NCBI GenBank assembly: GCA_006384855.1
Contig: VCJN01000224.1
Coordinates: 124,001 to 188,000, forward strand
DNA length: 64,000 bases
DNA from: Tetraselmis striata
Lineage: Eukaryota > Chlorophyta > Chlorodendrophyceae > Chlorodendrales > Chlorodendraceae
Reading direction: 5' to 3'
Position numbers and translations under genes: made by a program. The notes under the pieces were generated by a model, which saw only the letters and a list, made by a program, of their open reading frames with translations, ran no database searches and was not told the origin of the DNA. Positions 1 to 64,000 of this stretch are shown here, in pieces. Position 1 is the stretch's first letter, and each line of letters starts with the position of its first letter.

Positions 1-3000
1 GTGACGCAACCCACGCTTGCGATGGCCAGCGGGGAGCCGCAGCCGGCGTCCACCAGCGGGGGCGCCGCGTCGGCCGCTGCCAGGCGCTCCGCCTCCGCGG
101 CCTCGTAGCTGGCCACCAGCGCCTCCAGCGCCTTGCGCTTGGCGCGCTCCTTCTTGAGGGCGTCCTTGCTCTGCGGCCCGTAGAGGGAGTTCATTCCGCA
201 TGGGTGTCAGCAGACGGAGGGATGCCAAAGCACGTCTCCATCACGATCGCATCGCGACGAGACACGCCAGAGCCAGTGCCAGCAACGGGGTCGTCACACC
301 GGCCCGCCCGCGCTCACCTTTGTCAGGCGCCGCTTGAGCGCAAGTGCGTTGCCCGCGGTGCGCTGCAGCTGCGCCTCCATCATCTTGGACTGCCGCAGCG
401 CGCCGCGCGCCACGGCCCGCGCGCGCTGCCCGCCGGTGGACACCTGCCCGGCCGGGGCGGGCGTGGTGCCGCACGCGGCGTCCACCGAGTCCACCAGGTC
501 TTGCACCTCCCGGGAGGGCGTGAAGAGCGCAGCGGGCTCCAGGGGCTCCGACCCTGGTGAGCAGGGCGTCCCGCTTTGCGGCAGCTGCGGACACACCCAG
601 GGACACAGCCAGGCCGTCAGCAGAGGCGGCGTGTGTATGGGGACACGGAGTACTCCGTGAGGGGATGGCAGCCTCAGGCCGGGGGGCTGCCCCTACCTGG
701 AGCAGGCGGCCCGCCACTTGCGAAAGGTCCACCACAGGCAGCGGCGACTGCGCCTGGTGGGCCGCGGGCGTGTTGTTGGGCAGGCCGGCCGCAAAGCGCA
801 CCTGCGGGGCCGGCGGTTCGCCACATCAGCGACACCCCTGCCCCTGACCGTTCAGGTATCCATCCAAACCCATGCTGGACATCACGCGGAGATGGCCGCT
901 ACATCGCATCACAACCTAGACTTCACATGCCAGTAAAGCTTCCATGTGATGGGCGGGGGGCACTTCACGTCGCTGTGTGTGATAGCCCCCCCCCCCCCCC
1001 CCCCCCCCCTTTGGTAAAAATAAAACCCGGCAATGAGTCATATGGATTGCACCCAGGTACCATAGCTCAGCTTAGTCAGAGGCAAAAGACAGGCTGCATT
1101 TGCATCGACAATGTCAGGGATGACCGCCGCCCTGTGGGCAGGGTCGCGCAGGGCAAGTGCCACGCCGGCGCTCACCCGCTTCTTGGCGGTGGAGGAGGGG
1201 GTCGTGAGGAGCTGGGAAGGCCTGTACGCCCATGCGCGCAGCGCCGGCGTGGAGTTGGCCACATCCATCGGCGGCGCCGGCGAGCTCGTCGCCCTGTCCC
1301 TGCGCGGCCTGCTCGCTGCTGCCGCGGGGGTGGCGTCCACGGCCACACCCTCTGGTGTGCCGGCCGGGACCGGGGCCGGGGCCGGGGCTGGCGTCGGCGG
1401 CTTACGGGCCGCCGCCGCCGCCGCCGCAGCTGCGTTGGCAGCCGCCGCGGCCATCTTGGCCCCGCGGGAGTTCCGCGTGCGCTGAATGGACGAGGCGCTA
1501 GGGGGCGGCCGCAGCGCCACGTTGAATGGGCGTTGCCCCTGGCCCCGGGGGCCAGGCGTGTAGAAGTGCGGCGCCTCCACGCCTCCTGGCGCCGGCCTCT
1601 TGAGCGCAGAGCGCAACTTTCCGTGGCTGCGGGTCACCCCGTGGCCGGGCGCGGTCTTCACCTCTGGCGCGGGCGTGGCTGGTGAGCCATTCGCCGCCGT
1701 TGCACCAGGCGCGCCCGCGGGACTAGGCGCCGCCTCCGGAGCAGCCTGTGCAGCGCAATCTCAGTTAATAGGCAGAGGTGGGGCTCGTATCGCGGCGAGG
1801 GCAACTGTCGCTAGAAAGGGGGCGCCGGTCGGTGGGCGGGTGGGAAACATCAGGCGCGGACCTGCTGGCTGCCTGCTGGCGAATCCTCCGCCACCTCCGG
1901 CTCCCCATCCGCCGCCATCAGCGGGTGGTCGACCGCCTGCGATGGCGGCTGGGCCTTCCGCGCGCTGAGGGAGAACAGTGGCAACTCGTCCTCGCTGGCG
2001 GGGCTGCTGAACTGCCCGCCAGCCTTCTCGGTCGCTGCGGGCACGACGCCGAGCAGGGCAGTCGCCAGTCAGCCGCCGGAGATGTTGGTGGCACTCAGCC
2101 CGCCACCTGCGCATAGTCACGCTAAGGGCGCACCTGACGTAGCGCCTGCAGGCACCGTGTTGGCGTCCACCATGCTGAGCGGCCTCCGCTGCGGCTGCAA
2201 CTCTGACCTACGGACCGCAGCGTATCCATCGAGGGAAATCAGGTCTCAGGCACCACTTCGCATTCCTACCACCTTATCAGGTAGCGGGCCGTCTGGCGTC
2301 ATGCGGTGGAACTGTGCCATTTTGGTAAGAAAGAAAACATTCTTGGTGTCTTTGTCTGTGAGGGGGGTTGGGGGTTCGGGGAGCGCACCGAGCGGGGTCT
2401 GCAGGAGATGGCTTAAACACAAGCTTCCTGACTTTATCGTCCATCAAGGGGAGCTGCACAGGGCGAGACAGAACGGCCATCAGAACAACCGCGCGCGCCC
2501 GTTGCTCGCAGGCCTGCAAGAGATAAGGGAGTCCCCACCTCCAGCACATCCTTGTTTGACAAGGGACGGCTCTCTCCCTCCGGGATCTCGGCCCCGTTCA
2601 GCCTCATGAGCACAGTCCCGACCTGCTGAATCACCACCTGAAAATGCCGGGGACACCTATCAGCTCACAGCGCCCAGCAGGAGCATGGTGGGGGAATCGG
2701 GTCCCTGGCGGATGGCGCACCTGATCATCCTTGACTCGCACAACGCCATGAACCTTCGACACGAGGCGATTTATGATGCGGATGTGTGCGTCACGGTTCC
2801 TGCGATCCCGGTGAGGCAAAGAGCAGGGGCGCCAACCACCCGTGAGGGAGAGCATACGACTGGGCTGCAGAGGGTCACACAGCCCGTGCACATTTCAGCA
2901 TACCTCCCAATTGTTGTCCTCTCGCCCGAAATGGGGTGTTCGTACTTGACGCCATCCTCCCTCTGCTCAATGAACACGCCGTGCTTTTGCGCTGGCTGCG

Positions 3001-3007
3001 CGTCCAT
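1..3007 (-). CDS. FHA-domain protein with Ki-67/Repo-Man-like PP1-docking motif (3' end cut by window edge)
   Basis: Read on the minus strand, exons appear at 3007-2904, 2799-2721, 2637-2539, about 2453 onward, 2034-1862, 1745-1176, 801-697, about 544-318 and 170 to beyond base 1. The ATG at 3007 opens a first exon ending in TTIGR. Exons 1-3 splice in phase to an FHA domain at about residues 10-90: TTIGRNRD, then HIRIINRLVSKVHG with the conserved S and H of the phosphothreonine-binding loop, then LNG and LSNKDVLE. The exon ending at 1176 finishes STAKKR and the next starts VRF, giving KKRVRFAAGLPNNTP: an RVxF-type PP1 docking site directly followed by LPxNTP. The middle is Ala/Pro-rich and low complexity; the last two exons are charged and probably helical. 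From family knowledge, FHA plus RVxF/LPxNTP occurs in Ki-67. The protein's role here is inferred. The 2453 exon's 3' end and the stop codon are unresolved. A C24 tract (986-1009) lies in the intron that splits KKR from VRF. Confidence 0.72.
986..1009. repeat. C24 homopolymer in intron of FHA gene
   Basis: An uninterrupted run of C on the plus strand (G on the sense strand) lies inside the intron between 1175 and 802. It is one of about 27 such tracts in the window. Confidence 0.95.
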
Positions 3008-3167
3008 GGCCGCCGTTTCCTGGGCTGCCTCGCCTGCACACCGTCGATCGCGCCTGCGTTCCGGAGCCGGCAAGTAGTCAGCAGTCGATCCTCCGGAAGC
3101 AGTTGTGTACCGTGGCCCAGCTGGATACCAAACCTTCGACCCGTAGCGTGGAATCCTACTCTTCGCA

Positions 3168-3192
3168 CCCCCCCCCCCCCCCCCCCCCCCCC
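3168..3192. repeat. C25 homopolymer upstream of FHA gene start
   Basis: An uninterrupted C run followed by a short CG alternation, 160 bases upstream of the ATG at 3007. It would lie in the 5' UTR or promoter on the minus strand. Confidence 0.95.
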
Positions 3193-3728
3193 GCGCGCGC
3201 ACCCGCCTTCCCCCGCCGCCTTTCTTCCCGAGCATCCTCGCCCCGTCCTGGACCCAGACACCAGAACTCGGGGCCAGCCCCACATAGAAGCGGGCGCACC
3301 CTCCACCAAACGTCCAAAAACGCTCAATGTTGGCGCTTTCTCCCCCTGCCTTGCCTGGAGAGGCTCGCAGCCGACACTCGCGGTAGCGCGCCGAGGGACG
3401 TTAAAGTGAGAGCTGACGATATATTTGAAAAAACAGCCACAGTAGCGCAGTAGGGGACAGGTACCACCCTTGAACTACTGCCCAGTACCCGTACGAGTAC
3501 TGAACTGCCTTGAAGGTCGTCCGTATTAGTGGTAGCACGCAGCCGTTGTGCTCCAGCTACAACAAGCTAACGCACCAGCCGCAGCCAACGCTCAGTCCGG
3601 AACAGTTTGCACGATGCTCGAGACCGAGAGGGGATGCAGCAGCTGCGGCGCTTGCCGCGTTCCGCGTGACGCTGCGGCCCGCCTCGCCCCGTTGACTTCC
3701 CCGCCGCGGGGATAACGTTGACCATGCA

Positions 3729-3760
3729 CCCCCCCCCCCCCCCCCCCGCCCCCCCCCCCC
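3729..3760. repeat. Interrupted poly-C tract (32 bases)
   Basis: C run with a single G at 3748, in intergenic DNA. Confidence 0.95.
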
Positions 3761-4534
3761 GGCGCGAACGCAGGAGCCGTTGCTGCAGATGAGGAGGTGG
3801 GCCGATGACAGGTTTACCGGAACTTTGTGCAGCGGGAAGACGCCAGGCTGGTTCCTGTCTTCTGTCTTGGCCGCGTAAGCACCACGCTACTTGAGCGGGT
3901 TGTGAGGCTGTGACCCTTTAAAACAGTGTTGGGTTTGGTTACGTGCAACGAGTGAGGGATGATACGACGATGAGACTACCTGCCTGGTGTGAATTACAAA
4001 AAGGGCAATAACAAATCCACCTACTACAAAAACTAGTAGCGACTAGAAAATCAACACCGCAAGCCGCCTAAAAGCGGCCCGCATCCCGCATGAGGCGGGA
4101 TGGATGAGTGATGCGCACACGATTCAAAATCCGGGCCACGCGTGCACGTGTGTTAGTGGGTGATCCTCGGACGTGGTGTGCAGCTTCAGCAACGGGATGG
4201 CAGACGAATCTGCGCCGTCTGATGAGGCAGTGAGCGCGCTCTCGAGCGGCCACCAAGCTTAGGACCCCGAGGAAATATCTTGCAAGGCCTCCTGGTGAGC
4301 CCGGGCGGTGCACCGAGTGCCCCGCGATGAGAGAACCTGCCTGGTGCAGGTACCAGCAGTGACGACTCGCTAGCGTATTACTTGTCTCGCGTGGGAGTGG
4401 CTAATAAAATATCCTTGAAAATTAATCCTTGCATGAAGACGCTACACGTGCGAGTACCAGCAGCTTGCTGGAGTACGGCAGGTAGTCATCTGATGCAAGA
4501 TCATCGATAATTTGCACGGAAAGGACCGGTAATT

Positions 4535-4740
4535 ACATGAGCAAGGGATAGCAGCAGAAGGCGATATAGCAGAAGGCGATAGGAGTGGTAGTCGTACTCC
4601 TCGGAATATGGTTTATACGTAGGGGATTGGCGGCGGGCGGATATTGAATATACAGTAGCTACATGAGCTAGCAGCTGCAAAAGGCGATCAGGAAATCACC
4701 CGAAAAGGCAATATAGGAAACGTCCTACAGCAATTGCAAG
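4535..4740. repeat. Short interspersed repeat, two adjacent partial copies
   Basis: The motif TACATGAGC, AGCAGCAGAAGGCGATA, then GGAAATCACC occurs twice here in diverged form. It recurs near 16449-16510 and 55040-55075. The copies are too short to classify. Confidence 0.5.
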
Positions 4741-5069
4741 GTGGAAACAGCATCAGAAGAGGGTGCGGAATGACCACGGGCAAACGCATCAGACTTGGCC
4801 GTCTGCACTCCGGCAGAGAGAATGCCGCCCAAAGGCAAGGTACCAAGCACACAAGCAGAGACTCGCTGCAACTATCCGGCGGATAGTAAATCCTTACTAG
4901 AGGAGGAGCCCTCCATACGAAACGCTTCAATAATCCTTTTAGCGCAAGTGTCTCTAATTTAAAATGTAATTATCTACATGGGCTAGCTAGAAGCGGCTAA
5001 TACGTAGTCGCCGCTCCTACGTACTGTCATTTAGTTAATGGTTAAAGCAGCCTACGGGTACTGGTACGA

Positions 5070-5215
5070 ATGCTCCGGCAATTTTATGTGTTGACTATAT
5101 ATAACGGGGCGTCGCCTACCCAGGGCTTTCCCTATCTGGATGGCTGCTGCCTAAACGGCCGCAGTAGAGACGCTGCAAGGGTTTCACTGTTGCCATTCCT
5201 GCCCCGAGGGCGAAA
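5070..5215 (+). mobile_element. LINE 3'-tail fragment (copy 1)
   Basis: This stretch matches the 3' tails at about 14046-14190 and 15945-16085 on the same strand and the inverted tails at 10390-10530 and 35560-35690. Shared landmarks are CTCCGGCAATTT, GGCGTCGCCTACCCA, AAACGGCCG and AGAGACGCTGCAAGG. No coding part of the element is left, as expected of a truncated or solo tail. Confidence 0.7.
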
Positions 5216-5229
5216 ACAAATACTGCTAA

Positions 5230-7020
5230 GCAAAACTTGCCGGGTAGTATCATGACCGTATCTCATGCTTCTACCGCGTACCGCGCCTACCACAGCAGTG
5301 TATGTAGTTGCGATGCATGGCATGATGTGCCCGGCAGTGCCGCGCATGCCTTGAGCTTCGCCGTATGCTAGATTGGCTTAGCCGCTAGGAATATGAAACC
5401 TCATTGAACCCCGCTTACATGCATCGCTTCTCACACGCCGCCCGTGTAACCAAACCTATCATCATTGTGAAGGTGTTGCTTCGATCTTTTCTTACATCAG
5501 TGCTTCAACATATGCGCACTAAAAGCATTACTAAAAGCAGTTTTGGAAGGTTGCCAACAAAAGAAAGATATAAGCATGAAACCAAGGGTCAAGCAGAAGG
5601 CGGGAGGCCAGGGAGCCAAGAACCAAGGAAGAGCGCCACGGGAACCAAGAAGCCACCGAGGAACCAAATGGTCCACGGAAACATTGAAAGCCAAGGAACG
5701 ACTAGAAAACACCGAAAGGGAAATAGGAAACCAATGGGGACCACCGCCCAGGGGTGGGCCATCAGCCGCGGCGAGGGCGCTTGGAACCGATGACCCGGGT
5801 CATAGCAACACAGGCTGACGAGCGACGCGACGCGACGTACGTAAGCGCATGAGCACCAACACGTGCTGCGCACGCCGCCGGGACCCCGCCATGAACGTTG
5901 TCTGCATGCACAATGTTGATGAGCAAGGAGAAACGGCGGCACAACGCAGACAAGGGCTGGCCAACTTTCTGGCCAGTGTGCGTGTGACTAGCTTTCGCGA
6001 GCTCGACCAAGAATGCCTCAACGTGCGGGGCCAACGAGCCGAACTCGGAGGCGGCGAAGGGAACGAAGCGCGAAGCACGGCGGCGACATTTTGGACACCC
6101 TCGTCACACTTCTTGCTTTGATTGTGCTGTGGCGCTTTGCGGCCCGTAATATGCAGTCGTTGGATCCGAGCTTGACACGCCGAGGATAGGGGCAATCATG
6201 GTGGTATCGATAGCAACCGTGTTCCCGCGCATACCACTACCATACCAAAAATAACAGGGTATGTTCCCCAACCCTAACTATTCATGCACCTATACCCCCA
6301 GCGCTGTTACATATATCATTTGCATAATACTTGTAAACCATCCTCATTATCTTTACGACTATACTCGCATGCTTGCATGCGCCCAGAGCCCGAGGGTAAC
6401 CCTTGCTTGCGGCCCACATTTGTTATACTACATAATATGGTGCCATTTGACTGCTACTGCCCGGTCATCCGTGACCTCTAGCCCGGTCTGCCACGACCTA
6501 CCAGTTATAAGCCGGCGGCCAACCGGCATGTAACCAAAATCCGTCTGCTCAAACCACTTGTCCTTGCCTCAGTACTACACCGCACTGTTGCACCTCATAC
6601 AAAAAGCCCAACATCGGCCGTCGCTGCCCTTCGGCGGAAGAGAAACAAGCACCGACGGATCCGTGAGGCCCTGGACACCCACGCCTAAGGCGGACTTAAC
6701 CTCGTGGCAAACGTCGGAAAGGCCATGTGCCGCCCACTCGTGTGCGGCGTGATTGGAGTCGTCCCCAGAGCAACGCGCCAAGGTACGACGTACGCGACAG
6801 TGAAGGTGCTGGTCGGAGTCCGCGCGGCGTGTTGGAGTTGTTGCTGTGTCTCGGCGAGCTGAGCTGCGTGCCGATCCGTCCGCCGTCGCTCATCCGAGTT
6901 CTTCGCGCCATTTCCGAGAACCCTTGTCGATTTCTTTCACTTATTCGTTGGGTATACTCGCAGCCACATCCAGTTGCGGGTACTGTCAGCAATGCTAGTT
7001 ATGGACGGCGGTGATATATG
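5230..7020. other. Intergenic, no supported gene
   Basis: About 5540-5760 is a purine-rich stretch with repeated GAACCAAG words; its open frames look compositional. A minus-strand frame at 6034-5762 is open but I do not recognise its product. I see no splice-supported gene. Confidence 0.5.
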
Positions 7021-7132
7021 GTCAGATATAGACATATAGGTTTACAATACTTAGTCGCTATTTTTCCAGCGGGAGACTATTTCTCCAGCGGTCGCACACT
7101 TCTCCAGCGGGAGAAATAGGTCTGCTGTATTT

Positions 7133-7222
7133 CCCGCGGGCGGAGAAAGGCCTCCAGATCGGGAGAAATACAGCATGCATGCCTATTTCACCTTGATTTA
7201 GAGGCCTTTCTCCGCCCGCGGG
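7133..7222. repeat. Perfect 21-bp inverted repeat, predicted hairpin with nested second stem
   Basis: The arm at 7133-7153 (starts CCCGCGGGCGG, ends AAAGGCCT) is the exact reverse complement of 7202-7222. A nested pair, TGCTGTATTT near 7122 and AAATACAGCA near 7165, gives an alternative stem. Just upstream, TTCTCCAGCGGGAGA-type words repeat three times at 7064-7117. It sits 50 bases before the left repeat of the DIRS-like element and could be a miniature transposon end or part of that element's leader. Confidence 0.8.
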
Positions 7223-7269
7223 ACAAGTAACGATTTCTCTTTTTGGCCGTTATATTGTTATTTTACTAT

Positions 7270-7575
7270 CAATAGTTGGAGTTTCCTTCCCGCATGGCGA
7301 CCGCTACTGCGCGCGTTCGCATGTGTACGCGTTGCAAATGTGGCACGCATGCGGTGCTCGCAGATATACATCGTTCTAAAAGCACGGTAGTCCGCGTGTG
7401 CTTCAACACCCGAAATCTGCCTGAGAAAAAACGGCCGTACAAACGAGCACGGTCAACTCCAGCACCACGATGCGAGTCGACCCCCCTCGAGGTAGAACTT
7501 TTATAAAGAGTAGCGGGCTATCTGTTGTTCCCATCTTCATTTTGGGGCCCCGCCTACCATGTGGCGGGCCGCGTC
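7270..7575 (+). repeat. Left direct repeat of DIRS-like element
   Basis: It matches 9934-10222 in the same orientation. Shared words include GGCACGCATGCGGTGCTCGC, CACCCGAAATCTGCCTGAGA and CATGTGGCGGGCCGCGTC. A TATAAA box at 7502-7507 precedes AGTAGCGGGC, consistent with a promoter in a terminal repeat. Confidence 0.85.
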
Positions 7576-8672
7576 GATGCTCGCGGGTTTGTCCCGTGCA
7601 AGACGCTTTGGCTTTCCCGCAAGCCCGAACCGCGTGTGAAGACCCGCCGTCCTTCGACCGCGAATGTGTTGACATGTTGAACTTAGAATCGCACCTTCGA
7701 AAGGCGAGCGCTAAGACACCGCGCCCCTCTTCTCAACAAGCCCCCATTACAACCTTGCCTGCTGCGCGGGTTGGTGGTACTGGTGGCCCCATATGCGTGT
7801 CCTCCCAATGGCACGCTCCATCTTGGCGCCGACCGCTCGGCGCCTCGGCCTAGCTGGCCGATTCAAACTACCCCTACCTCGGGACTGGCAGCGATTCCGT
7901 GTCCGGCCGGTGGGCGACCCGATCACCGTGATCGAACGAGCTGCCCCCGCTAGCATGGTTGGTTACTCCTGCCTCGACATGCGACGAGCACGCACGCGGC
8001 CTAGGGCGGCCGATGTTGCTCCCGAGCGAGGACGAAGACCAATGCTCGCGGTGGGTTTCTCGGTTGTTCCTCGTACCTAACCCGGGCGTCAACAAAATGC
8101 AGCTCATAATTGACCTACGACCCCTCAACCGGGACTGCGAGGAGCGAGACCTGAGTTTCGAGACCCTCACGCGCCTGCGTCACCTGGCTCGGCCGGGGGA
8201 CCACATGCTCTCCATGGACCTATAGGACGGCTTCTACGCCGTCGGCATCGCTCCCGAAGACCAATACTATTTTAACGTCACTCAACTACCGAGGCAAGCT
8301 CTACCGGCTGGCGGGGCTCTCCATGGGGGTGAAGCATGAGCCCCTAGTACTTCTGCTCTCTCACTGCGGCGTTCAACCGCCATCTGTGGCGCCCCAACTT
8401 GGCAGTGACCTCCCAAGGAGTGCGTCGCGCCAAGCTCAGCATGGGGTGACACCAAGCGATGCGCAGCCACTTCCGTGGCTGCCGCATGCTCCCCTACATG
8501 GACGACTTCATTGCGTCCAACCGGGCGCAACCCTATGCTGTGCGCGACCGCCTCACTTCCCTGCTCGGACGGCTGGGTCTCAGCCGACACCCCGACAAGG
8601 GCCAATGGGAGCGGGTACAACGGCCGGAACACCTCGGTCTGGAGTTCGACTCACCGAGCGGTACGATTCGAG

Positions 8673-8697
8673 CCCCCCCCCCCCCCCCCCCCCCCCC
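8673..8697. repeat. C25 homopolymer inside retroelement coding region
   Basis: The tract falls where related elements would carry a short proline stretch after the GLE motif. It shifts the frame of the downstream RNase H region. Confidence 0.9.
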
Positions 8698-9933
8698 GCT
8701 CGAAAACTTTGTTCACTGCTCGTTGCTACAGCCCTCGGCCTCATCCGCCGGGCTAAGCGAGACATGCGATGGCTGCTTGTGAGAGAGCTCGCGTCCATGA
8801 CAAGACGTGCCCAGTTCCTATTTGTCGCCATCAAACCGGGGCGGTTCTACCTGCGCGCGCTGCACGACGTGCTCCGCACGAAAAACTCGTGTAGCGGGCG
8901 CGTCAAGATGACGCATCAACTCCGACGCGACCTCGAGTGGTGGGTGGCGGTCCCCAGCCACAGCAACGGCCACTCCATTCAAAAACCCGTGGAGACGGTC
9001 TGCATCCATGTCTACAAATCCGGCTACGGGTGGGGCGCCGTTCTCAACGAGACCACCGAGTAGGCGCGCGGGTTCTGGAACGACTGCAATAGCGAGTTGT
9101 ACATCATCTACAAGGACCTCAAGGCTGTCCATTACGCCGTGCTTACATTCCTCTCGGAGCTACGTACGAGGTCGACAAGTGCTGCTCCACGAGGACAACA
9201 TGGGGGTGGTCCACATCCTCGCCAACCCCATCTCTCGCTCCCCTCTGCTCATGAGGGAGCTGCGAAAACTCTGGTTCATCCTTGACTCAAACGACATCTC
9301 CATCCGTGAGCGCTACATCAATACCACCGCGAGCATCTAGGCTGACCGCCTCAGCCGCGGAATTCACTCCGACGAATGGGCATTCAACCTACGCCACTTC
9401 AACCACCTCGACAACGTCTGGGGGCGTCATACCATCGACCACTTCGCCACCATGGAGAACGCGAGGCTCCCACGCTACAATTCCCGCTGGCGTGACCCTT
9501 GCAACGAGACTACCGACAGCTTGCACCCCTCCGCCGATGGCGCGTGGCGTCGTGATCACAACTAGTGCAACCACCAATGGGGCCTCATTGATAACCTCGT
9601 CATCAAATTCCACACCTCCGGCGCGGCGGCCACCGTCATCGTGCCGTATTGGCCCGACCGTGGGTGGCACCATGCCTCTCGGAAATGGCATTCGAGGTGG
9701 TTGTCTTCCCGCCCTCTCCGGATATCTTCGTGACGGGCCGACTCGGCGTGCGCACTAGCGCCGGTCCTCCCAAATGGCCGGTGGTCGCCTTCCGGCTCCC
9801 CCTTCGGGCCCGGTGCCCACCCCGGGTTTGTGACCGCCCCTCGTCTGCCCCTCGAGCCGGCGGCGTCCTCTTGGGTCTTGCCCCACGATATAGGTCGGCA
9901 AACCACACATCCCACTCCCTTTGAAATGTTTAC

Positions 9934-10222
9934 TACTAGTAGGTGGGGTTTCCGTTCCGCATGCAATAAGACACTGCGTACGCGTTACAAATGTGGCACG
10001 CATGCGGTGCTCGCAGCTATACATCGTACTAAAAGCCCGGTAGTCCGCGTACGCTTCAGCACCCGAAATCTGCCTGAGAAAATCTGCCGTACAAACGAGC
10101 ACGGTCAACTCCGCGCTGCCAGTCGACCCCACTCGAGGTAGAACTCTTATAAAAAGTAGCGGGCTATCTGCTGTTCCCATCTTCATTTTGGGGCCCGCCT
10201 ACCATGTGGCGGGCCGCGTCCC
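9934..10222 (+). repeat. Right direct repeat of DIRS-like element
   Basis: Same-orientation partner of 7270-7575, also with a TATAA box near 10148. The copies differ by many substitutions and small indels, so insertion looks old if they began identical. Confidence 0.85.
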
Positions 10223-10369
10223 TCTCTTCCCCGGCCCCTCACTTCGTGCTTTCCGTTCTCGCGGGATGCCGTCAGGCTCTTGCCTTTAAAAAGATTGTAA
10301 CCCATGCCAAGGCGCCTTTTCGGCAAACCACACAGCCCCCTCTTTTTGAAACTCTGCTATTCGAACATG

Positions 10370-11440
10370 GGTATAAGCCCTTTTTGTTGCACATTCTTCC
10401 GCCCCCGGGACAGGACTGGCACCAGTGAAACCCGTGCAGCGTCTCTACGACGGCCGTTTACGCATCGATCCAGTTACGGAAAGCCTTGGGTAGTATGCGA
10501 CGCTCCGTATAGTCAACAAGCAAATTGCCGAAGCATTCTGCAGGACTAATTGAAGGCCAGTGACAGAATTTCCAACACTGATGGATCACCGTCTAAAACA
10601 TTGCCATCAAAATATCCGTCACTTACCACGAAAGCAGGTCCGCCCTAGCCGTTTGGGCGTCGGCCCATTCGAGTCATGCGAGTTGGGGCAAGCCCCAACC
10701 GGCGGAGCCAAGCATTTCGGGAGTGCGATACATGTACAACAAGAAAGGCAATGTGAGGGAGGGCCCGACGCCACAGCTGGAAAAATTCCCATTCCCCGTA
10801 AAATCCAAGGCGCCGTGAAGGGAGGGGGGGGGGGGGGCACCGCCCAAAATAAAGGCAGTTAAGTCCTCAGGTGTTGACGCAAGAACCTGGCTACTTCTAA
10901 AATTCCTTAACTCCGGAACTAACAACCCCAAATTATGACGGTGACACCCCCACCGCGGGCACTCCACCAACATATGTTCGATAGTCTCAGATTCACCTGC
11001 GACTACACATACAGGGGAGTGTTCAAGGAACCGCCCAAGGCACGGCATGAATCCGGGTCAATCGGCGGGCAGTGGAAAAGACTCGCTCGGGTGCGTAATT
11101 GTATCATAATGTGCAGCCCGGCCACAACCCCCGCGGGAACACCCTTACCGTACTGTGTTGGCAACGGGTTTGGCGCAGAAGACGCTTGGACAGATGTACC
11201 CCAGGTTTCAGCGCGTGCTGACGATGCCGACGGTTCGTAACGCGCCCACACCGATGCGTTTATTAGTTTAGCGGCATCGCGCGCGGCTAGTGACCTCCAC
11301 TCAAATAGAAGGCTGTGCGCCCCCTCAGCTACCCCTACGTTCGCCCTAGCTAGTTGATCTTACCACCGCACAGTCCCCGACGTCCATGTGATAGGGCGCG
11401 CCCAGCTTGGCTAATCTACTAAATGGGTTTTACAATCCCC
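10370..11440 (-). mobile_element. LINE 3' fragment (copy 2)
   Basis: Minus-strand copy of the LINE family, truncated at its 5' end near 11440. It keeps the end of the ORF with a Cys/His knuckle: CVVAGESETIEHMLVECPRW, followed by LVPELRNF and LASTPEDLTAFILGG. A G14 tract (C on the element strand) at 10824-10837 and the 3' tail follow. The same order appears in the copies ending near 16215, 35540 and 53960. Confidence 0.8.
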
Positions 11441-13024
11441 ATCGTAATAACGTCTTGCCATGTACGTATCTATCCATATCGCCACGTCAGCACCGGTACG
11501 CCAATGGGAGCCGACCGCCAAATGGTGCAGTGGCGCCTTTTTAATGATATAATTAACTTAGAATGTTCATCAATGGCTTGAGATGTGATAGGTGGCGGAA
11601 GGGGGCCTTGCATGTTACGCTCGTGATTCCGCTCTGCGCTGGTTCATTCGAATCTGCCGGGGCCCTCGGTGGAAATATAACCGAGAGGGATAGGGGGGGG
11701 GGGGGGGGGGGGGGCGATGCAAATATTTTTAGGTTCTCCTAAAAACCCAAGTACAGTGGCTTACCGCGCGACCCGCATCCCGATAAAAAAGCGATGTACT
11801 CGCCCCGCGCGGGCGGATTTGTCCCGCTTTGGGGCCCGCTAGGCGCGGCCCAGTAGCAGAATATGGGAGCGTATTGATGGATAGCCCTACCACATACCCT
11901 GGACGATGCCCTAGCAGGTGACCATAATGTGGACCCACCCGCTGACTCGGGGGCTGAACCCCTGCGCAGTATGGGCTGAAGCCCGGCTCTACCAAGGGCG
12001 CATTGAATGCGGACAACTGCTATAGGTGGGGCTGGTTTTGGAGCAAGCCTTAATCCCAGTGTTGGCCGTTCTGCGGGAACTGCTCGAAGGAAATTGCTTG
12101 CATGCCGACGGTGGGGAGAGCACGCCTTTGTGAATGTGCTCTACGATGGTAGAGCTAACTCTTGGCGTGCATCCGCACAGATAGAATGCATATACGTGCG
12201 ATATAAAAATTCGTACCCTCGTGACATTGGGCTATTAAATTCATTGCCAAGCCTGAACAATGACACGCGCACGTATGGTAGTGCGCCTCCATGATGCGTT
12301 CATGTACGCTACATTGGAAATACGCCATATCCAAAAATTGCGCTCCGCCGCCACAACAGCCCGTTTGGAACTGGCCTCCAAAAAGGCGCCATTCTCCTAG
12401 CGGGGGCAGCACAAGGAGCACTAATCCACCTTCCCGCAACAAACCACACGCCGGAACCCCACTTCCAGATCAGCACTGACCCCATCCCCGGGCACGAAGC
12501 CTCGAAACACATCAGCGATGACTTCTTCACATGGGTCATTGACGGCCACCTCGAACGAACCTCTCGACCCCCCCCCCCCCCCCCCCCCCCCCCCAAAGAA
12601 AGTGATGCCCCCCCCCCCCCCCCCCCCCCCCCCCGCTCAAATCGCGGCGGCCGCTATCGTCGATGCTCTCCATTGACTCCATGCAGAACTCCCGGCCCGC
12701 GCCTCACACAACATGGCCCTCCTCGCGGAGGAACTACATGTCGCCGGCGTTGACCCCACCACGTACCCGGCCGAGCTCAAGCTCCGCGCCTGCGGGAGAA
12801 AGCATCCGTCCCACGCAGACCACTCTCCCACGAGCCAGGAGCCATGCGGGTCGCCATATCGGTCACCTCCCCACTGGCTTTTACAACGAGAGCACAACAA
12901 ACGCCACTTAGCCCCCCCCCCCCCCCCCCCGCATGCTGTCGTGTTCACGTATGATGTCGTGTTCCGTTCCATCTTGCGCCACATGGAAGGGCACGGCCGG
13001 AAACGAAGGTGAGGGCTCATAATG
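11440..13024. other. Repeat-rich intergenic with unrecognised ORF remnants
   Basis: It contains a G22 tract (11693-11714), two C27 tracts (12568-12594 and 12608-12634) and a C19 tract (12912-12930). Plus-strand open stretches at about 12360-12540 and 12713-12910 have protein-like composition (for example ISDDFFTWVIDGHLERTS and MALLAEELHVAGVDP) but are broken by the homopolymers and by stops. I cannot assign them; they may be relics of another transposon. Confidence 0.5.
12568..12634. repeat. Paired C27 homopolymers separated by 13 bases
   Basis: Runs at 12568-12594 and 12608-12634 flank AAAGAAAGTGATG. Confidence 0.95.
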
Positions 13025-13815
13025 GGCCAATCTACAATTGATGCTTGACAAGTGGGGCAAGACTTTTGTGGGAAGGTGTACATGTATTAAAGTCGGATGC
13101 GTTAAGGAACGCCCGAGCCCGTGCCGCAGCGGCCGTAGCCTCTTGGGGCGCATTATCCAATTCCCGCATCATCGGTGCAGTGGCCACCCCGGAAGAGTTC
13201 TTACCCACCCCAATAAGGCACCGCAAGCACGGATTGAGTACGGTTTATAATTTATTTGCGCCGCTAGTTCTATCCATGCCCCATACTTCACACCCGTAAG
13301 TTAAAACCGGCAGTACACAGGTTTTAACGACAGAGACACGCATGTTAATATGAATTATGTCCCGTCCACCGATTAATACCGAACCAAGCGCCTCAATGGC
13401 GCGTTTACCCTTCTTAACCCGGTCGTCTACTATTTGCCGCATACCTAGATCCGACTTAATGACCGTACCCAAATACCTATATTCATTTACAACCGGTACC
13501 CGTTCCCCCCCAAGCTACCATCGGGCAGCTTTTTCACGTAACGCGGTCTCGTCGGAATGTCGGCCTAGTGCTATCACCCCGCACTTAAGTACCCCAAACC
13601 CCATAAAATGGTCGTCTGCCCATTGCGAGAAGTGGGCGAACATGGCATGCAGGTTATCGAACGAGCCTGTGATATATACCAACAGCGTCGTCCGCGTATA
13701 ACTGACATGGCACCCATAGTGGTTCCCTTGCCCCTAATGTGCTGTCGGTGCACTATGGGACATCACACCCTCTAGATGTTCTATCCCATCGAATATATCG
13801 TTAATAAATATGGAA
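13025..13815 (-). mobile_element. LINE RT fragment (copy 3)
   Basis: The minus strand encodes the RT catalytic box QLYADDAV (near 13710), then, one frame away, LHAMFAHFSQWADDHF and LKCGV. Next come YRYLGTVIKSDLGMRQIVDD, LPVLTYGCEVWG and LRCLIGVGKNSSG. This order is the palm-to-thumb part of a non-LTR reverse transcriptase. The 3' tail is missing. Most of it is a near-identical inverted copy of 14385-15035. Confidence 0.85.
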
Positions 13816-13854
13816 TATATCGATAAATAATATCGTTGCACATGTCTCGCACCC

Positions 13855-14275
13855 ATCCCGAAATGCTTGGCTCCGCGGGATGAGGCTTGCCCCAACTCGC
13901 AGTACTACTCGAATGGGCCGACGCCCAAACGGGTAGGGCGGACCTTTCATAGTCAGTGACAGGTATTTTGATGGCAGTGTTTTAGACGGTGATCCAGCAA
14001 CAGTGTTGGAAATTATGTCGTTGGCCTTTAATTAGTCTTGCATATGCTCCGGCAATTTGCTTGACTGTAACGGAGCGTCGCCTACCCATGGCTTTCCGTA
14101 GCTGGATCGCTGCTCAAACGGCCGTAGTAGAGAGGCTGCAAGGCGTTCACTGCTTGGTGCCATTCATGCATGTCTCGGGCGGGGCGGGAAAATGGGTAGA
14201 AGCAGTACCCGTACTGGTACGGGAGGAAAAATGGTATTTCTCGTCCTTTATTCTATCTATACCAGTAGCGATGTG
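13855..14275 (+). mobile_element. LINE 3'-tail fragment (copy 4)
   Basis: Starts at the CGAAATGCTTGGCTCCGCGG landmark and runs through the family tail to the ACCCGTACTGGTACGGGAG block. The same order is found at 15750-16215. No RT part is attached, so it is a separate truncated copy lying head to head with copy 3. Confidence 0.7.
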
Positions 14276-14289
14276 TATGATGCACCAGG

Positions 14290-16215
14290 GTGCACCGACA
14301 CATTAGTGATATACCATGGTATAGCGACCGGGTGTGCTGTACCATGGTGCACCGACACATTAGCAGCGAGACAACCACTAAGGGTGCCATGTCAGTTATA
14401 CGCGGACGACGCTGTTAGTTGGTATCACGGGCTCGTTCGATAACCTGCACGCCATGCATGTTCGCCCACTTCTTGCAATGGGCGGACGACCATTTTGTGG
14501 GGTTTGGAGTACTTAAGTGTGGGGTGATGGGATTAGGCCGACATTCCGACGAGACCGCGTTATTACGTGAAAAAGCTGCCCGATGGCAGCTTGGGGGGGA
14601 ACGGGTACCGGTTGTAAATGAATATAGGTATTTGGGTACGGTCATTAAGTCGGATCTAGGTATGCGGCAAATAGTAGACGACCGCGTTAAGAAGGGTAAA
14701 CGCGCCATTGAGGCGCTCGGTTCGGTATTAGTCGGTGGACGGGACATAATTCATATTAACATGCGTGTCTCTGTCGTTAAAACCTGTGTACTGCCGGTTT
14801 TAACTTACGGGTGTGAAGTATGGGGCATGGATAGAACTAGCGGCGCAAATAAATTATAAACCGTACTCAATCCGTGCTTGCGGTGCCTTATTGGGGTGGG
14901 TAAGAACTCTTCCGGGGTGGCCACTGCACCGATGATGCGGGAATTGGATAATGCGCCCCAAGAGGCTACGGCCGCTGCGGCACGGGCTCGGGCGTTCCTT
15001 AACGCATCCGACTTGAAAACATGTATAACCCATTTAGTAGATTAGCCAAGCCGGGCGCGCCCTAACACGTGGACGTCGGGGACTGTGCGGTGGTTAGATC
15101 GACTAGCTAGGGCGAACGTAGGGCTAGCTGAGGGGGCGCACCTTCCACTTGAGAGTGGAGGTCACTAGCCGCGCGATGCCGCTAAACTAGCAAAGGCATC
15201 GGTGTGGGGGCGTTACGAACCGTCGGCATCATTAGCACGCACTAAAATCTGGGGTATATACGTCAAGGCATCTTATGCGTCAAACCCGTTGCCACCGTAC
15301 GGTAAGGGTGTTCCCGCGGGGGTTGTGGCCGACTGGCCGGGCTGCACATTATGATACAATTACGCACCCGAGCGACTATTTCTCGCTGCCCGCCGATTGA
15401 CCCGGATGCATGCCGTGCCTGGGCGATTCCTTGAACACTGCCCTGCATGTGTCGGAGGTGAATCTGAGACTATCGAACATATGTTGGTGGGCGCCCGCGG
15501 TGGGGGTATCACCGTCATATTTTGGGGTTGTTAGTTCCGGAGTTCAAGGATTTTATTAGCAGTCAGGTTCTTGCGTCAACACCTGAGGACTTAACTGCCT
15601 TTATTTTGGGCGGTGCGCCGCCCCCCCCCCCCCCCCCCCCCCCCTCCCTTCATGGCGCCTTGGATTTTATTGGGAATGGAAATTTGCCAGCTATGGCGTC
15701 GGGCCCCCCTCACATTGCCTTTCTTGTTGCACATGGATCGCACTCCCGAAATGCTTTTTGCTCCGCGGGATGGGGCTTGCCCCAACTCGCATGACTCGAA
15801 TGGGCCGACGCCCAAACGGGTAGGGCGGACCTTTCATGGTCAGTGACGGGTATTTTGATGTCAGTGTTTTAGACGGTGATCCATCAGTGTTGGAAATTGT
15901 GTCGTTGGCCTTCAATTAGTCCTGCAGATAGCTAGAATGCTTCGCGGCAATTTCGCGGCAATTTGCTTGTTAGCTGTTACATAGCAGCGTCGTCGCCTAT
16001 CCAGGGCTTTCCGTAGCTGGATCGCTGCCCAAACGGCCGTAGTAGAGACGCTGCAAGGGTTTCACTGCTGCCAGGGATGGGTTTGGTTACACGGGGTGCC
16101 AGTCTTGTGTGTCCCGGGCGCGGGCGGGCGCGGGAAAATGGGTAGAAACAGTGTACCCGTACTGGTACGGGAGAAGAATTGGTATTTCTCCTTCAAAAAA
16201 AATTCTATACCAGTA
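14290..16215 (+). mobile_element. LINE 3' half (copy 5)
   Basis: Best preserved 3' half on the plus strand: QLYADDAV at about 14395-14420, then FLQWADDHFVGFGVLKCGVM, NEYRYLGTVIKSDL and LPVLTYGCEVWG in one open frame to 14859. A stop follows, then LRCLIGVGKNSSGVATAPMM and APQEATAAAARARAFL. A Cys/His knuckle region lies near 15415-15500, then a C24 tract at 15621-15644 and the family 3' tail. The 5' end, endonuclease and RT motifs A and B are missing. Several stops and one frameshift mean it cannot be autonomous. Confidence 0.85.
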
Positions 16216-17565
16216 GTCGCTACCGGCCGTCTCCTGTACGGTACCCGTATTCGAACATGGGCTTACGAGGACTGCTGTGCGAGGATTCGAACGAGGATTA
16301 CGAGTACGAGGGCTGTAGTGTGTTGCGGTGCGGCGAGCGGGGCGGTCCCATCACGGCGGCACGGGTATATAAACCTGTAGCGACAAATATCTATAAAACA
16401 TATATATATATATGGGCTGTTGGCGATATGACGACTAGCTACTACTCGAGTTACATTAGCTAGCAGCAGAAGGCGATACAGTATCAGGGAATCACCAAAA
16501 AAGGACAATCAGGCTACTGCTGGCGATATATGGAAGGCCCGCGCGCACCGCTGGGCGCCGCGACTTCGACCTACGGGTACCCTGTATCGTTCTGGAGCTG
16601 GGCTGCGCGTGATCATAGGCACGATACTGGTCGAGGCACCCTGTCCTACCTGTAGACCGCAGTCCCAGAACGGCGGCATCTAGGGCGCGCTTCTCCAGCC
16701 TCGGGGACAGCCTAGGGATCCGCCGACCTGCTGTCTTCGGTAGTGGACGCACAGTAGTGAAGGACGACGCGCCACGACCTTGTTCGGTGCGCGCGCGTCT
16801 GGGGCGTGCGCCCATGCTCCCAATCTCCCCATTTATTCGTCTTATATCCAATTTCAATACGTCTTTACATTCACATTAATCCGCTGCGCGCTGTGGCCCC
16901 TCGGCGGCACTACCCCTTGCTCCCGCCTCCCCGCCTGCTTACCCACCGGTGGACTGCCCTCTCCAACCCCCCAACACCCCCCCCCCCCCCCCCCCCCCCC
17001 CGCCCCCCTGCCTTCCGCCCCTCACGGTAGCCGCGTATCGCTGGATTCACCTTTTGCTTGCGCCGTAACGTGGGCGTCTCCGGCACAACATTCGTCGGCA
17101 GAGATAATATTTGAAATTACGACCCCAGCGTCCACCGGCCCTGCACGCCACACGGGTTCAGCTGTTCGAATGCTGTCGCTGCCGTGACTCATCGCAACTT
17201 CCGGCCGTCTTCGCAGTAATTGACCGACCTCGACGGTGGCACCGGTTTGGCCTGCATGTCTGGGTCACAGAGCTCAGAGGGAGGGGGGGGGCATGCATCG
17301 CAGCGGCGGCGGCGGGTTGGCGGTAGCCATTTGGGCAGAGGGAGGGAGGCTGGAGGGGGGACTCCTCACAGGGTGGGTGAGAGGCTGCGGGGAGACTTAC
17401 ATTCAAGGCAAAGGTGTTCTGTGTGAGTCACCCGCGCTGAAGGCAGTGCTGCTGTGGGTGCAGGCACACGTAAGTTGCTGCTGCGAGCGGCAAAGGTAGC
17501 GGGGGCCGCCTGTGAAGGGCTGCGCCGGTGGGGAGGCGACCGCCCCGGCTTGCTTGAGGCGCAGC
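16216..17565. other. Intergenic and putative promoter/5' leader of the SNF2 gene
   Basis: Holds a short TA repeat near 16400, a copy of the GGCGATA-class interspersed motif at 16449-16510 and a C25 tract at 16977-17001. No gene is supported. The final several hundred bases probably include the promoter and 5' UTR of the gene starting at 17566; an extra upstream exon cannot be excluded. Confidence 0.5.
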
Positions 17566-20500
17566 ATGCAGCACAACGACCCGCGCTACTACACGGGGGC
17601 CGGGAATCCCCTCTCCGACCCGGCCTCCGTTTACGCCGCCCGCCAGTACCCGGGTGAGCAGGGCGGGGGCAGCGGCGGCTTCCCATATCTGCACACCCCT
17701 GCTGGGGATCCAGGCGAGCGCATGGACTACGCATCGCCTATGGTGGGCATACCGCGCATGGCACAGCATGGCAGCAATGTCGGTGTCGGTGGCGGTGGGG
17801 GGACGTTTTACAGTGGGCGGCCGGCGCAGGCTGGTGCGGCAGGGGGCGGCTATCCTGCTGGCGCCAGCGAGGGAATGGAGGGCGGAATGGCCGCCTCCAT
17901 GGATGTTGGCACGCGGGCCACCCCACCCAACACGGCGCGCCTCGCCCCACCGTCCGGTCGTAGCGGGAACGGCCTCCTCCCACCAGCGCAGCAGACGCCC
18001 CCGCGGCCGGCGGCGGCGGCGGCGTCCGTGTCGTGGCCCATGCGCGGGGCGGAGGATCTGGCGACGCGCAGCAGCACGTCCTGCCCGTCTGCGGAGGCGA
18101 CGGATGGAGTGCCGGGAGGGAGGCACTACCGGCTGCTGTGTGAGGCGCAAAAGGTGTTGGCGGCAGAGGAGCGGCCGCGCAAGGCACAGCTTCAAGCGGT
18201 AGGGGCTCTTGTCAAGCGCTTCCGCAGCCGGCTGGCAGCGAGCCGGCCTTCTGAGTCTGCCCCGGAGCAGCGTCATGGAGCCGCCCCCCGGCCCCCGCCA
18301 GCTATGTGAGCCAACAGGCGCAGCAGCTGCAGGCGCAGATCGACGCGTACCGGCGCCTTGTCCGGGATCTGCCGGTAAGCCGTGGAGGGCTGCAGACCGC
18401 GCTGGGTGACGACGCGCCTGGTGAGTGCCCATGGAGCTGCCCTCTGATGTCGAAGCCCCTCCTCCCTCCCCAACCGCGCTCATTTCCCATCTGCCTTGCA
18501 GCTCGTCGGCTTTTATCTGGGTGTGCTGGGCGCCGAGTCACTGCACCCCCGGATGTGTGCGCAGACGAGGCGACCGTTGCAAGGGTGGCGGAGATGCAGG
18601 CGCAAAGCCGCTCGCCGCGCAGCCTGATCGCCATGCGAATGGCTGCGGAGGATCGGGTCGCTGCAGCGCGGGAGCAGCGTGCCGCTGAGCTGCGAGAGAT
18701 CTGCCAGCTGGACATCATCTCAAGCGTGAGAGCCCCCCCCCCCCCCCCCCCCCCCCCCCTTTCCCCTTGTACACACACCCACAGCTGGTCAGGACCGGAA
18801 ACGGATGTACATCTCAGACTCCCTAGTACTGCTTTCGGTGGCGCTGACGTGCCTCCCCTCTGTTCCCAGGAGGAGAGGCTGAAGGCCATCATTGAGCTAA
18901 AGGGCTTGAAGCTGGCAGAGTTGCAGCGCCAGGTGGGCCAGGGCCACGGCCTCCGTATTGCCCGCACCCGTTGCTCCTCCCCAAAACGTCTCTCTGGCTG
19001 CTGGGACGTGCTGAGGTGGGTGGCTGGGCTGTGTGCGGCAGATGCGCTGGGAGGTGGCCCTCGAGAGGCGATTGCTGGAGCAGTGCTCTGCGGGTGCGCC
19101 CCTGTCCCCCCCCTTTCTCTATGCATTTGTCACATGACCCGCCGGGGAGATTTGGAAGCGGCTGCGGGTGGAAACTCACACGCGATGCTGGCTTTTCAGA
19201 TGCGCTGCTGGAGTGGCGGCACTGGCGCGTGCCCGAGATGTCCGAGCCCGTGTTTGAGCTGCCGGTCGTGCGGCGCAAGGTGCTGCTGGTGGAGCCCAAC
19301 CCGCCGCCGCCGCGCCGGCCGCTGACAGAGCAGGAAGAGCACCTGCTGGCCGCGCGCCGAAAGGTGGAGGCCCTGCGCAAGCAGGTCCAGAAGGAGGAGG
19401 ACTACCGTTCCAGCGTGCAGCAGGGCAAGCTGGTGCGGCGCCGGCCCCCTAGCCCCATCAGCCCCTGTCAGTCCGCTGCCCTGCCACCCATCAGCCATCA
19501 GGTTTTGCTGTCAGGATCCATCTGCGGTTGTGTGGTTGCTGTTGCTCATCGTGTTTTTTTCTGATGACCACTGCGCGCGGGCTCTGTTGACGTATATTCT
19601 CTGCCAGTTTCCCTCGCCACCGTGTCCCTCGAGAGCCTGAGCGGTCATGTGGTGCGTTGCGCATCTCCCGCTGACCACTTCTCCATCTGGCCACTTCTCG
19701 CCACGCAGGCTGCGCTAAGAGAGCGCCGGAACTTTCTGAACGAGATTACCGACTATGGGCGCGAATGGAAGGCCGCCCTGTCCGCTGCCACGCGGGACCG
19801 GTCCAGGAGGCTCAACGGGGTGACTGCGTGGCACAACCGGTGCGGCCGCCCGGCTGCGATCCGTGCAGCCAGCGGGGTTGTGGGGGCATCAGCGCGCCGC
19901 TCGCACATGCTCACTTGTTCTCATCTGCGGCATCAATCCGCATTGGGCAGCTGTTTCTGACAACATTCCCTGCGTACCTGTGGCGAAGGGAGAAGCGGCG
20001 GGTGGCCAAGCAGGGCGAGGCGCGCATCAATGCGCTGAAGAACCAAAACTTCGAGGAGTACCTGCGACTGGCGACGGAGACCAAGAACTCGCGGCTGACG
20101 ACCCTGCTGGAGAAGACGGACAACATCATCCTGGACCTGAGCGTCAAGGTGCAGGAGCAGCGCAGCGATGTGGACCAGGTGGCGGTGCTGGACAAGGAGG
20201 AGCTCCAGAGCCTTTTTGCCAGCATGGACGAGAAGGATGGCGAGGGCTACCAGCGCATGATGAAGAGCCAGGAGAAGTACATGAACCTCGTGCACCGCGA
20301 GAAGGAGGAGGTGCGGCAGCCGACTGCGCTGCAGTCGGGCAGCCTGCGGAACTACCAGATCGACGGCCTGCGCTTCTTTGTGAGCCTCTACAACAACAGC
20401 ATGAACGGCATTCTCGCGGACGAGATGGGCCTGGGGAAGACTATCCAGGCGCGTCCTCCACCCACTTGGCACTGCATGCCCCCCTCCCCCTCCCCCTCCC

Positions 20501-23500
20501 TTCACCCAGACCTTCCAGTTAACACGTGGCGGCCCCAAATACTTCGCAATCCAGGCATGCATGCCAGCGCCATGCCTAGATGTTGCGCTTTTCCACACAT
20601 CATGCAGCCTTTTGCCGGTGCCTGCACTGCCAATCGGTGGCTCCATGTCCAAGTTATATTGGGATCATCCCCCCCTGGCACAAATGCAGGCTGTGCCTCC
20701 ATTCTGACATTACCACCCCCTCTCTTTTGCGGGACGTTTCCCCGCGCCAATAGACGGTGGCATTTGTGACCTACCTCGCGGATCTGAAGGGCTGCCACGG
20801 GCCGCACCTCATCCTGGCGCCCAAGGCCGTCCTGCCCAATTGGCGCAACGAGTTCAAGAAGTGGTCGCCAGGGCTGGAGGTGTGCTTTTACGACGGAAGC
20901 ACCGACGACCGCCGCGAGATCCGCGATGCTCAGCTGTCGGGGGGCACCTTCAACGTCATCCTGACGCATTATGATCTCGTCATGCGGGACAAGTCGTACC
21001 TGCGCAAGTACGACTACGAGACGCTCATCGTTGATGAGGGCCACAGGTGCCCCCAGCCCTACCTGACCCCTCATGTTGGCGGCAGCAATTGCAAGTTGGT
21101 CCCTGCTGTGCATGCAGTGATGACTCAGGGTGCGCTAGGCCTCACAGGTGACTGGGCTGCTGCTGGTGCGATTGCAGGCTGAAGAATTCTCGGAGCAAAC
21201 TGAGCGACATCCTGCGCGAGCACTACAACTTCAAGCATCGCTTCCTCCTCACGGGTACCCCCATTCAGAACAGCATTGACGAGCTCTGGGCGCTGCTCAA
21301 CTTCGTCCTGCCCAAGGTCTTCAACAGCAGCGGCTCGTTCGACGACTGGTTTGCGGCTCCGTTCCAAGGCAGCGCCGAGGACCTCAGCCAGCAGCTGAAC
21401 GAGGAGGAGAACCTGCTGATCATCCACCGCCTGCACCAGGTCATCCGCCCGTTCATGCTGCGCCGCACCAAGAGCGAGGTGGAGAAGGAGCTGCCCAGCA
21501 AGATTGAGCAGATCGTCAAGTGCGACATGAGTGCCTGGCAGCGGCTGCAGTACACACAGGTTACCAACAAGAGCAAGGTGGAAATGGGCCGCGGGCGCAT
21601 GCGGCTGCAGAACCAGGCACCCCCCCCCCCCCCCCCCCCTCGAGCGGATGTGTCGTGAACCTGGCGCACTTAAAACGGCCTTCTCAAATCAGCACCGTTG
21701 GCACCCTGCAGGCCATGCAGCTGCGCAAAGCCTGCAACCACCCGTACCTCTTCCTCAACGAGTACGAGCCAATGGACCCCGAGGAGCTGGTGACCGCCAG
21801 CGGCAAGATGATGATCCTGGACAATGTGCTGCCCAAGCTGAAGGCCACCGGCCACCGCGTGCTGCTCTTCAGCCAGATGACACGCGTGCTTGACATCCTG
21901 CAGGTCCTTGCCCCCCCCCCCCCCTCCCTTTCTCCCCTTCCTTCCCCGGCAGCTACGCGCGCATCAAGCATCATCGGTGACTGCACTGCCTCCGTCCCTA
22001 GTGCGCGTCTTGATGGCCCTCTGAGCACTCCGCTGCGGCGCGTGGAACGCAACCATGCCTGAACGCCGCAGGACTACTTTGAGATGCGCGGCTACAAGTA
22101 CATGCGCCTGGACGGCACCACCAACACGGAGGACCGCAGCGACATGCTGACCAAGTTCAACGAGCCCGACTCGGACTACTTCATCTTCATGCTCTCCACG
22201 CGAGCGGGCGGGCTGGGCCTCAACCTGCAGACGGCCGACACCGTCATCATGTTTGACTCTGACTGGGTGAGAGCTGCCGTAGCCCAGCAGCCCCGATGAT
22301 GACCCACTATTGGATACATTCAGAGTTCGGTGGCAACGCACCCGGCCCTCAGTTTGAGTACGCGCGTACCGGGGGGTCGTCCCGGCGAATAGGTGTCACT
22401 ACTCGGTAATTATCACACCTGGGTGATTATCGGACAATCCCAGCCCCTACACCGCCGACCGTAGCTATATTTCCTGGTGATAACCATCTGGTTATTACCA
22501 ACACATGCGTTGCCTCCTACCGCTTAGAACGCTACTGTAAGGCTGTCATATGTTTATGGTCATATGTTCCTGTGAATTTACGCGTACGCAACGCGTATAT
22601 ACTGGCAAGGATTGTAGACATAGTGTATGAATCAATATTATGTGCAGAGAGGAATGAGCGCATGCTCCAGAGTACCGCGTCTAAGCAGTTTACCATGATG
22701 GAACTTCAGCAATAACAATAGCAAGAAAGGATATGTAATAGCGGAATAGAATACAAACAAAAAACGATAGAAGGGTGGCAAATTAAACACGGCCAGGCAC
22801 CGCCGGTTTAAAATTAATTGCCAAGTATGCGCTAATTACCCCTAATTGCGAAAATAGCTTTCCAGCGAACACTGGAAAGGGCAGGTGGGGTGCACTCTTT
22901 GTCGCTCGTATGATTGGGGGTGTGCTGTCTCGCGCCGCCCGGATGTGACTTTTGACTGCTTACAAACCTTGCGTCAGCTCATGCGACGATGTTCCCAGGA
23001 AGAGCGCTCAAACCAAACCCTAAAATACCCTTTAAAACCCCTTTAAACCCCTAAAAACCCTGGGCGCGCTCGAAGCCGCTCAGCTGAATGCGGCTGGGGC
23101 GGCGTGGAAACACTTCGACCCGGGAGGGGGGGTCCTGCCCTTCGCACGTCTGCGATGACATGTGCTGTCATCCGGACGCCCAGCGCATGATGCGAACCCG
23201 CACGCAGACTGACCTGCAAACACCTCGCCTGGCGCGGCAGAACCCGCAAGCAGATCAGCAGGCGGAGGACCGCGCGCACCGCATCGGGCAGAAGAAGCAG
23301 GTGCTGGTGCTCATCTTTGTGGTGAGCGGCACCATCGAGGAGGTCATCCAGCGGCGGGCGCGCGAGAAGCGCGACATCGACGCCAAGGTCATCCAGGCGG
23401 GCATGTTCAACGACAAGTCCACGCACGCGGACCGCCACGAGCTGCTGGAGCAGATCATGAAGCAGGACGACCTCAACTTGGGCACGGACGTGCACACCGT

Positions 23501-26500
23501 CGAGGAGCTCAACGAGCTGCTTGCTCGCACGGAGGACGAGATCAAGGTTTTAGCGCGGCCGCGGCTTGGTTGCGGGAGGGGAGGGGCAGCGCCCGCGGGT
23601 CCGCCCGGGCCTGTGACTGCGGGGCAGCTGGGCGGCTGAGCAAGTGGTTTGTGCGCTGGGCAGGTGTTTGAGGAGATGGACGCGGCGTTGGTGGAGTCCG
23701 GCAGCCGGCTCGAGCTGCTGGGCGAGGACGGCATCCCGGACTGGGTGCGCGGGGAGGCGGAGGCGGAGGAGGCGGAGGAGGAGGAGGTGGAGGCGGAGGA
23801 GGAGGCCGAAGACGGCAGCCGGAGCCGCCGCCGCCGGCCGCGCAAGGACGTCGTGTACGACGAGACGCTGTCGGAGGAGCAGTTCTGCCGGCTGGTGGAC
23901 GCCGGCGCCTCGCATGTGGGTGCCGCCGGGGTCCCGAGCCCAGGGCGCTGTCATGCCTGGTGCCGGGGATCCTGTCTTGGGCCTGCGGTCAGCGCCGTCC
24001 GGCCGTTTGTGGGCGCCATGCTGGCTGGCTGGCTGGCTGGCTGGGGACACCTGCCTGCGAATGCCGTTCTTCGCAGCCCCTGAGTCGGGCCGCCTGGCTG
24101 CTGCATTCCCCGTGTCGGGCCGGGGCTGCAGGACGAGCTGGAGAGGATCCGGCGTGCCAAGAGGGACCGCAGCCGGCTGCGCGCGGAGGAGCGGGCGGCC
24201 AAGCGCGCCAAGCTGGAGGATGGCGGGCAGGCGGACAGGGGCGGCCGGCGAGGGGGATGGCTCCGAGGAGGAGGAGGAGGGCGCCGAGCTGCCGCCCGGG
24301 GAGTTCACGATAGGCAACGCGGAGGTGGCGCCCAAGCGCGGCCGCGGCCGGCCGAGAGGAGGAGGAGGAGGCCGGGGAGGCCGGGTGCGCCGCCGCCCCA
24401 GGCCCTCGCACAGCAGCAGGTTACCGTGTCCCGGCCGGCATGGGCCACCCTCCCGGCTGAGCTTGCGGGTGCCGTGTAATCGGCATCGCAGGGACGCGGG
24501 CGCGGGCGCGGGCGTGGGCGCGGGCGGCCACCCCTGGCTGCCTTGGAGAGCCTGGAGGCGGAGCAGCCGGAGGGGAGCGCAGAGGAGCCCCTGGCTGCCT
24601 TGGAGAGCCTGGAGGCGGAGCAGCCGGAGGGGAGCGCAGAGGAGCATGGCGGGGATGCGCCCGAGCCGGCGGCCATGACGTCGGACACCGAGCCCGGCGG
24701 CGGCGACCAGGGAGAGAAGAGGAAGCGGGAGGGGGCCGCGGCTGCGGGGGAGGCCGCGCCCGGTGAGGCGGCGACCCCACCGGCCAAGCGCGGGCGCCGG
24801 CACGCGAGCATGCGCTCGGTGGTGCTGAGCCCCACGGCCAGGCCGGTCCCGCCTGAGGCCGATGGCGCGGAGGGCGAGGGCGGCGGTGACGGCGAGCGCA
24901 GACTGACCCGGCGCAGGAGCCGGGGGCTCGCTGAGCGGCCGGGCGGCGAGGAGGCTGCCGCTGGGGCGGAGCACGAGGAGCCGGGCCAGGAGCAGGGCGC
25001 CGGAGGCCGGGCTACCCGGCGCACCAGGGGCCCGGCCACGCCTGGGCGAACCCTGCGCACACGCCATGCTGCCCGCGGCAACCAGGTGCGGGGCCTCGGG
25101 CTGCACCCCTCGGTGATCCCCACACCCACACACGGGTGCCGACGCGGTGACAAGAACAATCCAAATGAGAGCCTGCCACGAGGCCTGCCAGGGGTCCAAC
25201 GAGACTGAAACTATCGAGGAACGATTGCGAACGTTCTTCTGGGTCGCAAAAGCCCAATGCCAGGCTTTTAATAATAAGAGTTTGCATAGGCGCGCCAGCA
25301 CCTGTAGCGTGGTAACAAGGAGACTCGTGTATATTTAGCAACAGGACCGGAAAAGCGACCAGGAGATACTCCATATATGCTGTTGTGTATATATAGATGT
25401 ACGCATCTGTCCATCTCTGCATACATACATATGTAAATTTATATACATATATAATCCCCATTACGTAATTTATGTAATGTAATATATCTCTGTATATCCA
25501 TACATAGAAAATTGTGTATATAAGAACCGGAAAGCGACCAGGAGATACTCCATATATGCTGTTGTGCATTATATATGTATGTATGCATATGCATATGTAT
25601 ATGTATGTATATGTGTAGATGCATAGATACGTATGTAATTATATATATACATATATAATTCCAACCCACCCCCTTACGCAGGGACCGCCCGCTCAGGGCT
25701 TGCCGCCGTGAGCATGTGTGAGTCGTTGCTGATGAGTGGTGCGCCTGGCGCCGCGGCAGGTTCTTGAGTCGGATGGCGATGAGCGCGGCAACACTCGTGC
25801 GGGCTCCCGCGAGCCCAAATTGGATGCGGAGCCAGGGCCACCCCCCGAGCCTCCGGCACCGGAAGAGGCACCGTCGCCGCGGAAGGCCGGGCCGGCCGCG
25901 TCGCATGCCGACGCCAAGGAGGCGGACGCGGCCCCGGAGGGCGCCCTGCCGGCCACCACGAGCCGCGCGAGCACGAGGGCCACCCGGCGGAGCGCCCCGC
26001 CGTCCCGCGGCTCGGCAGCGTCCGGCGAGGCTCAGCCAGCGCCCCCGCTGCCTGCCTCCAGAGGCGAGGCGGCCGGTGCCGAGGCCGCGGCTGAGCAGGG
26101 CGAGGCGCCGTCCGAGACAACTGCGGCAGCGGCCTCCTCCCCGCTGCCGGGCGACATCCCTGCAGAAAGCGGCCGGGATCACGCCGGCGAGGTGCTCAAG
26201 GATGGCAAACCGCCATTGGCGGCCGACCCGCCGGCACCTGCCGACCCGAGCGCAGCTGGGCCAGAGGGGGCGGCTGCGCCCTCGCCGGCGGATGCACCAG
26301 AGCAGACCGCGAGCCCCATGCTCGCCGAGGCAGCAGCCCCCGGCGCCGCTGAGCCCGCCGATGCCCGCAAAGGCGGGGCGGACCCGCAGCCGCCGGCTGA
26401 GAAGGGGAGCGGTGCTCCACCCAGGGCCGGTGTGCCTTCGCCGCCGCACGCGGAGGCGGCGGGGGCCGTGGACGGAGACGCGCCGCTTCCGGCTCGCGAC

Positions 26501-27382
26501 GCGCTGGTGATGGCCAAGAACAAGGCGACCGCCCTGCTGCGCGCCAAGGCGGCCGCCTTGACAGCGGCGTCGCAGCTCACGACGCCCGGCAGGAAGGCAA
26601 CCGCCAACCGCAACCGCGAACCGGGCAGCATGCCCGCGCCCCTTTCCCCGGCCGGGCACGCGGGCCGAGTCAAGGGGTTGGCTGCGCGGGCAGAGGGCGA
26701 GACTCGCGCCGCCCGGGAGCCAAGCCCGCAGGCGGAGAAGCCCCCGGCGAGGCCGTCAGATGCGGGCCCAGCATCCCCGCAAGCACAAGCTGCGGCACCC
26801 AGGCCTGCTCCGACCCGGTCCCCGGCAGAGGGAGCCCGCGCGGGGGGCAGCCCGGCATCTCCCTGCGAGCCGCACCCGCCCGCGGCAAGGGCCATCCCAG
26901 CCGCCGGCAACGGACTTCCGGCGTCCGGACCAACCGCTGAGGGAGCTGCCAGCGGGCACGCGGGCCGTCCGGCGAGGGCGCCCGCGGCTGGCGGCTCTGC
27001 CGCGACCGCTGCGCCCCCGGCGGAGCCGCATGCCGGCGCAGCGGAGGACCCGGCCGCCGGGGACGTGCCGGCACCGGCCCCGGGCCATGACGCGGCCTTG
27101 CCGGACGCATCCGCTGTCGATGGGGGTGGCCAGGCTGGAGTGCCGCTGCCGCCAGCCGTGCCTGGGGATGCGCCTGCGGAGGAGGGCGCGCCGGCAGGGC
27201 AGGGCGCGCCGGCAGCGCCGCCCCCTCCCCCGGCGCAGGGTGGTGCGGACGCACGGGGCGAGGCCTTGCTGGCCCCCCCTGGCGCTCGGAGCGATGGGGA
27301 CAAAGACGGGGAGGAGTCGCCGCCGCAGGGGCCGCTGGCTGCGCTGGTCGACTACTCGGACTCGGGCGCATCGGATGCCTAG
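17566..27382 (+). CDS. SNF2-family chromatin-remodelling ATPase, Brahma/SMARCA type
   Basis: A multi-exon gene for a nuclear DNA translocase of roughly 2,000 residues, likely the catalytic subunit of a SWI/SNF complex. After a Gly/Pro-rich N terminus come a QLQ motif ([16 protein letters not shown], about 18310-18370) and an HSA region ([30 protein letters not shown]). The SNF2 core has [14 protein letters not shown] (ends 20448), [11 protein letters not shown] (from 20754), the DEGH box (near 21035), [35 protein letters not shown] and DRAHRIGQ. SnAC follows: [16 protein letters not shown] and [17 protein letters not shown]. The tail has AT-hook-like KRGRGRPRG and GRGRPP, a duplicated 19-residue unit and a ~540-residue Ala/Pro-rich exon (about 25760-27382). 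DEGH and SnAC favour the Brahma group. No bromodomain seen. Two introns (20449-20753 and 21617-21711) use GC donors. The join before QLQ is unresolved and the frame shifts near 24230-24250. The ATG at 17566 is the first in frame before the conserved region. Confidence 0.9.
18733..18759. repeat. C27 homopolymer in SNF2 intron
   Basis: Starts seven bases after the GTGAG donor at 18726. Further C tracts occur in introns of the same gene at 21620-21639 (three bases after a GC donor) and 21911-21924 (seven bases after a GT donor). Confidence 0.95.
22267..23240 (+). other. Long AT-rich intron of the SNF2 gene with palindromes and telomere-like block
   Basis: The donor follows GACTGG and the acceptor precedes AACCCG, restoring [19 protein letters not shown] in frame. 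The 974-base intron is the longest inside the catalytic core and much more AT-rich than its neighbours. It carries near-palindromes at 22409-22430 and 22475-22500 and a run of AAACCCTAAA-like and TTTAAACCCC units at about 23014-23063. An inserted, decayed mobile element would explain the composition, but no coding remnant is visible. Confidence 0.75.
24531..24644 (+). repeat. 57-bp exact tandem duplication in SNF2 C-terminal tail
   Basis: Two head-to-tail copies (24531-24587 and 24588-24644) encode [19 protein letters not shown] twice, in frame. Apparent identity suggests a recent duplication. Confidence 0.9.
25344..25640. repeat. Imperfect ~180-bp direct repeat with TATA-rich microsatellite in last SNF2 intron
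   Basis: The block ACCGG-AAAGCGACCAGGAGA through ATATGCTGTTGTG occurs at about 25344-25385 and again at 25526-25567, separated and followed by TATATA/CATATG simple sequence. It lies in the intron between the exon ending GNQ (about 25086) and the one starting [10 protein letters not shown] (about 25759). Confidence 0.8.
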
Positions 27383-27845
27383 CAGCCCCTGGACGAAGCG
27401 CTCATGCGCCGCGGCGACCCCGGTGTGCCCATGCCGGCACACCGTCACCGACGGGGCAGTGCCCTGCCCGCACTCTTAGCGCAGCCGCCCGCCTGCCATG
27501 GCGGGCGGGACATCTTTAAAAAGAAAACAAGCGACGCCGCCTGCGGTTTTACATGTGTTAACGCCGCCCCGGGATCCCGCGGCCCTGCCCCTGCGCTGAT
27601 GCGACTCACTGGCAGCTACCGCACAAGCACTCCCCGATGGCCCGATCCTCCTGCGCTGACGGGCGAGAAACAGCCAAGCAGCGCCATGATCCGCTGGTCG
27701 AATGCTCGGCGGCAGTGCGGTGCCGTGGCGCAACAGATGAGACCATGCCTTAAGAGATTAGATGGGGGTGCGGGGGCAACAGCGGAGTGGGCTGTTAGTT
27801 GCTAGGCTGCGGCTGCGGCTGCGGGGGGGCGGGGCGCCCGGGCAG

Positions 27846-30800
27846 CTAGGGATAGCCCCACGGGTCGGTTTCGATCGACAGGAACTGGCTCTCAAAGTGG
27901 TTGGCCATCTGCTGGCGCTGGCCCGGCGCCGCCGGGTTGCCGACGGCGTCAAAGTGCCACGAGGGCGGCTTCCGGCACTGGTGGATGTCGTACGCCACGC
28001 TGCGAGACACCAGCGGCAGCATGGCGGCGTCCAGGTCCGCCGCGAATTGGCTCGTCTCGGCGTGCTTCTTCAGCAACGCGATCTGCGCGTACGCGCGCTC
28101 CGTGGCCATGGCGTACTCGCCGTTCTCCATCGCGTCCTTGAAGTAGGGCATCATCACCGACTCGAGGTTGGAAAAGTCCAGATCCACATCCAGGCTGTAC
28201 TCGGCGCCGTAGATGTTGGGGTACGCTCTCAGCTTGTGCGCCCAGGGCTTGACCTGAGGGGGGGCGTGCGGGTCGGCCAGGGGAGTCGCGCATCAGCAAC
28301 CAACCCACAGGCCGACGTGTATGGCGACGGGCGGATCCAGGGCAGTGGCCAGGCCTGAGCGGGAGCGGGCTGGCAGGTTCTCAGCTCAGCTGCCGTAGAC
28401 GCCGTCTAAGGCTACATGCGCTGACTTGAGCCACACTCGGACCTCCCTGGCCTGGACTGACGGCTCTTCTGCGCGACCCCGGGGCTCAACTGGGACACCG
28501 GGTTGGGGGGGGGGGGGAGGGGGCGGGGGGGGGGGGGGGGGGGGGCGGGGGCAGGAGCGGACCACCAGGCAGCCGGTGAGCATGGCCTCGTAGTCCTTGC
28601 CGGAGAACTCGCCCAGGCCGTACGGGCTGATGAACACCTTGGTGTCTGCGGGCCAGGGGCAGCAGCAGCCGGCCGTGAGCAGGCAGCCCGGCGCCACCAT
28701 GTCAGGCACCTGGCGGAGGCCTGGCAGCAGTCGCGCTATAGATAGGCCCCTGCACATGCTGCACCACATGCTGCTATTGCCCCTCCCCCCCACTTCCTCG
28801 TTATCTTTCCGCAAAGCGTCGTCGCCCTCCGTGCCTGCTGACGCCGGCTTGGCGCACTCACCGCGCATGATGGACACAAACTGCTCATAGGTCACGGTGG
28901 TGTCCTGCGTGAAGACGCTGAGGTTGGGGTACTTGGCCTTCAGGCGCTGGATGGCGTGAATGGCGTCCTTCCTGCGCAGCCCAGGAGCAACTGCGCTCAC
29001 CCCCCCCCCCCCCCCCCCCTCTTTATCTCTCTCATGCGCAGCGGTTCCACCACGACATGCTCGTACCGGTGGTCGTTCACGCCGCCGCCCTGGCGCGAGC
29101 CGGCCTTGGTGATGGTGCCGATGAAGGTTATGTCGTACTTCCTGTTGCCGCGCATCAGCCGCAAAGGTGAGCTGTCGCGCAGAGGGGCGGGGGGGGGGGG
29201 GGGGGGGGGGGGGACACGTCCTGGGCGGGCGCCTCACCTCTGCCCAAAGGGCTTCACCCACTGCTCCACTGGCAGGTGGAAGGCGGGCTGCAGCAGAGTG
29301 AACCTGGCGGTGGGACGGTGGGGGCGATCCCCGGCGGGGAAGGGGGCCGATGAGCAGACAGCTCGTGCCGGTGGTCCAGCAGGAGAAGGATGGGAGTGGG
29401 GGGAGGAGGAGGCGCACCCACGGCGGCCGCCGCAGTCCAAGGGGTATCTCCACCGGTAGATCTGGGGGATCATCACATCAATCTGCGTGGCCCCACATGG
29501 CGGGCAGGCAGCCGGGCGCGTGTCAGTCTGCCCGTGTTGTCAGGCACGGCGGGCCGGGTGGCCTGACTGCCGGCCTGACTGCCGGCCTGGCCGGCGCCGG
29601 CGGACGAGGCTGGGCGGTACCTTTGACAGGGCGGAGGCGGTGAACTTGGGGGCGCGGAAGATGTAATTGGTGTCGCTCTCCTGCACGTCGGTGAGCCAGG
29701 AAAAGTGGCGACGCGACTCCACCAGCGGGCCGTTGTTCTCGGCCAGGGGCAGGATGGTGGTGTGCTGCCAGATGGCCAGCACGCGCGGGTCGTCTGCGCG
29801 GCGATGATGATCAGCGATGATCAGAGATGGCCCCATCGGGGGGGGTGGGGTTTGGTCGGGCGGCCGTGCGCTCCCTTCCTCTAGCAACAGCACGAACGCC
29901 GCAAGATTGGAAGGCCGGGGTAGACAGGCGGGAAAGGGTGGCGCACCGAGGTCGCAGCCGGTGGCAGTGGTGACGGTGCCTGCGTCATTGCTGTTGATCA
30001 CGATGTAACGCTTCTCCGGGAAGCGCTGCACGAGGATCCTGGGGACGCGGCCGAGGGGTAAGGGGCCGTGACAGAGAGCCAGAGCTGCCGGGTCGCTGGC
30101 AGTGCCTGGAAGGCAGTGGCAGAAGCCAGGCAGTCATGCGGACAGGAGCGGACCTGAAGTGGTACAGGTTGCAGATGATGATGTTGGACTTCTTCAGCTT
30201 AGTCCAAGACTGTTTGGGTCGGGAGGAAGGGGGGGGGGGGGGGGGTGAGCCATGCGCCTGGAGGTTTGTCTGCCAGTACCTCTGCAGATGTGAATGCTTG
30301 TTGGGGGCTCGGGGGCGGGGGAAGGGGGGCTCTGCGCGGTTATGGCTGGGCACCAAAGAGTAACTGCACTCACCCGAGTGGAGTTGAAGGACGTGACACC
30401 AAAGTCGGTCCACCCCAGTTCGGGCATCAGCGGGGCCACTCGCCGGAACATGGCGGTGTACCTGTATGGGCGTGGTGGCGGGTGAGCCATGCGGCTGCTC
30501 GCCGTCCACGGGCAGCGTCGATGGCAGGCCGCGCACGGTGGGGGGCGGGGGGGGGGGGGGGGGGGGCACGCACGCCGACTTGTACACGCCGCGGTGCCCC
30601 TCCGCACGCCTGTCCTGGTAGGGCAGCTTCCCCGAGAAGCACTTCTTTGGGTCGCCAAACGAGGTTGTGGGGTTGTTGCAGTATGTCTCCAGCTCCTCGT
30701 CATACAGAGCAGGGCAGTAGCTGTACGGGGCGGGCGAAGGGTTAACGCACGGAAGCTGGGGCAAGCTCGGCGGAATCGCACGACGCTGTGACTACAGTAA

Positions 30801-31093
30801 CCGCGGTGGGCGACCGCCTGACGCGCGCCGGAAAGGAGCCACCACTTTCGCAGCCGCGGGATAGCCGCGCACCTCTCCATGATGACGATCACGCGTTGCG
30901 TTCGCGGATCCTCCGGCACTGCCACCGCCTCGCAAGGGCGACCGTGGCAGTTGGGGACGTACTCGCCGGGCGCGACTGTGAGCGCCTCTTCACTGTTGAA
31001 GACGTTCGTTCGGGCGCCCCAAAAGAAGGCATCTCCCCCAGGCAGCACCGCCGCCAGAACCCCCGCCAGGACTGCTGAGTGCAGCAGTCCCAT
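27846..31093 (-). CDS. Secretory-pathway glycosyltransferase-like protein (exostosin/CgeB-like GT-B domain)
   Basis: Minus-strand gene of about 11-13 exons from the ATG at 31093 to the stop at 27846. Residues 1-22 (MGLLHSAVLAGVLAAVLPGG) look like a signal peptide or anchor. Exon 1 ends at 30873; exon 2 is 30720-30574. The C-terminal half resembles a GT-B nucleotide-sugar-binding domain: YDITFIGTITKAG, AIHAIQRLKAKYPNLSVF, KVFISPYGLGEFSGKDYEAM, then LTGCLV joined across an intron to VKPWAHKLRAYPNIY. The GEFSxKDYEAMLTGC segment followed by VKP and YPN is the pattern of CgeB/exostosin-type glycosyltransferases. Donor, acceptor and subcellular site are not determined; a Golgi or ER lumen role is inferred from the N terminus. 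Five C/G homopolymers lie in or beside its introns. The donor after VVVEPLR near 29035 is unclear because a C20 tract (29000-29019) adjoins it. It is convergent with the SNF2 gene, 463 bases apart. Confidence 0.65.
28504..28555. repeat. Long interrupted poly-G tract in glycosyltransferase-like intron
   Basis: More than 40 G with single A and C interruptions, beginning shortly after the donor that follows LTGCLV on the minus strand. Other tracts in this gene are at 29000-29019, 29189-29213, 30229-30245 and 30547-30566. Confidence 0.9.
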
Positions 31094-31539
31094 GGCGTGC
31101 TCCCCTCCACGCCGTCTGCCCGCCTACCTTATCGTGGAGGCCTGACCGCGTTCGCGGTAGTGGGTGGTTTGATCCCCTCGCCGCGCGACGCGTGAGTCCC
31201 CGTTGTACCGGGCACCCGTACGTTGACCGACAGAATACGGCGGCGCGCTTACTGCCGGCCGGGACGTCCACTTGGGACAGTCCGCCTTGGACTGCAGCTC
31301 CCTATAAGACTTAGAAGTAGGGGCAGCGACTCGACGCTCTGTAGGCTTCAGACTGCAGCATTCGCATCGGACGGGGAGGCGGAGCAACAGGACAATACTC
31401 AGGTCGCCGCGCCGACCGCTGCGAGGGCAGCAAGGGCAGGCCACGGAGGGGCTGGCCTCGCGCGACAGCAGCAGGCTGCGCTGCTGCTGCTTTTTGTTCG
31501 TTTTTTTACCCCCGGAATATGGACAGGCCAGGGATGACT
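31094..31539. other. Upstream region of glycosyltransferase-like gene
   Basis: No further gene seen. It should hold the minus-strand promoter and 5' UTR. A CAGCAGCAGG/CTGCTGCTGC short repeat lies at 31466-31491. Confidence 0.5.
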
Positions 31540-31610
31540 GGCAAGAATGAAACCCTTCCAGCAGCATCTCTACGACGGCCGTTTAGGCAGCAATCCAGGT
31601 ATGATCTAAA
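31540..31610 (-). mobile_element. LINE 3'-tail fragment (copy 6)
   Basis: Matches the family tail in inverted orientation: TGGCAAGAATGAAACCC, ACGACGGCCGTTTA and CAATCCAG correspond to the tail at 35565-35620. Only about 70 bases remain. Confidence 0.6.
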
Positions 31611-34215
31611 TTAGTTTTATGGGGTTTCGTCCTTTCCTTACCGCTTTTCCGGCTACATGTGCTGCTAAGTGGTACGGGTTACGAGTTCCCCCGTCGTTGC
31701 GCCCGTTCGTGTGAGGCACGATTAGCCATTTTCAAAAGCAGCCGCAATACCTGAGCCTGCCATCTTCCAGTGTCGCTGTGTTACACACAGCGGTCAGCTG
31801 TCCCGTAACATGTTGCGGGCAAGGTCACAAGTTGTTTCAAGACCACACCCAGCTCACCATCCATGTGTGTAATTGTCATCCGTACGCCCGCGCGTCGCCA
31901 TTTCAGATGGAGAAGACCCCGTGGCCAAGCCGACGCTCGAATCGCTACTTCAAGCAGACATGCATGCCTAGTCTACATTGCTGTTAGAGCTCACATCGTC
32001 GTTGGCCCGATTGACGGCTCATGGACATGGTGTCGATGGAGACGGAGCACGTGGCTCTGGATACATGCATCGGCGCGTCGCGCGCGGGACAGCCGACGAC
32101 ATGCAGCGGGGGAGCAGGAGTGCTCCCCGATTTGTTGTAGAGCCGTCCAGAGCGACCGTGTCGGAGCAACATCCGCGAGTGACGAGGACCACTACCTCAC
32201 GGTGCCTGACTGAGCTACCAAGTTGATTACGAGGACGTTCGACCGGTCAACTGAGTGCATGGGTTTTTCCTTCCGCGTACTGACTTGACGAACGACTACC
32301 TCAAGCAAGATTACCGGCGTTTGACGGCCAGGGAGGAGTACATGTGGATGACTGTGTTTGGGGGCGCACACAACCTCTCTCTTCGTGGTTCTCGACGAGC
32401 TGTTGCCCTACGTCCTAGCTGCTAATCAAGACTTCACCCCTTGCCTTGCGCATGCCCGGAACCACGCCGACACCATCGACAAGGCGTTTCGTTTTCGACT
32501 GGCTTTCTTGCGAAGGCTCAACTAGATCAAGCGTGTGCACGGTGACCATCAAGGGGTGTTGAACATGTTGCGGGCTCAGGTTCTCAGCCCGCGGCATAGC
32601 ATTTGGGCTCTACAGCTTTTGGCGACATGATGCGCGACTACGAGCGCCGAGTCTTCGAGACGACAGTAGTCGCATGTAGTGCCGAGGCCACTGCCACTAC
32701 TCGTGTGCCGTCGACACTCGCAGGTCGCGGGCGTGGAAGTGGTGGCGGTGGCGGGCGTGGGCGTGGTCGCAAAGGTGAGCACGAGTGATGGCGTGGGGCG
32801 CCTTCCGTCAAGGCCGCCAACGCTTTATGAGGTCACCTTTCGGTGACCGCCGCACGGCGAACCTTGGCAGCTCAATCAACGATGGGACGAGCTCCCCGTG
32901 TCCGGACCGGACCCTCTGCCCTACAGACTAATTCATCTTTAGATCTTCCTCGGTGCGGCGCTTCTTGCAGCCACAGCCGAGTTCGGGGACAACAATTGTC
33001 GATGTCACAGCCGGAACCGAGACAACCGCGGTGCGTGAGTAGGGGTGCAACCCGGGTGAGTGACATAACAATGCGATCAACATTAAAAAGAATGCCTCGT
33101 GCGGTCCTTCCACGCTAGACGGATTAAAGGGATGTGCCCCTCACACCTTCCCAACAACAAACTAGTGGATGGGGCCGGGGGTCGGTCCGGGCCATGGTGC
33201 TATAAGAAAAGCTTTGCTCACGAGGAATCATCATGCTGGCTGCGAGGGAGGGTTTCTTTTAGGGACATGGCATGCAAAGGGCTGCACGCTCTGAACCTTA
33301 ATTAGTATACCGTATGCGGATTCGGGCCGCCGGGCCGTAAGACTGCCGGCCTGCTTAACATGAAAAGACTAAGCGAGAACAAAGTTGTAAGAATTTTCAA
33401 ATTTCAAAATATATTTACATGCGCATGCATGTTTGTATTTAATTATGTACACATATATAAAACATACATACATATAAACATGTATAAATGTCCGGGATCG
33501 TAAACTTCGCCAAGTTTCAATTATTGTGATACATATTATTATATTGTGACGACTGTTCCGTGAACTCTGCCGAAGTCCGCGCGCCGAACGCGCAGCCTAC
33601 GGGCGGCAGGCATACTCTGAACTCCGCGGGCAGTACAATGTTGGGAGGCTGATAGGATGATATTCGGGAGTTGGCTAGGGTTTATTTCTCAGTTTCGAAT
33701 TTACAGGGTTTCATATTTATAACTTGTAATATTCAATTTAGGGGGTTGTTGCTCATTTTGGTCTTTGTCACTTTTTGAGTTCAGCCCTACATTTCCATGT
33801 CAACAATAGGTAAGGTAGGGTTGGTAGTCTTATAGGTTTTCTTGGAATAAAATGGCATCGGCCAAATTGTTCGTCTTTATGAGATGCATAAGACTGTTTA
33901 AGTGGGAAGCCCCTTGGTCGAAAAAACTCAAACGAGCAATTTCGTGCCCTTGCATAGGGAAGAGGGTTAGAGGGAAGACTTGCCCTAAAGTACTACACCA
34001 CCCCAAGACAATGTGTGGACGGTTTATGTTGATAGTTTCAAAAAACAGTCAACATGCACGAGTCGCACCGAATTTTGATGAAACTGCTGCGATATAGACG
34101 ATAAACTTCAAGTCGTCGGATTAGCTTCCCAACCTCGTAGTCACCGAGGTTCTTTAGGGCTGGTGATCCTAAAGACCGTGTGGGCGTGAACATAATCCAG
34201 TATCAATCGAGCTCC
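31611..34215. other. Degenerate region with one unrecognised ORF remnant
   Basis: A plus-strand frame near 32400-32520 reads LPYVLAANQDFTPCL and AFRFRLAFLRRLN. After a frame change, about 32600-32788 ends in a Gly/Arg-rich tail ([18 protein letters not shown]). This could be a decayed gag-like or RNA-binding protein, but no diagnostic motif is left and I assign no function. From 33300 to 34200 the sequence is AT-rich with no gene. Confidence 0.4.
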
Positions 34216-34236
34216 GGGGGGGGGGGGGGGGGGGGG
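34216..34236. repeat. G21 homopolymer, intergenic
   Basis: Uninterrupted G run in AT-rich intergenic DNA. Confidence 0.95.
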
Positions 34237-34571
34237 CTAATAGTCGATTAAAACTCGAACACAAAATATACCACGTCATATCCACATGATCGTCGTCACA
34301 AGCACGACCCGTAGTATGTTACGTTGTTCCGCTGACTACAGTATAACGGAATTCGCGACACACGGTAATATTGATGGATATGATATTATTATAGGTGACC
34401 CACCCACCCACCGCTTGGGCGGACCCGACGACCGTCCTCGGGCCTCGGAATCGCGGGCCCTTCCTCCGCCTCCACCCCCGGCTGGGGATGGGGGCGGGGA
34501 TCGTGCACGGGTGGCGCCTTGGTAGCCTTGGCCCCGCCCGTGCTGCCACTGCCGCGGAGGAGCAGTGTGAG

Positions 34572-35200
34572 CTGGACACCAGCGTCTCACGTCGTTGTTG
34601 GTCCGGTCAACTCCCCGTTCGCTGTTCTTTGAGCACCCTCTCCCTTCCTGTCATGTCGGCGCCTCCACATCACATTCGGCCTAGTGCCGCTATTGGAGTG
34701 GCCCGGGATGTTGTGCTGGGAAGGGAGTTCTACGTTTGGCGGAAGGGGACGCGGCCGAGCTGGCGGCGGATCTGGCGCTGGGCGGAACAACGCGGGCTGG
34801 ACACCGGCGTCTTACGTCGTTGCTGGTCCGGTCAACTCCCCGTTCGCTGTTCTTTGAGCACCCTCTCCCTTCCTGTCCTGTCGGCGCCTCCACATCACAT
34901 TCGGCCTAGTGCCGCTATTGGAGTGGCCCGGGATGTTGTGCTGTGGAAGGCGTTCTACGTTTGGCGGAAGGGGACGCGACCGAGCTGGCGGCGGATTTGG
35001 CGCTGGGTCTGTTGCACGCCCGTGGCGCCCCGTTCTGGGTTGGACCCCCCCACTTCCGCTCCTTGCTGCGAGACCTCTACTTCGAAGCCCCTTTCCTGTC
35101 GGCGCCTTCACATCACATTCGGCCTAGTGCCGCTACTGGAGTGGCCCGGCATTGTGTGCTGGGGAGAGCGTCCCTACTGCGTGGAGCGGCGGCTGGCTGG
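34572..35200 (+). repeat. 225-bp tandem repeat, two full units plus a diverged partial third
   Basis: Unit 1 starts CTGGACACCAGCGTCTCACG at 34572 and unit 2 starts with the same word at 34797, a period of 225 bases. A partial third unit around 35090-35175 keeps GGCGCCTTCACATCACATTC and TAGTGCCGCTACTGGAGTGG. Units are open in several frames on both strands because 225 is divisible by three. No family is recognised, so the open frames are probably a by-product of the repeat. Confidence 0.85.
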
Positions 35201-35477
35201 TGGCGATGCCTGATCGGTGGCTGTCATGGCGGTTCCCGCCTTGTGTGGCCCGTAGCTGGATTTTCTTCTGGATTTCTGCATGGATTTCTTGAATTTTGCA
35301 GCTAGCACATGTAATCATATTATTATAGGTCTTCTGATACTCGTTTTGCTCACGGTGACCAGACATCGCTAAATATTGCGCGGTACTGTAGTCGCCGCGA
35401 GCAAGCCCGGGGAACCGCTGTGGTACCATTGGTACTTGTACGAGTACAAGGTAATCCTTAGTGCCGACAATGGGGGT

Positions 35478-35500
35478 GGGGGGGGGGGGGGGGGGGGGGG
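35478..35500. repeat. G23 homopolymer, intergenic
   Basis: Uninterrupted G run preceded by GGGGGT, just downstream of the 3' tail of LINE copy 7. Confidence 0.95.
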
Positions 35501-35539
35501 CGGATATGACGGGCATCATGAAGCCCCCTCACTACGAAG

Positions 35540-37400
35540 CCTTATTTTTCGCCGGGGACGGGACCGGCAACAATGAAACCCTTGCATCGTTTCTTAGACG
35601 GCCGTTCAGCCAGCGATCCGATTACGGAAAAGCCATGCTGCGTAGGCGACGCTCCGTAGTCATCAAGCAAATTGCTAAAGCATTATGCAGGACTACTTGG
35701 AGGCCAGTGACGGAATGTCCAACACTGTTGGATCTCCGTCCATAACAATGTTACACTGCCACAGAAATACCCGGCACTGACCACAATGATCTGCCCTACC
35801 CGCCGTTTGGGCGTCGCTCGGCCCATTCGAGAAACACGAGTTGGGCGGGGCAAGCCCCATCCCGCGGAGTTAAGCATTTCGGAAGTGCGATACATGTGCA
35901 GCAAAAAGGCAACGTGACGAGGGAGGACCCAACGCCATAACTGGAAAATTTCCCCATTATTACCAGTAGTGAAATCCAGGCGCCGTGAGGGGGAAGAAGA
36001 CCCCGCCGATAACAAAGGAAGTAAAGTCTTCGGGTGTTGACGCAGTCTGACTACTAAAGACAATCCTCGAGTCCGGAACTAACAACCCCAAATTATGACG
36101 GCGCTTGCCCCACCGCTCCACCAACAAATATTCTGTTGTCTTAAATTCACTTCGGCCACATGCATGGCGGTAGTTTCCAAGGAACCACTCAGACATGGCA
36201 TGAATCCGGACCAATCGATTGGCAGGAATAGGAAATACTCGGGTGCGTAAACTGCACCATTTTTATCAGAATGTGCAGCCAAGCCACAACCCCCGCGGGG
36301 ACACACGTTTGTATTATAGCAATGGGTTTTACGCAGCATAAGACGCATGGGCATATATAATTATATGTGTATATAAATACCCCAGGTGTTATAACGGACT
36401 AACGCTGCCGACGATTCGTAACGCGCCCCTACCGATGCCTTTACTAGTTTAGCGCGCGCGAATAGTGACCTCCACTCATAAAGTCGAAGGTGCACCCCCT
36501 CAGCTAGCCGCCCCTACGTTCGCCCTAGCTAGCTAGTCGCTCTAACAACCGCACAGTCCCCGACGTCCACGTGTAAGAGCGCGCCCGACTTGGCTGATCT
36601 ACTACATGGGTTATACATGTATCCAAGTTGGGTGCTCTAAGGAACGCCCGAGCCCATCGTGCCGCAGCGGCCGTAGCCTCTATGGGCGCAATACATAATA
36701 TCCGCATCATCGGTGCAGTGGCAATCCCAGAAAATTGTATACCTACCCCAATAAGGCATCGCAAGCACTGATGCTGCACGGTTTGTTATTGATTTGCGCC
36801 GCTAGTACTATCCATTCCCCATACTACTTCACACCCGTAAGTTAGAACCGGTACTGCACATGTTTTAACGGCAAACCGCCCATAGAATGGTCCCCCGCCC
36901 AGTGGGAGACGTGGGCGAACATGGCATGCATGTCATCGAATGAACATGTGATACCAACAGTGTCGTCCGGGTAAACCTGGTGACCTGGCACCCTTATTAT
37001 AGTGGTTGCTTTGCCGCTAGAAATATGTCAGTGCACCTTGGTACGTGCGTCACACCTTGGATGTCCTACCCCGTCGAACATATCGTTGATATATATGTTA
37101 CATAAGATAGGGGAAGCATGGCACCCCTGTCGGAGGCCACTACACTCTATGGGAATGGGGTCTGATAGTATTCCCGGCGGGCCACCCCTGTCGTACCATG
37201 TACCATACTATCCCAATATATAAAATATTTACGAAGGTAAGTATAAGTACATGGCTATATGACATGTAGCTCACTAACCCGGATGGCTTGTAGTTGTAGG
37301 AATAAAAGCTCGTTAGGTACGGTGTCACATGATTTCCTAAGGTCAATAAGCGTTAGCTAGGTCTAGGTGGGTAGACCTAGCTAACGCGTGGCTACGAGCC
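35540..37400 (-). mobile_element. LINE, longest copy (copy 7), with RT motifs A, B and C
   Basis: Minus strand, in element order: TLIDLRKSCDTVPNELL (motif A, near 37350-37300), then SGLRQGCHASPILCNIYIND (motif B, near 37140-37080). A degraded catalytic region follows near 36975, then LRCLIGVGIQFSGIATAPMM and APIEATAAAARWARAFL (36770-36630). The degraded Cys/His knuckle region lies at about 36200-36100, then LVPDSR and ASTPEDFTSFVIGG, and the family 3' tail ends near 35540. This copy identifies the family as a non-LTR retrotransposon. Stops and indels throughout make it inactive. The site that is poly-C in copies 2 and 5 is only CCCCC here. Confidence 0.8.
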
Positions 37401-37568
37401 GCGATGCAGAACAAGCCAGAGACTTGCATGGCGGAGCCCTCTTTATTCCGCATAAATCCCGCTTGCCAACGCGACGGACTAGCCCTTTTAGCCTACCCGT
37501 AGCAGACGGCTTGCATAATGCGTTTGAACGGGCAACAATTTAACTGTTGTAGTGCGACCCCGTAGGGT

Positions 37569-37890
37569 ATGTTGGTGGTTTCAACCGGATACGCTACCGG
37601 CACCGTCATCATGTTTCTGTACGGGTTGCCCCATCATCGCCCGCGAGCCATGCGCTCCCGGCCGGGGAGCTCCTTAGGACAGCCACCAACAACTCATCCG
37701 CCATCTTCCAGCGCCCTATCGTTTCCGTCTCCGCCCTGCAAACTCCTCCTCCGACTCCCCCCCCCCCCCCCCCCCCCCCCCCCACTTTCCCCCCTTTTCG
37801 CTGTGCATTCCTATAGCCATGAAACACCGCTTCTTTCAAATAAACAGCCTCCGCACCCTTTTCGGCAAAACCAGACTAGATTGCAAGTTT
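37569..37890 (+). repeat. Dispersed repeat R, copy 1
   Basis: Homologous in inverted orientation to about 51300-51610. Shared words include TTGGTGGTTTCAA, CCGGCCGGGGAGCT, TAGGACAGCCACCA and GGCAAAACCAGACT. It contains a C27 tract (37757-37783) where the partner has about nine. Confidence 0.75.
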
Positions 37891-38210
37891 GAAACCAACA
37901 TTTTTTAAAACCCCAAGCATCTTAAACCCTTGATCATAAACCCTCTAGCCCCTCTCAACCCGCCGCGGACAGTATCAGTACAAAGCCCGTCGCCGCCGCT
38001 GCCGCTGCCGCCGTCATTGCTCTGTCTCCCGCCCGGCTCCGCTCACCAGACTGACACACCTCAACGAGAGTTGTCGTCCCTCCGCGGGATCCCCACAGAA
38101 TCCAGCAGGTATAGGCCGTGGCGGCGAGCGCGACGACCCGCAGGCTTGCATGTTCGCTGTCGCGGCCGCCTAGCACTTCGGTGGTGGATACGGCCCTGCT
38201 GTCGGACCTG

Positions 38211-40986
38211 ATGTCGGCGGGCAAGCGAGCCACACGCAGCGCCGCGACGGAGCTTCTGCCGGGGCTCGAGGGCGACAAGCGCCTTAGCAGCGTGCCTGGC
38301 CTCTCCCCGCCGAGCAGGCGCGCCACGCGCAGCGCGCACACGCCGGAGGCAGAGCTGCACAGCGGCCTGGGCCTGCTGCCGGAGGTGCCAGAACATCCTG
38401 GCGGCGTCAAGCGTGGCGGCGGCAGCGAGGGACGCGGCAGCAGCCCCCCAGGCGGAAGCGCCGCGCCCCGCAAGAGGGCGTGCAGCGAGGAGAGAGCACC
38501 TCTGCTGGACTCTCAGGCCCCGAGGCCACGGAAGCCCCACGGGCAGGAGGGGGGTGAGGCGTCGCTCAGCTCGGTGGCCACCCGGACTAGGCAGCGCGGG
38601 GCGGGAGCGCTATTTGAGCTGCCGCCCGGCCAGGAGATAGGGGTGGGTCGCCCCCGGGGTAGCCATGGCGGCCGGCCACGCCAGGAGGAGGTGAAGGGTG
38701 CGCACTCTGGTAACGGTCAGCCGCCGCAGGCTGTGGCGCCGTCTGCCATGCACGGCTCTCCGCCAGGGGACGTGATCGAGGTTGAGGATGATGACGAGGA
38801 AGGGCAAGAGGAGGGTAGCGGGGCACAGGGCGCTGGGGCGCCGGCTGCCAAGTCAGATTTGCCGGGCGACGTGGAGACGGAATCATCCAGCGGTGGTGAC
38901 CACCAGCCGGGGTCGCCGATCATGGCGCCGTTGGGGGAGCAGCAGTCGCGGCGGTGGGAGCCGGAACCGCCGCCCCCGCCCCCGCCAGCGGAGCCTCGTC
39001 AGGCAGCGCATGCGCCGCGCCCCGGGGGCAGCATCCCCAGCAGGGCGGAGATGCTCAAGGTGGCGCAGGAGCGGCTGGCGGAGCAGGGCTTGCTGGCGGC
39101 CGGCCGGGAAGGGGGCGCGCGAGGGCGAGCGCACAGAGCCACACCAGAGGTGCACAGCTGGGCGGCCGAGCCTCACCCTGAGGCGGCGGCCGGCAAGAGG
39201 CGCGGCGGCGAGCCTGCCAGCCTGCGCGAGCTGCAGGACCTGTTCACCTTCCCGGGCAGCGCTGCGGAAACGATGGAGGCGTCGCCGTCGGGCTGGCACG
39301 AGCCCCGACCCCCCCGGCGGCACCCGGCGCCTGGAGAAAGACTGCGTGGGGAGCGCTACCGCGCAGCAGCGGAGCAGGAAGAGCAGGTGCGCTACACGAG
39401 TAGCCACGCCTTCCCTTGGGGCTGGGGGGCTGGGCATGACTGATGGGGAGCTGACAGTGACACCCTGGCGGTCGCAGAGCCGGTGGGCTGAGCTACTGGA
39501 CAGCGCTCATACGACGATAGGGCGGCTGCAGCGCCGCCTTGCGGCTGAGGAGGAGCGAACGGGGCATCTCCATGTCGAGTTGGAGCAGCTGCAGTCGGAG
39601 CTGCACCACGAGCGCATGTACAGCGCGCGGCTGCGGCAGCAGGTGCTGCTGCAGCGGGCGGCGCTGGAGGAGGAGCGCAGCGCCAGCGAGCTGCAGCGGC
39701 TGTCCACGCGCCCGCCGGGCCGCCCCCTGGAGCTGATGGACACCGCGGACCTGGACCTGCGCGAGCAGCGCCGCTGGCTTGCGTCCCCCGAGGCGCGGCA
39801 CCACGCGGGGAGGATGGGCGTGGGGCCGCGCGACCTGCCGGCCTACCCGCACCTCCCTCCCAGCGCGCCTCCGCCCATGTCGCGCCGAGCCAGCCCCCCC
39901 GCCCCGCGAGTGGTCCTGGACGAGGTGGGTGCCTGGCCCACTCCCTGTCACCTCCTGCCCTCCCGCTCTCACGCAGCATAGCGTTTTTCCACAATAATGA
40001 TTCGTAGTGACATTGACATGAAAGAGCAGTCGGTGCCGGTACTCGCCCTCCACATCTGGCGGCTTCGAGCAGGGATTACTCCGTTGACGCGCCACCCGAT
40101 ACTATCATAACAGATCCAAGTACTGTCCCGTACCCGTACAATTTCATTCCCGGTGCAATGACAGAATCACTGCGAATGGTTAGTGTGGAACAGCTCTATT
40201 ATTACCCGGCGCGGCCACGTGAGTAAAAAAGAACACCGGATGACACCAGATGAGCGTTTCTCATCCTGCATGACACCGCATGCGTGTTTTGACACTCTGT
40301 TCTCATCCGCATGCCATCCTGCCACATAATGGCGGCATAGCCCTGGCTGTGTGTCAATCAACGTAGGATGTGTTGGCAGCGGTTTGGCAATGGGTGCTGT
40401 TTACACTGCGAGCATGCACACGCTGAGCAGCAGCCTCGATGCAGCATGCTATTAACCTGTGCTAGGGAACTGCCATAAGCATCGATATATATGTTGGTGT
40501 TTGAGGAGTGAAATTCCAGTCCCCGGCGCGGACAGTCGGCCTAACACTTGGACACTGAGCTCCAAGTTGGATTACTCCAATTACGGCACACTCAATGCGG
40601 AAAGGCGGGAGAAGGGGTCGCCGTGCCTCCCTCCCTCTGTCCCAGCATTCGCCGGTACTGAGCCCCGGCTGCGGCTGCTACAACAGGATCTTGGCGCCTT
40701 GCGGAATCGCCTGCCCGGGGACGTGCGCGCCCGGCACTCCGCTCACCGGGACCCCGCCCAGCAGCCTCCAGGGCTGTACCACTCGGAGTACAAGCCACGC
40801 GAGGGTGGCGCCCTGTTGGCGGGCGAGTGGGTAGAGGACCCGCTGGGCAGCGGCCGTGGACGGCTCCCTCACCGCCCGGCCAGCGGGCTCCCGCGGACGG
40901 CGCCAATGGACCGGGGGCTGGAGCGCTTCTCTGGAAGGGACGCCCGGGAGACCGGCAGCTTTTGGGACAGTTCCTCCCTGCTTTGA
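38211..40986 (+). CDS. Unrecognised Ser/Pro/Glu-rich protein with coiled coil
   Basis: Exon 1 is open from before 38118 to about 39387. The first in-frame ATG is at 38211, but an upstream exon is possible because an AG lies just before the open frame. It ends EQEEQ and joins in phase to an exon at about 39478-39930 starting SRWAELLDSAHTTIGRLQ. That exon is strongly predicted coiled coil by heptad pattern (RRLAAEEERTGHLHVELEQL onward, about 90 residues). A final exon, about 40520-40986, ends FWDSSSLL; its acceptor does not fit the preceding phase, so the last junction is uncertain. If the GTGGGT at 39931 is not a donor, the frame instead stops at 39981. RATRSA occurs twice near the N terminus, and an acidic patch (VIEVEDDDEEGQEEG) lies mid-way. 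No family recognised and no membrane segment; a cytoskeletal or nuclear scaffold is a guess. Confidence 0.6.
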
Positions 40987-42498
40987 CGCTGCGTCGAAAA
41001 ATCTGACACAATAATGCTCATTGCGCGGCGTCCAGTTTATGTTTAGCAAGCGTTGTTCTTTCTGGGACAAGGGGGGGCGAGGTCGGGGCCGGAAGGCCGG
41101 TGGGTTCAGCTGGCTCCGAGTCCATGTGCCTGCGCTCGTGACTGCCATTGCTGTAAGGTATTGTTGTCATCGCGTGCGGGCTTTCAAGTAGGCACCACAA
41201 TGTGGTCGAATCCAACCTTGAGCCGACTCGGACATCGCGCGGTGATGCTCCGTATCGACCGGCTACAGGGAAACAAACGCGCATGAAGGGTTCCCAAGCG
41301 GCGGACTGTCTGCGCGGGTATACCTCCCACAACTCGCCCGCGAGGTACAGGTAATGGGAAACTTTTGCCGGCTGCACCGCTGGATCGTGGCCAGAGCGAT
41401 GATTTTACGATAAAGTATGGCAGCGGTCCCCCGGTGGGATATTTGCCGCTGTTCGTCCAAGAGCTTTGTCGAACCATCGCCAACACTGCGCGACGCTGCA
41501 TCTCTTGGGAGGACCCCCTGAGGTCAGTGATTTTTGAAATGTAGGTACGGCGAATAAGCTGTTCGAGTATTAATTAGCCCGCCGGCTGGACAGCGTGGAC
41601 CCTATAAATTTCGCGAGATAACGGCTGATGCTGACTAAAGTGTCATAGGGTAGTACGAGTGGACCCACGAACGCAAATGAGGATGATTATCCCAGTGCTC
41701 AAGGCAGTGAATCCGCAGTGCCATGTATGGCCATGGTGCGCTTGTGAGCTATGAACCGTTTCCTAAGAGGGATGATACGGCGGGATGCAGCCTTCAGCAC
41801 TTGTGTCCTTTGCTCGGCGGTGCCTGCAACTAATATGAACGAACTCATCCAGAGCTACAATATGCAACGACAGCAAGTGTTGCCGACTTCCGACGTGCCG
41901 TGGTGACGTCGTTCGCAAAACCTTGACCGCGCTGTTCTCGGCAGCGCCTGATACCCGAGAGGCCGAATCGCAGACATCTCTCCCGCCGCGCGCATCACTA
42001 CTTCCGTCGCGGAGCATCTGCCGACGCCGACCTCTCGCCATGCCCGATAGATACGTTGCTCGCCGGTACCGCTGCCTGTTTTTCATGGCCCGTCGTCCGT
42101 GACGTGGCGTAATATCTCGATAGGATGTGTTTAGCACTGACTGACCGACTCGTCCACGAGATAGCAGTAAAACGCTTCCACGAAAGTGCAGGTCTTGTGA
42201 GCAGTCGCATGCCTATACCGGTGCAGTGCAAAGCAGGCAGCTCTCCGCCACTTCTCTGCGCACTAAACCACAGCTGACAGTGTCGTCGGAATTGGCTGCC
42301 CCATATTGACATATGTCAGAGCAAATTGATACAACAAGAAAGAATTGTCCCGCCCTAGCGATGTGGGAGAACTGGTGTCAAAGCATGTCTCGCTTTAGAT
42401 ATCTGTTGGTGCATCTGAACCCCAGACAGCGACAAGCCGCTGCGCCAATGGCGGCCTTCCGAGGGCCATACTCCCTGCAGGCGCCCCGTGTCGCCCGC
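40987..42498. other. Intergenic, no supported gene
   Basis: Minus-strand frames at 41377-41018 and 42137-41763 are open but have no recognisable motif or splice support. I see no repeat of note. Confidence 0.5.
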
Positions 42499-45400
42499 CT
42501 AGAGCTGGAGCTGCCGCTTGGAGCTAGGAGGCCTCAGCATCGACTTGGGGGCGGGCAGGCGCGAGGGCTTGCTTGGCTGCTGTTCGCCAGGCGGCTGCTG
42601 GAGCGGGCTGGCGCCGTGCTTCTGTGGAGGCTCGCAGTTTTCCAAATCATTGCTGGCAGTGTCAAACTTGGCCTTGTGCTTGGAGCCGCCGGACTGCGGG
42701 GTGGTGGCGCGCGGAGAGTTGACGTCCACCTCGCTCAGCTCCTGCGCATGACAGCGGCGGTCAGCGGAGCGTCCAACCGTGGAAAGGGCATCCATGGGCA
42801 GGCTGACGGGCAGCGCCGCACCTTGAAAGCCGAGGTATTCACACTCAGCGGCGAGCGAGCATGGCGCTTGGCTGGGGCTGGCGACGGGGTGCTCTCCACT
42901 GCGGCAGGCGGACCGGCACGGGACTCAGCACCAATCCCAGCAAGCCAGAGGAGCAGCAGGACAGGTACCCATCGCCCGCAAGCACACGGTGCGGCCGACC
43001 GAGCACACCTGCGGCCGCCTGGCGAGTGTGGCTCTTCGGGGCGAGCGGCTCCGCGGCCTTCGCATTCGCAGGGGGAGCCTTTGGCGCTGCCTTCTTGGGG
43101 GTCGACCTGGCATGCAATCGAGCAAGGGATGAGCCGGGAAGTGTGCCAGGGGTTTAGGGTTTGGGGGTCCAGCACAATATGCATCAGCACTGCACATCGC
43201 AGCCTCTACCTACGGTCATTGGCCCTCTTACCAAGGCGAAGCCGCTGGGGAGGCAGCAGGGCGGCCAGTGCTCCGCTGCAGTGAGGCTGGCGCGTCCACC
43301 CTGGCGTTGGTCTTGCCGTGGCCGGAGGCCGGACGCGCACCCGCCGTGCTGGGGCGTCCAGCAGGCAGGCGGCGGCCGGCAGCGGCGACAGGTGCCCCGC
43401 CCACTGCCCGGCTCCCGCTGGCCCCGTGTCCTCGGGTGCTTTTGCTCATCAGAGACTGCTCCGTCTCCTCCTTCAGCTGCACGAGGTGATCCTGCAAGGG
43501 GGGGCACACCTCTCAGCTTCCGCGCAGGCGCTCAAAAGCACGACATCCAGGGAGATGGGGTGGGTGATGAGGGGGCAGCAGAGGGGTCAACCACCTTGTA
43601 GCAGACCCCATCGTAGAGGAAGTCCTCGCCTTCCCGATCCTCCCAGTCCACCAGTGCCTGGATGGTGCCTTCGAGGAGAGCAGGCAACTGCGCCCTCACG
43701 CGCTCAGCCTTGATGCTGCGCTGCAGGTTGCGAGTGCTGTCCCGACCCTGAAGCCATCAGGGGTAGGTTTAGGGTTTTAGGTTGACACCGCGGCGAAATC
43801 GGCCCAGCAGCAGCGCGAGTTCCTCCCGGCCGTTACCTTGAAGCGGTTGCTGTCCTGCTCGTACTCCTTCAGCCACCCCACCTCCGAGATGCTCCCTCCA
43901 ATCTCATCGATTTTGTCCAGAATGCAGCGCCGCTTGAGAGCGGCGGCCCGCACGCTGTCCAGCATTTGCTGCACCCGCGCAAGCGTCTCCGCCACCTTGC
44001 GCACAAAGGCCATCGGCTCGCCTTCACCAGGGCCGTCCGACACCGCCTGCACCATCTGGGTCAGCCCGGGGTCCTCCATGTGCGCCTCGGACACCACCTT
44101 CAGCAGCTCGTCGTTCTTCAGGCGGATGGTGTGGCATGTCTTGCGAGCCTTGATGACCTCCAGGCGCTCGAGCTCCATCTGACACTGCAGGAAAAGAAAC
44201 ACCGCAGCCACTGCCCGCTCAGTACTCACGTGAATACTCACACGCAGGATGGCCGGATTCACTGGCAGCATCCAGCATCCTGACAGACTGGCACCGCTAG
44301 GTCAGATCTTAAGGCCCAAGAAAACCGACCCATAAATGACCGGCAGAAAGGCAGCTTGGTCGGAGAATGGGTGACCAGGCCGGCAGTGCGCCGCGACGTC
44401 CCCAGCGCACCTTCTCCATGGCTGCAGGCTGCAGACGGATGTCACTGGCGAGCACTTCGGCGAGGATGGTGCGGTCAACGTCCGACTCCATGACCTGCAG
44501 CTCCGCCCACAGATCAGCCAGAAGATGCTCGGCCTCCTCAACCTTGCGCTCACGGTCCACCTGCCCGGCCACAGGGGGTAACCTGATTTAGGGTTTAGGG
44601 TTTGAGCATAGACATGGTGGCAGGCAGAGCGTCCGGGGTGAAGTTGCCATGCAGAACACTCGGCATCCAGGGGCGTGTGGTACCTTGATTGCCTCCATCT
44701 CAGCCTGTTTCTTTTGCAGCTCTGCAAACGTGGCGTCGCTAAGATCCAGAGCTGCAGTCCCATTGTGAATGCGAGCGATCTCCTCGGCCACCGCATCTGG
44801 CCTGTGGCAGGCACGCGTGTCAGTCTGTGCCCAACAGCGGCAACCTTTGCACAGACAGGCGCGTCTGGCGCAGCACACGACCTGAAGGTCGCCAGCGCAG
44901 GACAGACGTCCTCCGCCCGCGAGGTCGGCTCCTCCCCAACGATACTGCACAGCGCCTGCAGTGACAGGATGCCTTCCGCCAGCCTGTTGGTGCGCTCCAC
45001 CTACAATCGCACGCCAGTGCAATGTGTGTATCATGCGGAGCCGCACTCGTGCCAGACCTTCGCCCTGGGATTCAACCCCTGCGGCACTGTACCTGCTGCT
45101 CCTTCAGGCGCTCGATCTCGGTGCGCAGCATCTCCCGTGCCTCGTCGTTTATGTCCAGCACCCCCGAGACGGAGATGTCCGGTGTCTGGCCGAGCAGACC
45201 TTGCATGCGGGTGATGTCTGCCTGCAGCCTTTCCAAAAGCTGAATGCGGTCAGCCTTCCGCGTACGCCAGTGGTCCAGCTCTCGCTTTGCGCGCTCGAGG
45301 CGAGCGTGGGTGGTCATCATAGCGCTCCCCTCCTCGCCCATACCCTGCACAGCCATGTGCGCTCAGGTACAGCATACGTTGCCGCACAGCGTATCACCAA

Positions 45401-45761
45401 ACGTGTGAACAAGTAAAACATAACGGCTGTGTGGGCTTGAGGCAAAGCCTATGCTCACCCCGATGCCAGACGCACGGCGATGGCTCTGGCCAAGTTCCTC
45501 CTGGATGGAGCGGGACTCGCGGACAGCCGCCTCGATCTGCAGTCCATACTCCCGCTGCTTCTCCTTGGCTACGGTGACGGCCTCGCTCCACACCTCGTGT
45601 GCGCGGGACACGATGCGGTCCAGCTCCACCCGAACGGCATCCTCGCCTAGCTCCAGATCAGCCCACACCACCCGGAGCTGCTCCTTCGCGGTCTTGCAGG
45701 CTGCCGCGTACTCCGACAAAGCCGCCTCATCCTGCTCAAACATGGACCCTGGCGGCATCAT
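42499..45761 (-). CDS. MAP65/PRC1/Ase1-family microtubule bundling protein
   Basis: Ten exons in phase on the minus strand: 45761-45459, 45344-45093, 45000-44882, 44801-44684, 44560-44411, 44184-43837, 43747-43595, 43491-43232, 43106-43019 and 42741-42499. These give about 677 residues, normal for the family. The protein should cross-link antiparallel microtubules in the spindle midzone or phragmoplast/phycoplast. It is helical: EELGQSHRRAS in exon 1, RLEVIKARKTCHTIRLKNDE in exon 6. The most conserved block spans exons 6-7: ILDKIDEIGGSISEVGWLKE, YEQDSNRFK, KAERVRAQLPALL and ALVDWEDREGEDFLYDGV. This matches the family microtubule-binding core. The C-terminal tail is basic and Ser/Pro-rich with TPKKAAPKAP, SPRATTPQSG and PSKPSRLPAPKS, plausible kinase-regulated sites. 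The start is one of two adjacent ATGs at 45761. Exon 9 joins exon 10 in frame only through a GC donor (CAG|GCGGCC, 43018), so that junction is less sure. Confidence 0.9.
44586..44606 (-). repeat. Telomere-like TTTAGGG units in MAP65 intron 4
   Basis: Three consecutive plant-type telomere units, read CCCTAAA on the sense strand, 25-45 bases upstream of the acceptor at 44561. Similar units lie near the 3' ends of intron 6 (about 43763-43780) and intron 8 (about 43148-43165). Confidence 0.85.
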
Positions 45762-47188
45762 TTTTTTCCGCCTGACACTCCGTGCACCGTGCCACTACCA
45801 CGAAATGTCCGTTGGCTGAAGGAAGACCTCCTCCGCCCTATGAGCAGGCCGTGCTCCGGATCTTCTTCAGCGCCTGCGAAAACGTCGCAGGTCTGACATC
45901 GATCACTGGGAGCTAATGGCACACCCAAGCAGGTGATCCTGCGCTACGAAGGAGAAGCAATCGCCACCCGGTGCCATACACACCCGCACGCCTGTCCTCC
46001 AAGCGTACTTGCGGGCACAAACGCTGCTACGGCCAAACGTCCGCTTCAAGAGCTTCGGCCCCGTACCGTAGCCCCGCCCTAAGTTGCGCTACCGGTAAGA
46101 GGCTATTACCTTCCGTCCGCAGCTCCCCTACCGCGCCCAGCAGAAGTCTGTCGTTGCAGGGACGCTGTGTCGAGCCGCGAGACGACCAAAAACACGTCAG
46201 GGCAGTACTGGTAGGGGGCGTGTCGCTACCCGCATGCACGCTACAAAGCTCAGTGTGATAACGCTGGGGACGCAACCGCTGTCTATCGCGACTACGGCCT
46301 TTTCGGTACAGAAATATTGACGAATATCTGGTCGCTGCGGGTATTCATGGACAGCCCGAGGGCCGAGGGTATGGCAGGACCCGCTCTACCTTGCCGCTCG
46401 CTTCCTCGGTGGCCGCTGAGCTTACGAGAGCTGAAGCGGAGTCGGATGGGGTCTATAGCTTAACTCCTCACCCAATGAGCTGTACAATGGGTTACTGGTG
46501 GCAAGCGAGCTTGCTACAGCGGCCGCGAACTACAGGTGACGCGAAGCGAGTAACAACCGAATAACGACGGCGTCTCCAGGGCGGGGGATGCGGCGCATCA
46601 TTCCCGGATGCGATGATATCACTGCGTTGACTGTCATTGGCTTGCGCTTGGCCGGGAGACGTGGAACAGTACGAGAGGGGCAAATACGCCCCCGCACATG
46701 TCCACAGCCTCTGCAGTCACACGGCTAGGCGGGTGGGTTCGCGCCGGTGTGGCCCGCAAAATAGTCCGCGGAGGCAGCAAGGAGGCTGTAGCGGCTCCTC
46801 AAGACGCCCCGCCGCTCCCACATACAGTATTTGCCAACGTAACGAGCCAAACTCCCCGCCAGGGTCTCGACCGGTGCCGTTCAGATGTGTACAGGTGTGT
46901 TGGCCGCACCGGTACCTTGCGCCAAGGTTGAGCTCAATCGGGGACAGCACCTGAGAGAGCGTCCAGGGAAGCTGCCTAGTTCACCACGGTTGCGCCGCGG
47001 TAGTTATGGGGGTAAGGAGTAGTGAGTGCCGCCTTGGAGCTGACAATCGTCTGACCCGCGTCGTGCCTCGCGTGCGCAGAAAGACCGCCTATTTCATCTA
47101 CACGTACCGGTAGCGTACCAATACCTGTATACTCGCGTGTGTACTAGAGCAAAAGGCCGGCGGTCTCATATTATTAGCGACTATTTTA
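45762..47188. other. Intergenic, no supported gene
   Basis: The first bases should hold the promoter of the MAP65 gene. No convincing coding region or repeat is seen before the transposon. The TTA at 47186-47188 is the left target-site duplication. Confidence 0.5.
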
Positions 47189-47241
47189 GGGTCATTTCAT
47201 GCCACGGGCCGCGTGCCGCCCCAGCCGCGTGCCGCCCTAAC
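47189..47241 (+). repeat. Left terminal inverted repeat of Harbinger element
   Basis: About 53 bases complementary to 51228-51280 with only a few mismatches; similarity fades after CCGCCCTAA. Confidence 0.9.
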
Positions 47242-47411
47242 GATACGCGATATCGTGCTGCCACGTAGCCGGTGGCATTGGGCGAATAAGCGCACGCGTG
47301 CCGCCGCAAAAAACAGCATTTCATACATACATACGCGCAGCGGCGGAAACGCGGTGCATATGTCCCCCGCGCCCGCAGCCCGCGCGCCTCTCCACCTACC
47401 TCCCGCCAGAA

Positions 47412-48785
47412 TGTGTCCTCCCCGTCTTCACCCCCACCCCGAGGCGCCCGGTTTAGCACTACTGTACTCTACCGCGTACCCGGACACGACTCGGACTCCG
47501 ACGGCAAGTGGGACTCAGATGACGAAGAGTTGTGCGCATTCGTTCTGCCGCTAGGGTTTGTGGAACTGCTACAAGCGATGAATTGCTTGAAGTGGTGCCG
47601 CGCTTCCTCACCATAGCGACAACGACGGCGTGTCCGCTACACATGGCAACCGCGGTCTGCGTCACGTCGATAGGAAAGCAATTGAGAAGCGGACCCAGGA
47701 GCGCAGAGACGCGCAACGCAGAATTCGTCGGTATGGGGACAAGAGTTTCCGCTGCCGCTTCAAGGTGACAAAGCAACGCTTTTTTCAGCTAGTCGACGAG
47801 CTCGCGCCGCTCATCGACATCAGCGACGCAGGAAAGCTACAGACGGTGAGGTCTTCAGGCAGCTGGGTCCCAGTGGAGCTGCGATTAGCGGCCACTTTGA
47901 GGTGGCTAGCTGGTGCGAATTTCCAGGACTCAGAGGATAGGTTTGGCCTTGGAACGACCACCCTTTACGAGGGGTGTATATGGCCAGTCATAGATGCTCT
48001 TGACGAGCTCTATCACAAGCCATTCAAGCCTTACGACACCGACCTCTTGAAGACTATGGCGGAGGAGATGCAGGCACGGAGTGGGTGGGTAATGAGTGGA
48101 TGCTTTGGCGCAGTGGATGGAATGGCAGTGCGCATCGCTAAACCCACCAAAGCAGCTGTGAAGAACGTCAAGCATTTCAGGAACAGGAAGGGGTTCTTCA
48201 GCATCAACTTGCAGGCGGTTGCGGACGCACGCATGAGGATTGTCTGCTTCGACTTGTCCGCCCAAGGTAGCACCCATGACAGCCTTGCTTGGAAGATGTG
48301 TTCCCTGGGACATGCGTTGGACAAAAGGCCTTTACCAGAAGGGTACTGGCTGGCTGGAGATGAAGCGTACGTCTGTAGCGATTGCCTGGTTACACCCTGG
48401 GGATCGAAATATCGCGCAGGCTAGGAAAGACAAGGCCAAGGACAACTTCCATTTTTATCAAAGTAGATGCAGGATAAATGTAGAGTGTGCATTTGGCCTG
48501 CTGGTCGCTAGATTTGGTATCTTGCGCCGTCCTATGTGTGGCAACATAAAGAACATAACAAAGGCTGTCGCTGCATGCATCCATTTACACAACATGGCTA
48601 TAGAGGACAACCTACCCCTAGGCTTAGCTTTGACCAGCGAGAGTAGGATTGGTGACTGCTTCCGGCCTATGCGGCAGGATAAGGTCACAGAATCCGAACG
48701 TGGCCTCATAAACATCCCAAAATCAGCCAAAGGGTGTTGCTCACCGATCATGTCGCTCGCAATCATTCCTCCTGCATGTATATGA
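47412..48785 (+). CDS. Harbinger DDE transposase (one frame break)
   Basis: The main frame, from about 47612 to 48424, contains FKVTKQRFFQLVDELAPLI, ELRLAATLRWLAGANFQDSE and GCFGAVDGMAVRI. The first catalytic Asp is the codon at 48116. GDEAYVCSDCLVTPW carries the second Asp at 48359. After the CLVTPW codons the sequence slips one base and continues NIAQARKDKAKDNFHFYQSR and INVECAFGLLVARFGILRRP, where the Glu at 48483 completes DDE. The C terminus stops at 48785. An upstream short exon with DSDSDGKWDSDDEEL (about 47413-47550) may supply the N terminus through an intron ending at the AG before 47616; that start is uncertain. These motifs are diagnostic of the DDE_Tnp_4/HARBI1-like family, which cuts and reinserts the element at TWA sites. 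Confidence 0.85.
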
Positions 48786-48859
48786 AGTGTCTGTTACACA
48801 TCGCTGCTGACAGGAAGCAAGCGATTCGCGCGGCTGAGAAACAGTCAATAACCAACGCT

Positions 48860-51060
48860 TCATGACCCTTCCGTCGACAACCCTAGTCTCTGCTCTAGCA
48901 TCCTCTCAGCCCCATGCCGTATGTGCTCTGGCAACGTAGGTGTACCGCTTATGGCAATCAACTCATTTATTGTCGGCTGGCTCGCTGCCGATGTACCTGC
49001 AGCGGTATCCCTCATCTTCTGCCTCATCTTCTCAGCTTGCACTTGTATCAGTCCAGTGATGGCGGATGTAAGGTCCTATGGCGCTCTTGAAGCTAGGGTG
49101 GTGCCTCCCTCCTTATTCCACATCACCTGAGGCCATGTTGTAGCAGCGCTAGCATGGCCTGCCCTGACGGAATCCAGCAGCACAATGCGCTATAAGTTGA
49201 AAGAAATATACAGCTGCCTGTCCAATTTGTATGCAAGCTAGCGCAGTTAATGCAGTAGGGCTATACCAAGACCGCTTGGGCGGTGGCGTGGGGGATGGGG
49301 ACGGGTCGTACTCATCCCCCTCGTTCACATCCACGCGAGTCGTCTGTGTTGCCGAATCAGGCAGCTTCTTGCCAATAATCTCCCACAGGTCTGGCTGAGC
49401 ATCAAAAAACTCCCAAGGATACAAGTTGTAAGGGCAGAGCTGCATGTCGTCAGATGTCATCACTGCGTATTGCTGAGGTTAGGCACATCATTCATTTCAT
49501 ACCGTGGCCAGCGCGTACATTTTCAAATCTCCGCGGGCAAAGCGCGACTTGGGCAGGTTATCCCCGTCTGCATTGATGCCACTGCGTGTGTAGTCCTCCT
49601 GCTTGGTGTTGAGTATGCCCTTCAGGTCTTGCCACCAACCTGCACAGCATGATGATGCAGTCCTACGCCATCAACAATGCAATGACTATGAGCCAAGGGG
49701 GGGGGGGGGGGCTAAGCCTTAAGCGATAGCACAGCGATAGATAGCACAAGATAGCACAGCGCCTACCTTTCAGGTTGGTGTCCTTCCTGAAGGCCACCGG
49801 GCGCTGGCAAGGCTTCACGTCCAGCAAATCCATGTCCACATCCATGTCGTTGTCGACGAAGAAGTTGGTTGGCTGGTAAGTAGGGTCGTTGAACTGTTAT
49901 GTAAAAAAACTTCTAGGGCTTGAGCCTGCCCACCTTGTTTTCAGCCTCGGGGCGCTTGTCCACCCAGTCGACAAGCGCGTCGTAATGCTTCTTGTGTTTC
50001 TCGTCTGGGTCGCACAGGGTGTGTACCAGACGCGCGATCTCGTGTACAGTCACAGCGGGGGCCCTGTCAGACGCCTCCATGGTGGGCAGCCCTGCTGCGA
50101 CTCTGTACTCAGGTACAGCCTCGTGAGGGGAAACCTCCTCGCCAGTTGCCTTGCCCGACTTCTTTTGCTCACGCGCCCGCTTGGACCTCTGCGCGTTGCG
50201 GTACTTGCGAAGGGCAGCGCGCCCCTCGTACCACCTTTCATGCTGTAGCTTCGTGAAGTCCTTGCCTTTGGCGGCTTATTCTTTCTCTTGTTGGTGATGT
50301 CGACAGCGTCGTCACCCACGCGATCTTCAAGGGCTCCCGTCAGGATGCCTTGGGCTTCAAGGCACCTGGCAAGGCATTCTCTTTCTTCTGCCGCTCCGTC
50401 TCGAGCCAACGTCGCTGTCATCGCCGCCGTCCTCGCCCTCTCTCTCGCCACCGCTGTCCTCGCGACGCTGTGGTGTAGTCGCAGCTGCGCTAAGATCGCC
50501 AGCACCGCCTGCTGGCGCGCTGTTTGGCTCCTCGGCCTGGACCCCCCCGATAAGGGGCGCATGCTGACAGCCGCAATAGTTCAGATCGTCGGAGTTGTTG
50601 ATGGAGTATGCGCAATGGGCGTGAAAGTGCCCCTGGCACTCGCGGCAGCGGTGCTGCGACCGGGTGGAGTCGATAAGCATCCCGACGTTGCAGCCCGGGA
50701 CGCAGCAGTCGCGCAGCCCATCGCTGTGTTGGACTTCGTCCTCGTCGGAACCTCCCTCGCCATCGCGCCCTCCAGACTCACACTCCAATTCAGGGTTTGC
50801 CTCCTCGATATGCTGCATACGGCTGTCTGGGCTGAGCCCGAAGCGGGCGTCCAGACGGTCTACTGGGGAGCGATGAGCTGCGCCGGATGCCCGAGCGCGC
50901 GGGATGGCGGGTGACCGCCTCACCTCGCGGGCAGCGTCCCGGTCTGAACGCTGCGTAGGCATCCTGGGAGTCCGGTTGTCCGCCTCCCCGCCGTCCTTTG
51001 CAAACGGTGAACGGGAACACCCTGAGGGTGGAGCGAGCAAGTGCGGGTTGAGAGCAAGTG
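48860..51060 (-). CDS. Harbinger-associated accessory protein with Cys/His zinc-finger-like domain
   Basis: Convergent with the transposase, ending 75 bases beyond its stop. Minus-strand exons appear in order. The first runs from about 50960 (possible start MPTQRSDRD) with an acidic region, then CCVPGCNVGMLIDSTRSQHR and CRECQGHFHAHCAYSINNSD and a CGC. A basic exon (KDFTKLQHERWYEG, QRSKRAREQKKSGK) ends with RLVHTLCDPDEKHKKHYDAL and WVDKRPEAENK. Next are FNDPTYQPTNFFVDNDMDVD, WWQDLKGILNTKQED, DDMQLCPYNLYPWEFFDAQ, and the last exon DLTSAITGLIQVQAEKMRQK through LSTEGS to the stop at 48860. The spacing C-x4-C-x14-H-x-C-x2-C-x4-H-x2-H-x-C with a final C-x-C suggests a zinc-binding fold. Classical Harbinger elements encode a second DNA-binding protein of Myb/SANT type; this one is not obviously Myb. 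Its position suggests an equivalent role, which is inference. The first exon junctions are approximate. Confidence 0.6.
49697..49711. repeat. G15 homopolymer in intron of accessory gene
   Basis: Lies inside the transposon, in the intron between the exons ending RKDTNLK and starting WWQDLK. Confidence 0.9.
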
Positions 51061-51227
51061 CCCGCTCCGGCAGCGGTAAATGATATATCTCACCCCGGAA
51101 CATATATATAAACGCTCTCAAAATTCAGGGTAGCAAGGTGGCACGTGCCGCCTTGGTGTCGGGGGCGTGCGCGAATTTTCATAATGGCCCCCGCGGCCCG
51201 GTCGACGTGGCGCGCTCCGGTACGAGT

Positions 51228-51280
51228 ATTAGGGCGGCACGCGGCTGGGGCGGCACGCGGACCGTGGTATGAAATGGACC
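51228..51280 (-). repeat. Right terminal inverted repeat of Harbinger element
   Basis: Inverted partner of 47189-47241, followed outside by TTA. Confidence 0.9.
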
Positions 51281-51299
51281 TTAAAATGATTGCGCTGGA

Positions 51300-51610
51300 T
51301 ATGGTGGTAAATGCAATCGAGTCTGGTTTTGCCAAAGAGGGTGCGAACGCCGTTTTACATGGAAGGAGCGCCATTTGCTGACTAAGAAGGCACATGAGCG
51401 AAAAGGGGGACGGAAAAGGGGGGGGGGTGCGGAGAAGGAGAACGGGAGGGCGCTGCCAACGGTAGCGAGCTGCTAGATGGCAGGCGAGTTGGTGGTGGCT
51501 GTCCTAATTAGCTCTCCGGCCGGGAAAGTAAGGCTGATGGGACAGCCCGTACTGAAACGTGGTGCTACTTGTAATTTAACCGTTTGAAACCACCAGCAGA
51601 CGGTACACGT
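51300..51610 (-). repeat. Dispersed repeat R, copy 2
   Basis: Inverted homologue of 37569-37890. It immediately follows the right end of the Harbinger element, so the transposon sits at or near one end of this repeat. The poly-C site here is only about nine G (plus strand, 51419-51427). Confidence 0.75.
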
Positions 51611-53369
51611 TGTACTAGGACACTTAACATCCCATAAACAGGTTTAGATCACTTCAAACATTCAATCGAGTCTAGTTTTGCCAGCCTACATGCGGATCGT
51701 ATACGACCACGAGCGCGGGTTGTCGGCAGGCGTGCCGAATAAGAGATGAAGACGAAAGAAGTCCTGGTTTGTAGGGGGTCACCGGTCGCAGGCCGATGGC
51801 TGGGACGGGTAGCTAGATACTCGAGGCACAGACGTAGATTCAACGCGGCGGGAGATGCCGGCGCCAAAAAGATGTTGGGGTGACATACGGCCGGACGCTA
51901 TGAAAATAGGGAAGCACCTTCTTCGCGGATGGCGCCGCGAAGCAAGTGTTGCGCTACGTGGTGGCGCGCGACTATTATAGAGCCGAGAGTGCATGCCAAC
52001 AGGGGCACGCAGGGTTGGTGACTGCCCAACACGAGCGTGACAGGTATGATGAGTATATGTTGCTCGCCACGTACAACCAGATGACGTATGGGATGACGCT
52101 ATACGCGACGCGATGACGGCTTTGTATCCATACTGCCGGCGCCGTACACAAGGGGGCGAGGAGGCCACGGCAACCGCCGACCTCCTCGAGCGACCATCCC
52201 CGGCCAGCAAAGCCGCCCATGCGTCCAGACTGAAACATCTGGCATCGGAGTCCTAGCACCTTCGCCCCCCCCTCCCCCCTCGCCAGACGATCATGCTAGA
52301 ACAGCCACCGGCCGGCCAGCTATTGCCGGCCCCGGGGAAGCCCGTCGACAACAAGGCGGCCAAGACGATACAGCGACGCACCCGCAGCCGTGGAGCAGCC
52401 CCGGGCAAACTAGCAGCAGCAAGACAGCGCAGCCGCAGTAAGAGGCGCAAGGCGGCAGCCTCAGACAGTGATGACAATGACTGCGAGGCAGCCGATGAGG
52501 AGGAGTTCCCACTACCGCCTGCCTCGTCGCGGTAGAAACACCCGCCGCAATAGCGAAATCTTCCCTGCGCCATGATCACAACCGCCCAATGGCGACACTT
52601 CGCACCCGGCCCGCCTCAAGACTACGGCTGTTTCTTACCGCTATTAGTACGCTCGATTATCACAGATTATTCAATTTGTACAATAACCCCGAAAGTAGTA
52701 GTAGACAACGCATGCGCCTGCCCCCCCCCCCCCCCCCCCCCCCCCCGTGCCCCCCACCCACCCCCGAGCAAGTACGGGCGCATGTACTCGTTATATCGTG
52801 AAAGGGCCTATACTGCGCCACAAATCATTAGGAATGGAGGGCACTGTAGCCCCCACCCCACCCGGCTACTACGGTTGGCTCCCCCTCTACCAGCATCACA
52901 CCTTAGTAGCAGCAAGCGGGACGCCTCTGGCGGATGCCTTAGCTTGCCTGCTCGGCTATGGATGGGACGATGGGTATGACTTATAGCCATGGACAACATG
53001 GGGGCGTTACCGTCTCAGAGATGTGTTTTGAACCTCTGTAGGGTTGGCATACAAAACCCCATGTAGTGAATACCGCTTAAATGAAATCACCCAGCCTTAA
53101 ATGATATTCACAACATGGGTAATGTCGCTGTATTATTATACGAAAATAACCATGCCATATGGTACGGGTACTGTAGCATCAATATTGACTTCAAGTACTT
53201 GTTTGGTAGTCAGCAAGTAGTGGAAACTAATAATAATATCAGGTTACAATAGCAGCAAAACAACATATAAATTGGGAAACGCTGGAAGGGTTGCAAAACA
53301 CGGCCATGCCATGCCTTACTTGCCTGCCTGCACATGCACATGTCATGCATGAGCGGTGCCTTCAAAACT
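51611..53369. other. Intergenic with weak ORF remnants
   Basis: A short plus-strand frame at 52293-52535 encodes a basic then acidic peptide (RSRSKRRKAAASDSDDND), preceded by another open stretch in 52080-52255. Together they could be remnants of a transposon capsid-like protein, but no motif proves it. A C26 tract lies at 52721-52746. Nothing else is recognised. Confidence 0.4.
52721..52746. repeat. C26 homopolymer, intergenic
   Basis: Uninterrupted C run. Confidence 0.95.
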
Positions 53370-53960
53370 ACTGCCTTGCATGTGGCAAAGGTGAATCTGA
53401 GACTATCGAACATATGTTGGTGGAGTGCCTGCGGTGGCTGGGGGTATCACCGTCATAATTTTGGGTTGTTAGTTTCGGAGTTAAGGGATTTTAGTAGTAG
53501 TCAGGTTATTGCGTCACCACCCGAGGACTTAATTGCCTTCATTTTGGGCCGGGTCCCCCCCTCCCTCCACGACGCCCTGGATTTTCCTGGGAAAGGGAAG
53601 ATTTTCCAACTATATGGCGTCGGGCCCTCCCGCCTCACATTGCCCTTTTGTTGCACATGTGGAGACGCTGCAGGGGTTACACTGGTACCAATCATGTTCC
53701 GGGGGCGGAAGAAAACATTTGCTTTTCTGAAGTACCTTAATATATACACACCGACCTTTGGGGAGAGGGGGGGGGGGGGGGGGGGGCGCTCCGCCGGCCA
53801 CTGCGCGCCTGCGCTCCACTCTACTCGGTGCCGGCATTCTGAATCGCTGCCTAAACGGCCGGAGTAGAGACGATGCAAGGGTCTCACTGGTGCCAGTACT
53901 GTCCCGGGGGCTGGGAAAAAACGGCCACCAGGGCAGGCCCCGCGATATATAGTTTTTGCC
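53370..53960 (+). mobile_element. LINE 3' fragment (copy 8)
   Basis: Plus-strand copy with a degraded knuckle region (GESETIEHMLVECLRW, near 53380-53430), LVSELRDF, ASPPEDLIAFILG and the family 3' tail (GGCCGGAGTAGAGACGATGC, near 53860). A G20 tract (53767-53786) interrupts it. The homologous poly-C site has only CCCCCCC here (53556-53562). Confidence 0.75.
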
Positions 53961-55522
53961 ACGCGCCCACGCCCGCCTGGGGTATTATATATTGTGTAAA
54001 TAAGGATTAATTCTTAGTACATGCGGTAATGCTTGCACATGGGTCGCGTGATACTCAGTCGCGTCACCCCGGCGGCCCGGCCCGCTCGCAACTCCGCGCA
54101 GCGCAGCGCGCAATCGGAGCATATCCCGTGAGGTCGGATACAGTACCTGTACTCCATATTAATATTACATACAGTATAAATAATATTCATTTAGATAGTT
54201 ACGTGGTCGGAAATGGTACAGATACTGGTGCTGGTAGTACCCGTAGGCCGTAGCGCGCAGTCGCTGCTACGCGTACACGCCGCGTCGCGGGATTGCCAGC
54301 ACTGCTGTACTGGTGGCGCCGCCAGTGCTTCGCCAGTTCCGAAGCTCTAGCGACTACCTCGCGCAGCGCCCTACGAGCGCAGCTCTCTGATGTTGTATAC
54401 GCAGTTGCAAGCACCCCCCACGTAGACTACCGCTAAACGAAGACTCTCTACCCCTACCGCCAACCCCAGCCAGGTGATGCCGCCAGCTTGTCGACAGGCT
54501 AACTCGTTATGGGATACCGGGGTTTTTCATAGCAGGTGGTTCCCGGGCTGCCACATTCCGCCCGATACGGACTACCCCTTGACGGCTGCCTCCTGGCACC
54601 GCCCGAGGCATGTGCATTGGCTGCGGGAGATGGAGGGGGCGAATAATCTCGATCCAGCCTCCTGCGCTCCATTCGGCGCCGAATCAGCGGTGCCAACGGG
54701 CTGCTTCCATCAGGGGTTAAAGCAACAGCATCAGGTGTGGTGATGGGAGTAAAGGGTTCCTCGGGCTGTGTCAGCCTGTGCAACTCGGGCATGGCAGCAT
54801 AGGTGCAACGTAATGCAGGTGGGAAACCCCCAACAGTCCGATAGGTTTGTCTTATTCCGTGGAGGATAGGCCGAAGGGCCACCCGCAACCGCGAGACACG
54901 AACCGGGTCGCGAGTGGGCCAAGGTGTTCAGTGGCAATCGTGGCGAAATCGCCGCCACGAGCTCGGCAGGTCGGATGCGCGTACCCCGTGCGGTATCACG
55001 ACAGGTGACGAGACGACGGAGTCTGGTGCGTTTATGATTACATGAGCTAGCAGCAGAAGGCGATATCGGATTTATATCGCCTGGTGCGTTTATGGTCCCT
55101 ATACTGGTAGCTCTATACTGGGTACGGGTCATTGAAAACTTAATTACGGGGTTTGGTACATCCAGCAGCAGGCCAGGGGAAGTACGGGTCATATATACTA
55201 TATCGTTTTTTGGGTACCATTTTTTTTTAAATCATTTCAATTTATTGTGGTACGAGTTCGTTTCAATTTAAGATGAAAGGGGGATCACCTATTTCCGAAA
55301 CCAGCATTGCATCGTCAAGCAAGGGCGATAAAGTAAACAGCCCGCGGCTGCTCCAATTTTGCAAGCGCTGCACCAGGTGCACATACGCTTCTGCAACGGA
55401 AATATCAAGCCATGGTGAATCTTGGTGCCCGCCTATGGGTGATGCAGGTCCTGCTGGATGCGAGTGGCAAACACGGGCACGGATGCGCAACTACCGGTGC
55501 GCTCCATCTAGAAGGTGCACCG
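53961..55522. other. Intergenic upstream of FUSC-like gene
   Basis: No supported gene. It contains a GGCGATA-class interspersed motif at 55040-55075 and several TACGGGTC/GTACCGTAC-type words. A possible in-frame ATG for the next gene lies at 55412. Confidence 0.5.
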
Positions 55523-58500
55523 ATGGCTGCGTCCGGGCAGGTGGAGCTCACTGCAACGGCGGAGGGGAAGCTCGGCGGCAGCTGTGGGCCCATTGCACGC
55601 AGCGAAGAGTGCGGCCTGGGTAGCACTGGGGGCCTGGAGAGCAGGCTGTCTGGCTGGCTACACGATAGCCGCACCGAGCGATCTGCGCGCTCCGCGGCGC
55701 TCACGGTTGTCATTTACGCAAGCGCCTACTATGGAAAGGTAGAGGCACCCGAGCCCCAGCCCCCAGCCCTAGTGCCCTAGCCCGCTCGGGGTCGCTACCC
55801 TTTCACCTCGTGGGTCAAGTGCTTCACCATCCCTCCGCATGCCAGTGTGCACCACTCAAGTAGCGAAATGGTCACGTGCCGCAAGCTGCTGTTGCTGCTG
55901 TGCTGCGGGAGCTTGCGAAACACAGTATCCGTGCACGCTCATGGTTTGCGATGGTATGCGATGCGAGCTGTTTATGCACATGTCGCTATATATGGGTGCA
56001 GTATCCCGGTCATGGCTGCTGTTAAGGGTCTTTACATTTCATTTCATTTTCCAGATAGCTGAGGCACTGGGCGTCACAAGTGGGCGGGCGTTCGTTTCAG
56101 TATAGTGTAAGCGCACTCAAAGATTTGGTTACTTCCCGAGGATAATGGCTGCGGTATCCACCCGTCTATGCAGTACCTTTCCAGGCGGTGGAACGTTGTG
56201 CGGCGGTCCTATGCGGATGGTCGCAGTTAGATGTTCTTTTATGGAGTATGCATGGTGATGGTGCACACGTGAAGGTTGTGCCGGGGGTTGTGGAGAGCAG
56301 GGAGCGCCCGGGCCTTGTGCGTATGCATCGCCGCTGCATGTCAAACCATGGAAGCCGCCCCAATAGTGCGGGGTAAGTTAGACCAGAGCATCCACGAACA
56401 GGGCCATGTCTAGAGCAATGTTCAGGGGGTGGGCAGTTATGTGCACGAAGCGGCACCTCTTCATCATTCCTTTGGACTCCGCTGGCTCCGGGTACTCACG
56501 GCTCTGCGCGCATTTTGCTGGCCCCTTGCAGCAAGATTTGTGGGGACTTGTAGTCATCCTTGTCCACCTCACCATGTCCTACTTCCCGGTGGTGAGCCTC
56601 GGTCAAGCGCTCGCTCCGGCCACAGCTTGTGCGTGGGGGATCTGGCTCGGCTGCCTCGCTGTGTCACCCGTGATTCTTGTGGCGACCTATGGGGGCGCCG
56701 CCACCATGGCCGCCGTATTTGTCCTCCTCGTGTGCCTCGAGCCGATCATGAACAACCAGGTGCGTTGACGCTCTAGTCCGTACGGGATATGTAAGACTGC
56801 TGCCAATGGTTGCAAGAGATGATCTGGCCCCCGGTCTGACATGTACTCCATCTGTGGCAGGACCCTCTGGTGGTGGCGCTCACATTTGCGTTTGCTATAG
56901 TAGCCATGGACAATGTGCTGCTGCGGAACTTTGATCAGTACGATACCCGCTGCCCCTTCCGGCAGCCATTTCCCGGGGTGCTCCAGGATGTTGTCACAAT
57001 GCTGGGTCGGTGTATGAACTGACAGCGTGCGTGTGGCGTCAATGCGGGCTGGGCTCTGCCCTGGCAGCACACTCACGTCCGCCTTGTCGCTGCGGCAGGC
57101 TCGTGGGGAAAGACCTCTCGGAGAACGTGAGCACGCTGGTACAGCTGTGGACCACACCGCTTGGCAGCCTGCGCAACTACACCATCTCCGCCGCGCTCAC
57201 GGTGCTGCTGAGCCTGGTGGTCTACCTGGTGCCGCCCTTCCGCTCCGCCTCCACGCTCAACCGCAAGCTCATACACAGAGCGCTGAAAGCAGCTTCGGAC
57301 TCGATGAGGAAGCTTGGGGATCTCATTGACGCCCATGCGGAGCAACCGGCAGAGCTGCACGGCGTACAGGACCTGAGGGCTGCCTGCTGGGCACAGCTGG
57401 TGAGCCCCGCTCTTTCCTGCCTGCACTTGTCGCCCCCCCCCCCCCCACCCCCCCCCCGCCCTCCTCGGCCGGCCTTTTCCATGGCTGCCAGCAGATTGAT
57501 GGGCACCGCACCGGCTGATCCTCTATGCGCGCTCATACCGCGCAGTCAACCCTGCGCAAGCTTCCACCGCTGCTGAAAATGGTGGACGCGGAGCCAACAA
57601 TCCGCCCTGCTTCCGGGCGCCATACCTCCCTGGAGCACTGGCGACCGCTGCTGTCCACCCTACGAGTGACCCTGCACCGCCTTGTCGGTATGGCAACTCT
57701 CTCGCCGCCGCAGCTAGCATTGCTGGCTTCCCCCCCTTTTGCCGTTCCCTCCCCATGCAAAGGATTTCCTCTTGGCGGACTCCCTCCTCACGATGGATCT
57801 CTGCCTCTTTGGACCAGATGTCACCTTCCTGCTGGAGAAGCGGGGCGTGGATGGCTCCAAAGCACGTAACCTGGGTGACACAGCGGAGCTGCGCCTTCTG
57901 GTCGGCCTTGTGCGCGACAATGCCAGCTGCCTTGGCGACCTGGCGGAGGCCATTCGCCCCGGGGGCTACTTTCTGTTCCAGGCCGAGACGGCGGCCGCTT
58001 GGAGCCTCTGCAGCACGGCGTGCCTCGGCACCTGGGCCAGCGCAACGGCCCAGCTCCAAGGGCTGGTGCGGCTGAAGCAGGTCTTGAACCTGCACCATCT
58101 GGCCTCGTTGCCGCTAAAGGATGGGGAGCAGCAGTGGACGTCAACTCGAGCACTGGCGCTGACGTCACTGGGTCGAGACGCCGTGTCAAGCCGCGGGGCT
58201 CCACAGAAACTGCCGTCGGTGAGTAAAGCGCCCCATTGATTGCAGCATATGCTCACTCTAGACTGCCGATTCAACTGCGCAAAGCGCTCGTGGACACATC
58301 GGCCCCTTAGCCGTTATATTCCTGCCCTCGCTCCGCACCATCGCCTTGCGCTCTTGGAGTGGCCTGACCCAATCCGACCTGGCAGGAGTTCACCAGCATC
58401 AAAATGGACCGCGTCCTGGATGAGTACAAAATCGACGCTACCATAGCCGCCTGCATCCGCCTCGTAGCTCCCGGCCACTGCGCCCTCCCAATCTCGGCAG

Positions 58501-61500
58501 CGGCGAAGGAAGCCGTCAAGGCAGAGGGGGAGCGGGACGGCTGGCGCGGCGTGCGCCGCAACGTCATTTATTGGATCGCCACACCGCTGGTGCAGACGGT
58601 CCTTGCGTACCGGAACGTGCGCCAGCGGTACGCCGACCCCAGAAAGTGGTGGTTCAGCAAGGGCCGCCATTTTGTGCGCATGATGGTAAGAAGCTTGCGA
58701 GGCCGTGGTCTGCGCGTCCCCCCCCCCCCCCCCCCCCGACCGCCGCCGCCTCGCTCAAGGCCAGCTTGTGCATTGAGAGCAAGAACCAGCGGCATGTCGC
58801 CGTGGTTGTGCCGCCTGGCAAGTTATAGCCGCCCTTGCTCATCAACGGCTGGCGCCTTCACCGCTTGCAGAGCGGCTTGGTCATCCTGTACGGTCTGACG
58901 CTGTTGTCCACCGCATACCGGAACTTCACCACCCCTGGTCACTTTGCTGGCTGGCAGGTGCGTCGTCCCTCGCAGACAATGCAGCCTCAACCGTCCCCAA
59001 AGCAGCAGTGGGTGGCTGTTTAGTAGCGCTGCGTAGCTCTTGTCGCTGATTACGAGGTGACTGAGTGGCGGAAGCTGTGGTTTTGCGCAGGTCCATGCCT
59101 TCGCCATCACGCTCCAGGGCAATCTGGAAGCAACCATCAAGAAGGGTTTGCTGAGGCTGATGGGCGCTGCCACCGGTGGCCTATTCGGTGCTGCCCTGGC
59201 GTGCATGTTGCTCCCTACATGGGCAAACCTCATCCTGATTGTGCTTGTAGAGGCGGCGATTGTCTGGACGATTCCAGCGCCGCCCTTCACAAGGCCAGTG
59301 CCAACAGACTCTCTCGTTCCTGCATGTCTTCAGGGATCCTTTTTCTGCGGTGCAACCTTTCGGTGACATTTTTTCCGCGAAAACCGAATAATTATTCAGT
59401 CTACCATTCGTACCATTTTCAATACCGCGCGGTTACGTCGCCCCGGCGCGATTCGAGAAAATATCCTCTCGCAGCACCGCCCTCACGGCAGCCGGCATCC
59501 CGAGGCAACCCGGCAGATTCGTGCTCAGCATCGTCGACTTGGGCAGGGCACACCCGCACCTCCCGGCCATCTTGGACTGTGGCACCACCTGAACCACCAC
59601 GATGGCGTGCGGTGACCTGCATGCGCTGACGCGACGCACGTGGTTGCTGCCGCGCACTGTACGTTTTTTCCGTTTCACCGCCTAGAGGAAAACATGCCCT
59701 AAACTTCTCACAGCCGTCGCACCACGGTGGGCTGGACACGTCCGTTCATGCCGACAGAGAAAGCAGCTCGCCTGCGTCGCCTGACGCTTGGTCCGCTTTG
59801 CAGGTACTCAACTGACATTGACTATGACTACCTGCTGCAAAGCTTTGGGATCACCGTCAACCTCATCATGATCGACAACCTGAGGACGCGCGAAGCCATC
59901 CTGCAGATTGCGGTCGCGCGAGTGTGTGCGCAGGTCGTGGGCATCCTCACTGCCATTGTCATCTCCTGCCTGGTGTTCCCGCAGAGTGGATACACCAAGG
60001 CCCGGGAGTGAGCACCCGCCCGTTGCCCAGCGGCTTGACGGCTGATTGGTGTTCCGGGCTGCTGTTGCAATGCTTGACGGCATTGACTCGTGGATGGCCG
60101 CGCAGGCTGACCGCAACGGCCATCCAGCGCGCCAGCAAGCTGCTGACACGCCTGAGCTCGCTGTACTATGGGGAGCTCACGTCAGAGGAGAACCTCCGCA
60201 TCATGCTCCGGCGCACCATGAGCAACAGCAGCTGCTCTGAGCTGATTCGCGAATCCATGAAGCACCGGCGGGCCAGCTCGATGGAATTTCGCCAGTCCTC
60301 CGACATGTTTCGCTCCTCCAGTGTTCCCAGCTTCGAGGAGCACGGGCAGTCCAGACAGAGCCCTTCCTCCGCCCAGAACGAGCAAGTACTGGCTCGCATG
60401 TCAAGCCGTGGCATGCCACGCTCAAAGGCTGTGCCCGGGACAGGGCGCAGCGACCTGCCCATGCGCCGCAGAGGCAGCCATCACACCAACCCCAACCCTG
60501 GAAGCAGGCTGGGTCCAGGGTCCGGGATGCTGCTGCGGAATGTCCTAGGGCGCGGGTCCAGTCCGTCGCTGGGACTGTCCAGGGGGAGTGCCGCGTCCGA
60601 TAGCGCGGGGTCACTGCGCGACTCGGAGCACAACCCGATGCCGGTGCCTTGTGCCGCGGGTGCGGATGCGGTTGCGGATGCGCCGCCGATCCAGGAGGAA
60701 GACTCTCAGCGGAGCAGCGTGCGGATTGTGATCGACCGCCCCAGTCCCACATTCCACGGACACACGGAGAGCGTGGGCAGCGAGGCGTCCAGCCGGTACC
60801 TGCTGAGCGACGGCATGTTGGAAGCACGGGTGGAACTCGCCGATAGCTGCGGGAAGTTTCGGCCCGACGGCGCCTCTGGCGCTCAAGACGCAGAGTACCT
60901 GGCCGAGGTGCCGTACGTCGAGGTCGACTGCGGGCTGGAGGTGCCGGTGATGGTGACGTCGGAGGCGCTGGCCCACTTTCAGGAGTGGGGCTGGAAGAGC
61001 GGTGATGGGCTCGCGCACAGCGACATGGGGGAGCCGCCCCGGCTGGAGGAGTCTGAGGGGCGCAAGCGGGGCACGGGCCCGCCCGACCCGGGCGAGCTGC
61101 AAAAGGAGGTGGAGGCGTGCGTGCAGATGATGGATGCTGGCTACGCGCAACTCTCCTTGGCCAACAAGGTCAGTCAACTTTGAGTGCTCTCGGTCCTCAG
61201 GCGCGGCAGACCGTGGCCGCTTGTCCATCCTACCCATCGACTGTGCCGAGCTTTCTTGCGGCACCGCATTCGACGAGAACTTCACTGCGGGTGTTTCTGC
61301 CAAGAATTTGCTGACGAATTGAAATTGAAACTTGAAATCTCTATAACTTTATTCCTGCTTAGTCGTTGATGCTAAACAAGCCAGCTGTCTTACGGCCGGA
61401 ACGACGATAGCCGGCACTCCAGGCCTGTCTTTATTGTGCGTCGGCTGCCGTATATAAGCTATGTTGACTTCTGGCCATTACAGCGCGTAGTGCGCAGCCC

Positions 61501-62648
61501 TCTGAAGGCCAAGGCTGACTCAGTCTGTCTTGCTGCCGGGTTCACAGTACGGGCAGAAATGGTCGAAGCGTATCCCTGCGCTCGGCAATGACCCCAGCAT
61601 CCTAGCCACCATGCGCAAGGCCGAGGAGCTGCTGGCGACCCTACGCAGCGTGTGTGACATCATCGCGGCGGATCAGTCCCTGCTGTTCGGCCCGTACGCG
61701 CTCAAGCATTCGGCGGCCCTCTGCCCCACGGGCATGGCGGCCTTCCGCGCGGCCCCCGCTACCCTCCGCGGCGCCTACAATTTCGCAAAGGTCGGTATCA
61801 AGCCCACGGTTGATCGCGTGTCCCACTAGGCACGGACTCACGTGTCCGTCCTAAGTCCCTGCCCGTGTCCGCTCTCTGCAGTACGGCCACCGGCGCTGGG
61901 AGAGCCTCTCGCAGGCGCTCGGCATTCTGGCTTTCCGGGTGAGTGGTCGCCGCGGCATGCTCTGGTGCGCCGGGTGGGTTCGCGTGTCGCAAGCCTCTGG
62001 TCCCGCACTTGCTGCGATGGGCTTCGCCGGTTTGTCTATGCGCGGCACGCGCCGACCATAGGAAGACATAGGAGAAGCTATTGAGATTGAAATTGAAACT
62101 GATTTACAATGAGAAACTCGCGAAGATGGAGAGGCTGTCTCCTCGTCCAGATGCCCCCGCCAGGCGCCGAAATTTCTGGTTCCACATCTGTGGAAGCGAT
62201 TCCCTGATATCGAGGCATGCAGTCTAAAGGCCCATGCTGTGATGCGCAGGTGCGCCGCCCGCACCCGCTGCAACTCCTGTCGTGGTCGCACCGCGACACC
62301 CAGGCTGCCCCGCCCGTGGCGTGGGCGGAGCTGCGTGAGAACATCCTGATGGAGCGCGGGCAGCAGCTGGAGGCGTACTCGGACGCTTGGCTCAACCTCG
62401 CGTACCGGTACTCGCACTCGGAGCATCAACAGAGCTGCGCCGACATTCCAGGCTACAGCGCCCAAGACGTGCTTCGCCTCCACGTTGTCATGTTCCACAT
62501 TTCGTGAGTGCCTGGCCGCCCCCGCCACCGAGACGCAGATGCTTTCCTCCGCCGAGCGGTCCGGGTGTCCTTACCGGTGTGTGCTGGCCGGGACAGGGAG
62601 CTGCAGCACATGCTTGTGGAGGCGCTAGATGATGCAGGGAGCAAATGA
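55523..62648 (+). CDS. FUSC/aromatic-acid-exporter-like multi-pass membrane protein
   Basis: About 16 exons, in phase where checked. Exon 1 (55523-55738, MAASGQVELTATAEGKLGG to ASAYYGK) joins 56532-56759, which has hydrophobic helices (DLWGLVVILVHLTMSYF, WGIWLGCLAVSPVILVATY, MAAVFVLLVCLEPI). Further helices are VVALTFAFAIVAMD and ISAALTVLLSLVVYLV. A helical cytosolic block with RKLIHRALKAASDSMRKLGD follows. A second membrane half starts at 58866 (LVILYGLTLLSTAYRN), then LKRG-like IKKGLLRLMGAATGGLFG (near 59140) and DYDYLLQSFGITVNL with VVGILTAIVISCLVFP (near 59810-60000). Two membrane halves, each with a cytosolic helical part and a (K)KG..R..G...G motif, are typical of FUSC proteins (AaeB, ALMT relatives), which export organic acids. 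Substrate unknown. A long Ser-rich insert occupies about 60180-61170. The last exon ends LQHMLVEALDDAGSK at 62648. The start could be 55412; the junction after VEAAIVW (about 59272) is unclear. Confidence 0.75.
57433..57457. repeat. Interrupted poly-C tract in FUSC-like intron
   Basis: C14, one A, then C10, just after the donor following CWAQL. A second tract, C20 at 58718-58737, lies in a later intron of the same gene. Confidence 0.95.
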
Positions 62649-63095
62649 TTCAGCAGGAGACATACCTCCGCCGAAGAGGAACCTGGGCAACTGGAGCCCT
62701 GTTGGTACGTTATGGTTGGATATGCATATATATTTATATATTTATGTATATATACACAACATGCAGTTGTAGTTGTAGTGCCGGTAGTATGTGCTGATGC
62801 ATAGAGATACATGCAGATGACCATCACGATTGGTCACCGTGAACCGACGATATAGTCTGTCAAATATTGCAAAATCGAAAGTGGAATTTGTGACCACTTA
62901 ATTCCGCCCAGTCTCCCAACCGCACAGGCCAGCTGTCCTCGGCCCGGCTGCATGTACCCCGTGAGATGGGCCGTAGCCCGTAGCATGTAGCGCTGTGAAG
63001 GCCGATAAAATAATGAGATATATATAATGATATATATTTATACTGACATATATGTACAGTGATATATATAATGATATATGTATATATACACACAC

Positions 63096-63153
<58 letters not shown>

Positions 63154-63406
63154 GAGACGCGCAGGCATGTGTATCGATGTGTAGGTAGGTAGGCAGGTAC
63201 GCTTTCAGGTTGTCATTTAGTCGAGGCATCCCCAGCGGTGTTATTGTACGGAAGAGTATCCATGCGGCATCGGGCTTCCGGACTGGCGGAGCCATGGCGC
63301 TCAGCGAGGCGAGCCCCCCACTTCCTGCATGCAGCCATGGTTCGCCAGTGATGTGCACTCCTGCAGCGATCCTGCTTTGTGACGCCGGGCAACCATAATG
63401 CCCCCA
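62649..63406. other. Intergenic, AT-rich, with TA microsatellite
   Basis: No gene seen. The stretch between the plus-strand stop at 62648 and the minus-strand stop at 63407 is rich in ATATAT simple sequence. Confidence 0.7.
63103..63151. repeat. (TA)n microsatellite
   Basis: About 24 perfect TA units, preceded by degenerate GATATATATAATGATATATG units from 63015. Confidence 0.95.
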
Positions 63407-64000
63407 TTAGTCGTCACAATCCCATCTTTGTGGACACAGAACGCCGCCATGCAGGAACCTCTCCAGCACTGCGGCCTGCATTGCTTTCTGAGGCAGGTGC
63501 ACAGTGAGTGGACCGCGTTGTTACAACTCGCTACATGACTGTGGCTGTGTGATTCGCGGCCCATCTTGACTGCCGCACAGCTCCCGGCAGAGGCGGCAAA
63601 TCATGCATGAGGTTCTTGTGCGTCTGCACAAAGATGCAAGCTTTGCCATCAGGCCGCAGCTCATCCAAGTCCAGCACCTGCTCGACTTGATTATTTGCCG
63701 CATTGCGGATGTGGTACAAGAAAGAGAACTTCTCGTGCATATACTCGCCCGTGCCTTCTTGTATCGCAGCTTCCATACCTACCCGTATCTCTTGTGGCAG
63801 CGGGCGGGTTTAGAGCCTGCTAGGGGGTGAGCGTTCCGCCGCCATGACTTCCGCGGCTGCTCGCAAGCCGGTCTCCATGGCGGCCTGGCGAAGGGCGGAA
63901 TCGCAGCAACGTTGGTTGCGCTGCATGTATCCACATCGCATTCCCATCCCTACACCCAAGGCCGCAATTAGGGCGGCATCGCGCACCTGCATGCACGGAT
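63407..64000 (-). CDS. Partial gene, function unknown (5' end beyond window)
   Basis: Read on the minus strand, an exon near the right edge reads VRDAALIAALGVGMGMRCGY with a Cys-rich and Ala-rich continuation. A second exon starting around 63800 reads PLPQEIRVGMEAAIQEGTG, FSFLYHIRNAANNQVEQVLD and QTHKNLMHDLPPLPGA. A GT donor after PLPGA pairs with an AG near 63496 to add KAMQAAVLERFLHGGVLCPQ and RWDCDD, stopping at 63407. The middle exon has balanced, protein-like composition, so a real gene is likely. The junction between the first two exons is not resolved. I do not recognise the family; the first exon could be a short membrane or targeting segment. Confidence 0.5.

Follow-up and report, generated by a model that had tools for sequence, protein, structure and literature searches.

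The window, a 64-kb stretch of Tetraselmis striata DNA (C175:124001-188000, in an assembly of 224 Mb), holds at its start a minus-strand gene whose predicted product combines an N-terminal FHA domain with a putative PP1-docking motif of the RVxF type. The reading preferred here, with moderate confidence, is that the product may be a chromatin-bound FHA/PP1 scaffold that resembles Ki-67 in its working through convergence. Support at the level of sequence comes from the gene model, the FHA domain, the motif, the enrichment in [ST]P sites, the repeats, the AT hook of exon 11 and the docking residues of the host PP1. PP1 binding, control by kinases, localisation on chromatin and a mitotic role are what we infer.

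Gene model and FHA domain

The ATG of the gene lies at window position 3007 (minus strand), and the model of 10 exons runs from there to position 1. The gene had been described as confined to positions 1 to 3007, and was found to extend past the window start into L010 on the same contig (C175). Its features are as follows.

1..3007, minus: in-window part of the gene; GT..AG at 9 of 9 introns, 884-codon open frame, GC3 0.85
3007-2904, 2799-2721, 2637-2539, 2453-2389, 2207-2134, minus: exons 1 to 5
2034-1862, 1745-1176, 801-697, 584-318, minus: exons 6 to 9
1..170, minus: opening part of exon 10, which runs on into L010; DAGCGSP at window 50-30 is a second repeat unit
2451..2917, minus: FHA domain, residues 31-95, over exons 1 to 4; Pfam PF00498, E 2.6e-7
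1176..1184, minus: KKR (386-388), the basic residues that open the RVxF motif, at the end of exon 7
802..1175, minus: intron 7 (predicted), 374 bases, between R388 and V389, splitting the RVxF motif; donor GTGAGC, acceptor CCCCGCAG
793..801, minus: VRF (389-391), remainder of the putative RVxF PP1 dock, at the start of exon 8
766..783, minus: LPNNTP (395-400), resembling the core of the Ki-67/Repo-Man KiR-SLiM (consensus from the available part of PMC5005033)
459..482, minus: DAACGTTP (458-465), the unit that opens a short Cys-[ST]P repeat array; the array reaches about residue 719, outside the window
L010:2579-2406, outside the window: exon 11, AT hook
L010:2291-2060, outside the window: exon 12, weaker AT hook

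The GC content of the 884-codon frame by codon position was 0.72 (GC1), 0.63 (GC2) and 0.85 (GC3). Intron 7 has the donor CGG/GTGAGC and the acceptor CCCCGCAG/GTG. The open frame of exon 8 reaches upstream to position 825 at most, the single AG acceptor there is the one at 802, and retention of the intron would lead to a stop after 45 codons. The join of KKR to VRFAAGLPNNTP is predicted because a good donor is paired with the sole possible acceptor just before VRF. Splicing in phase recovered all the FHA strings reported in the initial annotation (TTIGRNRD, HIRIINRLVSKVHG, LNG and LSNKDVLE), and its placing of the FHA domain and RVxF/LPxNTP in one gene was borne out in the predicted model by the Pfam FHA match and by the join across 1175-802. 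Searches of the assembly with the DNA of exon 8, the DNA of 1862-3007 and residues 1-568 revealed no second copy of the gene; the 10 matches of residues 1-568 were all on C175. Long C tracts, possible sites of assembly error, were seen at window 986-1009, 3168-3192 and 3729-3760 (the last interrupted by one G); they fall inside an intron and ahead of the gene.

The FHA domain scored 31.4 bits against a Pfam cut-off of 20.7. FHA domains in general read phosphothreonine through Gly-Arg, Ser-x-x-His and Asn-Gly, and these are kept as G34-R35, S49-x-x-H52 and N75-G76. The domain was compared with nine hand-entered reference FHA domains by z-scores against shuffles. With these references, the highest values were obtained for Rad53 (8.8) and CHFR (8.0), followed by Ki-67 (6.5), CHK2 (5.6), MDC1 (4.3), RNF8 (1.6), DDL (0.7), KAPP (0.6) and NIPP1 (0.1). 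Among the families to which the initial annotation had looked, Ki-67 stands below Rad53 and CHFR, MDC1 lower again, and NIPP1 at chance, with 220 of 500 shuffles as good. Of 10 PDB sequences with E no higher than 1, the top matches were FHA chains of a GGDEF protein and of Slr1951 (0.04), followed by CHFR (0.68), Ki-67 (0.78 and 0.9) and Rad53 (0.88); the values for these last three are noise, because an unrelated SSL7 chain was equally good (0.89). By its sequence the domain is a sound FHA domain, yet its assignment to Ki-67 is unsupported. The Pfam family Yop-YscD_cpl, which has an FHA-like fold, matched the same stretch below its cut-off (0.0017). Among other sub-cut-off matches in residues 1-568, CENP-Q (0.057) was rejected as a match to helical, basic sequence, and DEAD_assoc scored 0.2. 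Some other FHA genes in the assembly occur in contig pairs with equal (C2643/C1708, C43/C403) or nearly equal (C174/C420) scores, which look as if two haplotypes had been kept; the present FHA/RVxF locus is single.

RVxF and LPNNTP motifs and the host PP1

At the motif level, KKRVRF (386-391) is the sole RVxF of the 884-residue chain. When the disordered part (residues 121-884) was shuffled 20,000 times, a strict RVxF was found in 4.7%, the dibasic form [KR][KR][VI]xF in 0.5%, LPxN[TS]P in 0.2%, and RVxF together with an LPxN[TS]P no more than 15 residues away at a frequency of 5e-5. The pair is unusual because of this joint frequency. The motif was chosen post hoc and the chain is rich in proline and threonine, so that the look-elsewhere effect is real. 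Judged from the residues, the arrangement goes beyond a loose resemblance to the motifs, and RVRF is likely a PP1 dock. The 4.7% for the strict motif counts against the scaffold reading, as do the absence of phi-phi after RVxF, the lack of any orthologue among the proteins searched, the lone full CDK site among the [ST]P sites and the position of the AT-hook tail outside the window and past two frame discontinuities.

In PDB entries, Ki-67 has RVSF, 12 residues, LPPNTP (the crystal construct having M for T) and LKRG, and Repo-Man has RVTF, 12 residues, LPANTP and LRKG; the alga has RVRF, 3 residues, LPNNTP and AAHQ. The KiR-SLiM is described in the available part of PMC5005033 as FDxxLP(P/A)N(T/S)PL(R/K)(R/K)Gx(T/S)P, lying past phi-phi, in a beta-hairpin on PP1, and the Swiss-Prot search reported there retrieved Ki-67 and Repo-Man only. 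Beyond the LPxNTP core, phi-phi, FD and L(R/K)(R/K)G with its basic tail are all absent from the algal segment. Pfam PP1_bind (PF15276) was not among the matches of this segment (0 families at E up to 10), against 1.1e-14 for the Ki-67 control; genome-wide it gave 5 matches, none of them over the cut-off and none at the FHA gene locus. A profile made of the two human segments matched in two weak, separate pieces, which at least 29 of 2000 shuffles equalled or exceeded (among 1700 of the 2001 sequences listed). The 43-residue PP1 segment matched 4 PDB sequences (E 0.82 to 1.6), none of which was a PP1 regulator. Since [ST]P sites are many and a second NTP (596-598) is located inside the repeat array, LPNNTP may simply belong among these sites.

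RSALKRP at residues 243-249 (window 1593-1613, minus), non-canonical with A instead of I, resembles the SILK-type second PP1 site. Residues of the Ki-67 interface such as those considered here are expected in PP1 generally. The PP1 gene of the alga, at C951, has kept R20, R74, E77, Y78 and Q294 and has Y for F81, that is, 5 of the 6 compared residues, and a compact KiR-like dock is therefore possible. The available part of PMC5005033 names all six in connection with the binding of Ki-67/Repo-Man and with the choice of isoform.

[ST]P sites, AT hooks and comparison with known proteins

Shuffles of the 884 residues had 17.2 [ST]P sites on average; the protein has 39, a number that 0 of 2000 shuffles reached. 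The complete CDK consensus [ST]Px[KR] is seen at just one of the 39, T445, so that phosphorylation by a proline-directed kinase is more probable than a proven CDK target. C-x(1-3)-[ST]P occurs 8 times in residues 451-730 (shuffle mean 0.54; 0 of 5000 shuffles reached 8), the same region holds 11 of the 12 cysteines, and the repeat units include DAACGTTPAP, DAGCAMTPAP and DAACGQTPLP. Pfam found no Ki-67 repeats in residues 1-568 or in residues 569-884, the latter matching 0 families, and no kinase, RING or BRCT domain in residues 1-884. The AT hook of exon 11 scored 18.3 bits, above the Pfam cut-off of 17.4, and that of exon 12, which has a basic end, scored 14.8 bits, under it. This tail likely belongs to the FHA protein, as judged from the assembly, where the frame is broken twice by one base, each time in a C-run of the same gene's 3' part (L010:2900-3060 and L010:2240-2291), between it and the 884-codon frame. 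The discontinuities were left uncorrected; they are likely sequencing errors and less probably the mark of a decaying 3' end. The dense [ST]P array with its short repeats and the AT-hook exons outside the window are Ki-67-like features additional to those of the initial annotation. The starts of exons 11 and 12 are near-identical, the AT hook and part of the preceding intron included; this is a tandem duplication and raises the number of AT hooks.

Ki-67, whose architecture is used here as given in the available parts of PMC8354752 and PMC8786303, has in common with the algal protein an N-terminal FHA domain, a central RVxF followed by LPxNTP, [ST]P repeats, a C-terminal part that binds DNA or chromatin (predicted in the alga), and a mostly disordered chain. 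The two differ in the spacer between RVxF and LPxNTP (12 residues in Ki-67, 3 in the alga), in the phi-phi, FD, L(R/K)(R/K)G and PP1_bind that Ki-67 has and the alga lacks, in the repeats (the Ki-67 repeat against a short one with Cys) and probably in the C-terminus, where Ki-67 has an LR domain and the likely algal tail carries AT hooks (exons 11 and 12, one above the cut-off); the algal FHA domain is also not specifically that of Ki-67. Repo-Man (CDCA2), the relation of which to Ki-67 is taken from the available part of PMC4032110, shares RVxF with LPxNTP and chromatin-linked PP1 targeting, on the algal side as a motif only, and its KiR-SLiM differences from the alga are identical to those for Ki-67. 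NIPP1 (PPP1R8) likewise joins FHA and RVxF in one nuclear protein, the nuclear location of the algal one being predicted, and the likeness of the two FHA domains is at chance. To our knowledge, NIPP1 is short and has neither [ST]P repeats nor AT hooks, and Repo-Man has no FHA domain. The algal FHA domain is nearer to those of CHFR and Rad53 than to that of Ki-67, and less near to that of MDC1; the algal protein differs from all three in having the RVxF motif and, in residues 1-884, no RING, kinase or BRCT match. MDC1 combines an FHA domain with a long disordered repeat part, as the algal protein does.

A functional analogy to Ki-67, with FHA domain, PP1 dock and [ST]P array on chromatin, is plausible from these predicted features. 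The protein would be a large nuclear scaffold, mostly disordered, in which the FHA domain would bind pThr partners and the single KKRVRF would dock the PP1 catalytic subunit. The [ST]P sites, with those of the short DAACGxTPxP repeat among them, would be substrates of CDK or of some other proline-directed kinase, and the sites flanking the dock (T380, T399 in LPNNTP, and S407) may switch docking. Anchorage on DNA would fall to the basic C-terminal exons with their AT hooks. PP1 would in this way be brought to FHA-bound phosphoproteins on chromatin, as proposed for Ki-67, by a route arrived at independently.

Alternative readings, relatives and other features of the window

The protein could instead be no PP1 regulator at all, with RVRF present by chance, and act in a checkpoint or on chromatin as an FHA factor resembling CHFR, Rad53 or MDC1, or as an AT-hook regulator, its [ST]P sites serving as phospho-switches. 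This is possible, though unlikely. The highest FHA z-scores, those of Rad53 and CHFR among the hand-entered references, and the 4.7% of shuffles with a strict RVxF are consistent with it, but the dibasic form KKRVRF turns up in fewer shuffles (0.5%) and has a second PP1-like motif next to it (5e-5 for the two jointly), and residues 1-884 have no kinase, RING or BRCT match. A different departure from the scaffold reading concerns the dock itself, which may be a compact, convergent Ki-67-like dock of the KiR type in which RVRF and LPNNTP both contact PP1, with LPNNTP in the Ki-67/Repo-Man pocket and the chain following another path. The matching LPxNTP core, the joint frequency in shuffles and the 5 of 6 interface residues retained by the algal PP1 point towards such a dock; the spacer of 3 rather than 12, the missing phi-phi, FD and L(R/K)(R/K)G, the unmatched PP1_bind, the weak and separate scoring of the pieces (at least 29 of 2000 shuffles as good or better, among 1700 of 2001 sequences listed) and the further NTP within the repeat array make it doubtful. 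Equally doubtful is the larger proposal that would build on it, an independent green-algal, Ki-67-like chromatin 'brush' with a pThr-reading FHA domain at its free end, a compact RVxF-LPxNTP dock in the Ki-67/Repo-Man pocket, a phospho-repeat array and a DNA anchor. If true, the 'brush' would be a mitotic-exit phosphatase scaffold outside animals. If an alga joins FHA, RVxF with LPxNTP and phospho-repeats in one chromatin protein, this solution would be older than thought or have been reached twice, and with either outcome the needs of a chromosome-bound PP1 scaffold could be tested in a unicellular model. A faulty gene model or a decaying gene, with exons 7 and 8 unjoined in the cell or the 3' part broken, is very improbable: the splice joins are predicted from sequence rather than taken from transcripts, poly-C tracts are close by and two one-base discontinuities occur in C-runs downstream, but 884 codons are open, all nine introns are GT..AG, the GC3 bias falls in the chosen phase and one donor/acceptor pair fits intron 7.

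Relatives were sought with three queries against about 5.8 billion proteins. The 880-residue model gave 7994 scored candidates, none at E up to 0.001; residues 1-120 gave 95, none at E up to 1; and residues 360-560 gave 7991, none at E up to 10. This null is weak evidence of absence because of the length rule of the search and the presumably low number of spliced algal proteins in the set. Among the titles listed in literature searches of open-licence papers, none named a comparable protein from algae or plants. A hand-entered NIPP1 sequence, compared with the genome, left the FHA gene locus unmatched and gave weak matches at C1978, C174, C2195 and C420. According to the available part of PMC10214084, the PP1 regulators examined, other than I-2 and PNUTS, are restricted to Metazoa, Ki67 and RepoMan included. 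The initial annotation had proposed an algal mitotic PP1 scaffold that arose either from ancient kinship with Ki-67 or by convergence. The sequence bears out the combination of an FHA domain and a good PP1-docking motif, and the convergent alternative may hold; the ancient kinship is unsupported, given the unmatched PP1_bind, the spacer of 3 instead of 12 and an FHA domain that compares as well or better with Rad53 and CHFR. A true, very old Ki-67 orthologue would explain why FHA, PP1 motif, [ST]P repeats and DNA-binding end follow one another as they do in Ki-67, but is extremely unlikely with PP1_bind unmet, the FHA domain nearest to proteins other than Ki-67, no homologue in between found by the three protein searches, and the reported restriction of Ki67/RepoMan to Metazoa.

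Other frames were also seen in the window. A plus-strand frame at 24480-25205 contains a perfect repeat of an 18-residue protein stretch and an Arg-Gly run; Pfam gave nothing for it at E up to 0.01. Exon frames at 18255-20766 on the plus strand, with QLQ below the cut-off (3.3e-4) and an SNF2-related domain (4e-11), probably represent one gene for an SNF2-type chromatin remodeller. The plus-strand frame at 47591-48421 encodes a DDE_Tnp_4 transposase (1.8e-15), presumably of the kind known from Harbinger-type elements.
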